64,000 nucleotides of DNA from Acetivibrio saccincola (GTDB lineage Bacteria; Bacillota; Clostridia; Acetivibrionales; Acetivibrionaceae), in NCBI RefSeq assembly GCF_002844395.1, contig NZ_CP025197.1, positions 2,852,001 to 2,916,000 of the forward strand. The letters are read 5' to 3'. The notes beneath the pieces are model-generated. The model saw nothing but the letters and a program-made list of their open reading frames with translations. It had not been told where the DNA came from and made no database searches. Each line of letters begins with the position of its first letter. Positions within the stretch are counted from its first letter, which is position 1. Shown piece after piece: positions 1 to 64,000 of this stretch. The position numbers were made by a program, and so were the translations under genes.

Positions 1-1006
1 TATTACATATTTTTTCAGTAAGATAAGATGTCAGTATTATAACTTCTGTATTTTGATAATTTTTATAAATATCATTTATAAAATATTCAAAATCCTGAAC
101 TTTTTTTAATTTAAGTCTTGCAAGAATGCCTAAAAGCTCATTTACATGTTCCCACCCTACAGCCTCTTTGGTGTTTATAGGATTTTTTTCATTAAATATA
201 CTTCCATTTGTAGAAAAACTTAATGGCAAACTCTCTTTTAACGCTTTGTCAAATACAGTGGCAGCCACTTTTATACCAAATTCTATATATTCTTTATCTA
301 TAACTTCATCCGGTTCACTGTCACGGGACTGAATGTTTAAAACAACAGCAGTTTTTAAATTAGCCGTAAAATCATTCTTTTTTACCATAAGCCTATTCCT
401 GCTTGCCGTTGCCTTCCAATGAATACGGTTTAAAGCATCGCCTGGCATATATTCCCTAATCCCTGAAAACATAAAGGGGTCATCATTTATCCATCTTCTT
501 ACTATGGTATCCCCTATAATGCGGCTTGCCGGCCTAAAACACCGTTCAAGTACCACCGGTGCCGGATAAACCAACAGTTGAGCTTCAACATCTATAACAT
601 CAGAAGATTCAGAAAAGGAGCCTAAAAAATCCCCTCCCACAAGGGTTATTTTGTCAATTTTATAATACCCTCTTTTGAGGCATTTTACATTCCAGCGCCT
701 TGTAGTTTTTTGATAGCTTTTTAAAAAAAAGTTGCTTGTTACAAACCGGCTTTCCTGTGCTATAACAGCATCCTTTCCCGCAAAATCAAGCCATTTTGAA
801 GTATATATTTCAGCTTTTATCCATGAAATTGGTATGGGTTTTTTGTTATATATTATTTCTTCAAGAAAAATACTGTCCCCTTCAGTGGCTTTGTCTACAC
901 TAAAACTACAGGAATACTCAAGATTGTGAAATAGAAAGAAATTTAATAAAAAACCTTGAATATATACTGCAGCTAAGAATATTATAATCAAAGCAAGAAT
1001 TTCCAT
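1..1006 (-). CDS. DUF58 domain protein (partial, 3' end outside window)
   Basis: Reading the minus strand from an ATG at 1006, preceded by aaaaggag, gives an open frame of about 335 codons to the window edge with no stop. It begins MEILALIIIFLAAVYIQGF, one hydrophobic N-terminal segment, then a beta-rich stretch, and contains the DUF58 signature around residues 175-200 (REYMPGDALNRIHWKATASR). DUF58 proteins are usually 380-440 residues, so roughly 50-100 are missing. They are membrane-anchored, of poorly defined envelope or stress function, and regularly sit directly after a MoxR ATPase. Here the ATG lies 12 bases after the MoxR stop, so the two are very likely co-transcribed and probably act together. 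Biochemical role unknown. Confidence 0.88.
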   Translation of the reverse strand, partial: MEILALIIIFLAAVYIQGFLLNFFLFHNLEYSCSFSVDKATEGDSIFLEEIIYNKKPIPISWIKAEIYTSKWLDFAGKDAVIAQESRFVTSNFFLKSYQKTTRRWNVKCLKRGYYKIDKITLVGGDFLGSFSESSDVIDVEAQLLVYPAPVVLERCFRPASRIIGDTIVRRWINDDPFMFSGIREYMPGDALNRIHWKATASRNRLMVKKNDFTANLKTAVVLNIQSRDSEPDEVIDKEYIEFGIKVAATVFDKALKESLPLSFSTNGSIFNEKNPINTKEAVGWEHVNELLGILARLKLKKVQDFEYFINDIYKNYQNTEVIILTSYLTEKICN

Positions 1007-1018
1007 AGAATTCTCCTT

Positions 1019-1972
1019 TTAAAAATCTTCCAAAGGCACCTTTACCTTGTCTAAAATTTGTAATATGGCGGTTTCTGAAGCTTTTGTCTCTTCTTGCATT
1101 GCATACCCTCTGAGTATTATTCTATGTGCCAGTACAGGTACCGCCATGTATTTTACATCATCAGGGGTTACAAAGTCACGGCCCTTTAAGGCTGCATAAG
1201 CCTGGGAAGCTTTCATAAGTGCAATACAGCCCCTAGGGCTTACACCTAAAGTTATATTTTCAAAATTCCTTGTCTCTTCAACAATATCCACTATATAATC
1301 CTTTACTGTTGCACTTATTTTTATTTTGTCAATTGTGTTTTGAGCCTCCAATATTTCCTCCTTATTTGCTACACAGTCTATAGTTTCAAAAGGACTTCCC
1401 TCCTGAAACCTGTCCAGCATTTTTCTGCTCTCTTCGATTAAGGGATAACCTATTTTCAGTTTAACAAGAAAGCGGTCAAGCTGTGCCTCCGGTAGTGGAA
1501 AAGTCCCCTGTATCTCAACAGGGTTTTGAGTTGCAATAACCAAGAAAGGTTTAGAAAGACTTTTTGTTTCCCCGTCAATTGTAACTTGTTTCTCTTCCAT
1601 ACACTCTAATAAACTTGACTGTGTCCTTGGGGTGGCCCTGTTAATTTCATCTGCCAGCAAAATGTTTGTAAAAACAGGACCAGGTCTGAATTCAAATTCA
1701 CATTCCTTTTGGTTGTAGTAATTTATTCCGGTAATGTCAGAGGGCAGAAGGTCAGGGGTAAACTGAATCCTGCTAAAGCTACAGTCTATGGACTTTGCAA
1801 GGCATTTTGCCAGCATTGTCTTTCCTACCCCCGGGACATCTTCAAGTAAAACATGCCCTGAAGATAAAAGTGCTGTCAAAACAAGGTGGATAACATCTTC
1901 CTTCCCAACTATTACTTTAGAAATGTTTGCCTTTATTCTTTCGCATAATTCTTTTACATCTGAAACCTCCAC
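1019..1972 (-). CDS. MoxR-family AAA+ ATPase
   Basis: A 317-aa AAA_3 protein. Walker A is at about residues 44-52 (EDVPGVGKTML), Walker B at about 105-112 (NILLADEINRATPR), with sensor and lid regions in the C-terminal half (GVSPRGCIALMKASQAYA). MoxR proteins are thought to be chaperone-like ATPases that remodel or activate partners, often VWA-domain proteins, encoded with DUF58 and transglutaminase-like proteins; DUF58 follows directly here. The start is GTG at 1972, with aaggggg about 9 bases upstream; no in-frame ATG fits better. About 70 A+T-rich bases separate it from the preceding ABC permease gene, so it may have its own promoter. The target is not evident. Confidence 0.92.
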   Translation of the reverse strand: MEVSDVKELCERIKANISKVIVGKEDVIHLVLTALLSSGHVLLEDVPGVGKTMLAKCLAKSIDCSFSRIQFTPDLLPSDITGINYYNQKECEFEFRPGPVFTNILLADEINRATPRTQSSLLECMEEKQVTIDGETKSLSKPFLVIATQNPVEIQGTFPLPEAQLDRFLVKLKIGYPLIEESRKMLDRFQEGSPFETIDCVANKEEILEAQNTIDKIKISATVKDYIVDIVEETRNFENITLGVSPRGCIALMKASQAYAALKGRDFVTPDDVKYMAVPVLAHRIILRGYAMQEETKASETAILQILDKVKVPLEDF

Positions 1973-2045
1973 TTGCCCGCCCCCTTAGTTTTAGTTTATT
2001 ATTTTTTAAGCTTTATTGTATATTAGCTTTTTAGTTTATTGTATT

Positions 2046-3371
2046 TTAGTTTTTAAGTGTATCAATTATGGTTCTTAAATTTATCTTTTGTCCGCTGTAT
2101 AAAATGAGACCTTTGTAAATCTTTGCTGACAGTATAATTACACCAATGGAAAATAAAATCAATACTCCGGCTGAAATCAAACCATTTATAAGTCCCATTT
2201 TACCCAGAATCAAATCAATAGGTGCACTAAAGGGTGCTGTAAAGGGAATATACCTTGCCACTTCTAATATATTATCTTTCTCTTGAATGGTGGCAATGTA
2301 ACAAGTTAACCAGCTAACTACAACAGGAAGTTGAAATAAGTTTTGTATGGATGCCGCATCTTCTGACTTTGAAACCATAGAGCCTGCCAAGCCTGCCAGG
2401 AAACAAAAAAACAAAAATCCCACACAAAATATAATAAATGCTAATATAAGGGCTGGAATTGAAAATGCCATTTCACCCATACTTTCCCGGAGCATTTTAA
2501 TAATAGCTATTACAGAGTTTTGGTACTCAGGATAAACAGAGCGGGCTATTGCATTTCCTCCAAATACTCCTGTCAGCAGTGCAAAAAACCACACTAAAAC
2601 CTGTATTACAGCCGCAGAAGAAACAGCCAATACTTTTCCGGTAATTAAAGCGTATGGATGTACTTTTGTTATTAATGTTTCAACTAATTTTGATGTTTTC
2701 TCTGTAGAAACTTCCCTGCTTATTGTCAAGCCGTGCAATAACAGCATAAAGTATAAAAGAAGACTAAAAAGCATAGGTGCAAGTGTTTTAAGCAATACAA
2801 CCACAATACTTGTATCTTCCCCAACTTCACTGTATAAAGTCACAATTGGAGTCATGACCATAGCAAGCTCCTCCTGTGTTAAGCCCACCTGCATTATTTT
2901 GTTTGTGTTAAATGCACCAATCATCACCTCTAAAAGGGACTGGGCTTCTTTTTTAGATATACTCGATTCTTCAAGTAAAATCCCTTCCATTTCAAAAGCC
3001 TCATCTTTAGCTGTCACAACAACAAGTAAATTATTTTCAGGATTTTCCTCATATTTTTCTATAGCCTGCTGCTTTGAAAGGTTTGAAACATTTTCAAAAT
3101 TAATATGTTTAAACCTTATATCATCTACAGCCTGTAGATATGCTGAATAGTCAGTCTCTGTAAATCCGCTTTCATCAAGAACATACACCTTTTCAATGGA
3201 AGAAGGTTCAACATCTTTTTCGGGTTTTGCGGATAAAATATTTAGTAATACAGCTACTGCAAATATCCCAAAAGCAACTAAAACAGTTACCACCTTAAAA
3301 CCTTTTTTCTTAAAAACCTGCTGGAGGGTAAATTTGTAAACATCTGTCCACTTTCTAAACTTATTCTTCAT
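2046..3371 (-). CDS. ABC-2 type transporter permease (NatB/YhaP-like), second subunit
   Basis: A 441-aa membrane protein: an N-terminal cytoplasmic segment and TM helix (VVTVLVAFGIFAVAVLLNIL), a long extracytoplasmic domain to about residue 185, then about five more TM segments (for example MLFSLLLYFMLLLHG, ALILAFIIFCVGFLFFCFLAG). The motif EVSTEKTSKLVETLITKV after the second TM is characteristic of NatB/YhaP-type ABC-2 permeases. Its ATG overlaps the stop of the upstream permease (TAATG at 3371), implying translational coupling. With the neighbouring permease and ATPase it should form an exporter with a heterodimeric membrane part. NatAB exports sodium in Bacillus; whether this one moves Na+, a peptide or a drug cannot be read from the sequence. 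Confidence 0.88.
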   Translation of the reverse strand: MKNKFRKWTDVYKFTLQQVFKKKGFKVVTVLVAFGIFAVAVLLNILSAKPEKDVEPSSIEKVYVLDESGFTETDYSAYLQAVDDIRFKHINFENVSNLSKQQAIEKYEENPENNLLVVVTAKDEAFEMEGILLEESSISKKEAQSLLEVMIGAFNTNKIMQVGLTQEELAMVMTPIVTLYSEVGEDTSIVVVLLKTLAPMLFSLLLYFMLLLHGLTISREVSTEKTSKLVETLITKVHPYALITGKVLAVSSAAVIQVLVWFFALLTGVFGGNAIARSVYPEYQNSVIAIIKMLRESMGEMAFSIPALILAFIIFCVGFLFFCFLAGLAGSMVSKSEDAASIQNLFQLPVVVSWLTCYIATIQEKDNILEVARYIPFTAPFSAPIDLILGKMGLINGLISAGVLILFSIGVIILSAKIYKGLILYSGQKINLRTIIDTLKN

Positions 3372-4729
3372 TATATCTGTCCCTCCTTTGAATTTTTTGC
3401 CATCTTAAATAATTCTTTGATTTTTATTCTGTTTCCTGTGTGAAGTATCAATGTTTCATATACTTTAGCGGTAAAATTAAATAACAGTATTATAGAAATA
3501 ATCAATAGTATCACTGAAATTATGGTAATCAAAATGGAGCTTTTTCCAAGAAGTACCGCTCCCGGCAAAATAAACGGGGAGGATAAGGGAAATATCAGGG
3601 CAAAATATACAAAGGGATTATCCCCCATTCCCATAAGGGATCCGGCTGCCCCCATACCAATATAGGCTCCAATTAAACTTGCAATGGTAAAAAGTGATAA
3701 ACTCTCTCCCATCTCCTCTACCCTGCTTGCCGTAGAACCTGCCAATGCTGCCAGGGTAGAATAAAAAATAATTCCTAAAGCCATTATTATTAAACATATC
3801 AAAATGTTGTCAACTCCTAAATTGTTAACAATTTCAGGGTTAATATAGTTTTCAATGACATTGCCGTTTTGCTGACTCATGGCATTGCTTGTAATTTTAT
3901 TGGATACAAATGCCAGTACAATAATTGATATAAACTGTATCAGTACAGCAACAAGTGTAGCAAGGGTTTTTCCTACAACGATGGCTAAAGGTTTTACAGA
4001 TATTAAAAGCTGCTCAATTACCTTAGAAGACTTTTCCATTACAATTGAAGTGGCAATTTTTGAACTTGCCATAATAGTTATCATTAGTAAAGCAAATATT
4101 ACCCCGTACAAAAACCAATAATCATTATAAGATATGGATGTATCTTCCACAACAATTTCATTTCCTTCTGAATCTATTTCCTTACCCACTGTAGAAATTC
4201 TGCTTGTTACCTGTGATTTTACAACTTTAAGCTGAGCGTCTGAAATATCTGCATAATCAATAATTGCCCTTTCAAAGGATTCTTTTACGGCATTACCCAA
4301 AAGCTCTAATTCAGCATTTTTAACAATTCCACCCGTTGACTTTGTAAAATGCAGAATATATGTCCCTTCGTCTTTACTGATTTTAAGTGCCACAGAAGGT
4401 TCTTTTTCTGTTTCAATTTCCTCTAATACATCCTCATAGTTCCTGTCTTCAGGAATAAATTTTAAATCATTGACTACATTTTCAAGGTTGGATATTTTAT
4501 CAAAATCTATGTTTTTTATTTCAGTCTCATTAAATACGTGTACCGATTTTATTTTTATTAAACCCCCGTCTTCTGTATCCTTGTCTAATACATAATTCAT
4601 AACCGGAAAAATTAAAAGTGAAAATATAACAAAAATAATATAACCAATAATAAAAGCCTTGCTTTTTAACGTTTGCACTAATGTAAAATTAAAAACGTCT
4701 TTCCATCCTGATATATTACTCATCTTCAT
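3371..4729 (-). CDS. ABC-2 type transporter permease (NatB/YhaP-like), first subunit
   Basis: A permease of about 452 aa, paralogous to the next gene: N-terminal TM (AFIIGYIIFVIFSLLIFPVM), large extracytoplasmic domain, the NatB-type motif VMEKSSKVIEQLLISVKP, and about five C-terminal TM helices. The frame is open upstream to 4786, but that would overlap the ATPase gene by 71 bases. The ATG at 4729 is preceded by aaggtgggg at good spacing and overlaps the ATPase stop by only a few codons, so it is preferred (protein begins MKMSNISGWKDVF). The 3' end runs into the next permease through TAATG. Having two distinct permease subunits is typical of YhaP/NatB-like operons in Clostridia. Confidence 0.88.
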   Translation of the reverse strand: MKMSNISGWKDVFNFTLVQTLKSKAFIIGYIIFVIFSLLIFPVMNYVLDKDTEDGGLIKIKSVHVFNETEIKNIDFDKISNLENVVNDLKFIPEDRNYEDVLEEIETEKEPSVALKISKDEGTYILHFTKSTGGIVKNAELELLGNAVKESFERAIIDYADISDAQLKVVKSQVTSRISTVGKEIDSEGNEIVVEDTSISYNDYWFLYGVIFALLMITIMASSKIATSIVMEKSSKVIEQLLISVKPLAIVVGKTLATLVAVLIQFISIIVLAFVSNKITSNAMSQQNGNVIENYINPEIVNNLGVDNILICLIIMALGIIFYSTLAALAGSTASRVEEMGESLSLFTIASLIGAYIGMGAAGSLMGMGDNPFVYFALIFPLSSPFILPGAVLLGKSSILITIISVILLIISIILLFNFTAKVYETLILHTGNRIKIKELFKMAKNSKEGQI

Positions 4730-5657
4730 GAACATTCCCCACCTTTTCAACAAAAATTTCATGTAGTGAAGGTTCACGAAGTTCAAATTTCACTACCGGA
4801 ATTTTTTCTTCGATTAATTTAGACAACAAGGCCATAGCCTGTTCCTCATTTTGAACTTTTAAGTGATATTCACTTGGCGTTTTGTTTTGTATTTTAATTC
4901 CAAGCTGAGATATATGCTCATTAATATCTTTATCCGCCTTTATAAATAAATTTACCCTTCCATAGCCCTTCTTTATTTCGTTTAAATTTCCCTGAAGCAC
5001 CGTTTTGCCTCTGTCCAATATAACAATATCTGAACAAAATTCTTCAATGGTGGGCATTTGATGGCTAGACATTATAAGATATTTTTCTTTGGCTATTTCT
5101 TCCCTTATTATTTGTTTGAAAAGATCTGTGTTAACAGGGTCTAAACCGCTCAATGGTTCATCCAGTATTAAAAATTGAGGATCCGCAAGGAGTGCAGCCA
5201 TTAACTGTATTTTCTGCTGATTTCCCTTTGACAACTGCTCTGTGCGGTTGGATTTAGTATTTCTTCCCCTCCTTGTTTTTGGCGGGAAAACGTATTCTTC
5301 CACCAAAAGGCGTTCTGACCAATATTTAATTCTTTTTATTGCTTCTTTTTTTGGAACATTTCTTAGCTTTGCAAAGTACAATAACTGGTCTAAAAGTGAG
5401 TACTTCGGATATAGCCCCCTTTCCTCCGCCAGATAACCAACACTCATATTAATGGCATCAAAAGGTTTGCCATCCCATAAAACTTTACCGCTGTTGTAGC
5501 TAAGCATACCAAGTATAATACGGATTGTGGTTGTTTTTCCTGCCCCGTTTGTACCAAGTAAGGCAAAAACCCCCGGCTTATTCATTTCAAAACTGAGATT
5601 ATCTACTACTACTTTTTCACCGTATTTCTTTGTTAAATTTTGAACACTTAAAGCCAT
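4716..5657 (-). CDS. ABC transporter ATP-binding protein (NatA/YhaQ-like)
   Basis: A 313-aa ABC ATPase with Walker A at about residues 34-42 (GTNGAGKTTT), the signature LSKGNQQKIQ at about 144-153 and Walker B LILDEPLSGLDP at about 163-174, followed by the switch histidine (MSSHQMPTIEEF). The last 80 residues match the DUF4162 accessory domain seen in NatA/YhaQ-type ATPases of ABC-2 exporters (ending PSLHEIFVEKVG). Its ATG at 5657 follows gggagaaa. It is the first gene of a three-gene unit with the two permeases downstream and is expected to power export through them. The 244 bp upstream are very A+T-rich and I see no clear promoter there. Confidence 0.93.
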   Translation of the reverse strand: MALSVQNLTKKYGEKVVVDNLSFEMNKPGVFALLGTNGAGKTTTIRIILGMLSYNSGKVLWDGKPFDAINMSVGYLAEERGLYPKYSLLDQLLYFAKLRNVPKKEAIKRIKYWSERLLVEEYVFPPKTRRGRNTKSNRTEQLSKGNQQKIQLMAALLADPQFLILDEPLSGLDPVNTDLFKQIIREEIAKEKYLIMSSHQMPTIEEFCSDIVILDRGKTVLQGNLNEIKKGYGRVNLFIKADKDINEHISQLGIKIQNKTPSEYHLKVQNEEQAMALLSKLIEEKIPVVKFELREPSLHEIFVEKVGNVHEDE

Positions 5658-5901
5658 TTTCTCCCTCTCTTCCTGACTAAATTAGTAAAATTTATTTTTA
5701 TGATGTTTTAAGTTGTTTTAGTAAATTTTTTTTTAAGATAAATTAAAATCTTTAATATACAAATACAATTTTATTATATTTTAGGTTATAACAACTTTCA
5801 AGATAAACTTTCAATATGATTAAAATTTTTTATATTTATTCAGTTTAACATTAATGCTTATTTTATTTATCATAAGGTTTATTATTTTATAATTGTAGCA
5901 A

Positions 5902-6576
5902 TCATTCAAGTAATTTAAGCTTTTCCCTTAACTCAATTAGTTGTTTCTTATCCTCCTGAAATCTTTCGCTAATTTTTAAATCTAATTCATCTAATATATT
6001 ATTTAGAAATGCAAAAACAACTCCTTTAAATTCTTTTTTAGGTATAACCCCTACTCCTTTGGAATGAACAAATTCTATACTTTTATTCTCGTAAAAATTA
6101 TTGTTCCACGCTATTTCTATGTTTTCACCAACTCTTCTGAAGTAAACACTAGGGAGCCGTGAACCACCCCTATTAGGAAACCATGTATGCCTGAATATCC
6201 AAGTTCTTTTTGCATGATGCCATAAATAATTCTCATCTTCTTCATCAATATCAAAAGTATCGGCTTTTTGAATTAATTCTAAAGTATTTTCCCCTTTTAC
6301 CGGCAGAGGAAATGGATCATAACCTAATATATGATGCAAATTTTCACAAAACCACTCAATGACATAAAATAAATTCCATATGTACACATTAACGGTATCT
6401 CCTACTTTATATTGACATAAATTTTTACCGCTTACCCATAGGTCTAACCTCCCCCAGGATTGACCAATAACTCCTCTTTCATCATAAGGGTTTGGCATAA
6501 GGATATATTGAATTGCAAATTTATTAATATCTCCAATAACATATTTCATTTGTTTTTCTTCACTTTTTACTTCCAT
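5902..6576 (-). CDS. Hypothetical protein, unrecognised family
   Basis: A 224-aa soluble protein, preceded by gggggaaaaacc before ATG at 6576, so likely a real gene. There is no signal peptide or TM segment. The centre is rich in aromatic and basic residues: WHHAKRTWIFRHTWF at about 119-133, then GGSRLPSVYFRRVGENIEIAW at about 137-157. The last 40 residues are a charged, probably coiled helix (ISERFQEDKKQLIELREKL). I do not recognise the family. The block of a His/Arg-Trp patch followed by a beta strand pair (YFRRVG..IEIAW) looks conserved rather than random and could be a ligand or nucleic-acid pocket, but that is inference. It stands alone between the ABC exporter and an insertion sequence, with no operon partner. 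Confidence 0.7.
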   Translation of the reverse strand: MEVKSEEKQMKYVIGDINKFAIQYILMPNPYDERGVIGQSWGRLDLWVSGKNLCQYKVGDTVNVYIWNLFYVIEWFCENLHHILGYDPFPLPVKGENTLELIQKADTFDIDEEDENYLWHHAKRTWIFRHTWFPNRGGSRLPSVYFRRVGENIEIAWNNNFYENKSIEFVHSKGVGVIPKKEFKGVVFAFLNNILDELDLKISERFQEDKKQLIELREKLKLLE

Positions 6577-7069
6577 GGTTTTTCCCCCTTTTTAGCTTCT
6601 GTACCGCTATATATCAAAATATTTCTTATTAACTTTTTTAAAATTAGGGAAAATGCTTTTTAAACTCACAAAACAAAGTATTTCGGATTATTTGTTCCCA
6701 CTTTTTGTGTTAAATTTTGGTTTACAAATAATATAACATGTTAACACCTTATTGTAAAGTACCCTTGTATTGATGAAATGTTTAAATGTAAAGCTCAGGC
6801 AAATTTTCAAATAATGTTGCGTTAATGAATTTTTTGTTCATTGACATAATTAAATTTTCTAATTATAATTATAACCATGGTGAAAAATTATGTCTAAACA
6901 ATGGTCAATCAATTCTATTATAATCTAAAATCTTTCATTCAGATATATATTTTAAAAGGGTCTTTAATTTTTATCTAGGGGTTGTCAGTAAAACTAAATA
7001 TTAATCTAAGTATTTTAATGAAATTTTAAAAAAATATACAGCCATGTATGTCAGTGGTAAAATTTAATT
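6577..7069. other. Non-coding A+T-rich region upstream of the insertion sequence
   Basis: No convincing gene on either strand. The right part contains a GGGTCTTT motif at 6959-6966 resembling an ISL3 end, and the 11-mer acagccatgta at 7038-7048, which recurs just beyond the other end of the insertion sequence (8968-8978). It should include the promoter of the 224-aa protein on the minus strand, but I cannot place one confidently. Confidence 0.5.
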
Positions 7070-7096
7070 GGTTCTTTCCAGGGTTAATTGAATTAA
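7070..7096 (+). repeat. ISL3 left inverted repeat
   Basis: 27-bp imperfect inverted repeat; 21 of 27 positions match the reverse complement of 8924-8950. Its outer core GGTTCTTTCC is close to the GGnTCTTT start common to ISL3 ends. Confidence 0.75.
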
Positions 7097-7154
7097 ATGA
7101 CAATATATGATAAAATAAATGAAAATTAAACAAAAGAAAAGAGGATTATATTCC

Positions 7155-8936
7155 ATGGATGAATTTATTAAACAATTAGACCCAAACTTAGACTATATTA
7201 GTCATGAAATAAAAGATGGCAAATGCTATATAACAGTAACTTCCAATCGAAAAGAAGTAACATGCCCATTTTGTGGCTGGCCATCATCCAGAATACATTC
7301 CACATATAACAGAACCTTTCAGGACCTTCCAGTACAAGGTAATAAGGTATTTATTATTATACGTAACAGAAAATTTTTTTGTGATAATTCTGATTGTAAT
7401 CATACTACCTTTGCAGAAAGGTTTGATTTTATCTCCTATAAAGCGAAGAAAACCCGCCGTCTTGAGGATGAAATTGTGCGACTATCAATAAATTGCAGTT
7501 CCATTACAGCATCAAAAATACTAAAGGAAAATGTTGTGGATATTGGTAAAAGTACAGTTTGTAATCTTTTAAAAAAAAAAGAAACACCGGTAATTGATAA
7601 AAAGACTATAACAGCTGTTTGTATTGATGATTTTGCTATTAAAAAGCGTAGAAGCTATGGAACAATTATGGTAGACATTTTTACGCATCAAATACTTGAT
7701 ATGATTGACTCAAGGGATTATGAGACTGTTTGTGAGTGGTTAAAATCATATCCAAATCTTCGTATAATATCAAGAGATGGGTCTGTCACCTATAATAATG
7801 CAATTACAGGTGCACACCCGGAAGCTTTACAAATAAGTGACCGTTTTCATTTGCTAAAGAATTTGACTTCCTATGTAACAGAGTATCTAAAAAAGAGATT
7901 AAAACCGCAAGTTTCAATACAATCTGTCAGTCAGGAAATTAAAGAGGTAGAAACAATAAAACAGGCGAATGAGAACAGAAAACTCACATTGAAAGAAAAA
8001 TATGAAAAGATAAAACAACTTTCATTAGAAGGAAGATGTAAGACAGAAATTTGCCGAAGCTTAAATATGGATATACGAGCTTATGATAAATTAATAGCAA
8101 TGACCCCTGAAGAAAGGGAAAAGTTGTTCCAGACAAAAAATATGATCATACATGAAGAAAAAGTAAAGCAAAAAATGGAACGTATAAATGAGGTGCGGGA
8201 GTTAAAGAGAGTAGGTTTGAGTAATATAGAGATATCCAGACGTACCGGACTTGATAGAAAAACAGTTAGAAGATATCTTGATGAAAACTTTAATCCGGTT
8301 CATGCTTCCTATGGCAAAAAGAGAAATGGGAAACTGACACCATATATAAAAACGATTGACGAATACCTTGAGAGAGGAATGATGGGTTCATATATTGTGG
8401 AAAAGATACGTGAAATGGGATATGATGGTTCGTCATCAACTGTGCGGCATTATATGACAGACTGGAAGAAACGGAGAAAAAAATATTACGATAGAAGTAG
8501 AGAAGATGGGACAAAAACAGAAATAATAAAAAGAGAAAATATATTTAAGCTATTGTACCACCCAATAGAAAAAGTAAAAATAATCAGTGAGAAACAATTT
8601 GAAATGATATGCAAAGAATATCCGTTTTTTGAAAAAATATATAAAATAACATGGGAATTTAAGGATATGCTAACTAATAAAAATATTGAAGCCTTCGATA
8701 AATGGATAGAGCGGGCTAAAAATCTAAACATACCGGAAATAAACAGTTTTATGAATGGAGTTGAACGAGATATGGAGGCTGTAAGAAATGCGATAAAATA
8801 TGAATATAGTAATGGGTTTGTAGAAGGGTGTATTAATAAACTAAAGGTAATAAAACAAATTATGTATGGCCGTTGTAGTTTTGAAACATTAAAAACCAAA
8901 ATTCTCCAGCTTGAAAAAATGAGGTTGTTCAACTAA
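7155..8936 (+). CDS. ISL3-family transposase (long form)
   Basis: A transposase of about 593 aa. An N-terminal zinc-binding module (CPFCGW..., then CDNSDCNH about 40 residues later) binds the element ends. A DDE nuclease core follows: IDDFAIKKRRSYGTIMVDI at about 162-180 carries the first Asp, IISRDGSVTYNNAI at about 214-227 the second, and the closing Glu is probably in NGFVEGCINKLKVIKQ near residue 567. Between the second Asp and the Glu is a long helical insertion containing two HTH-like stretches (EICRSLNMDIRAYDKL; NIEISRRTGLDRKTVRRYL), typical of the longer ISL3 members. ATG at 7155 has gagg 10 bases upstream; an ATG 12 codons earlier has no ribosome site. The gene appears intact and potentially active. 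Confidence 0.9.
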   Translation: MDEFIKQLDPNLDYISHEIKDGKCYITVTSNRKEVTCPFCGWPSSRIHSTYNRTFQDLPVQGNKVFIIIRNRKFFCDNSDCNHTTFAERFDFISYKAKKTRRLEDEIVRLSINCSSITASKILKENVVDIGKSTVCNLLKKKETPVIDKKTITAVCIDDFAIKKRRSYGTIMVDIFTHQILDMIDSRDYETVCEWLKSYPNLRIISRDGSVTYNNAITGAHPEALQISDRFHLLKNLTSYVTEYLKKRLKPQVSIQSVSQEIKEVETIKQANENRKLTLKEKYEKIKQLSLEGRCKTEICRSLNMDIRAYDKLIAMTPEEREKLFQTKNMIIHEEKVKQKMERINEVRELKRVGLSNIEISRRTGLDRKTVRRYLDENFNPVHASYGKKRNGKLTPYIKTIDEYLERGMMGSYIVEKIREMGYDGSSSTVRHYMTDWKKRRKKYYDRSREDGTKTEIIKRENIFKLLYHPIEKVKIISEKQFEMICKEYPFFEKIYKITWEFKDMLTNKNIEAFDKWIERAKNLNIPEINSFMNGVERDMEAVRNAIKYEYSNGFVEGCINKLKVIKQIMYGRCSFETLKTKILQLEKMRLFN

Positions 8937-8950
8937 CTATGGAAAGACCC
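8924..8950 (-). repeat. ISL3 right inverted repeat
   Basis: Reverse complement begins GGGTCTTTCCATAG and pairs with the left end at 7070-7096. It includes the last codons and stop of the transposase gene. Confidence 0.75.
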
Positions 8951-9066
8951 AATTATTATTGACAACAACAGCCATGTAAAACACTTTTAAACTACAACAT
9001 AGCAAACTGCCATAAAAAATTCAGTAAAAATCTAAAAAAACTATCCAGTATAGGAGGAGCCGCCTT

Positions 9067-10811
9067 ATGATGAAGTTTTTTGGCAATTTAAGCTTAGGAA
9101 AAAAACTGTACTCAGGATTTACAGCAGTAATTTTAATACTTATCATGCTTTCAACAATCACATTTATGAATTTTTCAAAACAGCATCAAGCTACAATTTG
9201 GAACAAGCATACATACGAAGTTTTAATGGAGCTTGACGCTCTATTAGAAGAAATGTTAAATATGGAAACCGGCCAGCGTGGTTTTGCCCTAACTGGAAAT
9301 GAAGCATCCCTTGAACCATTCATTAATGGTAAAGCTGATTTTGAACAGCATTACAACAAGGTAAAAGAATTAACTTCTGACAACCCAAAACAGCAAGAAC
9401 TTTTGGCTGAACTTAAAAGCGTACAGCAGGAATGGCTGAGAATAGCTGAAAACAGTATTGAGCTTAGAAGAAATGTTGTAAACGGAATAGGTACCATGGA
9501 TGATATTATAATTGAAGAGCAGGCAGCACATGGTAAAGAGTTTTTTGATAAGTTCAGGCAAATAATTCAAGAAAGCCAAAATATTGAAACTGAATTGCTG
9601 GAAGCACGTGTAGAAGAAGCAGAACGTCTAAAACAAACAACAGACTTTGTTATTATTATAGGGTCAATTTTTTCAGTGTTAATTGCACTGGCAATTGCAT
9701 TTTTTATCACAAGGATGATTACCCGTCCTGTTAATGAAATAAAAATGGTAGCCCAGCAAATTGCAAAAGGAAATTTAGATGTTGTAGTAAAGAAGCATTA
9801 CAAAGATGAAATTGGGGATTTATCAGAAGCCTTTAAAATAATGAGCGATAATTTAAATGAAGTGATGACTAATATTAATTCTTCTACTGAACAGGTGACA
9901 TCAGGTTCTAGACAGCTTTCTGACTCCAGCACAGCTCTCTCCCAAGGTTCTGCTGAACAGGCTTCTTCCATAGAAGAACTAACTTCATCTATAGATGAAA
10001 TTTCATCCCAAACTAAAAACAACGCAGAAAACGCAAACCAGGCTAATTTACTTGCTGAAAAAGCTAAAGAAAATGCAGCTAAAGGTAATGAACGCATGAA
10101 ACAGATGTTAAAGGCTATGGTTGAAATAAACAGTTCCTCTGCAAATATATCTAAAATTATAAAAGTTATTGATGAAATTGCATTTCAAACTAATATACTG
10201 TCTTTAAATGCAGCAGTTGAGGCTGCAAGAGCAGGACAGCACGGAAAAGGCTTTGCAGTAGTGGCAGATGAAGTAAGAAATCTTGCACAAAGATCAGCAG
10301 ATGCGGCAAAAGAAACTACAACAATGATTGAAGGTTCTATTAGCAAAGTGGAAGATGGTACTAAGATTGCAACTGAAACTACAGAAGCCCTGAACGAGAT
10401 AGTTGAAGCTATCGGAAAAGTAACTACTTGGTAAATGATATAAGCATAGCTTCAAATGAACAGGCTTCTAAAATTTCACAGATAAACCAAGGTATTATAC
10501 AGGTATCTAAAGTAGTTCAAACCAATTCTGCTACATCTGAAGAAATTGCAGCTGCAAGTGAAGAACTCGCAAGCCAGGCAGAAGTATTAAAAAAACAGGT
10601 TTCAAGATTTAACCTTAAAAAGGGTCAAATGCCTTCATACTTTTCGTATAAAGGAATAAATAATATTGATCCAAATCTTCTGAAGATGCTTGAGGACATG
10701 CATGACAGAGAAAAAATCAACAATGATATGACTGATGAAAATAGTCATGAACCGGTATTAAGTAATTCAAAAGAAATTGAAATAAATGGTAATGACTTTG
10801 GAAAGTATTAG
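9067..10811 (+). pseudogene. Methyl-accepting chemotaxis protein, frameshifted near the C-terminus
   Basis: A transmembrane chemoreceptor in two frames. Residues 1-455 (to 10434) hold TM1 (about 15-32), a CHASE3-type sensor ([21 protein letters not shown] near 77-97), TM2 (about 195-217), a HAMP domain, and the signalling hairpin tip ([20 protein letters not shown], then [19 protein letters not shown]). The frame stops at GTA ACT ACT TGG TAA. Adding one T (ACT TTG GTA AAT) restores the family sequence and joins it to 10428-10811, which supplies SNEQASKISQINQGI and the last methylation helix. The cause is one missing base near 10428: a true mutation or a sequencing error. RBS taggagga precedes ATG at 9067. 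No chemotaxis genes lie nearby; CHASE3 ligands are generally unknown. A truncated product would still carry the kinase-control tip. Confidence 0.88.
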
Positions 10812-10825
10812 TCTAGAATTAATTT

Positions 10826-10858
10826 AAGGCTATTGGATATCCTCCGGTAGCCTTTTTT
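10826..10858 (+). terminator. Rho-independent terminator after the chemoreceptor gene
   Basis: Stem AAGGCTA (10826-10832) pairs with TAGCCTT (10848-10854), with an inner ggatatcc palindrome, followed by a T run. Confidence 0.8.
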
Positions 10859-10933
10859 GTTTTTTCATATAAATATTTTGAATTGCTATTTTGAATTACC
10901 TTTTTTAAAACTTTTTTTACTGTTTACCGCTAC

Positions 10934-10962
10934 TTGACAACAACTAAAAAATGCTATATACT
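10934..10962 (+). promoter_or_regulatory. Sigma-A type promoter of the GH16 glucanase
   Basis: TTGACA at 10934-10939, a 17-base spacer, and TATACT at 10957-10962. It predicts a 5' untranslated leader of about 240 bases containing repeated tctaaaaaaacta and ttctactaaaa motifs before the gggaggt ribosome site of the gene at 11209. Confidence 0.75.
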
Positions 10963-11208
10963 TCAATTAACGCGTGTTAGTAAATTATTTTTTTAATAGT
11001 TTAAATAAATGCAATTTACTAAAATTCTAAAAAAACTACTTCTACTAAAAACACTCATTCTACTAAAAGCAATCTAAAAAAACTATTCACTAAAAAAATA
11101 TTAATAAAAATTTAAAATGGGGGTGTGTGTTTATTCTTTTAATTATTAATATTTTCTAATTATTTTAAAAAATCTAATTATTTTAAAATTTTATCAGGGA
11201 GGTATAAT

Positions 11209-12825
11209 ATGCTTAAAAAATCTTGTTTTGCAGTTATTTTAACAGGTTTACTTTTATGTACCCTTATACTCACTGTTCCTTCGGAGATTTTAGGGGCAGG
11301 CAATGTGGTAACTACATATTTTGAAGCTAATTTTTCAAATTATGACTCAAGCTTATGGGAAAAAGCTGACTGGGATAATGGAGATATGTTTAATTGCATG
11401 TGGAGACCTAGCCAGGTTACAATAAATAACGGCAAAATGGTTCTTACATTAGACAGGGATTATGATCCAAGCCACCATTATCCATATAAAAGCGGCGAAT
11501 ACAGAACAAAATCATTTTTTGGATTTGGATACTATGAAGTAAGAATGAAACCTGCAAAAAACCCTGGCATAGTATCATCATTTTTTACGTATACAGGGCC
11601 ATCGGACGGTAATCCATGGGACGAAATAGATATTGAGTTCCTTGGAAAAGATACAACTAAAGTTCAATTCAACTGGTGGAAAAATGGACAGGGAAACAAT
11701 GAATATTACTATGACTTAGGCTTTGACGCATCACAAAGCTTTAATACATATGGCTTTGATTGGAAGCCAAATTCAATTGACTTTTATGTAAATGGAGTAA
11801 AAGTATACACCGGAACCAGAAATATACCTCAAACACCTGGCAAGATAATGATGAATTTATGGCCTGGTATAGGTGTTGATGATTGGCTTGAACCTTTTAA
11901 CGGAAGAACTCCTTTGACAGCGGAATACGAATATGTAAAATATTATCCAAATGGTTTCCCTGGAAACCAACAGTCTCCACAGCCACAACAGCCCTGGCAG
12001 CCACAGCCTCAGCCGCAGCAGCCCTGGCAGCCACAGCCACAACCACAACAGCCCTGGCAGCCTCCGGCATCCGTTAAAAGTGCTTTTAATACCATCCAGG
12101 CAAATGATTTTGATGATACAAATGCATCAAATATTCAAATAATCAACACTGACAACGGAAGAGGAATTGGTTATATTGAAAATGGAAATACAGTAACCTA
12201 CAGAAATGTTGACTTTGAAAACGGAGTATCAAGCTTTAGTGCAAGAGTTGCATCAGATATGAATTTCCCAACAGAGATTGAAATTATTGTTAATGGGACA
12301 ACATTAGGCTCTTTATCAGTATCATCAACGGGAGGGTGGAATAATTACAGGGAATTATCCACAAATGTTAGAAATATTACAGGAGTACACGATTTGGTGC
12401 TAAGATTTTCAGGTCCTGTTAATGTTGATTCATTTCTATTTAGTTCAAGCAGCGGAGCACCACAGCAACCAGAACCTCAACAACCTTGGCAGCCACAGCC
12501 TCAACCACAACCGCAGCAGCCAGGCGATACCGGAAACCTTTCAATATCTGTTTCTGAAAACACTTGGGGCGGTGGAGCTACACTAAACGTTACAATAACC
12601 AATAACGGTTCGACAGCAGTTAATGGCTGGACAGCTAATTTAAACTTTTCCGGGGATGTAAAAGTAACAAGCTCCTGGAATGCAAATTTAAATCAGAGTG
12701 GTTCTTCTGTAAGCGTAAGCAATGTTGACTGGAACAGTACAATACAGCCAGGTGCCTCAGTAACATTTGGATTTAACATTTCATACAGTGGTTCATATTC
12801 AAGACCGTCTGCTTCAGTAAAGTAA
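11209..12825 (+). CDS. Secreted GH16 beta-glucanase (lichenase) with CBM6 and CBM2
   Basis: A 538-aa secreted endo-beta-1,3-1,4-glucanase. Signal peptide at residues 1-30 (hydrophobic [16 protein letters not shown], then GAGN). GH16 domain at about 35-245 with the catalytic motif [10 protein letters not shown]: Glu139 nucleophile, Asp141, Glu143 acid/base. A Gln/Pro/Trp-rich linker with repeated PQPQQPWQ spans about 253-285. A CBM6-like module follows at about 286-420 (ends [11 protein letters not shown]), a second PQ linker, and a CBM2-type module at about 447-538 ([19 protein letters not shown]). There is no dockerin or SLH, so it should be a free enzyme carrying its own carbohydrate binding, unlike its cellulosomal neighbours. 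RBS gggaggtataat fixes the start. Likely expressed alone from the promoter at 10934. Confidence 0.93.
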
Positions 12826-12856
12826 ATTAATATATAAAGTAATTAATATATTAAAT

Positions 12857-12905
12857 AAAAAGAAATAGCAGTTACTTTTATAAAAGTAACTGCTATTTCT
12901 TTTTT
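12857..12905. terminator. Bidirectional terminator between convergent genes
   Basis: A perfect 40-base palindrome at 12861-12900 (20-bp arms, agaaatagcagttactttta and its complement), flanked by A and T runs. It serves the GH16 gene on plus and the lipoprotein gene on minus. Confidence 0.88.
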
Positions 12906-12926
12906 ATATGTTGAAATCATAATATT

Positions 12927-13475
12927 CTATTCTTTTTCCTCTTCTTCATAATATCTCTTAAAATTTGCATAGTTTGCTGTATTCATGTTAGCTAATTTTA
13001 AAGCTTCTGATTCTGAGTGGTAAAAACCATAAAATGGTGTAATAGTACTTCCACCTTGTGTTACTTCATCTATTATGTTTTTCCCGTCAACTATCATTTC
13101 CTTATTGTCCAAAATTAAACAATAATAGTCATCTATGGTTTTGTCATAATAATTTTCAATTACTTCCAACTGCTCATCATATGTAAGCTCATATTTCGCT
13201 AATTCCGTTGAAATGTAATTAACTGCTTCCATTCCATTATATACCGTATAAGTACCTGAGTAGTATGAATCTGTCCTGTCATTTGAATAGCGGTACCACT
13301 TAAAACTTCCGTCTTCTTCTAGACATAAAAGAGAACCGTCATTTGCTTCCCAGTAATATCCAGAGAGTTCATCTATCTTTTCATTAGCTGACTCTGATTT
13401 ACATCCCCATGCAGTAATTAATGATATACAGACAAAAAAAATAATACCTGTAATTTTAACAATTTTTTTATTCAT
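12927..13475 (-). CDS. Predicted small lipoprotein of unknown function
   Basis: A protein of about 182 aa beginning MNKKIVKITGIIFFVCISLITAWGC: a basic start, one hydrophobic helix, then Cys as the probable lipid-anchoring residue, although the -2 Trp makes the lipobox imperfect. Residues after about 35 resemble a small beta-barrel repeat (GYYWEANDGSLLCLEEDGSFKW), a pattern common in extracytoplasmic lipoproteins that report on lipocalin-like folds; no specific family is recognised. The tail is Glu-rich. The ATG at 13475 follows a ggggg site and is preferred over the open frame beginning seven codons upstream. It converges on the GH16 gene, sharing the terminator at 12857-12905. Function unknown. 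Confidence 0.72.
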   Translation of the reverse strand: MNKKIVKITGIIFFVCISLITAWGCKSESANEKIDELSGYYWEANDGSLLCLEEDGSFKWYRYSNDRTDSYYSGTYTVYNGMEAVNYISTELAKYELTYDEQLEVIENYYDKTIDDYYCLILDNKEMIVDGKNIIDEVTQGGSTITPFYGFYHSESEALKLANMNTANYANFKRYYEEEEKE

Positions 13476-13645
13476 TATTAACCCCCTGTTCCACAATACC
13501 TAGTCTTATGGTAATTTGTGTATTTATAATTTTCTACAATTATTGTATACTATTATCTAGGTAAATACAACTCATTTTTTGTTTATAATATAAAAATATA
13601 AAGAATTTAAAAAATAAAGAATTTTTTTATAATTATAAAATGCAG

Positions 13646-14359
13646 TTATGACTTTATAAACTCACTAAGCAAAGCAATGACCTCAGCTCTGGTTACAGGT
13701 TGATCCGGTCGGAATGTACCGTCAGGATAGCCCTTTACAAAGCCCTTTTCATAAGCCTTTTTAATTAATTCTTCAGCCCAGTGCCCTTTTATATCTTTAA
13801 AGGGCAAATCATAATATAATTTTAAATAATCAATTATCTCCCGGAATGGAAACAACTCTCCCGGACAATAAGGTCTTTGCTTTTTATCAATTTCATAGTG
13901 TCCGATAATTGTTTTACTGGATGGTTCAATTCTATGTCCATATTTTTCATACACATACTCAATTATATATTTATGCAGCCATTTAGTTGCTTTTAACTGC
14001 TCATCTGTCAGCTTACCTTTGGTTTCTGCCCACACCCCTTCATGCTCAATGCTTACAGAATACCAGTTTGGATTTATATTTTTGCCTTTTTTAAGCACCA
14101 CCTCAGCCGTTGCGTTTTCTATCCCGTTTGTCAGCCCGTTAGCCCAGGCACTGTCTTCAATATTCACAAATTGATATATCTCACCTTTTTTGCTCACACC
14201 AAAATGTGCACTGCTAATTTTATTGTCCGGAGAGGTAAACCAGCTTATCAGGCTGGATATGGAACCTTCTGAAATGTGATTTACAATTATTTCTGGTATG
14301 TGATTATTTCTGCTTGATTTATTGGTGTTGGTATTTCCTACAAATTTAATTTCAAACAT
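13646..14359 (-). CDS. N-acetylmuramoyl-L-alanine amidase (Amidase_2) with one SLH motif
   Basis: A peptidoglycan amidase of about 237 aa. The Amidase_2 (PGRP-like) domain spans about residues 1-180. Probable zinc ligands are the His in IIVNHISEGS, the His in IIGHYEIDKKQ and the Cys in RPYCPGELF; SSAHFGVSKKGEIYQFVNIE is the typical substrate-cleft stretch. A single S-layer homology motif ends the protein (DIKGHWAEELIKKAYEKGF, then GYPDGTFRPDQPVTRAEV). ATG at 14359 is preceded by ggaggaaaaggtt; a TTG 13 codons upstream is less likely. There is no signal peptide, odd for an SLH protein and more like a phage endolysin or a mother-cell enzyme. One SLH motif is normally too few for firm wall binding. 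It hydrolyses the amide between muramic acid and the peptide stem. Confidence 0.87.
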   Translation of the reverse strand: MFEIKFVGNTNTNKSSRNNHIPEIIVNHISEGSISSLISWFTSPDNKISSAHFGVSKKGEIYQFVNIEDSAWANGLTNGIENATAEVVLKKGKNINPNWYSVSIEHEGVWAETKGKLTDEQLKATKWLHKYIIEYVYEKYGHRIEPSSKTIIGHYEIDKKQRPYCPGELFPFREIIDYLKLYYDLPFKDIKGHWAEELIKKAYEKGFVKGYPDGTFRPDQPVTRAEVIALLSEFIKS

Positions 14360-14524
14360 AACCTTTTCCTCCAAGGTCTTTAGCTTGATTTTTAGCAAAG
14401 AATTTTATAATTATTTTCCCTCTCTTTAATCATATGTTTTATGTTTCCTAGAAGTGATTCATTTAGGAAAGTAATACATTTGGTTTTTTAATCTTATATG
14501 CCAAAAACTGAAATTTAGGGTTAA

Positions 14525-14552
14525 TAAAAAGGTCACAGTAATTGTGACCTTT
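14525..14552 (-). terminator. Terminator of the tmRNA gene
   Basis: On the minus strand, AAAGGTCACA pairs with TGTGACCTTT across a short loop and is followed by a T run; it begins three bases beyond the tmRNA 3' CCA. Confidence 0.88.
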
Positions 14553-14554
14553 AC

Positions 14555-14941
14555 TGGTGGAGGCGAGGGGAGTCGAACCCCTGTCCGAAACTGTTTCCAC
14601 AAGAGCTTCTCCGGGTGCAGCTCTTACTTTGACATTCCCTCACTGCATCGCCTAAGAGCTGGCTATGCAGTTTGGTATCCTTTTAAAGTCCGCCGCAGAC
14701 CAAGGATACATCTGCGGTAGTTCTAGCATTTAACCTCCCATGCAAAAGGCCTGACTTAATGACGCCAGTTCCCCAAGGCTCAGGAACCCCGGGCTGACGG
14801 GCTGCCTGTTCTTAGGCAGCAGCTGGTACGAAATTATCGTTTTTAGCGTTTATTTTTATCTCTCGTTTTTTAAAGAGGCCAACGAGAATCCTCTACCCGC
14901 TACTCTAGCTTCAACAATCCCGTCGAAACCATTACGCCCCC
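14555..14941 (-). ncRNA. ssrA: Transfer-messenger RNA (tmRNA)
   Basis: 387 nt on the minus strand. The 5' end GGGGGCGTAATGGTTTCGAC pairs with the 3' CGCCTCC of the acceptor stem, and the gene encodes CCA. The T arm reads GGGGTTCGACTCCCC. The tag reading frame lies at 14812-14847: GCT AAA AAC GAT AAT TTC GTA CCA GCT GCT GCC TAA, giving AKNDNFVPAAA. tmRNA rescues ribosomes stalled on mRNAs without stop codons and appends this tag for proteolysis by ClpXP, whose genes are also in the window. It starts 10 bases after the smpB stop, so partner protein and RNA are probably transcribed together. Confidence 0.97.
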
Positions 14942-14951
14942 ATATTTAATT

Positions 14952-15413
14952 TTAAAAATTTTCTTTTAACCTTCTTTCAATTTGTCTTTGGGCATCCCTT
15001 CTTGCGATGTCTTCCCTCTTGTCATGAAGCTTTTTACCTTTGCCGATGCCTAATGCAATTTTTACTTTACCTCTTTTAAAGTATACTTCAAGGGGTACTA
15101 ATGACATTCCCTTTTGCTGGATATAGCCTATAAGTCTCCTTATTTCATGTTTATGCAAAAGAAGCTTCCTGGTTCTAAGAGGATCTTTATTATATATATT
15201 TCCCTGTTCGTAGGGACTAATATGCATCCCCTGTATAAATACTTCACCGTTTTTTATGATAGCATAACTATCCTTGAGATTAACTTTCCCAGCCCGTATA
15301 GACTTTACCTCAGTGCCTGCTAAAACAATGCCTGCTTCTAAAACATCTTCTACGAAATAATCCCTTCTGGCACTTTTGTTTTGTGCAACAACTTTCTTCG
15401 CTTCTTTTGCCAT
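14952..15413 (-). CDS. smpB: SsrA-binding protein SmpB
   Basis: A 153-aa protein of standard SmpB length. The conserved core is plain: [19 protein letters not shown] near the start, [19 protein letters not shown] at about 33-51, and the C-terminal tail [19 protein letters not shown], which folds into the mRNA channel of stalled ribosomes. SmpB binds the tRNA-like domain of tmRNA and delivers it to the ribosomal A site. ssrA follows 10 bases downstream on the same strand, an adjacency seen widely in Firmicutes. The ribosome site before ATG at 15413 is weak (aggcggttagtataaa). Confidence 0.97.
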
Positions 15414-15580
15414 TTTATACTAACCGCCTATAACATTGATATTTAAAGTAATTCCCTTAAATATTAAGAATACTTGTAAATGAATACTGACAAAAATAAC
15501 CCTTCCTTCCTGAAAGGGTATTAATCTTGCTTTCAATTATTAATTATATCACTTTAAACTCCTATGTCAAGGTCTATTAA

Positions 15581-15616
15581 AAATAAGCACCTTGGTTTCA
15601 ATTACCAAGATGCTTA
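15581..15616 (-). terminator. Terminator after the small dockerin gene
   Basis: AAGCACCTTGG (15585-15595) pairs with CCAAGATGCTT (15605-15615); on the minus strand the hairpin is followed by ATTTTTAAT. Confidence 0.78.
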
Positions 15617-15684
15617 CCTTTATAACAGTATGCTTTCTTTACAGAATACTTGCTTTAGAAAATACCTGCTTTTGTATTTCCCCG

Positions 15685-15996
15685 TCAGTTGTTGGAGTCC
15701 CCTTCAACGGGAAATCTGTCTATGATATTAAGTATGTATCTTGTTAATATAGTATAATCAACTGAATCTACAACTCCATCCCCATCTAAATCTGCTGCAT
15801 TAAAGTCAATGTAATTATTATTTCCAAAGTGTAAAATACAACGCCTAAGCAGTGCTGCATTCATTGTGTTTATCATACCGTCCTCGTTTAAATCCCCATA
15901 GTAGGGAGGACCCGGTGGGGCAAGGCTAAAAGTAATACCAGGAACATTAAAAACAAGAACCAGAGTAAATAATACTAATAATAATTTCTTGTACAT
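15685..15996 (-). CDS. Secreted protein consisting almost only of a type I dockerin
   Basis: 103 aa: a signal peptide (MYKKLLLVLFTLVLVFNVPGITF), a short Pro/Gly segment, and one type I dockerin filling residues 34-98. Both Ca-binding repeats are seen: GDLNEDGMINTMNAALLRRCIL, in which the last loop position is Asn rather than Asp, and DLDGDGVVDSVDYTILTRYIL. There is no catalytic or binding module, so nothing would be delivered to a scaffoldin except the dockerin itself. The N-terminal signal and dockerin resemble those of the two beta-helix genes upstream, so it may be the leftover 5' end of a third such gene or a functional plug for cohesin sites. The ordinary stop and a terminator argue against a very recent break. 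Confidence 0.85.
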   Translation of the reverse strand: MYKKLLLVLFTLVLVFNVPGITFSLAPPGPPYYGDLNEDGMINTMNAALLRRCILHFGNNNYIDFNAADLDGDGVVDSVDYTILTRYILNIIDRFPVEGDSNN

Positions 15997-16066
15997 ACAC
16001 GTCCCTCCTTATTTATTTTCCCCAAACAGTTGACAACACAAAAAACTTAAGAATAATTAACTAGTA

Positions 16067-16111
16067 ATAAACCAGGCATCTTAGCTATAAAAACCAAGAT
16101 GCCTGGTTTAT
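16067..16111 (-). terminator. Perfect 16-bp hairpin after the first beta-helix gene
   Basis: ATAAACCAGGCATCTT (16067-16082) pairs perfectly with AAGATGCCTGGTTTAT (16096-16111). It begins six bases after the stop at 16118 but lacks a T run on the minus strand, so it may stabilise the transcript 3' end or attenuate read-through into the small dockerin gene instead of acting as a strong terminator. Confidence 0.65.
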
Positions 16112-16117
16112 AAGTTT

Positions 16118-18490
16118 TTATCTGTAAAATGCTATTTTTACATCTGTTGTTTCAACGGTATTAGTGACCATTGATGTAATTTTGAATGAAAGAACGTTTT
16201 CTCCATCTATATTTAATTCATATTCCCCATCTAAAACAAGCTCCGGTGATGTGATTAATAACATGCTCTGATATTTTTTTGGAGCAGTAAAGCTTAAAAT
16301 TTCTTCTCCATTTGATGTAATGCTAATGACTGAGCCTTCCTCAGCTCCTCCTAACAGCACTGTGCACTGGGTGGACAACTCCGGATTTGGAGAACTGTTC
16401 ATTTCACCTGTTGCAATAAGTGTTCCACCTGTAATTGTAAAGGTATTTGGGTCGCACAATATTCCTGCTGCCAATTTCTCATCATCTGAATTATCCGCAC
16501 CTATTGCTGTTATGTTGCCGCCACTTATAGTAACCTCTGCAAGTTCTTTTGCGTATATAGCACTGGATTCTTCAGATAACAGTTTGATGTTTCCACCATT
16601 TATTTTGATGCTGTTTTTTCCGTCTATAGTTTCTGCAACGGATATAGCATCTATCTCACCGCCATTTATTACAACATAGCTGCCCTTTATACCGTCATTA
16701 CCGGAGGATATTTCAAAATTACCATTTTCAATTAAAACACATTCTCCTGCATCAAATGCATCTGAACCGGAATTAATACTAAAGTGCCCGCCTTCTATTG
16801 TTATATCCAGATCTGCTGTTATAGCGTCTTTGCCTGCATCAATTACAAATGTACCACCATTTATGGTTATTGAACCGTCAGAGTCTATACCGTCATCTTC
16901 ACCTGAGGTGGATTTTAAATTAAAGCTGCCTTTTTCAATAATAATATCACCTGAAACACTGAATACATCCCCAAATGAAGTTATATCTATTTCTCCGGCT
17001 TCCAATGTTAATGAACCTCCTATATCAAATCCTTCTTCCCCTGCTTCAATCTTTATCTTTCCACTTCTTCCTACTCCGATGCTTGCCTCATTTTTTACTA
17101 TTATTACATCCCCGTCTGCATTAAGTCCGTCACGCTTTGATACAATCTCTATATCCCCGTCTAATATTGATATATCTGATTCAGTTGTTAAACCATGTTT
17201 TCCTGCGTCAAACCTTAAAATACTTTCTTTTATTTCTATTCCTCCATCGGCATCAAAAATATCATTTTCAGTGGATGTTATATAAAACGCTCCTTTGTTA
17301 AGTATCATTTTTCCAGAAACGTCAAAAGCATCTCCTATAGATGTTATCTCCAATAAACTTATTCTGTCTTCACTGTCAAGAAGTGTTACATCTCCATCAA
17401 CATCAAAGCCTTCTTCATTTGCCTCAATAAATATTCTGCTATCTTTTATAAGTACACTTCCTCCTGTATTAAATCCATCCCGTCCGGTATTTAAAACTAA
17501 TTCTATAACATCATCTAATTCTATCTCACCTTTTGATGTTATGCCATGTTTTGCAGCTTTTATGTTTAAACGTCCTTTTTGTATGTAAATTCCTGCTTTA
17601 CTGTCAATTCCGTCTGAAGCAACGTCAATTTCTATGTCTGAATCTATTATTTCTATACCTTCTTTTGAATGGATTCCGTCCGAAGCTGCATGAATTTTTA
17701 TATCTGAACTTATTATTTCTATGCTTTCTTTTGAATGAATTCCGTCTGCTGCATTTGATACAATGTTTACTCTGGTTCCTTCAATACATAACTTAGAATA
17801 GCTTATAATACCCTGATCATAATTACCGGTTACACTTAAAATACCAGGCCCACATATTGACAATGGGGCATTACTTACTAATGCACCTTCAACTTTTTCT
17901 TCTTCAGTATCGTAAATGCTAACACTTCCATCAGTTAAACTATTGAATGCGGTCTTTGTTACAATATCTGCTTTATTTGCATTGGCAATGTATATTGCAG
18001 GTCCATTTGAATTGGTTATATTTGCATTAATTAATTCCAATTCCACATCTCCTGTAGTATCTACCTTTATCATTCCGTCTTCTAATGTTCCCTTTACTTT
18101 GTACCTTCCCCCTGCTGTAATGGTAACAATTGAATCCTCTACACTTATGCCTTTCCCGGAATATTCTATTGTATCTCCTAAAATAATTTCCCCGTCCATT
18201 GGCGGAATTGCTTCAACTGGAAATTTATCTATGATATGAAGTATGTATCTTGATAAGAAAACATAATCTATTGAATCTACAAAACCATCCCCGTCTAAAT
18301 CTGCAATATTTGTATCTTCATAAGGTTTTACATTTAAAACATGACGACTAAGTATTGATGCATCTATTGAGTTTATGTCACCGTCTTTATTTAAGTCCCC
18401 GTACAAAATGTCTCCCTGGCCGTAAACAACACCGGAAATGCTAAAAAGAAAAACAACCGTTAATAAAATCAGAAAAATCTTTTTGTACAT
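16118..18490 (-). CDS. Secreted N-terminal-dockerin protein with Cthe_2159-like beta-helix
   Basis: 790 aa. Signal peptide at about 1-25 (FLILLTVVFLFSISGVVYG). An N-terminal type I dockerin follows at about 29-95: GDLNKDGDINSIDASILSRHVL and DLDGDGFVDSIDYVFLSRYIL. The remainder is a long right-handed beta-helix of the carbohydrate-binding Cthe_2159 type: SIVTITAGGRYKVKGTLEDG starts it, then about 20 coils of the form (S/D)DGI(H/D)SK..I.I, rich in Asp, for example GIHSKEGIEIIDSDIEID. The founding protein of this family from C. thermocellum binds cellulose and polygalacturonate and has polysaccharide-lyase-like Ca sites; no catalysis is established. The dockerin should place it on a cellulosome. 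N-terminal dockerins are uncommon, which makes this pair notable. It is a paralogue of the next gene upstream. Confidence 0.88.
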   Translation of the reverse strand: MYKKIFLILLTVVFLFSISGVVYGQGDILYGDLNKDGDINSIDASILSRHVLNVKPYEDTNIADLDGDGFVDSIDYVFLSRYILHIIDKFPVEAIPPMDGEIILGDTIEYSGKGISVEDSIVTITAGGRYKVKGTLEDGMIKVDTTGDVELELINANITNSNGPAIYIANANKADIVTKTAFNSLTDGSVSIYDTEEEKVEGALVSNAPLSICGPGILSVTGNYDQGIISYSKLCIEGTRVNIVSNAADGIHSKESIEIISSDIKIHAASDGIHSKEGIEIIDSDIEIDVASDGIDSKAGIYIQKGRLNIKAAKHGITSKGEIELDDVIELVLNTGRDGFNTGGSVLIKDSRIFIEANEEGFDVDGDVTLLDSEDRISLLEITSIGDAFDVSGKMILNKGAFYITSTENDIFDADGGIEIKESILRFDAGKHGLTTESDISILDGDIEIVSKRDGLNADGDVIIVKNEASIGVGRSGKIKIEAGEEGFDIGGSLTLEAGEIDITSFGDVFSVSGDIIIEKGSFNLKSTSGEDDGIDSDGSITINGGTFVIDAGKDAITADLDITIEGGHFSINSGSDAFDAGECVLIENGNFEISSGNDGIKGSYVVINGGEIDAISVAETIDGKNSIKINGGNIKLLSEESSAIYAKELAEVTISGGNITAIGADNSDDEKLAAGILCDPNTFTITGGTLIATGEMNSSPNPELSTQCTVLLGGAEEGSVISITSNGEEILSFTAPKKYQSMLLITSPELVLDGEYELNIDGENVLSFKITSMVTNTVETTDVKIAFYR

Positions 18491-18780
18491 ACATCTCCCC
18501 TCCTGTTTATTTACTCACATGTTATTAAAAATAACAAAACAACTAAAAAATACTAAAAATTTACACCACCTTACATAATATTTTATAATAATGACTGTGT
18601 CACTATCTATTATTATATCATAGATTACATAAATATTTTGAATTTTTTACCTTCTTATTAAAATAAATACCTCTATATTATTATTTTACAACATAATTTC
18701 TTTTTAAGTATAGTTTTATCATTTTTTTGCCTCATACTGAATTGTATATAAAGTTTACATAATTTTTAAAAATATTTTTT
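18491..18780. other. Non-coding upstream region of the beta-helix gene
   Basis: A+T-rich, no gene. On the minus strand a possible promoter has GTGACA around 18600 and TATTAT 17 bases on, with an aggagggg ribosome site before ATG at 18490. The match is moderate only. Confidence 0.4.
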
Positions 18781-18814
18781 AAAAAACAGCCTCTTAGCTA
18801 AGAGACTGTTTTTT
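18781..18814 (-). terminator. Terminator after the second beta-helix gene
   Basis: AAAAAACAG-CTCTTAG pairs with CTAAGAG-CTGTTTTTT in a nearly perfect 34-base palindrome, giving a T run on either strand. Confidence 0.88.
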
Positions 18815-18850
18815 ATATATTATAATTTAAGGAGAAAAGAAATGCCTGAA

Positions 18851-21034
18851 TTACCAGCCGCCACCCCAGCCACCGCCTGGGAAGCCACCGCCCCAGTCGC
18901 CACCTGGGAAGCCACCTCCACCCCAGTCACCGCCTGGGAAACCGCCGCCCCAGTCACCGCCTGGGAAACCGCCACCGCCCCAATCACCGCCTGGGAAACC
19001 GCCGCCCCAGTCACCGCCTGGAAAGCCGCCACCCCAGCCGCCTCCTGGGAAGCCGCCAAATGGATTAAACTCAATACCACCATCAACTGTCACAATTGAA
19101 CTTGTGGTAAATGTTCTTTGAGGGTTTCCATTTACGTACATGGTATATGTAGTATTTAATCTAAGCTCCGGAGATGTAAATATTAATGTACTAAATGTTC
19201 TTGGAACTGTAAAATTAGCTACTTCAACATTGTTATTACTTCTAATGACAATGGTGGAATTTGCCGAAGCCCCGCCAAGCACTAATACCGGTTGTGTAGT
19301 TGCTTCCCTGGTTATCTGGCCTACATTTCCTCCCATACCGATAACGGTACCGCCTGTAATAGAAAATGTGGCACCATCAGTGTCTATACTTCCTTCCGGA
19401 CTACCGGATGCAACTATAAACATATATCCGCTATTTATATGTACTGTTCCGTTTGAATCAATTCCGTCCCCTCTTTGTATATTTATATAAATATTTCCGC
19501 CATTAATGGTTACATCTCTTTGAGCATTTATTCCGTCATTGCCGGCCTCTATTGTAATCTCCCCACCATTTACAATAACTGCTCCTTCACCACTTTCAAT
19601 TCCTTCATAACCATCTTTTATATTAAAAATACCATCGTGAATAACTAAATCTGAACTAGAGTGCAGACCGTCATCTTTTGCAAAAATGTTAAATTCCCCG
19701 CCAAATATTTCTAAATTTCTGTCAGCTTCTATACCGTCACTCTCAACACGGATGCTAAACAACCCATTTTCAATTGTAATATCGTAATCAGCTGCTATAC
19801 CGTCTTTACCGGATCTCAAATCGAAAACCCCGCCTGTTATCACTATTGATTCATTTGAATCTATTGCATCTTCGTTATATGAAAGGGCGTTAATTGTACC
19901 TCCGTTTATTGTTATGCTGCCTGTGATGTTAATACCGTCTTCAGGACATTCCAGAGTAATAGCACCATTGTCTACTCTTAAACTTCCGGTGGTATCAATT
20001 CCCTGCTCTCCCGCTTTAATGTTTATAGTCCCGCCCTTCATTATCATATTTGCTTCAGAATTAAATCCATCCTTTTGGGCATTTATTGTTATATAACCAT
20101 CAGTTAATGTTATATCTCCCTCTGCTGCTACTCCGTGTTTAACTGCAGAAATATTAAATGTTCCACCTTTGATATTAATATTACCTTTACAGTCTATACC
20201 ATCAGAATCTGCGGTAACATCTAATTTACCCCCTGCAATTTCCATGTAGTCCTTCGCATGTATTCCGTCTGTCACAGCAGACTGCACATTTATATTCCCA
20301 TCTTTTATATATAACTCAGAATAACTTATAATACCATGCTCATAATTAGCTCTCACATTTAAAGTCCCTTTACCGTCAATCACTAATACCGGATTACTGG
20401 AAATAACACCCTTAACCTTTGCATCACCGGTATCATATATACTGCTGCTTCCATCATTCAATGTATTTATAGTGCCATTTTCCAATATAATATTTGCTTT
20501 ATTTGCTTTTTCAACATAAATAGCAGGACCGTTTGAATTAGATATACTTACTCCTTTTAAACGAAGGGTAACTTCTCCGGAAGTATTCACATGGAGCATC
20601 CCATTTGTCAACGTCCCGGCAATTGTATACTCTCCGCCTGCTGAAATTCTAACAATTGACCCATTTACTGATATTCCTTCTCCTGAATATGTTATATTAG
20701 ATCCTAAATTAATCTCTCCTTTACCAAGACCTGGAGATGTTCCCGGATTAAAAACAGATCCCACAGGAAATCCGTCTATAATCTCAAGAAGATATCTTTT
20801 AAGTAACGCATAATCTAATGTGTCTACCATACCATCCCCGTTTAAGTCAGCTAAAGTTAGATTCTCAAGTTGTCTTTCTTCCATAATGTACCTGTTCATT
20901 AATGTCACATCAAAAGAATTGATCTCTCCGTCACCGTTTAAATCCCCATATAAGGCTGTACCGGCATAAACCAGGCTATAGGCACCTATAACCGTCACTA
21001 AAAACAAAATTAATGCACAATATTTTTTTTGCAT
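18851..21034 (-). CDS. N-terminal-dockerin, Cthe_2159-like beta-helix protein with Gly/Trp-rich tail
   Basis: 727 aa. Signal peptide at about 1-24. N-terminal type I dockerin at about 28-93: GDLNGDGEINSFDVTLMNRYIM and DLNGDGMVDTLDYALLKRYLL. Residues from about 110 to 655 are the same Asp-rich right-handed beta-helix as in the downstream paralogue, with coils such as DGIDCKGNINIKGGTFNIS and GGTINIKAGEQGIDTTGSL. The last 67 residues or so are an extreme low-complexity tail: about eight units of FPGG(D/G)WGGG ending in GGGW. The tail DNA is G+C-rich against an A+T-rich gene. The helix is expected to bind acidic or cellulosic polysaccharide at the cell surface through cohesin docking. The tail is unexplained: aromatic stacking on polysaccharide, self-assembly or a wall contact are all possible. 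A good promoter lies at 21143-21172. Confidence 0.88.
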   Translation of the reverse strand: MQKKYCALILFLVTVIGAYSLVYAGTALYGDLNGDGEINSFDVTLMNRYIMEERQLENLTLADLNGDGMVDTLDYALLKRYLLEIIDGFPVGSVFNPGTSPGLGKGEINLGSNITYSGEGISVNGSIVRISAGGEYTIAGTLTNGMLHVNTSGEVTLRLKGVSISNSNGPAIYVEKANKANIILENGTINTLNDGSSSIYDTGDAKVKGVISSNPVLVIDGKGTLNVRANYEHGIISYSELYIKDGNINVQSAVTDGIHAKDYMEIAGGKLDVTADSDGIDCKGNINIKGGTFNISAVKHGVAAEGDITLTDGYITINAQKDGFNSEANMIMKGGTINIKAGEQGIDTTGSLRVDNGAITLECPEDGINITGSITINGGTINALSYNEDAIDSNESIVITGGVFDLRSGKDGIAADYDITIENGLFSIRVESDGIEADRNLEIFGGEFNIFAKDDGLHSSSDLVIHDGIFNIKDGYEGIESGEGAVIVNGGEITIEAGNDGINAQRDVTINGGNIYINIQRGDGIDSNGTVHINSGYMFIVASGSPEGSIDTDGATFSITGGTVIGMGGNVGQITREATTQPVLVLGGASANSTIVIRSNNNVEVANFTVPRTFSTLIFTSPELRLNTTYTMYVNGNPQRTFTTSSIVTVDGGIEFNPFGGFPGGGWGGGFPGGDWGGGFPGGDWGGGGFPGGDWGGGFPGGDWGGGGFPGGDWGGGFPGGGWGGGW
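18854..19055 (-). repeat. G+C-rich tandem repeat encoding FPGGDWGGG units
   Basis: Tandem units of about 24-27 bp on the minus strand encode FPGG(D/G)WGGG(G) roughly eight times at the end of the beta-helix protein. All frames stay open across the array on both strands because it lacks A+T-rich stops, which produces long meaningless open frames. Confidence 0.92.
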
Positions 21035-21142
21035 ACATGTCCCCCCAATTTTTTAAGCTTTTTATTTTAGTTTTTAGTGCCTTATTACCTCTTCTTTGCA
21101 GTGTCTTATTGTTTTCCTGCATTTTTCAGGCTGTATTTTAGC

Positions 21143-21172
21143 ATTATAAAGCCTTATATTAAATATTCTCAA
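21143..21172 (-). promoter_or_regulatory. Sigma-A type promoter of the second beta-helix gene
   Basis: On the minus strand TTGAGA (21172-21167), an 18-base spacer, and TATAAT (21148-21143). About 105 bases separate it from ATG at 21034, which has a gggggga ribosome site. Confidence 0.7.
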
Positions 21173-21198
21173 GCACTCTAGCTTTTAAGCCGTTTTAT

Positions 21199-21240
21199 TT
21201 AAAAAAACCCGCTGTTTTTTTAAACAGCGGGTTTTTTTTT
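21199..21240 (-). terminator. Terminator after the SLH xylanase gene
   Basis: AAACCCGCTGTTT and AAACAGCGGGTTT form a perfect stem with A and T runs on the two sides; works for the minus-strand gene ending at 21256. Confidence 0.9.
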
Positions 21241-21255
21241 ATTTTTATCTACCCT

Positions 21256-24200
21256 TTATAGTTCATTTAGTAGTTTGTATAAAATCACTGCAGCCTGTGC
21301 CCTGTTTGCATTTGCCAGTGGAGCAAATTCACCGGTTTCCATACCTCTTATAATTCCTGCTTGCTGCATTGTTTTTACAGCTTCTTTTGCATAGCCGGCA
21401 ATTTCTGAATCATCTTTAAAATCTACTGCTGCTTCTTTAAGCTCTAATGTAATTCCCACAGTTTTTAAAGTGTTAAAAGTCATTACTGCCATGTCTTGCC
21501 TGCTAATCTGGTCATTTACTCCAAAGGTTCCGTCCGGTCTTCCTTTTACAACGCCCAGCTCATATGCAGTTATTATAGCATTTTCGTACCAGGCACCTGC
21601 TTCAACATCACTAAATGGATTATCCTGTCCATCAGATTCTAAATTAAATGTATTAACTAACATTTGTGCAAATTCTGCCCTGGTTACATTTTTAAGTGGT
21701 GCAAATGAATCCTCAGACACACCCTTTATGATGCCGCGTGCTGCAAGAGCTATGATAGCGTCTTTAGCCCATGAAGTCTGGTCTAAATCATTTAGTGTTA
21801 CATCAACAGGATCTGCTGTAAATTTACCAAAGGATTCTGCTTTAAATTGAACTTTTCCGTTGCTGTAATATCCGTTTCTAATAACTTTAGAATTACCACT
21901 GTCATCAATGTAACTTACTACAACCTGACCTGGATTTATGTTTGCGTCTAATGTGTAATTAAAGGATATATTTACTTTTTGATTTTTATCAAATTGCTTA
22001 ATCTTTTTATCTCCAACTGATAAATAAAATTCATACACATTGTTGTCTGCTTTAGTTACACCTAGTAAAATAACAGCATCGTCTTCTGAATTTTCAAAGA
22101 AAGATACCGGTAATTCAACAGAAGTTGCATCTGTATTCACTTCAATTATTTTAACATTAGCTTCTAATGCTTCTTTCATCTGTTTAGCATTGAATTCTAC
22201 AACTAAACTTCCAACATCTTCTGTGTTTTTAACATCAACTTTTCCTTTTCCGTCTTTTGCATTGCTTATTATCTTTTCAAATATTTCATCAGTTACAGCA
22301 GCAGAAGCCTTTCCTTCATCATCAATAACCAACTCAACTACTGCGTCAGTTTCATCTTCAGTTTTGTCTTCGTCAGCTTTGTCAGAACTTCCTGAAGATT
22401 TACTTCCTCCTGTACTGCCTCCAGGGGTCTTGCCGCCTTCTGATGAATCAATTTTATCAACAAGAATCAGGTTACCGAAAACTGATGGATCCATATATCC
22501 TGTACCTGTTATATCGTTCCATGCCACAACACTCTGACGGGAACCATTCTTTGCATCATTAATCTGGAGGTCAAAGCCTATAACTGTATCTTTGGAAGGA
22601 GTTATTTCTGTAAACGGTATTTTAACTTCAACTATATAATTTGTACCTGAAACACTTGTTGCTGATTCAAATCCTTCCTCTATGCTTTGAGGGTTGAAGG
22701 AAGTTTCATTATCAAAGTTAACCCTGTACTGTCCATGGTTTCTTCCCTGATAGGATGTAGTCTTGGAATTTGTCTGGTCAACGAAAACCTCAATGGAGTC
22801 CTGCTCCCATGGATCTCTATTGCGCTTGTCAAGTGCATCATCTTGTACTTCAATTAAAACATAGAGGTTTTCTTCATCCCAAAGTGCTCTTCCAAAACCG
22901 GTAGCACCTTGCCATGCTGTCTGATACTGGTCTATATTTATCTTAGGTGCTTTTTTCCATATGTCATCTATCTCACCGTCAATAACAGGTGTTCCATATA
23001 CTGCTTTCGCTTCTTTAGGTTCTCTTTCCTCACGTGGGTTTTCTTCAATAAATTTTTCAGGATCCATAATTGCATAATAAGCTGGTTTAGCCTGCAACTC
23101 AGCATCAAACAACACCGGACTTCCCTCAGTTCTCCAGCTGGAAGCATCATCCAATCCCCAAATAGTCACTCTTGCAATATGGTCAGAGTATTCTTTATAA
23201 AGTTTAAATAATTCTGCATATAAGTAAGCCTGGTCAATAGCTTCCTTTTCTGTAAGTACAAAGTCGGAACCAGCAGTAATATCAAGCTCAGTAATGCTTA
23301 TCTCAACACCTAACTCTGAAAATTTCTCTAAAGATAAGCGTACATTTTCTACATTTGTATTTACATTATAGTGAGACTGCATTCCAATACCGTCAATTAA
23401 CAGTCTGCCGTCATTTTCCGCTGCGTACCTGTCGTTAATGTCTTTTACCATGCTGTACATTACAGATGCTTTCTGCTGGTTATCATCATTGTAGTCATTA
23501 TAGTATAATTTCACATCTGTCCAACCGTTTTCGTCCAGTACTTCCCTTGCAATTCTAAAGGCTATCTCTACATAATCCGGTCCAATTGCTTTGTACCAGG
23601 AAGATTCACGAAGTGCCCACTGCCAATTGTCAGGGGTTGCTGTATCAGTTAAACCGTCTTTAATTGCTTCGTTTACAACATCCCAGCCAATTACCTTGTC
23701 CCCGAAGTTTTCTATAACTGTTGTGATGTGAGTTCTCAAGTTTTCAAGGGCTTCTTCACGGCTTAGCGGATTGCCGTCTTCATCTGTACTTAGCCACAGA
23801 GGCATTTGCTGATGCCATACCAATACGTGGCCAAACATTTCAAATCCTTCTTCTTTAACTTTATCCACAAGTTGGTTTTGTGCACTGAAATCAAATTCTC
23901 TCCGGGAATTATATACACAATCCGGTTTCATAGCATTTTCCGCTGTAAGAACATTAAAATGATGTTTTAGAAGCTCAAGTCTTTGACCTTCTAAATCCAC
24001 TGCTGATACTATATTACCAACTAAAAAGTAATCTTTATAAGCCTCCTTTATTGGTGTCAAATCAGTCTGAATCGGCTTTCTTGCACCAACAGGACCAATA
24101 TAAGAAATTTCAAAATCATCCATATAGAATTTTACTTCGCCGTCAGGCTCATCAACTGTTTCCACATATGCATATAAAACAGCCGGATTAACTGACAGTG

Positions 24201-26061
24201 TGAAATCACCTGACAACTGTACCCACTCTTCATCTGTTACGGTTACATCCTTAGAGACATTGGTAAATGTATCACTTCCGCTTTGTACGCTAATACGCAG
24301 TACAGTTGGCACTTCACCTTCTGCCATTTTAACCCATGCAGATAAGTGGTATTTATGTCCCTTATGCATTTTGCCCATAACGTCTAAAATCGGCCCGTTA
24401 TATCTACTTGATACAGTTGCACTTAAGCTTTGGGAACCATCTTTAGTGTAGTTATCTTCAGTTGTAAGTTCTATGCTCCCGTAAGAAGCATCTCTTATTA
24501 CCCAATTGCCGATACCGTCTTCAAAGTCAGCTTTAATACCGGTCTGGTCTTTACCTATGCTCACATTATCTAAGTAAAAACCAATTTCCGGATGATTTGA
24601 CTCAATATATAGTGTGAGTTCATCCATATCTTCTGTAAAAGTATAAGTACCGCTTACCTGAACCCACTGTGTATCTGTTATTTCAACAGCAGCTATGTTT
24701 TTCCAATTCTTTGATTCAGCACCTGAAGCCAATTCTTCCATAGTAATGGAAAGAATTAATGCCTCTTCAAAATCTTCAGGAATTTCTATAACCTTCACAT
24801 AGGCACAGATATTGTATTCTGTGTCTTTTTTAAGTGAGTTAACCAGGTTGATGCTTGGTCCTTCCCAATTTTGAGTTCTTCCGGTGGTTTTTAAGCTGTA
24901 TTGTCCGGCATATACTTCTTCATCAACTACCTCTAAGCTTACACCGCCTCTTTGCCTCCAGCCCTGAGTTGTTCCGGTTTCAAAATCATAAAAGAATTCT
25001 TCCTCTTCTTCTCCGGATTCAGATGTTGAGAGGCATATAATTGACACATCGTCTATGTAGATATCAGGAATAACATCTCCTTCATCTGTTCCTTCCCCTG
25101 GTTCTATCCAGATTAAAAATTCTGTAGTAGCCATTGGTACTTCGTAGTCTTTTAACTCAAATACCGTCCAGTCTTCAGAAGTAACTTCCCTGTTTCCTAT
25201 AAGCCACGGATAATTTTCTTCTCCTCCTGAAGCCACCTTGCTGGCTATGTGGTATTCACCCGTTCCTTCTGATATTCTTAATTTTAATGATATATTGTAC
25301 TTTTTGCCTGACTCCATCAGGGTTGTTAAATTTAAGAACGGCTGGCTATCCTTTGAATTTCTGTTCTTAAACACTAATGACTTGTTGTCTCCCCAGTCAT
25401 ATATGTCAACTTCCCCACCGTCTCCCCATGACTTTGCTACCCAGTTGCCAGGGTTTCCGTCTTCAAAGTCCTGGAATAATACTTCTGTAACTTCTTGAAC
25501 TTCTACAATTTCCACATCATCAATATAAATGTCCGGGATAACATCCCCCACGTCTGTTCCTTCCCCTGGCTCTATCCAGATTAAAAACTCTGTAGTATTC
25601 ATTGGTACTTCATAGTTTTTAAACTCAAAAACCGTCCAGTCTTCAGAAGTAACTTCCCTGTTTCCTACTATCCAGATATAATTCTCTTCCTCTTCTGAAG
25701 CCACTTTAGCAGTAATGTGGTATTCACCTGTTCCTTCTTCCAGTCTCAATTTCATCGACATGTTGTATTTCTTGCCTGATTTCATAAGATTTGTTATGTT
25801 TAAGAATGGCTGGCTCTCACTTGAGCTTCTGTCTGAAAGTACTAAAGATTTATTGTCACCCCAGTCATAAATACCAATTTCCCCGCCGTCTCCCCACGGC
25901 TTCGCTGTCCAGTTTCCTGTGTCTCCATCTTCAAAGTCTTGGAATAAAATCTTTTCCCCTAAAGGTAAAAACTCTTCCCCGTATACAGTTAGAACGTTTG
26001 CCGGCAGTAACCAACTAATTAAAAGTACCATCATTACTAAAAAGCTACTCTTTCTTTTCAT
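21256..26061 (-). CDS. S-layer-anchored multidomain GH10 endo-1,4-beta-xylanase
   Basis: 1601 aa. Signal peptide 1-29. Four N-terminal CBM22/CBM4_9-type modules: 38-187 and 194-343 are near-copies of each other, 355-503 and 508-656 are more diverged. GH10 domain about 668-1005 with acid/base Glu798 (WDVVNEA) and nucleophile Glu925 (ITELDIT). One CBM9 at about 1018-1203, where two are often found. A Gly/Ser then Asp/Glu linker (1205-1240) leads to an uncharacterised module of about 180 residues, then three SLH motifs (about 1420-1601; GAWYENAIITAYELGVVKGR, GVNDQISRQDM). The architecture resembles C. thermocellum XynX and Thermoanaerobacterium XynA: it hydrolyses xylan while held to the cell surface, not through the cellulosome. 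A promoter at 26412-26440 predicts a leader of about 340 bases. Confidence 0.95.
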   Translation of the reverse strand: MKRKSSFLVMMVLLISWLLPANVLTVYGEEFLPLGEKILFQDFEDGDTGNWTAKPWGDGGEIGIYDWGDNKSLVLSDRSSSESQPFLNITNLMKSGKKYNMSMKLRLEEGTGEYHITAKVASEEEENYIWIVGNREVTSEDWTVFEFKNYEVPMNTTEFLIWIEPGEGTDVGDVIPDIYIDDVEIVEVQEVTEVLFQDFEDGNPGNWVAKSWGDGGEVDIYDWGDNKSLVFKNRNSKDSQPFLNLTTLMESGKKYNISLKLRISEGTGEYHIASKVASGGEENYPWLIGNREVTSEDWTVFELKDYEVPMATTEFLIWIEPGEGTDEGDVIPDIYIDDVSIICLSTSESGEEEEEFFYDFETGTTQGWRQRGGVSLEVVDEEVYAGQYSLKTTGRTQNWEGPSINLVNSLKKDTEYNICAYVKVIEIPEDFEEALILSITMEELASGAESKNWKNIAAVEITDTQWVQVSGTYTFTEDMDELTLYIESNHPEIGFYLDNVSIGKDQTGIKADFEDGIGNWVIRDASYGSIELTTEDNYTKDGSQSLSATVSSRYNGPILDVMGKMHKGHKYHLSAWVKMAEGEVPTVLRISVQSGSDTFTNVSKDVTVTDEEWVQLSGDFTLSVNPAVLYAYVETVDEPDGEVKFYMDDFEISYIGPVGARKPIQTDLTPIKEAYKDYFLVGNIVSAVDLEGQRLELLKHHFNVLTAENAMKPDCVYNSRREFDFSAQNQLVDKVKEEGFEMFGHVLVWHQQMPLWLSTDEDGNPLSREEALENLRTHITTVIENFGDKVIGWDVVNEAIKDGLTDTATPDNWQWALRESSWYKAIGPDYVEIAFRIAREVLDENGWTDVKLYYNDYNDDNQQKASVMYSMVKDINDRYAAENDGRLLIDGIGMQSHYNVNTNVENVRLSLEKFSELGVEISITELDITAGSDFVLTEKEAIDQAYLYAELFKLYKEYSDHIARVTIWGLDDASSWRTEGSPVLFDAELQAKPAYYAIMDPEKFIEENPREEREPKEAKAVYGTPVIDGEIDDIWKKAPKINIDQYQTAWQGATGFGRALWDEENLYVLIEVQDDALDKRNRDPWEQDSIEVFVDQTNSKTTSYQGRNHGQYRVNFDNETSFNPQSIEEGFESATSVSGTNYIVEVKIPFTEITPSKDTVIGFDLQINDAKNGSRQSVVAWNDITGTGYMDPSVFGNLILVDKIDSSEGGKTPGGSTGGSKSSGSSDKADEDKTEDETDAVVELVIDDEGKASAAVTDEIFEKIISNAKDGKGKVDVKNTEDVGSLVVEFNAKQMKEALEANVKIIEVNTDATSVELPVSFFENSEDDAVILLGVTKADNNVYEFYLSVGDKKIKQFDKNQKVNISFNYTLDANINPGQVVVSYIDDSGNSKVIRNGYYSNGKVQFKAESFGKFTADPVDVTLNDLDQTSWAKDAIIALAARGIIKGVSEDSFAPLKNVTRAEFAQMLVNTFNLESDGQDNPFSDVEAGAWYENAIITAYELGVVKGRPDGTFGVNDQISRQDMAVMTFNTLKTVGITLELKEAAVDFKDDSEIAGYAKEAVKTMQQAGIIRGMETGEFAPLANANRAQAAVILYKLLNEL

Positions 26062-26326
26062 TTAAATAGACCTCCCAATTTTAACTATAATTTTAATGAG
26101 TTTGAAAGAATTAATAAGTTTAGCTTATAGAATGCTTTCTTTTTTCTTTTTCTCTTTTTTCTTTGTGAACTATTTACCCTCCCTTCTAAACTTATATTGA
26201 AAAACATATACACTACACCCCTTGAAATTATATTATATCTCTATATTTATTATATCTTTTTATTTGTTATCTTTATTGGTTATCTTTTTTTCTCTAACTT
26301 TTTAATATTGTATTTTTGAGAATTAG

Positions 26327-26354
26327 ACCTATGCAGACAAACCTACGCAGACAA
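26327..26354. repeat. 14-bp direct tandem repeat in the xylanase leader
   Basis: acctatgcagacaa followed directly by acctacgcagacaa (13 of 14 identical). It falls inside the predicted leader of the SLH xylanase, about 270 bases upstream of its start. It is a candidate regulator or RNA-binding site. Confidence 0.6.
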
Positions 26355-26411
26355 GAAAAATTAGTTTTAGTTTAAATAAAAAATTAAAATAAAAACTTAT
26401 ACTACATGTAT

Positions 26412-26440
26412 ATTTTAACACACACCCTGGTCTATGTAAA
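26412..26440 (-). promoter_or_regulatory. Sigma-A type promoter of the SLH xylanase
   Basis: On the minus strand TTTACA (26440-26435), a 17-base spacer, and TAAAAT (26417-26412). Confidence 0.68.
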
Positions 26441-26768
26441 TAAATTGTTGCAATAAATTGTTTCTGTGTGAATATCATTTAGTCACTTTATAGCTTATTA
26501 TTGGTTTTATTTAATTACAATTTTTTGATATTATGTCTTATTATCATATTGATATTATCATTATTTTATTATATATAGCCAATTTCTTATTATGTTTATA
26601 AAAAAGTATCCACAAAAATAATTTTTCGTAGCATACTTAATATAAGGGAGTGTATTATTTTTGCACTTGTACTGCATCCCACCTTTCAGAAGTAAAAAAT
26701 TAACTCTCCGTCATATGAAAATTATAAATAAAATGTTTTTTTTAAAATTATGATTATTATAAGTCAAT

Positions 26769-26795
26769 TACTGCGAAATATATAAATGCGCAGTA
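26769..26795. promoter_or_regulatory. Inverted repeat upstream of xynA, possible operator
   Basis: TACTGCG (26769-26775) and CGCAGTA (26789-26795) are exact complements around an A+T-only core containing tatataaat. It lies 37 bases before the xynA start, where a repressor would overlap the promoter. Confidence 0.45.
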
Positions 26796-26832
26796 TTGTG
26801 AATAAATTGTATAAAAACAGGAGGGATATAAG

Positions 26833-28890
26833 ATGAAACAAAAGGCAACAGTACTTTTGGCAATCATAATGTGTATGACAATTTTAGTTATGCCAAATGT
26901 ACAAGCACGTACTGTAACATCAAATGAAATAGGCACACACGGGGGATATGACTTTGAATTTTGGGTAGATTCCGGTTCAGGGTCTATGACTTTAAAAGAC
27001 GGCGGGGCTTTTAGCTGTCAGTGGAGTAATATAAACAATATATTATTCCGTAAAGGCCGCAAATTTGACCAAACCAAGACACATCAACAACTTGGTAATA
27101 TTGTGGTGGAATACGCAGCTGACTACCGTCCAAATGGAAACTCATACCTATGTATCTACGGTTGGACAGTTGATCCCCTGGTAGAGTACTATATCATTGA
27201 AAGCTGGGGCAACTGGCGTCCTCCGGGAGCACAGTCAAAGGGTATGATTACAGTGGACGGCGGTACATACGACATTTATGAGACTACAAGGGTTAACCAG
27301 CCTTCCATTATAGGTACTGCAACTTTCCAACAGTATTGGAGTGTTAGAACATCTAAAAAAACAAGCGGTACTGTATCTGTAAGCCAGCACTTCAGAGCTT
27401 GGGAAAGCATGGGCATGAAAATGGGTAAAATGTATGAAGTTGCTACTACAGTAGAGGGATACCAGAGCAGCGGTTCTGCAGACGTTTATAAAAACGTAAT
27501 TACCATTGGTGGAAGTATACCTAACGACCCAATAGACCCAGTGGAACCAGGAGGACCAGGTGGTTCTACAATGCCGGAGAATAACGGTCCTAACTCAAGA
27601 GACGCTTTCTCAATAATTGAAGCAGAAGAATACAACGCTTACAGTTCTTCAAGCATGGAAATTATAGGAACTGGCAATGGGGAAGGTATAGGCTATATAG
27701 AAAGCGGAAACACACTTACATTTAAAAACATAAACTTTGGCAGCGGTGCAAGCAAATTTACTGCATATGTTGCATCTGATGTGGAAAATCCTACAACAAT
27801 TGATATAAGAATAGGAAGTTCAACAGGAACACGCATAGGTTCTTTACAAGTGGGTTCTACAGGTGGTTGGAATGACTATACAGAGCTTTCTACAAACATA
27901 ACTTCTGTTACAGGGGTAAATGATGTTGTATTGGTATTTTCAGGTCCTGTAAATATTGACTGGTTTACATTTACAAAAGGAGGCGGAAGTGATCCGGTAC
28001 CTACCCAGCAGCCTGGAATTAAATTTGGTGATTTAAACGGAGACGGAATAATTAACTCTATGGACGCATCAATTCTTAACAGATACATACTGGAAGTTTC
28101 AACTTCTATACCAAATATTAATGCTGCTGACTTAAACGGGGACGGAATAATTAACTCTATGGACGTTACACTGCTAGGTAGATATATATTAGAAGTTATT
28201 GATAGATTTCCTGCAGAGGATATAATGCCATCACCATCACCATCACCTTTACCAAAACCAACTGTAAATCCTAACAGTAAACTTGTAGCATTAACATTTG
28301 ATGACGGACCGGACAATCAACTAACAGCACGTGTATTAGACAAACTTGACTATTATAATGTGCCGGCAACTTTCTTTATGATAGGTCAGAAAATCAACGG
28401 TTCAACTGCTGCAATTGTTAAAAGAGTAGTTGATTCAGGACACGAAATAGGAAACCACTCATGGGGTTATGAAAGCTTAAATAATAAATCAGTAAATGAA
28501 ATAAGGAAGTCTGTAGAGGATACAAATGCAGTAATCATGCAGTATGCAGGGGTAAAACCTAACTTCTTCCGTCCACCAAACCTTGCAACAAGCCCTACAA
28601 TGTTCCAAGCTATTGATTTAGTATTTGCAGGCGGTATTACGGCAAATGACTGGGATCAATCAACAACTGCCCAACAAAGAGCAAGCATGATACTAAACAG
28701 CGTAAGGGACGGTTCAATAATTCTTCTACATGACGTTCAGCCTTTACCACATCCTACACCTGAAGCTCTTGACATAATTATTCCTGAGTTAAAACGTCAG
28801 GGCTACGAATTTGTAACATTAACTGATTTGTTCAGGTTAAAAGGAGTACCTATTACACCTACTAACAGAATGTATAATTCAGTACCTTAA
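26833..28890 (+). CDS. xynA: Cellulosomal bifunctional xylanase/acetylxylan esterase (GH11-CBM6-Doc-CE4)
   Basis: 685 aa with the module order of C. thermocellum XynA. Signal peptide 1-25. GH11 jelly-roll at about 28-227: nucleophile Glu118 ([12 protein letters not shown]) and acid/base Glu208 ([10 protein letters not shown]). CBM6 at about 258-382, binding xylan or cellulose. Type I dockerin at about 396-462 with near-identical repeats ([12 protein letters not shown] twice), so it is a cellulosome subunit. [10 protein letters not shown] linker leads to a CE4 NodB-type deacetylase at about 482-675: TFDDGP (Asp490, Asp491) and HEIGNH (His537, His542) are the metal and catalytic motifs, RPP the third. 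One protein thus cuts the xylan backbone and removes its acetyl groups. RBS aggaggg. It faces away from the SLH xylanase, suggesting shared control. Confidence 0.95.
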
Positions 28891-28907
28891 GCTGTTTGTT
28901 AATTTCA

Positions 28908-29004
28908 AACCTCTATATGGCAGGAAATTTTATAGAGGTTCTCCCCTAAAAATTAACTTTAAAATTTTAATCCCCCTTATAAAAATATTTTTATAAGGGG
29001 GAAT
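28908..29004 (+). terminator. Two tandem hairpins after xynA, the second a terminator
   Basis: First hairpin: AACCTCTATA (28908-28917) with TATAGAGGTT (28931-28940). Second: CCCCCTTATAAAAATATTTTTATAAGGGGG (28972-29001), a perfect 30-base palindrome followed by seven T. Confidence 0.88.
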
Positions 29005-29130
29005 TTTTTTAAAACTTTTTTATAGCATTTTTTATAATATTTTCTTAAACAATACCCAATTCAAACAAAAACGGCAGGAATCAAGTACAGTACAGGTTCA
29101 TCATATAATTTAAGTTTATCAATCTTATTA

Positions 29131-29958
29131 TTAATTTTGCTCCGGTCTGGTTTTATAAATAATTGCTGTGCCAATTATAAGTACAAATACGGATAATACC
29201 AGATACAGCGTACCGTTTAGTGAAAATTGAGGGAATTTAGAAGCCATTACTGCATAAGAATTCACCCCGACATGCAGGGCAACAGGTGCCCAAATTGAAC
29301 CTGTCCAAAGGTATATATATGCCAAAAACAAGCCTAATAAAAAAGCATAAGTTCCTTGAACAGGGTCAAGATGTAAAAATCCAAACAAAAAGGCTTGTAT
29401 GCCTATGGCTTTCGTTATACTGACATTCTTTCTTAGTTCATTGAAAATAAACCCTCTAAAAATAACCTCCTCTAAAAAAGGATACAGTATTCCTGTACTT
29501 AATAACAATAAAATTACATTATTAGAAGAAAGTATACTTTCAATTAGGGTGTTGTATTTTATAAAAGTATGTTCTAAATCAACATTATGCCTAATATAAT
29601 TTAATAAAAAATCCACAACTATATTTGCAGCCACTCCGGTAAAAACCAAAACAAAAATCTTATAAAAAGGTATTTTTAAAAAACCACCTTCTTTATATAT
29701 GTTTTTCTTTTTTAGTCTAAATATTGTAAAATACCCTATAGTAGAAAGAATGAAAGAAACAATATAAATAGCAGGTGTATACTGGGAAATAAATTTTTCC
29801 ACTTGTGTTTGAATATAAATAATGTCTGCAAAGCCTATTTCCTTTGCATTTAAAATAAAAAACACAAACATTGCAATATACGAAGCAAAAAACTGACTTA
29901 TTATAAATACCAGTAAATATAATAATATATTGCCAACCATTTCAAACTTTTTACTCAT
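29131..29958 (-). CDS. CPBP-family intramembrane glutamic protease (Abi/CAAX type)
   Basis: 275 aa with about eight hydrophobic segments. The family motifs are clear: EEVIFRGFIFNELRK at about 165-179 (the catalytic Glu pair and Arg), FGFLHLDPVQG at about 192-202 (first His) and PVALHVGVNSYAV at about 225-237 (second His and Asn). Members cleave prenylated proteins in eukaryotes; in bacteria they are linked to bacteriocin self-immunity, sigma-factor release and other membrane proteolysis. The start ATG overlaps the PHP gene's end by 8 bases (ATGAGTAA), so the two are one operon. Substrate unknown. Confidence 0.9.
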   Translation of the reverse strand: MSKKFEMVGNILLYLLVFIISQFFASYIAMFVFFILNAKEIGFADIIYIQTQVEKFISQYTPAIYIVSFILSTIGYFTIFRLKKKNIYKEGGFLKIPFYKIFVLVFTGVAANIVVDFLLNYIRHNVDLEHTFIKYNTLIESILSSNNVILLLLSTGILYPFLEEVIFRGFIFNELRKNVSITKAIGIQAFLFGFLHLDPVQGTYAFLLGLFLAYIYLWTGSIWAPVALHVGVNSYAVMASKFPQFSLNGTLYLVLSVFVLIIGTAIIYKTRPEQN

Positions 29959-30829
29959 ATGACTTAACCCTTCCTTTTTTTTCTGCCAACTTTTTCATTT
30001 CTTCCAGCACTTTATACGGGACATATAAATCACCTCTGCCCGTCCCTATACTTATATGAGGTTTTAAATACCCATGAAAATCACTCCCACCAGTTGGTAC
30101 TAAATCATATTCTACAGCTAATTTCAAAAAAAGTATTGTTTCATGGGGCATGTTATCGGAATAAAACACTTCAATACCTTCTAAGCCGTATCCTTTTAAC
30201 TCTTTCAGCAATGCATTAAGCTCCTCAATTGTACGGACACCTAAATAAATAGGATGGGCTAAAACAGGTATCCCGCCACATTTTTTAATTTCTTCTATAG
30301 CTTCTTTTGGCAGTAGCTTTTCCCTTTTCACATATGCAGGTCTCCCAACAGAAATATACTTTTCAAATGCCTCACTTATATTTTTGACATATCCTTTCTT
30401 AACTAAAACACTTGCTATATGAGGTCTTCCCACAAGCTTGTCCTTAGCTTCCGCTTTTACCTCTTCTAAAGTTATATCAATACCTAATTCATTGAGTTTT
30501 TTAATAATTTTGGGGTTTCTCTCGTCCCTGCTGGCTTTAAGCCTCTCTAACAGGGAAGTTATGTTTTTATGATTTCCATCAAAAAAATACCCCAGCAAAT
30601 GCATTTCACTGTGAGGAGCAAAATCAGCACTTATTTCCACACCTGCTATAACTTCAATCCCTGCACTCTTACCTTCCTTCATAGCCTCATCAACACCATC
30701 TATTGTATCATGATCTGTTAAGGCAATTGCCGAAAGACCTGACTTTTTCGCATGCCTGACAAGCTCTGAAGGCGTCATAGTTCCGTCAGAAACAGTAGAG
30801 TGGGTATGTAAATCAATAAATTTATCCAT
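29951..30829 (-). CDS. PHP-domain phosphoesterase (TrpH/YciV type)
   Basis: 292 aa. The PHP metal-binding motifs are complete: DLHTHSTVSDG at about 6-16, ALTDHDTIDG at about 36-45, GVEISADF near 63, HLLGYFF near 78, GGIPVLAHP near 190 and GGSDFHG near 246. The length and the insertion are those of the YciV/RNase AM group, which hydrolyse 3',5'-nucleoside bisphosphates and take 5' nucleotides from RNA. Exact activity here is inferred from the family. RBS aagggag before ATG at 30829. It is translationally coupled to the CPBP protease downstream. Confidence 0.9.
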   Translation of the reverse strand: MDKFIDLHTHSTVSDGTMTPSELVRHAKKSGLSAIALTDHDTIDGVDEAMKEGKSAGIEVIAGVEISADFAPHSEMHLLGYFFDGNHKNITSLLERLKASRDERNPKIIKKLNELGIDITLEEVKAEAKDKLVGRPHIASVLVKKGYVKNISEAFEKYISVGRPAYVKREKLLPKEAIEEIKKCGGIPVLAHPIYLGVRTIEELNALLKELKGYGLEGIEVFYSDNMPHETILFLKLAVEYDLVPTGGSDFHGYLKPHISIGTGRGDLYVPYKVLEEMKKLAEKKGRVKSYE

Positions 30830-30972
30830 AATGCTTTTCTCCCTTAATTTTTATGCTTCATTTTTATTTTTTCATAATATTTTCATAAATATAATATAAA
30901 TGATATCCTTACTATTATACATGAAATACAGGCTTTTTTAAATAAAAATATAAAATATTATTTCCCACATCC

Positions 30973-31001
30973 TTCCACACTAATGCTTATGGTGTTATAA
31001 T
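30973..31001 (+). promoter_or_regulatory. Possible promoter of the Cys-rich small protein
   Basis: TATAAT at 30996-31001 with a weak -35 (TTCCAC, 30973-30978) 17 bases upstream. It would start transcription just before the structured leader. Confidence 0.45.
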
Positions 31002-31020
31002 ATACTTGTCATCAAATAAA

Positions 31021-31080
31021 GCCTATGGTGAAATAATGGTAGATATTATGTCTTTTGCATCTAAAGACAACACCTAGGGG
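31021..31080 (+). promoter_or_regulatory. Structured leader RNA, type unknown
   Basis: An outer stem, CCTAtGGTG (31022-31030) with CACCTAGG (31071-31078), encloses a perfect inner hairpin GTCTTT-tgcatct-AAAGAC (31050-31068). The ribosome site taggaggag follows 15-20 bases later, so folding could affect translation. It matches no riboswitch I recognise. Confidence 0.4.
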
Positions 31081-31105
31081 GTACTATAGTTAGGAGGAGA
31101 ATGCT

Positions 31106-31426
31106 TTGGACTCAAAAAGATGCTGCAGTAACTGCTTAAAAGGAACTTTTATCAACATAAACGGTGATATTCTATGCATTGAAAAAGGAGTTGTTTCCCC
31201 TGATTACGTTTGTTCAAAACACAGATATCTGCCTTCTCTTAAGTCTTTAAAAAGAAAAATTAACACCTGCAAAGACTGTGAACATTTTATTATGTTAGAT
31301 ACCAACAAAAATATTGAAGACAGGTGTATGGGCATATGTCAGTTGTTTACAGTCAGAAAGTATAACGGAAGAAAGAAAAAGACCTGTTCTAAATTTGTAA
31401 AACGTACAAGTAAGGAAGTTTCTTGA
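31106..31426 (+). CDS. Small Cys-rich, probably zinc-binding protein
   Basis: 106 aa with eleven Cys, arranged in pairs: CCSNC at about 6-10, single Cys near 26 and 37, CKDC near 56-59, then CMGIC near 74-78 and Cys near 94. This suggests two zinc-ribbon-like sites. It is strongly basic (many Lys/Arg, tail RKKKTCSKFVKRTSK), compatible with RNA or DNA binding. The start is TTG at 31106, with taggagga nine bases upstream; the nearby ATG at 31101 is out of frame and would give only 12 codons. Similar small Cys-rich proteins occur in clostridial genomes without an assigned function. It stands alone with its own leader. Confidence 0.65.
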   Translation: MDSKRCCSNCLKGTFININGDILCIEKGVVSPDYVCSKHRYLPSLKSLKRKINTCKDCEHFIMLDTNKNIEDRCMGICQLFTVRKYNGRKKKTCSKFVKRTSKEVS

Positions 31427-31560
31427 ATTTATTTTTTTCTATTAATTATATTCTTATATTACCGATAAATATTACCGGTAGAGATTTTGACATAAGTTAA
31501 ATGAGCGCCTGTAATTATATGCTGTGAAAAAGAGTGATATGTTTAAAAAGGGTGATATAT

Positions 31561-32250
31561 TTGAAAGTAAGTGATATATTTTACCAAAAACTAAATGAAA
31601 TTCAAAGCAGGGTACCAATAAAAATAGCCGGCACACATACACGTGAAAATACCTTTCAGGACGTCCTAAATTCTGCTTTAAATAAGAATATTAATGATAG
31701 TGATACTTACATCAGTATAGATACATTAAACCCAAATAACACTATTTTAGGCGCTGTAGATAAAGAGGGCAATGACAGGACCCATGATGTCAAGCGTGCA
31801 AGAGCAGCCCTTGCAAATAGCAGGGCTTATATTCCAACTGACAGAAATGAACTTATGGAAATGATTAATAGAAATATAGAAATTGCTTCACAAAAATTCG
31901 GGGTGGATCCTAATCTTATAAGAGCAGTTATGAAACAGGAATCAAACTTTAACCCCACTGTAATTTCACGTTCAGGTGCCCAGGGGCTGATGCAGTTAAT
32001 GCCTGGCACGGCAGATTGGTTAGGGGTAACGGATCCTTTCGATATTGCCCAAAATATAGAAGGAGGAGTAAAATATCTTAGGGATCAGCTAAATAATTTT
32101 GAAGGGGATATAAAACTTGCCCTTGCTGCGTATAACGCAGGTCCAGGCAATGTTATAAAATACAATGGTATTCCTCCTTTTAGTGAAACACAAAACTATG
32201 TAGTAAAGGTTTTAGAGTATTACACAATGTATTCTAACTTAGGGCAGTAA
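31561..32250 (+). CDS. Lytic transglycosylase, SLT domain
   Basis: About 229 aa. The N-terminal 95 residues are low in recognisable features; the SLT/goose-lysozyme-like domain occupies about 100-225: [15 protein letters not shown] (catalytic Glu in KQES), then [19 protein letters not shown] and [13 protein letters not shown]. It cleaves the MurNAc-GlcNAc bond to leave anhydro-muramic ends. No signal peptide is visible, as in several short Firmicute SLT proteins that use other export routes or act in spores. The frame is open from 31534; TTG at 31561 with aaaaggg seven to eight bases upstream is the best start. Three copies of a gtgatatnttt motif surround the start (31534, 31552, 31571). Confidence 0.87.
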
Positions 32251-32285
32251 ACTTTCATTTTAAAATTTTAATTTTAGGTATTATA

Positions 32286-32336
32286 TAAAAATACCAGGTT
32301 AAGTTGATTTTTATCCCACTTATACCTGGTATTTTT
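32286..32336 (+). terminator. Terminator after the lytic transglycosylase gene
   Basis: AAAATACCAGGT (about 32287-32299) pairs with ACCTGGTATTTT (about 32324-32335), extended by TAAG/CTTA with a bulge, then a T run. Confidence 0.85.
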
Positions 32337-32395
32337 TGTTTTTGCGTGTGGTTTTTTATGGTATTTGTCTATGGTTTTTATATGCCGTTTACAAA

Positions 32396-32490
32396 ATATC
32401 CACTGATTAATCCACAATATCCACATAGTTATCCACATCTAAAACCACTTAAAACAACGGCATTCCAGTATTATTTCCACAATATTCACA
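32396..32490 (+). other. Cluster of DnaA-box-like motifs between convergent genes
   Basis: Four same-direction 9-mers in 42 bp: ATATCCACT (32396), TAATCCACA (32408), ATATCCACA (32417) and a perfect TTATCCACA (32429); then ATTTCCACA (32473) and ATATTCACA (32482). A further perfect TTATCCACA lies at 32815 and TGTGAATAA at 32776. The gap runs from 32251 to 32829, contains no gene, and sits between convergent genes, so no promoter is expected there. No dnaA is in the window. Confidence 0.5.
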
Positions 32491-32829
32491 TATTAAATTT
32501 CAACAGCATTCGTCATATTAACAAAATTTATTAATAGGACTTTTGTATTATTTTTCTTTATGTTTTTTTACGTAAACAACATTATTTTTTCTGTTTACCT
32601 GATAAAATGTATAAAAAAAAGCCTTGGTATTAAAGGCTTTGGCTATATTTCTTTTATTTACATGTATTTAAAAGGAAAGTTAGTATGTTTTAGATATAAT
32701 ACAAAAGTACCAGTTTTATTTTCTGATATTTCTCCACATATTTTTTATCCATATAAAAAAAATAATTATTTAATATGTGAATAACTAAATATTTCCCATG
32801 GATAATTTAAAAAGTTATCCACAGGACTT

Positions 32830-33849
32830 TTATTTTTCCCCAAGTTTCAATGCGGGAACGGCATTTAGGTACAAATCTGATACTTTGCCTTTTATCATAC
32901 GGTAATAAGCAGAAGAAGCTATCATTGCCGCATTGTCTGTGCAAAGTATAGGGCTTGGGTAATAAGCTTTAAAATCATTGTTTAAAGACGCCCTTATAAA
33001 TTCACTCCTTAAACAGGAATTAGCTGCAACCCCTCCTGCAAGTGCCACTTTAGATACACCCTTTAACTTTGCAGCAGTAATAAGATTATTAATAAGAACT
33101 TCCACTACTGCCCATTGAAAACTTGCACACACATCCTCAACTTTATAGCCCTCACCCTTTTGGGTCTGCACATTTATATAGTTTAACACTGCAGTTTTTA
33201 TCCCGCTGAAACTAAAATCCAAACATCCCTTTTCAAAATACACCCTTGGAAAATTTATTGCTTCAGCATTACCGTCCTTTGCAGCTTTGTCTATTAAGGG
33301 ACCTCCGGGATATCCCATACCAAGAGCCCTTGCCACTTTGTCAAAAGCTTCCCCTGCCGCATCGTCCCTTGTCCTTCCTAAAATTTCATATTCTCCATAG
33401 TCTTTAACATATACAATGTGGCTGTGTCCTCCTGAAACAACAAGGCAGACAAAGGGAGGCTCCAAATCTTTATGCTGGATGTAATTGGCTGCAATATGCC
33501 CTTCAATATGGTTCACTGCAATGAGAGGCTTGTCAATTGTAAAGGCAAGAGCCTTTGCAGCAGAAACACCTACTAAAAGTGCCCCCACAAGACCAGGACC
33601 GTATGTTACGGCTATTGCGTCCAGCTCCTCCAATCTCATCCCTGCTTCTTCCACCGCCTGGTCAATAACAGGTATAATAAGTTCCACATGCTTTCTTGAA
33701 GCAATCTCCGGAACCACACCCCCATACTTTATATGTAAGTCCACCTGGGATGAAATGACGTTACTGACAACCTCACGACCGTTTTTCACAATGGAAGCGG
33801 ATGTCTCATCACAGCTTGTTTCTATCCCCAGAATAAAAATATCCTTCAT
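32830..33849 (-). CDS. tsaD: tRNA N6-adenosine threonylcarbamoyltransferase
   Basis: 339 aa, the normal TsaD length. Motifs: [12 protein letters not shown] at about 7-18, the metal-binding histidines in [11 protein letters not shown] at about 110-120, [10 protein letters not shown] near 136, [16 protein letters not shown] near 163, and [13 protein letters not shown] near 270. With TsaB, C and E (not in this window) it makes t6A37 in tRNAs reading ANN codons. The start ATG follows agcaggtgttata. Its upstream region carries three copies of acttaaataatat (33867, 33885, 33911). Monocistronic, with DnaA-box-like motifs just past its 3' end. Confidence 0.97.
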
Positions 33850-34002
33850 TATAACACCTGCTTATCACTTAAATAATATGCTTTACTTAAATAATATTCC
33901 TGGATAATATACTTAAATAATATAACTAAAATATTATACCAGCTTATCTTTAATAATATGCCTAAATATACTTGATTATTTTTTAATATTACACCTCAAT
34001 AA

Positions 34003-34803
34003 CTATTTAAAAAATATTTTTGTAATAAACTGATCTATTAATACCAAAACTCCTAAAGTATAAACATAGTAGGAAAATACCTTTAAACTGGCCTTTGTAA
34101 ATATTTTAAGCATGAATTTAATTGCCAGGTAGCCTGATATACCCGCTGCCAGCATTCCGGCTATAAGCGGAAAAAATTCCACTCCCAAGCCGCTTCCGTC
34201 TTTTATTACATCTATAGCTTCTATAGCTGCAGGTCCTAAAATTGCCGGAATTGACATAAGGAATGAAAATTTTAAAGCAAATTCCCTGTTTAAGCCTCTG
34301 AATAATGCCCCTCCGGTGGTTGAGCCGGATCTTGACACTGCAGGAAGCATGGCAATTACCTGTGCACACCCCACAAACAATGCATCCAAAAAACTTGTTT
34401 CTTCAAGCCTTTTATTCTTATTTTCCTTTTTACTCATATACTCTGCCAACCAAAGAACAGTCCCGGTTATTAAAAAACCAAATCCGACAGTTACTCCTGT
34501 TTCCAAAAAGCTTTTTAACAAATCTTTAAATATAAATCCCACAATCCCCATGGGTATGGTTGCCACAATTACCAATAAAGTTAATTTGCCTGTAGGCTTT
34601 TTTATCATTTCCAAAACATCTTTCCACAAAACTGATACTACCGCTACAAGGGTAGCTATATGAACAGCTATACTAAATGTTACAGTACCTTCAGTAATTC
34701 CAAAAAGTTTGTTAAAAAGCACAAGATGTCCTGAACTGCTTATTGGTAAAAACTCTGTAAGTCCCTGGATAATTCCCAACACTATTACTTCAATTATTCC
34801 CAT
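34003..34803 (-). CDS. uppP: Undecaprenyl-diphosphatase
   Basis: 266 aa membrane protein of the BacA/UppP family. Both active-site motifs are present: GLTEFLPISSSGHLVLF at about 15-31 and PAVSRSGSTTGGALFRG at about 153-169. There are seven to eight hydrophobic helices. It dephosphorylates undecaprenyl diphosphate to recycle the lipid carrier of wall polymers, and confers tolerance to bacitracin. RBS aaaggggcg lies upstream of ATG at 34803. Stands alone on the minus strand between tsaD and lonB. Confidence 0.96.
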   Translation of the reverse strand: MGIIEVIVLGIIQGLTEFLPISSSGHLVLFNKLFGITEGTVTFSIAVHIATLVAVVSVLWKDVLEMIKKPTGKLTLLVIVATIPMGIVGFIFKDLLKSFLETGVTVGFGFLITGTVLWLAEYMSKKENKNKRLEETSFLDALFVGCAQVIAMLPAVSRSGSTTGGALFRGLNREFALKFSFLMSIPAILGPAAIEAIDVIKDGSGLGVEFFPLIAGMLAAGISGYLAIKFMLKIFTKASLKVFSYYVYTLGVLVLIDQFITKIFFK

Positions 34804-34943
34804 TTGTTTTTTTTCGCCCCTTTAAATTAAATACATACAATAAATATCTTATAATTAAAATACTCTTTTGTAAATATTAATATGAGTATTTTCTTTTTTG
34901 AGCATTTTCTATTTGTCATATAAATTGTTTTTCATAAAGGTAT

Positions 34944-36623
34944 TTATTTGGCAGGGGAGGCACTCAGGACATTTACAGAATCCCTTGGCAGTTGTATATT
35001 TTCTTCCTTTTTGTCCTCACCTTTAAATACCAGGTCAAAAACTTCAAATATATCTTCCACCGGTATCACTTCTATATCATAATCCTCAAACATTTCCTGC
35101 CAGTTTTCTTTCGAAATTAATACTTTTTTTATTCCTGCATTTTTGGCCGCTTCCACTTTAGCTACCACACCACCTACAGGTTTTACCTTACCCCTGATTG
35201 ATATTTCACCTGTCATGGCAATCTGGCTGCTTATAGGAATTTCTTTTATTGCCGAATAAATTGCAGTTGCAATGGCGATTCCTGCTGAAGGACCATCAAT
35301 AGGTATTCCTCCAGGGAAATTCAAATGTATGTCATATTCCCTAAGGTCAATATGAAGAATCCTTTTCAAAACTGTCAATACATTTTCAACAGATGCTTTG
35401 GCAGAGCTGGTTCTTCTAAGTTTTTGCCCTTTTCCGTTCATTTCTTCCTCTTCAATTATACCTGTTATTTTTACTTCACCTTTTCCGTTTAATGCTTTCA
35501 TTACAGATACTTCAATGTCAACAACCATACCAACGGAGTTTCCAAACACTGCAAGACCGTTTATGCCCCCTATCTGTTCTTCCTCCGGTACCTTTTTTTC
35601 AACACGAGGGCTATAGTGTCCAAACTCTATTACCCACTCAATATCTTTCTTCCTTATTGTATTTCTGCCTTCAACAAGGCATACTCCTCCGGCAATCTGC
35701 ACTATATTGACAGCTTCCCTGCCATTTTGGGCATACTTTGCAATCAGTGCATCTCCCCCTTCCTCCAATTCAAAATCACCTTTTTTTGCAGCATTTCTGG
35801 CAATTTCCATTATTTCACTTTGTGTGAGAGGTCTGAAATATATCTCAACACACCTGGACCTTATGGCAGGGGGTATTTCATCTGCAGTCCTGGTAGTGGC
35901 CCCAACCAGTCTAAAATCTGCCGGAAGCCCTCTTTGAAAAATTTCATGTATGTGGGAGGGAATGTTTTTATCCTCTGAACTATAATAAGCACTCTCTAAA
36001 AACACCTTTCTGTCTTCAAGCACTTTCAAAAGCTTATTCATCTGTATGGGATGAAGCTCCCCTATTTCATCTATAAACAAAATCCCGCCGTGGGCTTTGG
36101 TAACTGCACCGGGCTTTGGCTGGGGAATTCCCGCCACACCGTAGGCTCCCGCTCCCTGGTAAATAGGGTCGTGTACAGAACCTATCAACGGGTCTGCAAT
36201 CCCCCTTTCATCAAACCTCACTGTGGTAGCGTCTATTTCTACAAATTTAGCATCCCTTCTGAAAGGGGATATTTTATTTTTTTTTGCCTCTTCTAAAATA
36301 ACTCTTGCCGCTGCAGTTTTCCCTACCCCGGGCGGACCGTATATTATCACATGCTGTGGGTTTGGCCCGCACAAAGCCGCCCTTAGTGCCTTAATTCCCT
36401 GGCTCTGTCCTATTATATCTTTTAGCGCAGCAGGTCTTGTTTTTTCCGCTAAAGGTTCGGTAAGCTTTATATCCCGCATTCTTTTTAGTTTTTCCAATTC
36501 TTTTTTTGATTCTTTTTCAATTGCAATTTTGTTCCCCTGCTGTGTTTTAAATAAATTTAAAAAATATAGTCCTATTATAATGGAGAAAAAAAACTGTATA
36601 ATAAAAAGAATTGTTGTCACCAT
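34944..36623 (-). CDS. lonB: ATP-dependent protease LonB
   Basis: 559 aa, typical of the membrane-anchored sporulation-type LonB. An N-terminal TM helix (TTILFIIQFFFSIIIGLYFL) is followed by the AAA+ domain: Walker A YGPPGVGKTAAARV near 96 and Walker B GILFIDEIGELHPIQMNK near 178. The Lon protease domain follows at about 340-535: catalytic Ser in DGPSAGIAIATA and Lys in PVGGVVAKVEAAK. In Bacillus lonB lies next to lonA and clpX and is under forespore control; here it follows clpX with an ECF sigma pair between them, and no lonA is seen. Confidence 0.95.
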   Translation of the reverse strand: MVTTILFIIQFFFSIIIGLYFLNLFKTQQGNKIAIEKESKKELEKLKRMRDIKLTEPLAEKTRPAALKDIIGQSQGIKALRAALCGPNPQHVIIYGPPGVGKTAAARVILEEAKKNKISPFRRDAKFVEIDATTVRFDERGIADPLIGSVHDPIYQGAGAYGVAGIPQPKPGAVTKAHGGILFIDEIGELHPIQMNKLLKVLEDRKVFLESAYYSSEDKNIPSHIHEIFQRGLPADFRLVGATTRTADEIPPAIRSRCVEIYFRPLTQSEIMEIARNAAKKGDFELEEGGDALIAKYAQNGREAVNIVQIAGGVCLVEGRNTIRKKDIEWVIEFGHYSPRVEKKVPEEEQIGGINGLAVFGNSVGMVVDIEVSVMKALNGKGEVKITGIIEEEEMNGKGQKLRRTSSAKASVENVLTVLKRILHIDLREYDIHLNFPGGIPIDGPSAGIAIATAIYSAIKEIPISSQIAMTGEISIRGKVKPVGGVVAKVEAAKNAGIKKVLISKENWQEMFEDYDIEVIPVEDIFEVFDLVFKGEDKKEENIQLPRDSVNVLSASPAK

Positions 36624-36913
36624 TTTTTGCCCTCCCTAAGTTATAACATAATTATACTGCTTAAAATAGTATTTCTTTTACTTAGATTTTTATGCAAAAA
36701 TTAAAAAACTAAGATTGACTGGAGATAGCAAGAATGGTTGACGATCCTTTACTAATTTTAATTTCACATGACGCCAGTATAGTTATTAAGGTACCAAAGG
36801 CATTTAGTATCTTTTTAAGATTAACATCAGTCAGTACTTATTTTCTCTAATCTATGTTTTATTTTGTTCATAAACCAGCTGTAAATTCAGGTACACGATG
36901 ACCCAAAAATCTA

Positions 36914-37225
36914 TTACCTCCGTTTTCTGTAAACCTCTTTAATTCTTTTAAAAGACCCAAAAACATATAAAATTTTTGCAAAATCAAAACCAAATTTGCT
37001 TTTGGCATATCTTTCTTTATCTATTTTTTCAGCTATCTTTTCTGATAAATCTTTTTTAAGCCCTATTTTATTTTTAGAAACTGCATCAATAAAAGATAAA
37101 GTCTCATAATATGAAGCACATTCTTTACATGACTTTATATGCTTCTTTATCTTTTCTGCACTATTAGCAGAAAGGGTACCTTCACTGTACTTTTCTATGT
37201 CCTCTTTTTTATAATTACACCTCAT
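36914..37225 (-). CDS. Putative anti-sigma factor, zf-HC2 type
   Basis: 103 aa. An N-terminal zinc-binding anti-sigma domain with IKKHIKSCKECASYYE (HxxxCxxC) at about 27-42, and a basic C-terminal end (KRIKEVYRKRR). No clear TM helix, so it is probably soluble: such ZAS proteins often release sigma upon oxidation of the zinc cluster. Its ATG overlaps the upstream sigma gene's stop (ATGA at 37225-37222), the classic arrangement for a sigma/anti-sigma pair. Since the sigma gene carries a frameshift, this anti-sigma may now lack its partner unless the frame is restored. Confidence 0.78.
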   Translation of the reverse strand: MRCNYKKEDIEKYSEGTLSANSAEKIKKHIKSCKECASYYETLSFIDAVSKNKIGLKKDLSEKIAEKIDKERYAKSKFGFDFAKILYVFGSFKRIKEVYRKRR

Positions 37226-37784
37226 CTTATAATATCACCTCTCTTTTTATTGTATTTTTGTCGAAGGATTTCCCTTCCCCTTTTGACTCTCATTTTTGCA
37301 GCATATTCAGATATACCCAGGATTTCTCCAATTTCTTTATAGCTAAATTCCTTTGTATGCCTTAATAAAACTGCTATTTTCTGTTTTTCACTTAAACTCC
37401 CCATCATCTTAATAAATTCTGTGTACATTTCTTTATTTTCGTATACAATTTCCGGACAATCCTGTAAATTGTATAATTCCTCAGGTATTTTCTCAAAAGT
37501 AATTTTTTCATAGTATTTTTTCTTTTTTTGTAGCCGGATTTGTATGTGTTGGCCGCAATTTTATATATCCATGTGGAAAAACTCCATTTTTCATTGTATC
37601 TATAGAGATATTTGTATGCCCTTAAAAATACATCCTGAAGTATTTCCTCTGCATCTTCTTTGGAATATGTAATTTTTGGAAGGAAACTATAAAGCCGGTC
37701 CTGATATCTTTTTACCAGAACTGTAAAACTGGATATATCACCCTCCAGCACTTTTCTCACCAAAACTTCATCTTTAACCAACAA
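37222..37784 (-). pseudogene. ECF RNA polymerase sigma factor, frameshifted between regions 2 and 4
   Basis: The first frame (37784 onward, TTG start after aggaggtggg) encodes sigma region 2: GDISSFTVLVKRYQDRLYSF, EDAEEILQDVFLRAYKYL, WSFSTWIYKIAANTY. It then enters TAC AAA AAA AGA AAA AAT ACT and drifts out of family sequence. In the -1 frame after that tract (AAA TAC TAT GAA AAA ATT) a normal linker appears, leading to region 4 in 37428-37222: SLSEKQKIAVLLRHTKEFSY, EIGEILGISEYAAKMRVKRG. An intact protein would be about 185 aa. One A is missing from the A7-G-A6 tract: mutation, sequencing error, or recoding. An in-phase A AAA AAT heptamer sits exactly at the switch. The anti-sigma gene overlaps its 3' end. 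Confidence 0.85.
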
Positions 37785-37860
37785 CCCACCTCCTGCCTGC
37801 CTTAAAATATCTCTTCACTATATAGTACCTCATAAATTATTTAAAAGTAACGTTTTTAGT

Positions 37861-37900
37861 AAAAAATAATACCGCTACTTTTAAAAGCAACGGTATTATA
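37861..37900 (-). terminator. Terminator after clpX
   Basis: ATAATACCG...CTTTTAAAAG...CGGTATTAT, a nearly perfect 34-base palindrome (37866-37899), followed on the minus strand by six T. Confidence 0.88.
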
Positions 37901-37922
37901 AAAATCTATAATTTTCAGTTTT

Positions 37923-39212
37923 CTAAGAAGCTGATTCTTTTTTAACTCTGGACTTTTTATTTGTTTGACGTTTTTTCTTGTTTTCATTTATTATTAATTG
38001 AGGCGATTCTTTCTTTTCTACACACTCCTTGGTAATGATGCATTTTTCCACATCTTCCCTTGAAGGTATATCGTACATTACCTCTAACATAATTTCTTCT
38101 AAAATAGCCCTTAGTCCTCTTGCACCCGTATTTCTAGCAATAGCCTTATCTGCAATAGCCTCTAGGGCATCATCTTCAAACTCCAGCTCCACATCGTCCA
38201 TTTCAAAAAGCTTCTGATACTGCTTAATAAGTGCATTTTTAGGCTCTTTTAGTATTCTGACAAGAGCATCCCTGTCAAGGGAATGCAGTGAAACAAGTAC
38301 CGGAAGTCTCCCCACAAACTCAGGAATGAGCCCGTACTTTAAAAGGTCCTGTGGAAGTATTTCTTTTAATATCTCGCCCACATCGGCCTTTTTGCGGCTT
38401 TCAATTTTAGCCCCGAAGCCCATGGACTTTTGACCTATTCTGTTTTCTATTATCTTTTCAATTCCGTCAAAGGCACCTCCACAAATAAACAGTATATTTG
38501 TGGTATCTATTTGTATAAATTCCTGATGTGGATGCTTTCTTCCGCCCTGTGGGGGAACTGAAGCAATGGTTCCTTCAAGAATTTTAAGCAGTGCCTGCTG
38601 GACTCCTTCCCCACTTACATCCCTTGTAATAGAAGGATTCTCTGACTTTCTTGCAATTTTATCAATTTCATCAATATATATAATTCCCTTTTCTGCCCTT
38701 TCTATATCATAATCTGCTGCCTGTATAATCTTTAAAAGGATATTTTCAACGTCCTCACCAACATAACCTGCTTCGGTAAGTGATGTTGCATCAGCAATAG
38801 CAAAGGGAACATTTAAAATTCTTGCCAACGTCTGTGCTAAAAGCGTCTTCCCTGAACCTGTAGGTCCTAACATAACGATATTACTTTTTTGAATCTCCAC
38901 ATCAGAGGCTTTTACTTCTAAATTAATTCTCTTATAATGATTGTAAACAGCAACAGCTAGAGACTTCTTTGCCGCTTCCTGACCTATTACATACTGGTCT
39001 AATATTTCCTTTATCTCAGCCGGCTTTGGTATATCATTAAGCTCTGCATCAATCCTTGAATCTTCAAACTCTTCTTCAATTATTTCTGAACAAAGCTCTA
39101 TACACTCGTCACAGATATATACCCCCGGACCTGCTACCAGTCTCTTTACTTGTTCCTGAGTCTTACCGCAGAAGGAGCATTTTAGCTGTTTCTTTTCATC
39201 ATATCTTGACAC
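37923..39212 (-). CDS. clpX: ClpX, ATPase subunit of ClpXP protease
   Basis: 429 aa. N-terminal C4 zinc domain ([10 protein letters not shown], then CDECIELC) at about 11-41, the AAA+ core with Walker [15 protein letters not shown] near 115 and Walker [13 protein letters not shown] near 177, the [15 protein letters not shown] region, and the [19 protein letters not shown] sensor-2 domain. The C-terminus is a basic Lys-rich extension ([21 protein letters not shown]). It unfolds substrates, including SsrA-tagged proteins from the smpB-ssrA locus in this window, and feeds them to ClpP. Directly downstream of clpP. Confidence 0.97.
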
Positions 39213-39225
39213 GTTACCACCTCAT

Positions 39226-39810
39226 TCATTTTCTTCTTTCCATAACTTCATCCACTATACCGTAAATTTTTGCCTCTTCTGCTGTCATAAAGAAATCCCT
39301 TTCAACATCCTTTTCAATTCTCTCAATAGGCTGACCTGTCTTTTCACTTAAAATCCTGTTAAGCTTGTCTTTAATCCTGAGTATCCACTCTGCGTGAATT
39401 TTAATGTCTGTTGCCTGACCTCTTGCACCACCTAATGGCTGGTGAATCATTATTTCACTGTTAGGCAATGCGTACCTTTTGCCTTTTGCCCCGGCTGCAA
39501 GCAGAAAAGCACCCATACTTGCTGCAAGCCCCACACAAATAGTTGATACATCAGGTTTTACATACTGCATTGTGTCATATATTGCAAATCCTGCAGTAAC
39601 TGAACCACCCGGGCTGTTTATATATAATTGTATATCCTTATCAGGGTCTTCAGCCTCTAAAAAAAGCATTTGTGCCACTACTAAACTGGCTGTCACATCA
39701 TTTATCTCTTCACTCAAAACTATTATCCTGTCCTTTAATAGTCTTGAGAAAATATCATACGAACGTTCTCCACGGTTGGTTTGTTCCACAACTATCGGTA
39801 CTAAACTCAT
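39226..39810 (-). CDS. clpP: ClpP, serine protease subunit of ClpXP
   Basis: 194 aa when started at [19 protein letters not shown]. The ATG at 39810 follows aaggaggtatgata, whereas the open frame begins 18 codons earlier without a ribosome site. Catalytic triad: Ser in [14 protein letters not shown] (about 98), His in [13 protein letters not shown] (about 123), and Asp in [11 protein letters not shown] (about 172). Standard length. It forms the proteolytic chamber with ClpX, encoded 13 bases downstream. Part of the tig-clpP-clpX unit. Confidence 0.97.
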
Positions 39811-39880
39811 TATCATACCTCCTTGGTTTTCAATCAATGTTATATATTTCTTTCCCAAATACACCGTACTTAAACGTTAT

Positions 39881-41167
39881 TTATTCTATTTTTGCATTCT
39901 CCACTAAAAAATCAATTGTTTTTCTAGCAATTATTGTACTCTTTATATATTCTATATCGTCATCTCTCAAAAGTTTCATAAATTCTTCTTTATCTTTCTG
40001 ATATTTTTCTGAAAGTTTCTTCACTTCCTCTTCAAACTCTTCGTCAGATGCCTGGATGTTTTCTACCTGGCTTATTTTTTCTAATACAAGCTGGGTTTTA
40101 ACTTCTTTTTCTGCCATTTCCCTGCCTTGCTCCCTAAATGTGTCAATGTCCATCTGTGCCATTTGTAAATACTGCTCAAGGCTGAAACCTTGATATCTTA
40201 AACTTGCATCAAATTCACGCATATTAGCATCCAGCTGCTTATCAACCATAACCTTTGGTATTTCAACTTTGGCATTGTCAACTATTTTTTCTATAAGCTT
40301 ATTTTCAAGTTCATGCTTTGCCCTGTGTTCCGCAGCATCAGTAAGCTTTTTTCTTAAATCTTCTTTATATTCTTCTAAAGTGTCAAATTCACTTACATCC
40401 TTTGCAAATTCGTCATCTATTACCGGTAACTCTTTTTTCTTAACATCGTTTACTATTACTTTAAATACAGCATCCTTTCCTGCCAGTTCTTCGCTGCCAT
40501 AATCTTCTGGGAAGGTAACTTTAACTTCAATATCATCCCCCGGTCTTCCACCTATAAGCTGCTCTTCAAAGCCTTTTATAAACTTACCGGAACCAATTTC
40601 CAAAGGAAAATCAGATCCCTTTCCTCCTTCAAAAGGTTCGCCGTCTATAAAGCCTTCAAAGTCTATCTCTGCAATATCCCCTTCTTGTATGCCCCTGTCT
40701 TCCACAGTTATTATTCTGGCATTTTTTTCAGCTACCTTTTGGATTTCCTTTTCCACATCTTCATCGGTGATATTTACTTCTATTTTCTCTATTTCAATAC
40801 CTTTATATTCTCCCAGTTCAACTTCAGGTTTAACTGTCACACTTGCTGTAAAAATTAAATTTTGGCCTTTTCCTATCTGCTTTATATCCAATTCCGGTCT
40901 GTCAACAGGAAATATATTAGTTTCCTTTACAGCCTCTTCATAGGCTTTGGGGAAAATTTCATTTAAAGCATCTTCGTAAAACACTTCCGGTCCATAGTAT
41001 CTTTCCACAATATTTCTAGGTGCTTTCCCCTTCCTGAATCCAGGTACATTAAATCTTTTAGCATTCTTTCTAAACGCCTTTTCTAATCCTTCCTCAAATA
41101 CACCTGCATCAACTTCAATTTCCAACTCAACAATATTTTTTTCCTTTTTTTCCAACTTAACATTCAT
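39881..41167 (-). CDS. tig: Trigger factor, ribosome-associated chaperone and prolyl isomerase
   Basis: 428 aa with all three domains. The N-terminal ribosome-binding domain carries the signature NVPGFRKGKAPRNIVERYYG at about 39-58. The FKBP-type prolyl isomerase is at about 155-240 (IDGEPFEGGKGSDFPLEIGS, then PGDDIEVKVTFPEDY). The long helical chaperone domain follows. It assists folding of nascent chains at the exit tunnel. RBS gggaggaaaaattataa. First gene of the tig-clpP-clpX cluster, the usual order. Upstream, 41187-41225 contains a duplicated atttgcttttattaata element. Confidence 0.97.
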   Translation of the reverse strand: MNVKLEKKEKNIVELEIEVDAGVFEEGLEKAFRKNAKRFNVPGFRKGKAPRNIVERYYGPEVFYEDALNEIFPKAYEEAVKETNIFPVDRPELDIKQIGKGQNLIFTASVTVKPEVELGEYKGIEIEKIEVNITDEDVEKEIQKVAEKNARIITVEDRGIQEGDIAEIDFEGFIDGEPFEGGKGSDFPLEIGSGKFIKGFEEQLIGGRPGDDIEVKVTFPEDYGSEELAGKDAVFKVIVNDVKKKELPVIDDEFAKDVSEFDTLEEYKEDLRKKLTDAAEHRAKHELENKLIEKIVDNAKVEIPKVMVDKQLDANMREFDASLRYQGFSLEQYLQMAQMDIDTFREQGREMAEKEVKTQLVLEKISQVENIQASDEEFEEEVKKLSEKYQKDKEEFMKLLRDDDIEYIKSTIIARKTIDFLVENAKIE

Positions 41168-41416
41168 TTATAATTTTTCCTCCCATTATTTGCTTTTATT
41201 AATATGCAATTTATTTGCTTTTATTAATACACGATAAACCATTTATTTGAAATTTAAAATATAAACCTGTGTAATTTATGATATAAATTTTGTGTATAAG
41301 GCATTAATCCTGTTGCATAAGGCATAAATCCAGTATATATTTAAAAATGGACATTAAAATTAACCATTACATTATAACATAATATGTTTTAAAAATACAA
41401 TAGTACGAAGTCTAAA

Positions 41417-42127
41417 TTAATAATCAGATATATTATAAGGCGTAAAATTTAAATAGTCAGAAGACACAAGTTTAAAATCAATTCCTTCAACTATACCTTC
41501 AACTGCACTATTAAAACTATTTCCATGAAGATGACCGTATAAACATTTTTTTACCCCGTATTCCCCCATTATTTCCACAAAACCTGATGGCTCCTTTGAG
41601 GAATTAAAGGGGGGGTAATGCATCATAACTACAATTTCTTCTTTTCCGCTGCAGGGCTTTGCCATACTTAGGGATAACTTCAACCTGTTTAATTCCCTTT
41701 CGTATATTTTTTTGTCCTCCTCACTAAAGCCGTCATCTCCGGGACATTTCCATCCTCTTGTGCCGCATACAATAAAGCCTTGTATATTATAACTGTTATT
41801 ATGTATAAATTCAATGGTTTTAAAGTTATTTTCTTCTAAAAATTTATTTAGCTTGCTCATGGTAGTCCACCAGTAGTCATGATTGCCTTTTGAAATAACT
41901 TTCCTTCCGGGGAGATTTTCAATAAACTGAAAATCATTTATTGCCTGTTCCAAATAAGTAGCCCAGGAAATATCACCCGGAATAAGGACATAATCCTCCT
42001 CTTTAACGATTTTTTCCCAGTTTTCTTTAAGTTTATCCATATAATTTACCCATGCGCCCCCAAAAATATCCATGGGTTTATCTATACCATATGAAAGGTG
42101 TAAATCAGAAATCCCGTATACAGCCAT
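41417..42127 (-). CDS. Metallophosphoesterase
   Basis: 236 aa calcineurin-like phosphoesterase. Metal-binding motifs: YGISDLHLSY at about 4-13 (DxH), LIPGDISWA at about 48-56 (GDxxW), SKGNHDYWW at about 79-87 (GNHD), MMHYPPF near 167 (H) and YGHLHGNSF near 196 (GHxH). The overall layout matches clostridial predicted phosphohydrolases whose physiological substrate is not established. It lies 13 bases after the uvrC... unit in the sense that it is immediately upstream of clp genes and directly downstream of uvrC on the same strand, so it may be co-transcribed with uvrC. Confidence 0.88.
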   Translation of the reverse strand: MAVYGISDLHLSYGIDKPMDIFGGAWVNYMDKLKENWEKIVKEEDYVLIPGDISWATYLEQAINDFQFIENLPGRKVISKGNHDYWWTTMSKLNKFLEENNFKTIEFIHNNSYNIQGFIVCGTRGWKCPGDDGFSEEDKKIYERELNRLKLSLSMAKPCSGKEEIVVMMHYPPFNSSKEPSGFVEIMGEYGVKKCLYGHLHGNSFNSAVEGIVEGIDFKLVSSDYLNFTPYNISDY

Positions 42128-42140
42128 TTTAAATTAACTC

Positions 42141-43988
42141 CTATTGCCTGAAATATTCATATATATTGTTGGCCAGTTCTTTGCTTATGCCTTTAACTTC
42201 AGAAAGCTGGCTTACACTTGCAGACCTTATTTTCTTTATAGAGCCAAAATGCCTTATTAAGGCCTGCTTTCTTTTCTGCCCTATCCCTTCTATATTGTCC
42301 AATACAGAACCTGAATATCTCTTTTTTCTAAGCCTTTTACTGTATTCTAAGGCAAATCTGTGGGCTTCGTCCTGTATGGATGTTATAAATCTTAAAAGCA
42401 AGAGATCCCGGGAAAGTTCAAATTCAAAATCTTTCCCAACCAATCCCCTTGTCCTGTGTTTTTTATCTTTTACCATCCCTATTACAGGTATATTTTCAAA
42501 TTGAAGCTCTTTTAAAACATCATACACTGAATTTACATGTCCTATGCCTCCGTCTACCATTATTATATCCGGAAGCTTTCCAAAACCCTTATCTTCTTTT
42601 TCCCCGTCTTTGTGTTTTTTAGCACGCATAAATCTTCTAAATATTGCTTCCTGCATACTACCATAGTCATTCTGCACGTCAACTGACTTTATCTTAAACC
42701 TTCTGTATTCACTTTTAGAGGGAAGTCCCTTTTCAAAAACCACCATGGACGCCACAATTTCAGATGATCCAAGGTTAGATATATCATAGGCTTCTATTCT
42801 TTCCGGATGTTTTTTTAAACCTAAAACAGCCGTTATTTTTTCAAGCCCTTCTTTTGCAATTTTCCTTTCATTTTTTACCCGTTCTTTAAAATTCTCAAGG
42901 CAAATCCCTGCATTTTCCGCTACCATTTCAATAAGCCTTAGCTTTTCCCCTCTTTTTGGCACCTTTATATAAACTTTAGATGTCCTCTTTTCTAAAAGCC
43001 ACTTTTCTATAATATCCCTCTCTTCAATGTCCACCTGTATTACAATTTCTTTTGGGACGTACTCTGTACTGCTGTAAAACTGTTCTATAAATGAAGTCAT
43101 CAGCTCACCATCAGTTAAATGGCCGACACCTTCAAAAATAAAATGCTTTCTCCCTATTATCTTTCCTTTTCTTATGAAAAAAATCTGTATGCAGGAATCA
43201 ATTTGATCCCTTGCAAAAGCAATTACATCCTGGTCCTCCATATCAGCACTTACAATCTTTTGCTTTTGTGTTATATGCCTTAGGCTTATTATCTTATCCC
43301 TAATTCTTGCAGCTTTCTCAAACTCCATATTTTGAGAAGCTTCATCCATTTCTTTTTCCAGCTTTTCAATTAAATCCTGCTGGTTTCCATCAAGGAATTT
43401 TACAACATCGGATATAATTTCCCTGTACTCTTCCCTGCTTACATTTCCCTGACAAGGTCCTAAACACTGATGAATATGATAGTTTAAACAAGGCCTGTCT
43501 TTACCTTTATTATCTTTAAATACTTTATTGCAAGATTTTATTGGGAAAATCTTTTTAATAATATCAACGGTTTCCTTTACAGCCCCGGCACTTGTAAAAG
43601 GTCCGAAATACTTAGCCCCGTCCTTTTCTATTTTTCTGGTTATAACAACCCTGGGATAATCTTCCTTCATAGTTACCTTTATAAAAGGATAATTTTTGTC
43701 ATCCTTTAGCATAATATTGTATTTAGGCTTATGCTTTTTTATAAGGTTGCACTCAAGTATCAGTGCTTCAATTTCTGTATCAGTTACTATATATTCAAAC
43801 TCGTGAATTTGAGAAATCATTGCCTGGACTTTTGGATTTTGGTTGGAGTGGGAATTAAAATACTGGCGAACTCTGTTTTTTAAAACAACCGCCTTTCCAA
43901 CATAAATAATTTCGCCGGGTTTATTTTTCATAATGTATACGCCGGGTTTTTCCGGCAATTTCTTTAATTCCTCAGCTATATTAAACAT
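42141..43988 (-). CDS. uvrC: UvrC, excinuclease ABC subunit C
   Basis: About 615 aa. An N-terminal GIY-YIG nuclease (KPGVYIMKN, then IIYVGKAVVLKNRVRQYF) makes the 3' cut; a Cys-rich region (KSCNKVFKDNKGKDRPCLNY) may hold a metal cluster; the UVR motif binds UvrB (KEMDEASQNMEFEKAARIRD). The C-terminal RNase H-like half makes the 5' cut (EAYDISNLGSSEIVASMVVF, IMVDGGIGHV), followed by two helix-hairpin-helix motifs. It completes the dual incision of nucleotide excision repair with UvrA and UvrB, not in this window. ATG at 43988 or GTG nine bases upstream are both possible. Confidence 0.96.
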   Translation of the reverse strand: MFNIAEELKKLPEKPGVYIMKNKPGEIIYVGKAVVLKNRVRQYFNSHSNQNPKVQAMISQIHEFEYIVTDTEIEALILECNLIKKHKPKYNIMLKDDKNYPFIKVTMKEDYPRVVITRKIEKDGAKYFGPFTSAGAVKETVDIIKKIFPIKSCNKVFKDNKGKDRPCLNYHIHQCLGPCQGNVSREEYREIISDVVKFLDGNQQDLIEKLEKEMDEASQNMEFEKAARIRDKIISLRHITQKQKIVSADMEDQDVIAFARDQIDSCIQIFFIRKGKIIGRKHFIFEGVGHLTDGELMTSFIEQFYSSTEYVPKEIVIQVDIEERDIIEKWLLEKRTSKVYIKVPKRGEKLRLIEMVAENAGICLENFKERVKNERKIAKEGLEKITAVLGLKKHPERIEAYDISNLGSSEIVASMVVFEKGLPSKSEYRRFKIKSVDVQNDYGSMQEAIFRRFMRAKKHKDGEKEDKGFGKLPDIIMVDGGIGHVNSVYDVLKELQFENIPVIGMVKDKKHRTRGLVGKDFEFELSRDLLLLRFITSIQDEAHRFALEYSKRLRKKRYSGSVLDNIEGIGQKRKQALIRHFGSIKKIRSASVSQLSEVKGISKELANNIYEYFRQ

Positions 43989-44087
43989 CTCTTTCACATC
44001 CCGTACTACAAAGCTTGTAATATTTGTGTTTATATATGTTTAAAATCTACTTATGTTAAAATTTATTTATGTTTTAAATCCTTCAGC

Positions 44088-45796
44088 TCATTTTGACAGT
44101 ATACTTTTAACAGATTCAATGGATTTTTCCATGACAGCTTTCCGTGCTATTTCCTGTACTTCCTTAAAGCTTATGTTTCTTATAAAGCTGCTTACATTTA
44201 ATGAAAAAACAGGGTTCATACTGAGTTCATGTACCCCCATTCCTATAAGTATAGCAACAGCTTCAATATCACTTGCCATTTCCCCGCAGACACTTACCCT
44301 TTTGTTATTTATTACAGCTTTATCTATGCAGTACTGCAAGGTTTTAAGAAATTCCGGCTCTAAATAGGATCTTCTCTCTAATGGGGAGCACTTTCTGTTG
44401 AATTTACAAATTTGATGCAGTAAATCATTGGTGCCTATACTGATAAAATCCACTTCTTTTAATATTTCATCTAAATTCTCCACCGCAAGGGCAGTCTCTA
44501 CCATGGTGCCCACACTTATTTTTTTGGCTCTATATGAGTACTCTTTTTATAGTCTTTCAGCAGCCTCTTCTATTATTTTTTTGGCTTCCCTAAGCTCTTT
44601 AGCCGTGCTTACCATAGGAAAGGATATTTTTATATTCCCCTTTTCTGCCGCCTTTAAAATGCATTTTATCTGAGTCATAAATTCTTCTTTCCGCTCAAGG
44701 GACCTCTTAATCCCCCGAGAGCTTCTTTCTAATGACTCTGTATTTATTCCTAAAGAATCCGGTAATTTATCCCCTCCAATGTCAGCAGTCCTTATTACAA
44801 CCGGTTTTCCTGACATTTCCTTTGCTATTTTTGAGTATATTAGATATTGTCTTCTCTCATTAGGTGGTTTTTTGTAATTAAGGTAAAGAGATTCTGTCCT
44901 AAGAAGACCGATTCCCGCCATATTTAAAGCTTTAGCAGTATTAAAATCCTTTACATTGCTGATGTTTGCTAAAATTGTCACTAAATGTCCGTCAGTAGTT
45001 ACAACAGGCATTTGATTTTGTTTTTTGTTATAAATAATTTTATAATCGTCAATTTGTTTTCTATAGCTCTCCACCGTTGAATGTGATGGATTAACAATTG
45101 CCAAATCTGACTGACAATCAATTATGGTAGCACTACCGTGGTATTTTGCAATTTTTTCAAATTCAATTTCTCCTAAAACGGGAATTCCGCCGCTTCTTAA
45201 AATAATTGCGCTGTGAGAAAAAAAACCTGCCCCCTCATTAGCCAAAACTCCTTTAACGGATTTTTTACACAACATTGTAGCAATTGTAGGGGTAAGTTCT
45301 TTCACTGCGGCAATATTCTTATTATTGATTTTATCAAAATCAGTGCTGTCCTCACCATGTATATTTTTAATAATTCTCTTTCTAATATCATTTAAATCGT
45401 ATATCCTTTGCTTCATATATTCATTATTGCTTTGCAAAATTTCATCTATGTATTTCTGAATACATAAATGAATAGCCTTTGAAGCATATACCTTTTTTGT
45501 TTTAATTGTATTTTTTATCTCTTCAAAAAAGCTCTTTTATCATCTAACACTTCCCTATAAAAATCAAATATCCGGTTTTCCTCTTCACTAAGTATTCCTC
45601 TGAATCCGTCCTTTAAATCATAAATTTCTATAAAGGTTTTACAAATAGCAACTTCCAATAAAGTGATTTGATTGTCAATTTCTATATCTTCTATATTCCC
45701 TTCATCTATTTTAAATTCTGTATCTTTTATAATAAATAATTTCCCTATAGCTGTACCTGATGAAACGGCATTTCCTTTAAAAATCTCTTCTATCAT
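44088..45796 (-). pseudogene. PTS enzyme I-like gene (ptsI), broken by a frameshift and an in-frame stop
   Basis: Three fragments of one phosphoenolpyruvate-protein phosphotransferase. The N-terminus (IFKGNAVSSGTAIGKLFII) runs to about 45515; its frame is lost in the A6/T6 tract at 45525-45530, where one extra base would continue into EEIKNTIKTKKVYASKAI. The central part keeps the phospho-His region (FFSHSAIILRSGGIPVLGE, where TSH is normal) and GIGLLRTESLYLN. At 44547-44549 an in-frame TAA interrupts the same frame between EEAAERL and KEYSYRAKKISVGTMVE, after which DFISIGTNDLL and SVCGEMASD finish the protein. Two separate lesions make a decaying gene the likeliest reading. An intact enzyme would phosphorylate HPr. 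The upstream HPr-like gene has itself lost its phospho-histidine. Confidence 0.88.
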
Positions 45797-45800
45797 GCTT

Positions 45801-46070
45801 TTACACACTTTCTTCTAAATCTGAAGTAAGAAAATCTTTTAAAACCTTTAATACCTCTTCTTCGTCTTCTCCTTCTGCTATAATGGTAACATCACTGTCC
45901 TTTGCAACTTCTAGTGACAAAATCCCCAATAAACTCTTTCCGTTAGCCTTTCTTTCACCTTTTTCTATCCATACATTTGATTTGTAATTGGATGCTTTTT
46001 GAATAAATAATGCAGCCTGTTTAGGTTCTAACCCGTTTTCTTTGTTAACTTTAATTGTCTCTTTAATCAT
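45801..46070 (-). CDS. HPr-like protein without the phosphorylatable histidine
   Basis: 89 aa with the HPr fold length and order. The active-site loop that normally reads GLHARPA is GLEPKQA (about 13-19), so His15 is replaced by Glu and Arg17 by Lys. The regulatory region NGKSLLGILSL (about 43-53) keeps the serine equivalent to Ser46, the HPr kinase site. Like Bacillus Crh, it therefore could act as a regulatory cofactor (for example with CcpA) but not carry phosphate for sugar uptake. This fits the degraded enzyme I gene immediately downstream. Whether an HPr kinase acts on it cannot be seen here. Confidence 0.85.
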   Translation of the reverse strand: MIKETIKVNKENGLEPKQAALFIQKASNYKSNVWIEKGERKANGKSLLGILSLEVAKDSDVTIIAEGEDEEEVLKVLKDFLTSDLEESV

Positions 46071-46118
46071 ATGTGTAATATCCTCCTAATTCTTTTATCC
46101 AACATTTTATTTATACCA

Positions 46119-46688
46119 CTATTTTTGAAAAAGTTCTACTGTTTTGTCCTTTTTATTTTTGGGTTTATAGGCTTTTGACAGAAAGGCTAATACTGCCAGT
46201 CCGATTAAAATAATATATACCTCAGAAATATATACGCATAAATAAATTAAAACATTTTTAACCATGGTAAAAAACACTGCAGATACTTCTAGAAAATGGT
46301 ATATACCATAAGCATATTTTGTAGGAAAATTTATATAAAGGAAAATAGCCAACAGCTGTTCTCTAAAAGCCGCACCGGCTATGATAAGCGCCAATGTAAA
46401 CAGTATGCTGGATGCAAAATATAGTTTAAGAAACTTTTTGTCCCTTGACTTTTTCGCATATAAATTGATGCGCTGTATTTTTGCCATTACTTCTGATTCA
46501 AATGTCTCAGGGGGCTCTATTTCCCTTTTTTCATTTAATACATCCAGTATAAGGCTGTATTTTGTGTATTCTTCTTTGCAAAGGTCACATATGCTTACAT
46601 GCTCCATCAATTGGTTTTGCTCTTTTTCACTTATATTACCGTCTAAGTATTTTGTAATTAAAACATTACATGAATTACAACTAATCAC
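46119..46688 (-). CDS. Membrane anti-sigma factor, zf-HC2 type
   Basis: 189 aa. N-terminal zinc-binding anti-sigma domain: CNSCNVLITKYLDG, then LMEHVSICDLCKEEY (HxxxCxxC). A linker leads to one TM helix (FASSILFTLALIIAGAAF) and a second C-terminal hydrophobic segment (YIILIGLAVLAFL), so it is anchored in the membrane, with the sigma-binding domain in the cytoplasm. The start is GTG at 46688, overlapping the sigma factor's TGA (GTGA). It should hold the adjacent ECF sigma factor inactive until an envelope signal releases it. Confidence 0.88.
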   Translation of the reverse strand: MISCNSCNVLITKYLDGNISEKEQNQLMEHVSICDLCKEEYTKYSLILDVLNEKREIEPPETFESEVMAKIQRINLYAKKSRDKKFLKLYFASSILFTLALIIAGAAFREQLLAIFLYINFPTKYAYGIYHFLEVSAVFFTMVKNVLIYLCVYISEVYIILIGLAVLAFLSKAYKPKNKKDKTVELFQK

Positions 46689-47239
46689 GTAATCCCTTCC
46701 TTTCTCCCGGAAGCCAGTTTATCCTTTAACATTTTCCTGGCTCTGTAAATCCTGTTTTTGATTATTGACATAGGCTCATCTAGTACTTGGGACATTTCCT
46801 CATATGAAAGACCATTTTTGTGGTAAAGTATCAAAAGAATTCTATATTTTTCAGGTAAATTCATAATCTCATTATTAATCCTGTCACGCTGCTCTCTTTT
46901 TATATAGCTGTCTTCCGGGGTGTCTGCTTCACTGTGCAGTCCATATGCATCCTCTATAGGTACACACTCAACCCTCTTCTTTTTTAATACATCGTAGCAA
47001 TAATTAGTTGCTATTTTAGCGCACCATGTTGAAAACTTATATTGAGGATTGTATTTATCAAGGGATTTATATATCCTGATAAACACCTCTTGTGCAATAT
47101 CATTAACCTCGTCCTTATTATATATTATATTGTATATTATGTTATATATCAATTTCTTATATCTTTTAACCAGACCGGAAAATGCCTGTGTATCCCCTTC
47201 TAAGCATCTTTTGACTAAAAGAGCATCTGATATATCCAA
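46685..47239 (-). CDS. ECF sigma factor (SigW-like)
   Basis: 184 aa. Region 2: DTQAFSGLVKRYKKLIYNII, then DEVNDIAQEVFIRIYKSLDKY and FSTWCAKIATNYCYD. Region 4: LPEKYRILLILYHKNGLSYE, with HTH MSQVLDEPMSIIKNRIYRAR. Intact, unlike the sigma gene at 37222. A small in-frame duplication gives NIIYNIIYN in helix 2.1, encoded by a repeated tatata-type stretch; it adds four residues relative to the usual family spacing. Co-translated with its membrane anti-sigma downstream. It directs RNA polymerase to envelope or stress promoters; the regulon cannot be read here. Confidence 0.93.
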   Translation of the reverse strand: MDISDALLVKRCLEGDTQAFSGLVKRYKKLIYNIIYNIIYNKDEVNDIAQEVFIRIYKSLDKYNPQYKFSTWCAKIATNYCYDVLKKKRVECVPIEDAYGLHSEADTPEDSYIKREQRDRINNEIMNLPEKYRILLILYHKNGLSYEEMSQVLDEPMSIIKNRIYRARKMLKDKLASGRKEGIT

Positions 47240-47273
47240 AAGTTTCCCCCCTGTAAATCCGTGGGCAAATATA

Positions 47274-47316
47274 TAAAAAATAAATCCCTGGCTTAAAGAC
47301 CTGGGGTTTATTTTTT
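47274..47316 (-). terminator. Second hairpin downstream of tuf
   Basis: AAATAAATCCCTGG pairs, with two mismatches, with CCTGGGGTTTATTT; T runs on both sides. Confidence 0.65.
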
Positions 47317-47337
47317 GTATATTTGTATAATAAAGTA

Positions 47338-47382
47338 TAAAAAGGGCTGTGCAAAGAGATTTTGCCCCTTTGTCACAGCCCT
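47338..47382 (-). terminator. Terminator of the tuf transcript
   Basis: AGGGCTGTG (47343-47351) pairs with CACAGCCCT (47374-47382); on the minus strand it is followed by five T. It begins nine bases after the tuf stop. Confidence 0.85.
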
Positions 47383-47391
47383 GTAATTTTA

Positions 47392-48594
<1,203 letters not shown>

Positions 48595-48657
48595 TGATAT
48601 TCTCCTCCTTTTTTCAGTAACGTACTGAATTTTAATTATTGGTTTAATTATTTATCT

Positions 48658-48683
48658 GCAGGAAATATAGCTATATTTCCTGC
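48658..48683. repeat. Perfect 26-bp palindrome between fusA and tuf
   Basis: GCAGGAAATATAG followed by its exact complement, with no loop bases. It has no T run on the minus strand, so it is more likely a processing or stability hairpin, or a protein-binding site, than a terminator. Confidence 0.75.
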
Positions 48684-48716
48684 ATTTTTAACTGATTCAT
48701 TACCTTAAATTAATGT

Positions 48717-50795
48717 TTAGCTGTTGTTTCTTTCTCCAACAATTTCATCTTGTATGTTTTTAGGCACTTCCTCAAAATGGCTTATCTGCATTGAGAAGGT
48801 ACCTCTACCTTGTGTTTTAGAACGCAACGCCGTTGCGTAACCAAACATTTCAGCCAATGGAACATTAGCCGTTATAACCTGTGAGCCATTTTTGGCTTCC
48901 ATACCTTCAATTTTTCCTCTTCTTGAGTTTAAGTCACCCATAACATCTCCCATATAATCTTCAGGAGTTACAACATCTACTTTCATCACAGGTTCTAAAA
49001 GTACGCATTTTGCTTTTTTCAAAGCTTCTTTCAGAGCCATGGAACCTGCAATTTTAAATGCCATCTCTGATGAGTCTACCTCGTGGTATGAACCATCATA
49101 AAGGGTAACTTTTATATCTACAACAGGATAACCACCTAAAATACCATTATTCATAGCCTCCTGGATCCCGGCATCAACAGCTGGAATGTATTCCTTAGGA
49201 ATAGCCCCTCCAACTATCTTGTTGACAAATTCATAGCCGGTACCTGGTTCTTTGGGCTCAACTTCAATCATACAGTGGCCGTACTGACCTCTACCACCTG
49301 ACTGTCTAACAAATTTACCTTCTGCTTTAACTGCATTCTTAATTGTTTCTTTGTATGCAACCTGTGGGCTGCCTACATTTGCTTCAACTTTAAATTCTCT
49401 AAGCATACGGTCTACAATAATTTCTAGATGGAGTTCTCCCATTCCTTCAATTATTGTCTGACCTGTATCCTTATCTGTGTGAGCCCTGAATGTTGGGTCT
49501 TCCTCTGATAACTTTTGGAGAGCAATGGACATTTTATCCTGTCCCGCCTTTGTCTTTGGCTCTATTGCCACAGATATAACGGGTTCCGGAAACTCCATTG
49601 ACTCTAGGATAACAGGATTGTTCTCATCACATAATGTATCTCCTGTTCCTGTATCTTTAAGCCCAACAGCTGCAGCTATATCCCCGGAATAAACTGCGTC
49701 AACTTCCTCCCTATGGTTTGCATGCATCAATAATATTCTTCCTAGTCTTTCCTTTTTGCCTTTTGATGCATTATAAACATATGAACCTGAATTAATCTTT
49801 CCGGAGTAAACCCTGAAGAAGCAGAGCTTACCAACATATGGGTCAGTCATAATCTTAAATGCCAATGCAGAGAAAGGTTCATCATCATCTGCATGCCTTT
49901 CTATTTCCGTTTCACCGTCTAAAGATACACCTTTAATTGATGGTATATCCACAGGTGAAGGCATATAGTCTACAATTGCATCCAGTAGCTGAGGCACTCC
50001 TTTATTTTTGTATGAAGAACCACATGTAACAGGTATCATGTCAACTTTTATAGTAGCACTTCTAATTCCTGCTTTTATTTCTTCTTCAGTTAATTCTTCA
50101 CCTTCAAGGTATTTCATCATTAACTCTTCGTCTTGCTCTGAAATGGTTTCGATAAGCTTGGTCCTGTATTCTTCAGCTAATTCCTTCATATCATCAGGAA
50201 TTTCTTTTTCCTCTACATTCCTTCCAAGCTCATCTACAAAATAATATGCTTTCATTTTAACAAGGTCAATTATACCTTCAAAAGTATCTTCTTTACCAAT
50301 AGGTAATTGTATAGGAACAGCATTAGCCTGCAGTCTTTCCTTCATCATGTCTAAACAATTGTAAAAATCTGCCCCCACAATATCCATTTTATTAATATAT
50401 GCAAGACGTGGTACATTATATCTGTCAGCTTGTCTCCATACAGTCTCCGATTGAGGTTCAACTCCTCCCTTAGCACAGAAAACAGTTACTGAGCCGTCTA
50501 AAACTCTTAATGACCTCTCAACCTCAACGGTAAAATCAACGTGCCCCGGCGTATCAATAATGTTTATTCTTGTATCTTTCCACTGGGCAGTAGTTGCAGC
50601 AGATGTTATGGTAATACCTCTCTCCTGTTCTTGCTCCATCCAGTCCATAGTTGCTGACCCGTCATGTGTCTCACCAAGTTTATGGACTCTGCCTGTATAA
50701 AAAAGTATACGTTCAGTTGTAGTGGTTTTACCTGCATCTATATGGGCCATTATCCCTATATTTCTTGTTCTCTCTAAACTAAATTGCCTGGGCAT
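48717..50795 (-). CDS. fusA: Elongation factor G
   Basis: 692 aa when started at [23 protein letters not shown] at 50795 follows aaaggaaggttata, while the open frame extends 13 codons further without support. G1 [15 protein letters not shown] near 17, switch [15 protein letters not shown]3 [12 protein letters not shown] near 81, G4 [11 protein letters not shown] near 135; domains II-V complete ([13 protein letters not shown]-like domain V region: [16 protein letters not shown]). It drives translocation. The 181-base gap to rpsG upstream is almost pure A+T, unusually long and A+T-rich for this operon. Confidence 0.98.
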
Positions 50796-50976
50796 TATAA
50801 CCTTCCTTTCAAAATTAGCACATACACTGCTCATTGTTTAAATTAATTTTGTCATCTCAATCATTAAAATTATATTAATTGTATAATTATAATTATATAA
50901 ATTTTATTCTATATAAATTATACAAAATTATAATAATTATTTATTATATTATAAATTTTTATATAATAAATTTGTA

Positions 50977-51483
<507 letters not shown>

Positions 51484-51621
51484 TCATCGGTACTCGGCGG
51501 TTTTTCACCGTCGTCAAGTGCAACGTACATGCAATATATATTAAACAGCGTACAAAGCACTTATTAGTATTTGATTATAATATTTTTTCATACATGGGTC
51601 ATGCACCTTGTATGAATGTTA

Positions 51622-52044
51622 TTATTTAGCCCCGCCCTTCGGTCTTTTTGCACCATACTTTGAGCGCGCCTGCATTCTGTTAGCTACACCAGCAGCATCA
51701 AGAGTCCCACGTATAATGTGGTATCTAACACCTGGAAGGTCTTTAACCCTTCCTCCCCTTATAAGAACAACACTGTGTTCCTGTAAATTATGTCCTATTC
51801 CTGGTATATAAGCAGACACTTCTATACCATTAGTTAGACGGACTCTCGCCACTTTTCTCAAAGCAGAGTTTGGCTTTTTAGGAGTACTCGTTTTAACAAC
51901 GGTACAAACACCCCTCTTTTGAGGACTGCTTACATTTGTCATCTTCTTCTTAAGAGAATTATATCCCTTTTGAAGAGCAGGTGCGTCTGATTGCTTCCCA
52001 ATGGACTTTCTGCCTTTTCTAACTAACTGGTTAAAGGTTGGCAT
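51622..52044 (-). CDS. rpsL: 30S ribosomal protein S12
   Basis: 140 aa. [12 protein letters not shown] opens it; the decoding-centre loops [18 protein letters not shown] and [20 protein letters not shown] carry the wild-type residues (no streptomycin-resistance change seen in the PKKPN loop). RBS aaaggaggtagaaag. Downstream, a 174-base gap to rpsG contains a CATACA...TGTATG hairpin. Confidence 0.98.
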
Positions 52045-52122
52045 CTTTCTACCTCCTTTCCTTTTTATTCATTATTCTGACACAATTGCGCGAATAAGCT
52101 TTTATATAGGTTAAGTTATAAT

Positions 52123-52362
52123 CTATTTTAGAACACTTACTACAGCTGCACCAACATCAATCCCACAAGCTCTACCTAATTGCTTCATACTGTCTGTATA
52201 CACTATTGGTATATCTTTTTCCTCACATAAGTCAATTATCTTTGATACAACCCGTTCTTCCGCATCTTTTGCTATATACACTTTCTCCACTATTCCCTTT
52301 TGCACAGCTTTTAATGATTGTTTTAACCCAACCATTTTATTAATATTTTTAAAATCATCCAA
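52123..52362 (-). CDS. L7Ae-family (YbxF-like) K-turn-binding ribosomal protein
   Basis: 79 aa of the L7Ae/L30e/Gadd45 fold. VGLKQSLKAVQKGIVEKVYIA begins the fold, and IPIVYTDSMKQLGRACGIDV at about 50-69 is the kink-turn-binding signature. Its homologue YbxF in Bacillus lies between rpoC and rpsL, exactly as here, and binds K-turn RNA including riboswitches. A sigma-A promoter sits just upstream. Confidence 0.92.
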   Translation of the reverse strand: MDDFKNINKMVGLKQSLKAVQKGIVEKVYIAKDAEERVVSKIIDLCEEKDIPIVYTDSMKQLGRACGIDVGAAVVSVLK

Positions 52363-52435
52363 CTTAACTTAACCTCCCTGCCAATGCTACAGGATGATAA
52401 AGCTAATTAATTATAATGAAAATACATACTGAAAT

Positions 52436-52465
52436 ATTGTATCATCCATAAACTTTATTTGTCAA
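52436..52465 (-). promoter_or_regulatory. Sigma-A type promoter upstream of the L7Ae gene
   Basis: On the minus strand TTGACA (52465-52460), 18-base spacer, TACAAT (52441-52436). An inverted repeat, ggatgata (52392) and tatcatcc (52440), spans the -10 and early transcribed region. It can drive L7Ae-rpsL-rpsG-fusA-tuf apart from rpoBC. Confidence 0.72.
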
Positions 52466-52494
52466 GATATTAATTTGTTTTTATTTAAATTGCA

Positions 52495-55400
52495 CTACTC
52501 AATTACCGTACTTATACTTATATCCTTGTACCTGCTCATACCTGTTCCTGCAGGTATTAATTTACCTATAATAACATTTTCTTTTAATCCCACTAATGGA
52601 TCTACTTTTCCTTTTATTGCTGCCTCAGTTAATACTCTTGTTGTCTCCTGGAATGATGCAGCAGATAAGAAGGATTCGGTAGCCAGTGATGCTTTTGTAA
52701 TTCCTAATAAAACTCTCTTTCCGGTTGCTGGTCTTAAGCCTTCTGCTATTATTCTTGCATTTTCTTCTTCAAAGTCAAATACATCTACCAGGCTTCCCGG
52801 TAATAAATTTGTATCTCCCGCATCATCAACTTTCATCTTTCTGAGCATCTGTCTTACAATTACTTCAATATGCTTGTCATTTATTTCAACACCCTGAAGC
52901 CTGTAAACCCTTTGAACTTCATGAAGAAGGTATGCCTCAACGCCCTCAAGACCCTTTATTTTTAGTATATCATGAGGGTTAACGGAACCTTCTGTAAGTT
53001 CGTCACCGGCTTCAACCATGTCCCCGTCAGAAACCTTCAGCCTGGAACCATATGGAATCAAATAAGTCTTTGTCTCTCCATCTTCTGAAGTAACAACGGC
53101 TTCTCTTTTCTTCTTTGTCTCAACAATCTTAACAGTTCCCGGTATCTCTGATATAATTGCAAGTCCTTTTGGCTTTCTGGCTTCAAACAATTCCTCAACA
53201 CGTGGAAGACCTTGTGTAATGTCATCTCCTGCAACCCCACCTGTGTGGAATGTTCTCATGGTAAGCTGTGTTCCAGGTTCACCTATAGACTGTGCAGCAA
53301 TAATTCCTACTGCTTCACCTACATTACATTCTTCACCTGTTGCAAGGTTTGCACCATAACATTTTGCACAAACACCATATTCTGCATGACAAGTGAGCAC
53401 CGATCTGATTCTGACTTTTTTAATGCCTGCTTCTATTATCCTGTCAGCATCTTCATCGGTTATAAGCCTGTCAGTTTCAACAATTATTTCCCCTGTTTCA
53501 GGATGAACAACAGGTACAGCAGGGTATCTTCCCACCAGTCTTTCATGTAGTGGTTCTATTACTTCCCCTGCATCATCCCTGATATCTGAAACCTCTATTC
53601 CTTTTCTTGTTCCACAGTCTACTTCTCTTACTATAACATCCTGGCTCACGTCAACAAGACGTCTTGTGAGGTAACCTGAGTCAGCAGTTCTTAATGCTGT
53701 GTCTGCCAATCCCTTTCTGGCTCCGTGAGTTGATATAAAGAATTCCATAACGTTTAGTCCCTCACGGAAGTTTGCCTTTATTGGAACCTCTATTGTCTTA
53801 CCCTGTGTATCTGCCATAAGTCCCCTCATTCCGGCAAGCTGCTTAATTTGGTTTATATTACCTCTCGCTCCGGACTGTGACATCATGTAAACAGGGTTAA
53901 ATCTGTCCAGATTATCTATGAGAGCCTGGGTTATTTTTTCAGATGCTTCAGTCCAAGCTGCTATAACTGAATTATATCTCTCTTCATTTGAAATAAGTCC
54001 TCTCTTATACTGCTTAATTATCTTTTCTATCTTTTCTTCTGTTTCTTTTATATATTTTGCTTTAACTTCAGGTATTACCATATCAGATACACTTATGGTA
54101 ATAGCACCTTTTGTGGAATATTTAAATCCTAATGCTTTAATATGGTCCAAAAGAACAGCTGTCTTGGTTGTTCCATGTACTTTTATGCACCTGTCAATTA
54201 TTTTTCTAAGCTCATTTTTCCCAACAAGGAAATTTACTTCAAAATCAAAAGCTGTTTCAGGATTTTTTCTGTCAACAAATCCTAAATCCTGGGGAATTGC
54301 TTCATTAAACAGTACTCTTCCAACTGTAGTCTCAACTAATTTAGTTTTGAGAACACCGTCAAATACCCTTTCCCTTCTTACTTTAATTTTTGAATGAAGG
54401 GTTATATCACCGTTGTCATATGCCATTATTGCTTCTTCCGGAGATACAAATACTCTTCCTTCCCCTTTTTCTCCTTCTTTTTCAATGGTCATATAATAAC
54501 ATCCCAAAACCATGTCCTGGGTAGGCACAGCAACAGGTTTTCCATCCTGGGGCTTTAACAGGTTGTTGGCAGATAGCATTAAAAACCTTGCTTCTGCTTG
54601 TGCTTCAGCAGAAAGAGGTACGTGAACAGCCATCTGGTCACCGTCAAAGTCTGCGTTATAAGCAGTACAAACCAAAGGATGAAGTTTTAATGCCCTACCT
54701 TCCACAAGAACAGGTTCAAAAGCCTGAATTCCAAGCCTGTGAAGGGTTGGTGCACGGTTTAGAAGTACCGGGTGTTCTTTAATTACTTCCTCCAATACGT
54801 CCCATACTTCTTCCTTTACCCTCTCTACCATTCTCTTTGCACTTTTTATATTATGGGCAAGTTCATCATTAACCAGCTTTTTCATCACAAAAGGCTTAAA
54901 TAACTCTAAAGCCATTTCCTTTGGAAGACCGCACTGGTATATTTTAAGCTCAGGACCTACCACTATAACGGAACGCCCTGAATAGTCAACACGTTTTCCC
55001 AATAGGTTTTGACGGAAACGCCCCTGCTTACCCTTCAACATGTCTGACAAAGACTTTAAAGGTCTGTTTCCGGGGCCTGTTACCGGTCTTCCCCTTCTTC
55101 CGTTGTCTATTAAAGCGTCTACAGCTTCCTGGAGCATTCTCTTTTCGTTCCTGACAATTATGTCCGGTGCTCCTAAATCTAAAAGTCTCTTTAACCTGTT
55201 ATTTCTGTTTATAACCCTTCTGTAAAGGTCATTTAGATCTGAAGTAGCAAACCTTCCACCATCCAGCTGAACCATAGGTCTTAATTCCGGTGGTATTACC
55301 GGAATTACATCTAAAATCATCCACTCAGGTCTGTTTCCTGACTGCCTGAATGCTTCAACCACTTCAAGGCGCTTAATTGTCCTTACCCTCTTTTGACCTG

Positions 55401-56001
55401 TGGTTTCTTCCAGCTCTGCTCTAAGTTCCTGGGAAAGCTTATCTAAATCTATTTCCTCTAAAAGCTGCTTAACAGCTTCCGCACCCATTGATGCAGTAAA
55501 TTTCATTCCAAATTTTTCTATACTGTCTCTATATTCCTTCTCAGTAAGAATTTGCTTTTTGGATAAAGGAGTCTGGCCCGGGTCGATAACTACATATGCT
55601 GCAAAGTACAGTATTTTTTCCAACGCCCTGGGAGACATATCCAGTAATAGTCCCATTCTGCTAGGAATGCCCTTAAAGTACCATATGTGAGAAACAGGTG
55701 CAGCCAGCTCAATATGCCCCATCCTTTCCCTTCTTACCTTTGAACGGGTTACTTCAACTCCGCATCTATCACAGATAATGCCTCTGTATCTTATTCTCTT
55801 ATATTTACCACAGTGGCACTCCCAGTCCTTCTGGGGTCCAAATATTCTTTCGCAAAACAGACCATCTCTTTCAGGCTTTAACGTTCTATAGTTTATGGTC
55901 TCAGGTTTTTTTACTTCTCCCCGGGACCATTCTCTTATCTTTTCCGGAGAAGCCAAACCTATTCTTATTGAATCAAAATTATTTAGTTCAAACACGGCCA
56001 A
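52495..56001 (-). CDS. rpoC: RNA polymerase subunit beta'
   Basis: 1168 aa. N-terminal zinc site [20 protein letters not shown] at about 60-79; active-site Mg loop [17 protein letters not shown] near 450; bridge helix and trigger loop ([11 protein letters not shown]); second zinc motif CGTRKG...[11 protein letters not shown]. Length is typical of a Firmicute enzyme without large insertions. It joins rpoB with an 11-base gap and forms the catalytic core. Operates with the ECF sigma factors of this window. Confidence 0.98.
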
Positions 56002-56012
56002 TTCTCCTTTCT

Positions 56013-59000
56013 TTATATTTCTTCACTATCCAGACTGTCATCTAAATCATCAGCAAACAAATCTTCATCAAGATTATCCTCTAAATCACTGTCATTAATA
56101 ACATTAGTTATGTCTGAAAAATCCAAATCATCAACATCTAAGCCGTCACCTAAATCATCACCTAAGTCAACATCCAAACCGCTGTCTAAGTCACTGTCTA
56201 AGCTACCGTCTGAATTATCATCTAAATCCGGGTCATCAACACCGTCAATCCCGCCTAAAATGCCTCCGTCTTCTCTTCCCTCCAAGCTCACATTCAGCTC
56301 TTCAAAGTCATCATCCACAGATTCTTTTATCGCTATTTCTTCTTTTTCTTCTGAGTAAACTTTTACATCCAAAGCAAGACTCTGAAGCTCTTTAATTAAA
56401 ACTTTAAAGGATTCCGGAATTCCAGGCTCTGGAACGTTTTCTCCTTTTACTATTGCTTCGTATGTCTTAACCCTTCCGGTAACATCGTCTGATTTAACTG
56501 TAAGTATTTCCTGCAGTGTATATGCAGCACCGTAAGCTTCAAGAGCCCACACTTCCATCTCCCCAAACCTCTGACCTCCAAATTGTGCCTTACCGCCCAG
56601 AGGCTGCTGGGTTACAAGGGAGTATGGTCCCGTTGAGCGGGCATGTATTTTATCATCAACAAGGTGAGCAAGTTTTAACATGTACATATATCCAACAGTT
56701 ACCCTGTTTTCAAAAGGCTCACCGGTTCTTCCATCGTAAAGGATTGTCTTTCCGTCTTCACTAAGACCTGCTTTTTTCAGTGTCTCAACTATATCCTCTT
56801 CTGTAGCCCCGTCAAATACAGGAGTTGCTATTTTCCACCCTAAAGCTTTAGCAGCATATCCTAAGTGAACTTCCAATACCTGCCCTATATTCATACGGGA
56901 AGGAACGCCCAAGGGGTTTAATACTATTTCTAAGGGTGTGCCGTCCGGTAAAAAGGGCATATCCTCTTCCGGAAGAATCCTTGAAATAACACCTTTGTTT
57001 CCATGCCTTCCTGCCATTTTGTCCCCGACAGATATTTTTCTCTTTTGGGCAACATAAACCCTGACAAGCTGATTCACTCCCGGTGTTAATTCGTCGCCGC
57101 TTTCTCTTGTAAATACCTTTACATCCACAACTATACCTGACTCACCATGAGGTACACGCAAGGATGTATCACGGACTTCCCTGGCCTTTTCTCCAAAAAT
57201 AGCCCTTAAAAGTCTTTCCTCTGCTGTAAGCTCCGTTTCTCCTTTTGGAGTAACCTTTCCAACCAGAATGTCCCCTGACCTTACCTCAGCCCCGATTCTG
57301 ATTATTCCTCTTTCATCTAAATCCTTCAAAGAATCTTCGCTGACATTCGGTATATCCCTGGTTATTTCCTCTGGTCCTAACTTTGTATCCCTTGCTTCCG
57401 CCTCATACTCTTCAATGTGGATAGATGTAAATACATCTTCTTTAACCAGTTTTTCGCTTATCAATATAGCATCCTCGTAGTTGTAGCCTTCCCATGCCAT
57501 AAAGCCTACCAGGACGTTTTTACCCAGTGCCAGTTCTCCATTATGTGTTGAAGGACCGTCAGCTATAACATCGTCTTTTTCAACTCTTTCCCCTTTTTTA
57601 ACAATAGGTCTCTGATTTATACATGTTCCCTGGTTAGAGCGTAGATATTTTAAAAGCCTGTATTCATCTTTTGTACCTTCATCTTTTTTAATAATTATTT
57701 TGTTAGCAGTTACCTTTTCAACTACACCAGGATTCTTTGCTAAAACAACTACCCCTGAATCCCTTGCTGCCTTGTATTCAATACCTGTTCCTATGATAGG
57801 CGATTCTGTCTTTATGAGAGGTACCGCCTGACGCTGCATGTTCGCCCCCATAAGGGCACGGTTAGCGTCGTCATTCTCAAGGAACGGTATTAGTGAAGTA
57901 GCCACAGAAACCAATTGTTTTGGCGAAACGTCCATAAAGTCAACTTTATTTTTCTCTATTTCCAAAAACTCATCCTTATACCTGCATATAACTCTCCTGT
58001 CAACAAACCTGCCCTCTTCATCCAAAGGCTCGTTTGCCTGTGCTATTAAGTACTCATCTTCCTCATCAGCAGTGAGGTAATGTATCTCATCTGTAACAAT
58101 CATATTTTCTTTATCAACTTTTCTATAAGGAGCTTCTATAAAGCCGTATTCGTTTACCCTTGCATAAGTACTGAGAGAACCTATAAGACCAATGTTAGGT
58201 CCTTCAGGAGTTTCTATAGGACATATTCTTCCATAGTGGGAATGGTGAACGTCACGTACTTCAAAGCCTGCTCTTTCCCTGCTAAGTCCCCCTGGTCCTA
58301 ATGCACTAAGCCTTCTTTTATGGGTCAGCTCAGCTAACGGGTTTGTCTGATCCATAAACTGGGACAGCTGGCTGCTTCCAAAAAACTCTTTAATTGCCGC
58401 TGCAACAGGTCTTATGTTTATCAGGGCCTGAGGGGTAACAATGTCCATATCCTGTATGGTCATTCTCTCCCTTACCACTCTCTCCATTCTGGACAAGCCT
58501 ATGCGGAACTGGTTTTGCAAAAGCTCTCCCACTGAACGGAGCCTTCTGTTGCCTAAGTGGTCTATATCATCTATATGTCCAATCCTGTAATTAAGATTAA
58601 TAATATAGCTTATAGAAGCAATTATATCCTCTACAGTCAGGTATTTTGGAACAAGATCATCAATTCTACCCTTTAGCACAGCCTTAAGCTTTTCTTTGCT
58701 TACACCTTCATTTTCTTCTAGTAATGATTTTAATACGCTGTATTTAACCTTTTCCGTAATACCAATTTCCTTAGGGTCAAAGTCAATATAGTCTTTAATT
58801 TCCACCATACCGTTTCCAATTACTTTAACCCTTTTACCGTCTACATTGAGATAAACTTCATTAATACCTGCATTTTGAACTGCTTCTGCAGTTTCTCTCT
58901 CAATCTTTTCCCCTTTAGAAACAATTATTTCACCGGTCTGGGGGTTTACAATATCTTCGTCTGATATAAAATTATTTATCCTGCTTGCAAGAGAAAGCTT

Positions 59001-59834
59001 TTTATTAAATTTAAATCTTCCGAACTTAGCTAAATCATACCTTCTAGGGTCAAAAAATAAATTGTTTAAAAGTGTTCTGGCACTTTCAACTGTAGGCGGC
59101 TCACCCGGTCTTAACCTCTTATATATTTCTATAAGACCCTCATCTTCAGTTTTTGCGCTATCCTTTTGTATTGTTGCAATAACTTTTTCATCTTCCCCTA
59201 AAAGATCTGTAATTTCTATATCCGTTCCGTATCCTAGTGCCCTAACTAAAACAGTTATAGGTAATTTTCTCGTCCTGTCTATCCTAACCCATATTACATC
59301 ATTAGCGTCCGTTTCATATTCAAGCCATGCACCCCTGTTTGGAATAACAGTATTTGAATAAAGTTCCTTACCGGTTTTGTCGTACTTCATTGAATAATAA
59401 ATACCCGGTGATCTTACCAGCTGACTCACTATAGCTCTTTCTGCCCCGTTTATAACAAACGTACCGTTCTCAGTCATTAAAGGAAAATCACCCATGAAAA
59501 TTTCCTGCTCTTTTACTTCCCCTGTCTCCTTATTAATTAAACGCACTTTCACCTTTAAAGGAGCAGAATAAGTAGCATCTCTTTCTTTACATTCCTCTAC
59601 AGAATACTTAGGTTTTTCATTTAATGAGTAGTCAACAAACTCCAAAATCAAATTCCCTGTATAATCGGTAATGGGAGATACATCTCTAAAAACTTCCCTT
59701 AACCCTTCCTCTAAAAACTGATTATAGGAGTTTTTCTGAATTTCAATCAGATTTGGCATATCAATGACTTCTTTAATTCTTGAGTAGCTCATTCTGACAT
59801 TTTTACCATATTTCACCGGATGCACATGAACCAT
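56013..59834 (-). CDS. rpoB: RNA polymerase subunit beta, with a long Asp-rich tail
   Basis: About 1273 aa when started at [15 protein letters not shown] (ATG at 59834 after gaggtgatatta). Domain content is complete: rifampicin pocket [20 protein letters not shown] with [13 protein letters not shown] (wild-type residues), [28 protein letters not shown] and [17 protein letters not shown]. The last 85-90 residues are a low-complexity, Asp-rich tail (units such as [19 protein letters not shown]) with barely any basic residue, far more than the short acidic ends usual for clostridial RpoB. It is encoded by repeated gat/ctg-type codons at 56022-56290. A promoter lies 410 bases upstream. Confidence 0.98.
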
Positions 59835-60357
59835 TAATATCACCTCATATATCAGACTTTTGTCTTTTAACTGCTTATACAAAACATAAATTTTAAATAT
59901 ATAAATTAATACAAAGCCCCTTGACAGTAATTAGAATTTTTTTATTACTGCAGAGCTTCGTAGTATTGTAAAAAAAATAGCGCTTATTTTTTTGTAATGT
60001 TATAAAATAGTAATCCTTTTCTACATAAGAACATTGTTAACAAATATTGTCTTATTTATTCCCCAACTTCTATAAACTATTAAAAAAATTTATCTAAAAG
60101 GCTCTTTAATCCCGCTTAAATCACATATTTATCAATAAGTACTTGCCAAATCAAATATAATGTTTTAAAATACATTTTGTGTTTGTATAATTTTTAGTAT
60201 TGAAAGAAAAAGAATCAAATACTGAAATTACACGCAGTATATGATTTTAGCATATGTCATTAAAGTTGTCAATATTTTTTGTCCTTTTTAATGTTAACTT
60301 TTTTAAAATTCAAATTATGTAATTTAAAGTTTTGTATCCTTGACAATGGACTTTTCT
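59835..60357. other. Non-coding rplL-rpoB interval
   Basis: No gene. It contains the promoter at 60244-60272 on the minus strand and its roughly 400-base A+T-rich leader, in which I see no recognised RNA element. Confidence 0.6.
60244..60272 (-). promoter_or_regulatory. Sigma-A type promoter of rpoBC
   Basis: On the minus strand TTGACA (60272-60267), 17-base spacer, TAAAAT (60249-60244). It lies after the rplL terminator, so rpoBC is largely uncoupled from rplJL. Confidence 0.78.
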
Positions 60358-60358
60358 A

Positions 60359-60403
60359 AAAAAAGAACAACTGACATTTTAAAATGCCTGTTGTTCTTTT
60401 TTA
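60359..60403 (-). terminator. Terminator after rplL
   Basis: AAAAAGAACAAC...CATTTTAAAATG...GTTGTTCTTTTTT, a long stem with two mismatches and T runs on both strands. Confidence 0.85.
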
Positions 60404-60460
60404 ATACCTGTTTTAATGACAATTCTGCCAAAGACCAATGTAAATAGCCGGAGTAATAAA

Positions 60461-60847
60461 TTACTTAATTTCTACAGTTGCTCCAACTTCTTTTAATTTA
60501 GCCTCAATTTCAGTAGCTTCTTCTTTAGAAACGCCTTCTTTAAGTGTCTTTGGTGCTCCGTCAACCATGTCTTTAGCTTCTTTTAGTCCAAGACCTGTTA
60601 TTTCCCTTACAACTTTAATTACTTTAATTTTCTCTGAACCTACATCTTTTAATACAACATCAAATTCTGACTTTTCTTCTGCTGCAGCTGCTCCACCGCC
60701 ACCTGCTGCTGGCGCTGCCGCTACTGCTACAGGTGCTGCTGCTGATACACCAAATTCTTCTTCTAATTCCTTAACTAATTCTGATAGTTCTAAAACTGTC
60801 AAATTTTTAACTTCTTCTATTAATTTTGTAACTTTTTCACTAGCCAT
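60461..60847 (-). CDS. rplL: 50S ribosomal protein L7/L12
   Basis: About 128 aa from [23 protein letters not shown] at 60847 follows ggaggtatataaa (the frame is open five codons further). Ala/Gly-rich hinge ([15 protein letters not shown]) separates the dimerisation and factor-binding domains; the latter carries [20 protein letters not shown]. It forms the stalk that recruits EF-Tu and EF-G, both encoded in this window. Autoregulation with L10 acts through the leader upstream of rplJ. Confidence 0.97.
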
Positions 60848-61012
60848 TTTATATACCTCCAAAATTCTTTTTTTTACTTAATTTTTATTTTTTACTTAAT
60901 TTTTTTGTCTTGATTTTCTGTTTTTTTAATAAGTTCTTTAGGTCATTAATTTCTTTGTGAATAAATTTATTAAGTCATTAACTTAATGTTCAGAAATCTT
61001 TTTATGCAGCCA

Positions 61013-61552
61013 CTAAGCTGATGCCTCTTTCTTTTGTTCTGCAATTGCATTTAAAGCAACAACCAATCCTCTTATATTTCCATTTAGAACATTTACCAAA
61101 CCATACAAAGGTGACTTCATTCCGCCTACTACCTTTGCAATTAGTTCTTCCTTTGAAGGCAGTTCTGCTATTGCATTTAATTCCTCAGCACTGAATACTT
61201 TGCCTTCAACTATACCGGCTTTAAGCTGTATTTTTTTATGTTTTTTTGAATACTCAGTGAGTATTTTAGCCGGCGCAATAACATCTTCAGTACTCATAGC
61301 TATAGCTGTGGGGCCTTTCAGGTATTCCTCCAATTCAGTTATGTCATTTTTCTCTAATGCAAGCTTTATCAAATTGTTCTTTACTACCCTGTACTCCACC
61401 CCTGACTTTCTCATGGCGGTTCTCATTTCAGTATCCTCTTCAACTGTAACCCCTTTGTAGTCAGCTATTACTACGGTTTTTGCTTCTTTGATTTTTTCAG
61501 CTAATTGATTTACCGCTTCTATTTTTTTCTGAAGTATTCTTTCACTTGGCAC
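61013..61552 (-). CDS. rplJ: 50S ribosomal protein L10
   Basis: 179 aa. ADYKGVTVEEDTEMRTAMRK near the N-terminus and YRVVKNNLIKLALE near 54 are the rRNA-binding surface; the C-terminal helix carries L12 dimers. First gene after the L10 leader, with rplL downstream across a 165-base gap that holds a duplicated ttttttacttaattttt element. Confidence 0.97.
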   Translation of the reverse strand: MPSERILQKKIEAVNQLAEKIKEAKTVVIADYKGVTVEEDTEMRTAMRKSGVEYRVVKNNLIKLALEKNDITELEEYLKGPTAIAMSTEDVIAPAKILTEYSKKHKKIQLKAGIVEGKVFSAEELNAIAELPSKEELIAKVVGGMKSPLYGLVNVLNGNIRGLVVALNAIAEQKKEASA

Positions 61553-61589
61553 TAATTTTTCACCTCCTCATTTTAAAAACACATAAAAC

Positions 61590-61735
61590 AACAAAAATTA
61601 AAAATCCCCTGTATGCACACAGACATAGAGGGGATTAGTAATAATCCATCGTATCAAACCTATACCTCGGCAGGAAGACAAACTTTGCCTTTACGTATCT
61701 TAATACAACCTGCTGTCTGTGGCATAACTATGCAG
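61590..61735 (-). promoter_or_regulatory. Ribosomal protein L10 leader with attenuator
   Basis: On the minus strand the leader begins CCACAGACAGCAGG, continues through the conserved CCTGCCGAGGTAT and ends with an intrinsic terminator: AATCCCCT (61635-61628) pairing with AGGGGATT (61609-61602), followed by TTTTT. This is the L10(L12)-binding autoregulatory RNA of Firmicutes; binding of the L10-L12 complex controls read-through into rplJL. Confidence 0.9.
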
Positions 61736-61803
61736 TTTTTTGATTATATTTCATTTTATTTATAAGGACTCACCAATTTCTTTTAATTATCGGTTTTATC
61801 CCT

Positions 61804-62499
61804 TTAGTCATTTATCCTTTGAGCATTTACCTTAATGCCGGGTCCCATAGTGGAAGCAAGAACAACACTTTTTAGGTACTGCCCCTTTGCCGCTGCAGGC
61901 TTTGCTTTTATAATAGCTCCCATTAAAACACGGAAATTATCTAAAAGTTTCTCTGTTCCAAAGGATACTTTTCCGATAGGGCAGTGTATAATATTAGTTT
62001 TGTCAAGTCTATACTCAATTTTACCTGATTTTATTTCTTTAACTGCCTTTTCTACTTCCATTGTTACAGTTCCTGCTTTAGGGTTTGGCATTAATCCTTT
62101 AGGTCCTAAAACCCTACCTAGTCTACCTACAACCCCCATCATATCAGGAGTAGCTACCACAACATCAAATTCAAACCAATTATCTTTTTGGATTTTAGTT
62201 ACAAGTTCTTCTGCTCCTACAAAATCTGCACCTGCTTGTTCTGCCTCTCTTGCCTTGTCACCTTTTGCAAAAACAAGCACTCTTACATCTTTACCTGTTC
62301 CATGAGGCAGCACAACTGCTCCTCTAACCTGCTGATCTGCATGTCTTGAGTCAACACCCAGTCTTATATGGGCTTCTACAGTTTCATCAAACTTTGCTCT
62401 GGCTGTCTTTTGAACTAACTCAATAGCCTCAGTTGGATCATATAACTTTAATCTATCTACAAGCTTTGCGCTTTCAAGATATTTCTTTCCTCTTTTCAT
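61804..62499 (-). CDS. rplA: 50S ribosomal protein L1
   Basis: 231 aa, normal length. [20 protein letters not shown] near 46 and the motif [20 protein letters not shown] near 125 identify it. It binds 23S rRNA at the E-site stalk and, in many bacteria, represses its own rplKA message. Sits between rplK and the L10 leader. Confidence 0.98.
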
Positions 62500-62578
62500 T
62501 TTTTCACACTCCTTTGTGGTAATTATATCCGGAAACTTATGTTCCTCCCACTGCTAATTTCCTTAAAATACAAGGAAA

Positions 62579-63013
62579 TTAAGCTTCGATTTCTATTCCC
62601 ATACTTCTGGCAGTTCCTGCAATCATTCTCTCCGCCGCTTCAATGCTTGCTGCATTTAAGTCAGGCATTTTGAGCTCAGCTATCTTTCTCAATTCCGCCT
62701 TTGGCAGGGTTGCAACTTTCTCCTTATTTGGAACACCAGAAGCTTTTTCTATTTTGCAAGCTTTCTTAATCAGCACAGACGCTGGTGGTGTTTTTGTAAC
62801 AAATGTGAATGATCTGTCAGCATAGACTGTTATAATTACAGGAATAATCATTCCTGCCTGGCTTGCAGTTCTTTCATTGAACTCTTTACAAAAGCCCATT
62901 ATGTTAACACTATGCTGACCTAATGCTGGTCCAACCGGTGGAGCCGGAGTTGCTTTTCCCGCAGGAATTTGAAGTTTTATATAGCCGATAACTTTTTTAG
63001 CCACATTTTCCAC
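62579..63013 (-). CDS. rplK: 50S ribosomal protein L11
   Basis: 144 aa. [20 protein letters not shown] opens the N-terminal domain (thiostrepton-site prolines present), [19 protein letters not shown] follows. Part of the GTPase-associated centre with L10 and L7/L12. Downstream of nusG with a 34-base gap. Confidence 0.98.
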
Positions 63014-63047
63014 CTCCCAATTAAATTACACCTTGTTTATATTTTGT

Positions 63048-63581
63048 TTATATTTTCTGAATTTGAAAGAGTTCCATTTCTACAGGAGTTTCTCTTCCAA
63101 ACATAGATACAGAAACACGTACTTTCTTCTTTTCCAAATTTATTTCTTCAACTGTTCCGATAAAGTTTTCTAACGGACCAGAAATTACCCTGACATTGTC
63201 TCCTATTTCATAGTCCAGCACAGGAGCAAATTCTTCAACTCCCATTGCCTTAATTTCCTCATCGGATAACGGCACAGGTTTAGAACCCGGACCTACAAAA
63301 CCAGTAACTCCTCGGGTATTTCTAACAACATACCAGGACTCATCAGTCATTACCATTTTTACCAAAACATACCCGGGGAAGACCTTTTTTAAAGTTGTCT
63401 TTTTCTTGCCATCTTTAATTTCAATCTGTTCTTCCATAGGTACGACAATATCTAAAATGTAATCCTGCATATTTCTGTTTTCAACTATTTTTTCAAGGTT
63501 AGCCTTTACCTTGTTTTCATACCCGGAATAGGTATGTACAACGTACCACTTTCCATTATCAGGTGCTTCGTTATTCTGCAT
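63048..63581 (-). CDS. nusG: Transcription factor NusG
   Basis: About 177 aa from MQNNEAPDNGKWYVVHTYSG. The frame is open from a TTG at 63605, but the aaaggagga ribosome site lies after that codon, so ATG at 63581 is the start. NGN domain with KVFPGYVLVKMVMTDESWYV at about 75-94, then KOW motif (DNVRVISGPLENFIGTVEEI) at about 130-149. It binds RNA polymerase during elongation and, in Firmicutes, promotes pausing. Between secE and rplK in the usual order. Confidence 0.97.
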   Translation of the reverse strand: MQNNEAPDNGKWYVVHTYSGYENKVKANLEKIVENRNMQDYILDIVVPMEEQIEIKDGKKKTTLKKVFPGYVLVKMVMTDESWYVVRNTRGVTGFVGPGSKPVPLSDEEIKAMGVEEFAPVLDYEIGDNVRVISGPLENFIGTVEEINLEKKKVRVSVSMFGRETPVEMELFQIQKI

Positions 63582-63691
63582 AAGCCCTGAATCCTCCTTT
63601 GTCAACTATAAATCCAGGTGGCAACAAATATTAATACATATTCACATAATAGTGCATGTTCTAAATTGCGTATTAAAAGCAAATTTAACTT

Positions 63692-63913
63692 TTATACGTA
63701 AATTAGGGCCCTTAGCAGGTTTAAACCATAATCAAACAACCAAATGAAGATACCCAGTATCAAACACATAATCAACACTGTAAGAGTATTGTTTATAAGT
63801 TGGGTTTTTGTGGGCCATATAACTTTTTTTAATTCGTTTTTAACATCTTTAAAAAATTTTGAAAAACGTCCCTTTGCACTACTAGTCTTTGGATTTTTTG
63901 TTTTTTGAGCCAT
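63692..63913 (-). CDS. secE: Preprotein translocase subunit SecE
   Basis: About 73 aa. Started at MAQKTKNPKTSSAKG, ATG at 63913 with atggag upstream. A short basic N-terminus, the amphipathic FFKDVKNELKKVIWPTKTQL and one TM helix (NTLTVLIMCLILGIFIWLF), the single-spanning form of Gram-positive bacteria. It clamps SecY in the export channel used by the many secreted enzymes here. The 87 bases left of the window upstream hold no recognisable tRNA or rpmG. Confidence 0.95.
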   Translation of the reverse strand: MAQKTKNPKTSSAKGRFSKFFKDVKNELKKVIWPTKTQLINNTLTVLIMCLILGIFIWLFDYGLNLLRALIYV

Positions 63914-64000
63914 TTTAAACATCTCCATTACTTTTTATTTCATAATTAAACTATATTACCCAATAATAGTCCAATTACTATCTTGTTTCTTTATGGCTTG

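What the first reader, a model, noticed from the sequence alone, without database searches (positions are those of the whole stretch)
15685..21034. A dockerin/beta-helix gene cluster: candidate unexplored cellulosome component set
Three adjacent minus-strand genes each open with a signal peptide and an N-terminal type I dockerin. Two carry about 550-650 residues of Asp-rich right-handed beta-helix of the Cthe_2159 type, known in C. thermocellum to bind cellulose and polygalacturonate; one is almost only the dockerin. Dockerins usually sit at the C-terminus and on enzymes. A tandem array of dockerin-borne beta-helix proteins beside both an SLH xylanase and a dockerin xylanase suggests a dedicated set for binding or presenting acidic polysaccharide on the cellulosome. 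The dockerin key positions differ between genes (SI/SI, SF/TL, TM/SV versus SM/SM in XynA), so they may not all choose the same cohesin.
Basis: partly seen in the sequence, partly recalled or inferred. Interest (0 to 1): 0.72.

Follow-up and report, generated by a model that had tools for sequence, protein, structure and literature searches.

The report
Cellulosome-docked beta-helix rod protein cluster
A cellulose-digesting bacterium carries side-by-side genes for long rod-shaped proteins that probably plug into its enzyme complex and help hold plant material; related uncharacterised parts occur in other cellulose digesters, so the cluster is real but of a known kind.

Summary
The genome is 3,604,547 bp, the published length of Herbivorax (Acetivibrio) saccincola GGR1. 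Genes g3 (18851-21034) and g2 (16118-18490) encode an N-terminal type I dockerin and a long PF14262 (Cthe_2159-type) beta-helix; g1 (15685-15996) is a dockerin alone. Predicted models match the Cthe_2159 crystal structure best.

The pair recurs in three relatives, beside the SLH xylanase in one and about 4 kb from it in another. But N-terminal dockerins are not rare here (13 clear cases of 63 placed dockerins), and the varied recognition residues say little: 63 dockerins show 50 combinations. Hairpins after each gene suggest separate transcripts.

A tree of 47 PF14262 proteins separates a dockerin clade (g2, g3, Cthe_0729) from a dockerin-less clade with Cthe_2159. The binding data I saw in print concern the other clade, so ligand transfer is inference. 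Best reading: non-enzymatic, calcium-dependent carbohydrate-binding rods whose length changes by gain of 22-residue coils. Dockerin-borne relatives are already in print as uncharacterised proteins (Cthe_0729).

The parts
18851..21034 (-). g3: signal-peptide-like start, N-terminal type I dockerin, PF14262 beta-helix, C-terminal Ig/FN3-like cap, Gly/Trp-rich tail (727 aa)
20786..20950 (-). dockerin of g3
   Evidence: G000:C1:2872786-2872950
19331..20722 (-). beta-helix of g3 (aa about 105-568 in the model; PF14262 core aa 125-321)
18856..19058 (-). tandem repeat of about 27 bp coding the Gly/Trp/Phe-Pro-rich tail of g3
16118..18490 (-). g2: signal-peptide-like start, N-terminal type I dockerin, longer PF14262 beta-helix, no Gly/Trp tail (790 aa)
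18239..18403 (-). dockerin of g2
   Evidence: G000:C1:2870239-2870403
16499..18193 (-). beta-helix of g2 (aa about 100-664 in the model)
17606..17746 (-). 66-bp tandem repeat (2.1 copies, 82% match) inside g2: 66 bp is three 22-residue coils, a likely recent coil duplication
15685..15996 (-). g1: signal-peptide-like start plus type I dockerin and nothing else (103 aa)
15730..15900 (-). dockerin of g1, with Asn at loop position 12 of repeat 1
21201..21238 (-). terminator-like hairpin between the SLH xylanase and g3 (listed on + by the scanner; symmetric)
21256..26061 (-). neighbour: SLH-borne GH10 xylanase with CBM4_9 and CBM9 modules
26833..28890 (+). neighbour: GH11-CBM6-dockerin-polysaccharide deacetylase protein

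Best explanation
g2 and g3 are non-enzymatic cellulosome subunits. After secretion the N-terminal type I dockerin binds type I cohesins of the scaffoldin, as the enzymes' dockerins do. The rest is a stiff, calcium-dependent right-handed beta-helix rod capped by an Ig/FN3-like domain, which binds polysaccharide of the plant cell wall along its side, keeping the complex on its substrate. The rod's length changes by gain or loss of 22-residue coils; the g3 type also carries a flexible Gly/Trp tail that may add aromatic contacts. g1 is a separately kept, dockerin-only paralogue that can occupy a cohesin without bringing a module. Shown here: domain composition, fold match, conservation, clade, coil variation. 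Inferred: secretion, cohesin binding, calcium, ligand, the tail's and g1's roles.
For: Dockerin and PF14262 above curated cut-offs. AlphaFold model of g3 (mean pLDDT 84.8, most of the helix above 90) and of g2 (86.2); best match Cthe_2159 with calcium bound (4peu), Z 35.6, rmsd 1.5, 237 residues for g3 and Z 31.9, rmsd 1.6, 237 for g2, next chains Z 20.0 and 22.0; sequence profile hit to 4peu E = 1.5e-31. Period 22; coil insertions between homologues; 66-bp repeat in g2. Dockerin-borne PF14262 in 18 of 60 related genomes (27 of 47 proteins), each of the 18 with cohesins. 31 cohesin matches in the own genome. Cthe_2159 domains are described as binding cellulose and polygalacturonate (PMC6712302, passages).
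Against: No binding, cohesin or expression data for these proteins. The described ligand binding comes from the other clade. Near-invariant charged residues in the core (Lys179 in 38 of 39 sequences, Asp194 in 37, Asp278 in 38, Asp256 in 35) leave a hidden catalytic role open. g2 and g3 are net acidic, which does not favour an acidic ligand unless calcium bridges. The dockerin part of the models has low confidence.
Confidence: 0.55

Rival explanations
1. g2 and g3 are polysaccharide lyases or other enzymes of the PL9-like beta-helix type, acting on pectin or another acidic polymer.
For: Fold is called polysaccharide-lyase-like (title of 4peu); Pel9A (1ru4) is among the matches of g2 at Z 16.4, rmsd 4.7, 263 residues; one near-invariant Lys and three Asp columns in 39 cores.
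Against: Pel9A scores no better than many unrelated beta-helices in the same list (tailspikes, adhesins, an alginate epimerase, an antifreeze protein), while Cthe_2159 stands far above. I recall, without having seen it here, that no lyase activity was found for Cthe_2159.
Confidence: 0.15
2. The rods are spacers or a cell-surface or cell-to-cell matrix material rather than substrate binders; length matters, ligand does not.
For: Length varies by whole coils between homologues while caps stay: 448 to 1064 aa among dockerin forms. Matches to adhesins and a calcium-dependent ice-binding helix at middling Z.
Against: The side of the helix core keeps charged residues, and a Cthe_2159 domain is described as binding polysaccharide.
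Confidence: 0.2
3. The PF14262 helices work with CotH kinases, for example as their substrate or partner, and the tandem pair is an offshoot of that system.
For: PF14262 and CotH are fused in one dockerin protein in the 5 Herbivorax genomes (Pfam scan of one, positions for the other four); Cthe_2159 lies next to a CotH gene, and CotH matches lie within 1 kb of the PF14262 match in G007 and G013. Both domains are listed among those special to anaerobic gut fungi (PMC6712302, passages).
Against: No CotH gene in the cluster of the window; in the relative G005 the Cthe_2159-type gene has no CotH match on its 11.8-kb contig; many PF14262 genes of family f4 are far from CotH.
Confidence: 0.1
4. g1 is a decaying fragment of a third beta-helix gene, not a working gene.
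For: Absent next to the pair in the three relatives examined; calcium-loop Asp replaced by Asn, 1 of 63; start resembles g2.
Against: Intact frame with ribosome-binding-like site and hairpin; codon-position differences to g2 are 36/19/43 (98 codons), much like g2 against its homologue, 34/19/38 (100 codons), so the protein has been under constraint for most of its history. Small dockerin proteins of unknown kind exist in C. thermocellum (Cthe_0109, 12 kDa; Cthe_0438, 15 kDa; PMC6083626, passages).
Confidence: 0.35

Closest known systems
Cthe_0729 / Clo1313_1494 of Clostridium thermocellum
   Same: N-terminal dockerin, PF14262 helix, Gly-rich tail ending in Trp; same clade as g2 and g3. Identified by its published promoter string lying just upstream.
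   Different: 548 aa and about 7 coil motifs against about 12 and 15; single gene, not a tandem pair. Listed in print as 'CBM ... no expression' (PMC6083626) and 'HP-Doc' with a predicted sigma-I promoter (PMC4711584); uncharacterised in the passages seen.
Cthe_2159 (founder of PF14262; 4peu, 4phb)
   Same: Same fold over 237 residues; same Pfam family.
   Different: 286 aa, lipobox-like start, no dockerin; beside a CotH gene; in the dockerin-less clade, 100/99 support.
Dockerin-PF14262-CotH fusion of the same genome (G000:C1:2686878-2690063)
   Same: N-terminal dockerin plus PF14262 helix plus Gly/Trp-rich tail.
   Different: Adds Fn3_assoc and CotH domains; has a sigma-I-like promoter in 5 of 5 Herbivorax genomes, against 1 of 8 tandem-pair genes.

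Membership tests
PF14262 (Cthe_2159) | Profile match above the curated cut-off of 25.8 bits | tested here: met
   238.3 bits (g2), 286.9 bits (g3); g1 has no PF14262 hit
PF14262 (Cthe_2159) | Right-handed beta-helix like 4peu | tested here: met
   Predicted models: Z 35.6 and 31.9, rmsd 1.5 and 1.6 over 237 residues
PF14262 (Cthe_2159) | Calcium and polysaccharide binding | not testable with these tools
   4peu is titled 'native form with Calcium bound'; nothing measured on g2 or g3
Type I dockerin | Two calcium loops and profile match above 22.9 bits | tested here: met
   51.6, 49.6 and 62.2 bits for g1, g2, g3; g1 has one loop with Asn at position 12
Type I dockerin | Recognition residues like the enzymes' dockerins of the same genome | tested here: met
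   S/T at position 10 and Arg at 18 in both repeats of all three
Cellulosome subunit | Binds a cohesin and is found in purified cellulosomes | not testable with these tools
   31 cohesin matches in the genome; no binding or proteomic data
Polysaccharide lyase (PL9-like) | Catalytic Lys and calcium site in the PL9 arrangement | tested here: inconclusive
   Near-invariant Lys179 and Asp columns, but no superposition on the PL9 active site was possible; Pel9A only one of many middling matches
Co-regulated operon or sigma-I regulon | Common promoter or transcript | tested here: inconclusive
   Hairpins between genes; sigma-I-like pattern in 1 of 8 pair genes within 300 bp; no transcript data

The most novel reading that the evidence does not exclude
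The dockerin clade of PF14262 is a distinct class of cellulosome subunit: calcium-stiffened, substrate-gripping rods with an aromatic Gly/Trp end, whose reach is tuned by gain and loss of 22-residue coils, with g1 as a dockerin plug that sets how many cohesins they fill. The cellulosome would then hold dedicated non-enzymatic grip or spacer parts beside CBMs.
Probability: 0.25. Interest if true: 0.65.

Novelty: new member of a known kind. Interest (0 to 1): 0.38.

Why it matters
About half of the PF14262 genes seen in these relatives (27 of 47 proteins, 18 of 60 genomes) are tied to the cellulosome, yet the passages I saw in print list the dockerin form only as a hypothetical protein, a 'CBM', or a cellulosome protein without a named module. 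If they grip substrate without cutting it, they would be simple parts for designer cellulosomes, and the coil-number variation gives a natural series to test whether reach or number of binding sites matters.

Tried and rejected
Cohesin choice from residues 10/11: rejected, 50 combinations among 63 dockerins. Operon: not favoured; folding finds a strong hairpin after g1, g2 and g3. Against this, the terminator scanner listed 6 sites (3.0 expected) and of these intergenic hairpins only the one between the xylanase and g3; it did not list those after g1, g2 or g3. The sigma-70-type promoter scan gave 29 sites against 26.2 expected, so the good-looking site before g3 (21172-21143) proves nothing.

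Sigma-I promoter: my first pattern had the wrong spacing; repeated with the published spacing; one of the eight pair genes was there tested from a wrong start and was retested. Result: 1 of 8 pair genes, 5 of 5 CotH fusions within 300 bp; the pattern occurs 28 times in 128 kb of strand of the window.

Terminal Trp: 14 of 25 proteins with a strong dockerin against 2 of 20 others, Fisher p = 0.0017; the rows are related, the test was thought of after seeing the data, and with the two later proteins it is 15 of 27. The 2 exceptions fall in the dockerin clade.

A link of the dockerin-less form to polyphosphate genes, which I had in mind from recall, was not seen in the one neighbourhood scanned. 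Polysaccharide lyases are absent from the 50 rows shown for g3, which excludes nothing. Papers: no open paper holds 'stand-alone dockerin' with cellulosome and dockerin. The original Cthe_2159 structure paper is not held under the DOI that I gave from memory.

Three of 66 dockerin matches could not be placed in an ORF and are left out of the 63. Of 16 with the dockerin starting by residue 70, three were dropped as fragments or lacking a hydrophobic start. Sequences more than 90% alike were dropped before the residue count (45 to 39).
Full report
Where it is. The window is bases 2852001-2916000 of a single-contig genome of 3,604,547 bp. That is exactly the length given for Herbivorax saccincola GGR1, CP025197 (PMC5805879, whole text read); the paper reports 60 putative cellulosomal genes and a primary scaffoldin with 11 type I cohesins. 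In this genome I find 66 dockerin matches and 31 cohesin matches.

What is there. g3 and g2 each have a signal-peptide-like start (by eye), an N-terminal dockerin and a PF14262 helix; g1 is start plus dockerin only. The AlphaFold models are confident in the helix, and the best structural match by far is Cthe_2159. The helix repeats every 22 residues. About 12 coil motifs are found in g3 and 15 in g2, against 7 in Cthe_0729 and 3 in Cthe_2159 (loose motif, counted by eye from its list). Alignment of the homologues shows insertions of whole coils between conserved ends, and g2 holds a 66-bp tandem repeat, the length of three coils.

Conservation. In G004 (contig of the same length as JAAYTS010000157.1, a MAG named Clostridium sp.) the order SLH xylanase, g3, g2, smpB, amidase, GH16 is the same and g1 is missing. 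In G002 (contig of the same length as Herbivorax sp. ANBcel31 NZ_JAVDDS010000035.1) the pair lies about 4 kb from the SLH xylanase. In G003 the pair lies beside homologues of the window genes at 29131-32250. No short dockerin-only ORF of 70 aa or more was found beside the pair in these three. Tandem PF14262 genes also occur in G017 (two) and G040 (three).

Are the dockerins unusual? Of 63 placed dockerins, 13 are N-terminal behind a hydrophobic start. Of the ten outside the cluster, four have an enzyme domain by Pfam (GH9, GH30, pectate lyase, SASA), one is the PF14262-CotH fusion, one a CAP protein and one has only the dockerin; three were not scanned. Positions 10/11 take 50 combinations in 63 dockerins, so SI/SI, SF/TL, TM/SV and SM/SM are within the ordinary spread. 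g1 alone has Asn at loop position 12.

Family history. All 47 PF14262 genes over the cut-off found in 60 related genomes (25 genomes) were put on a tree of their cores. One branch with 100/99 support parts 15 dockerin-less proteins, 13 of them with a lipobox-like start, from 32 others: 27 with a strong dockerin, 3 with a weak one, 2 with none. Cthe_2159 is in the first group; g2, g3, the CotH fusion and Cthe_0729 are in the second. The tandem-pair proteins of four Herbivorax genomes form one group (8 rows, 99/95); g2 sits on a long branch. The dockerin form is found in 18 of 60 genomes: 12 of 14 in the own family and 6 of 11 in another (f4). All 18 have cohesins; 42 of 60 genomes do.

What is known. 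The Cthe_2159 domain is described as binding cellulose and polygalacturonic acid (PMC6712302, passages); the original paper is not held. The C. thermocellum gene Cthe_0729 is a dockerin-PF14262 protein: its published promoter string (PMC4711584, Table 2, part 1 of section 12 read) lies at L111:5880-5919, just before the ORF at 5922, whose domains are as stated. In the passages seen it is 'CBM ... no expression' (PMC6083626), a cellulosome dockerin protein with little change between cellobiose and poplar (PMC3990059), and induced by ethanol (PMC3848806). So the kind is known and uncharacterised as far as these searches show.

Regulation. A sigma-I-like site (AAA, 13-14 bases, CGWA) lies 76-100 bases before the CotH fusion in 5 of 5 Herbivorax genomes but before only 1 of 8 tandem-pair genes. 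Hairpins after g1, g2 and g3, and between the xylanase and g3, speak for single-gene transcripts.

Mechanism. Docking on the scaffoldin by the N-terminal dockerin, and carbohydrate binding by a calcium-dependent rod, is the reading that best joins these facts; only the anatomy is shown. Results that do not fit neatly: near-invariant Lys and Asp residues that could be catalytic, the acidic charge of g2, and the fact that the described ligand binding is from the other clade. g1 has the codon-position pattern of a gene kept under constraint, which speaks for a working dockerin-only protein, but its absence in three relatives and its odd loop residue leave decay open.

Verdict. A real and conserved cluster of uncharacterised cellulosome subunits, a new member of a known kind. 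The extra points of interest are the separate cellulosomal clade, length change by coil gain, the Gly/Trp tail, and the repeated link between PF14262 and CotH.

Noticed in passing
G000:C1:2686878-2690063 (L100:5879-9064) and L094, L096, L098, L099: A dockerin-PF14262-Fn3_assoc-CotH fusion (Pfam scan of the G000 protein; both matches in one frame in the other four) occurs in all five Herbivorax genomes held in the search, with a conserved sigma-I-like promoter.
   Followed up: partly
L112:7579-10884: The Cthe_2159 gene lies 51 bases downstream of a gene with LTD, Fn3_assoc and CotH domains; similar neighbours in G007 and G013 by position.
   Followed up: partly
window 18856-19058 and the C-termini listed: Many dockerin-borne PF14262 proteins end in a Gly-rich stretch and a final Trp (15 of 27); function unknown.
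   Followed up: partly
G000:C1:561326-563638 (L127, L056): A scaffoldin with several cohesins has an in-frame TAA inside the cohesin at 562775-563155; either a real split gene or a sequencing error.
   Followed up: no
G000:C1:3434265-3436289 (L016): A dockerin lies at residues 117-175, between a short N-terminal stretch and a long C-terminal part that by eye looks like a rhamnogalacturonan lyase; possible gene fusion.
   Followed up: no
window 25045-25947: The SLH xylanase gene holds a 468-bp tandem duplication (1.9 copies, 80% match) over its N-terminal CBM4_9 modules.
   Followed up: no
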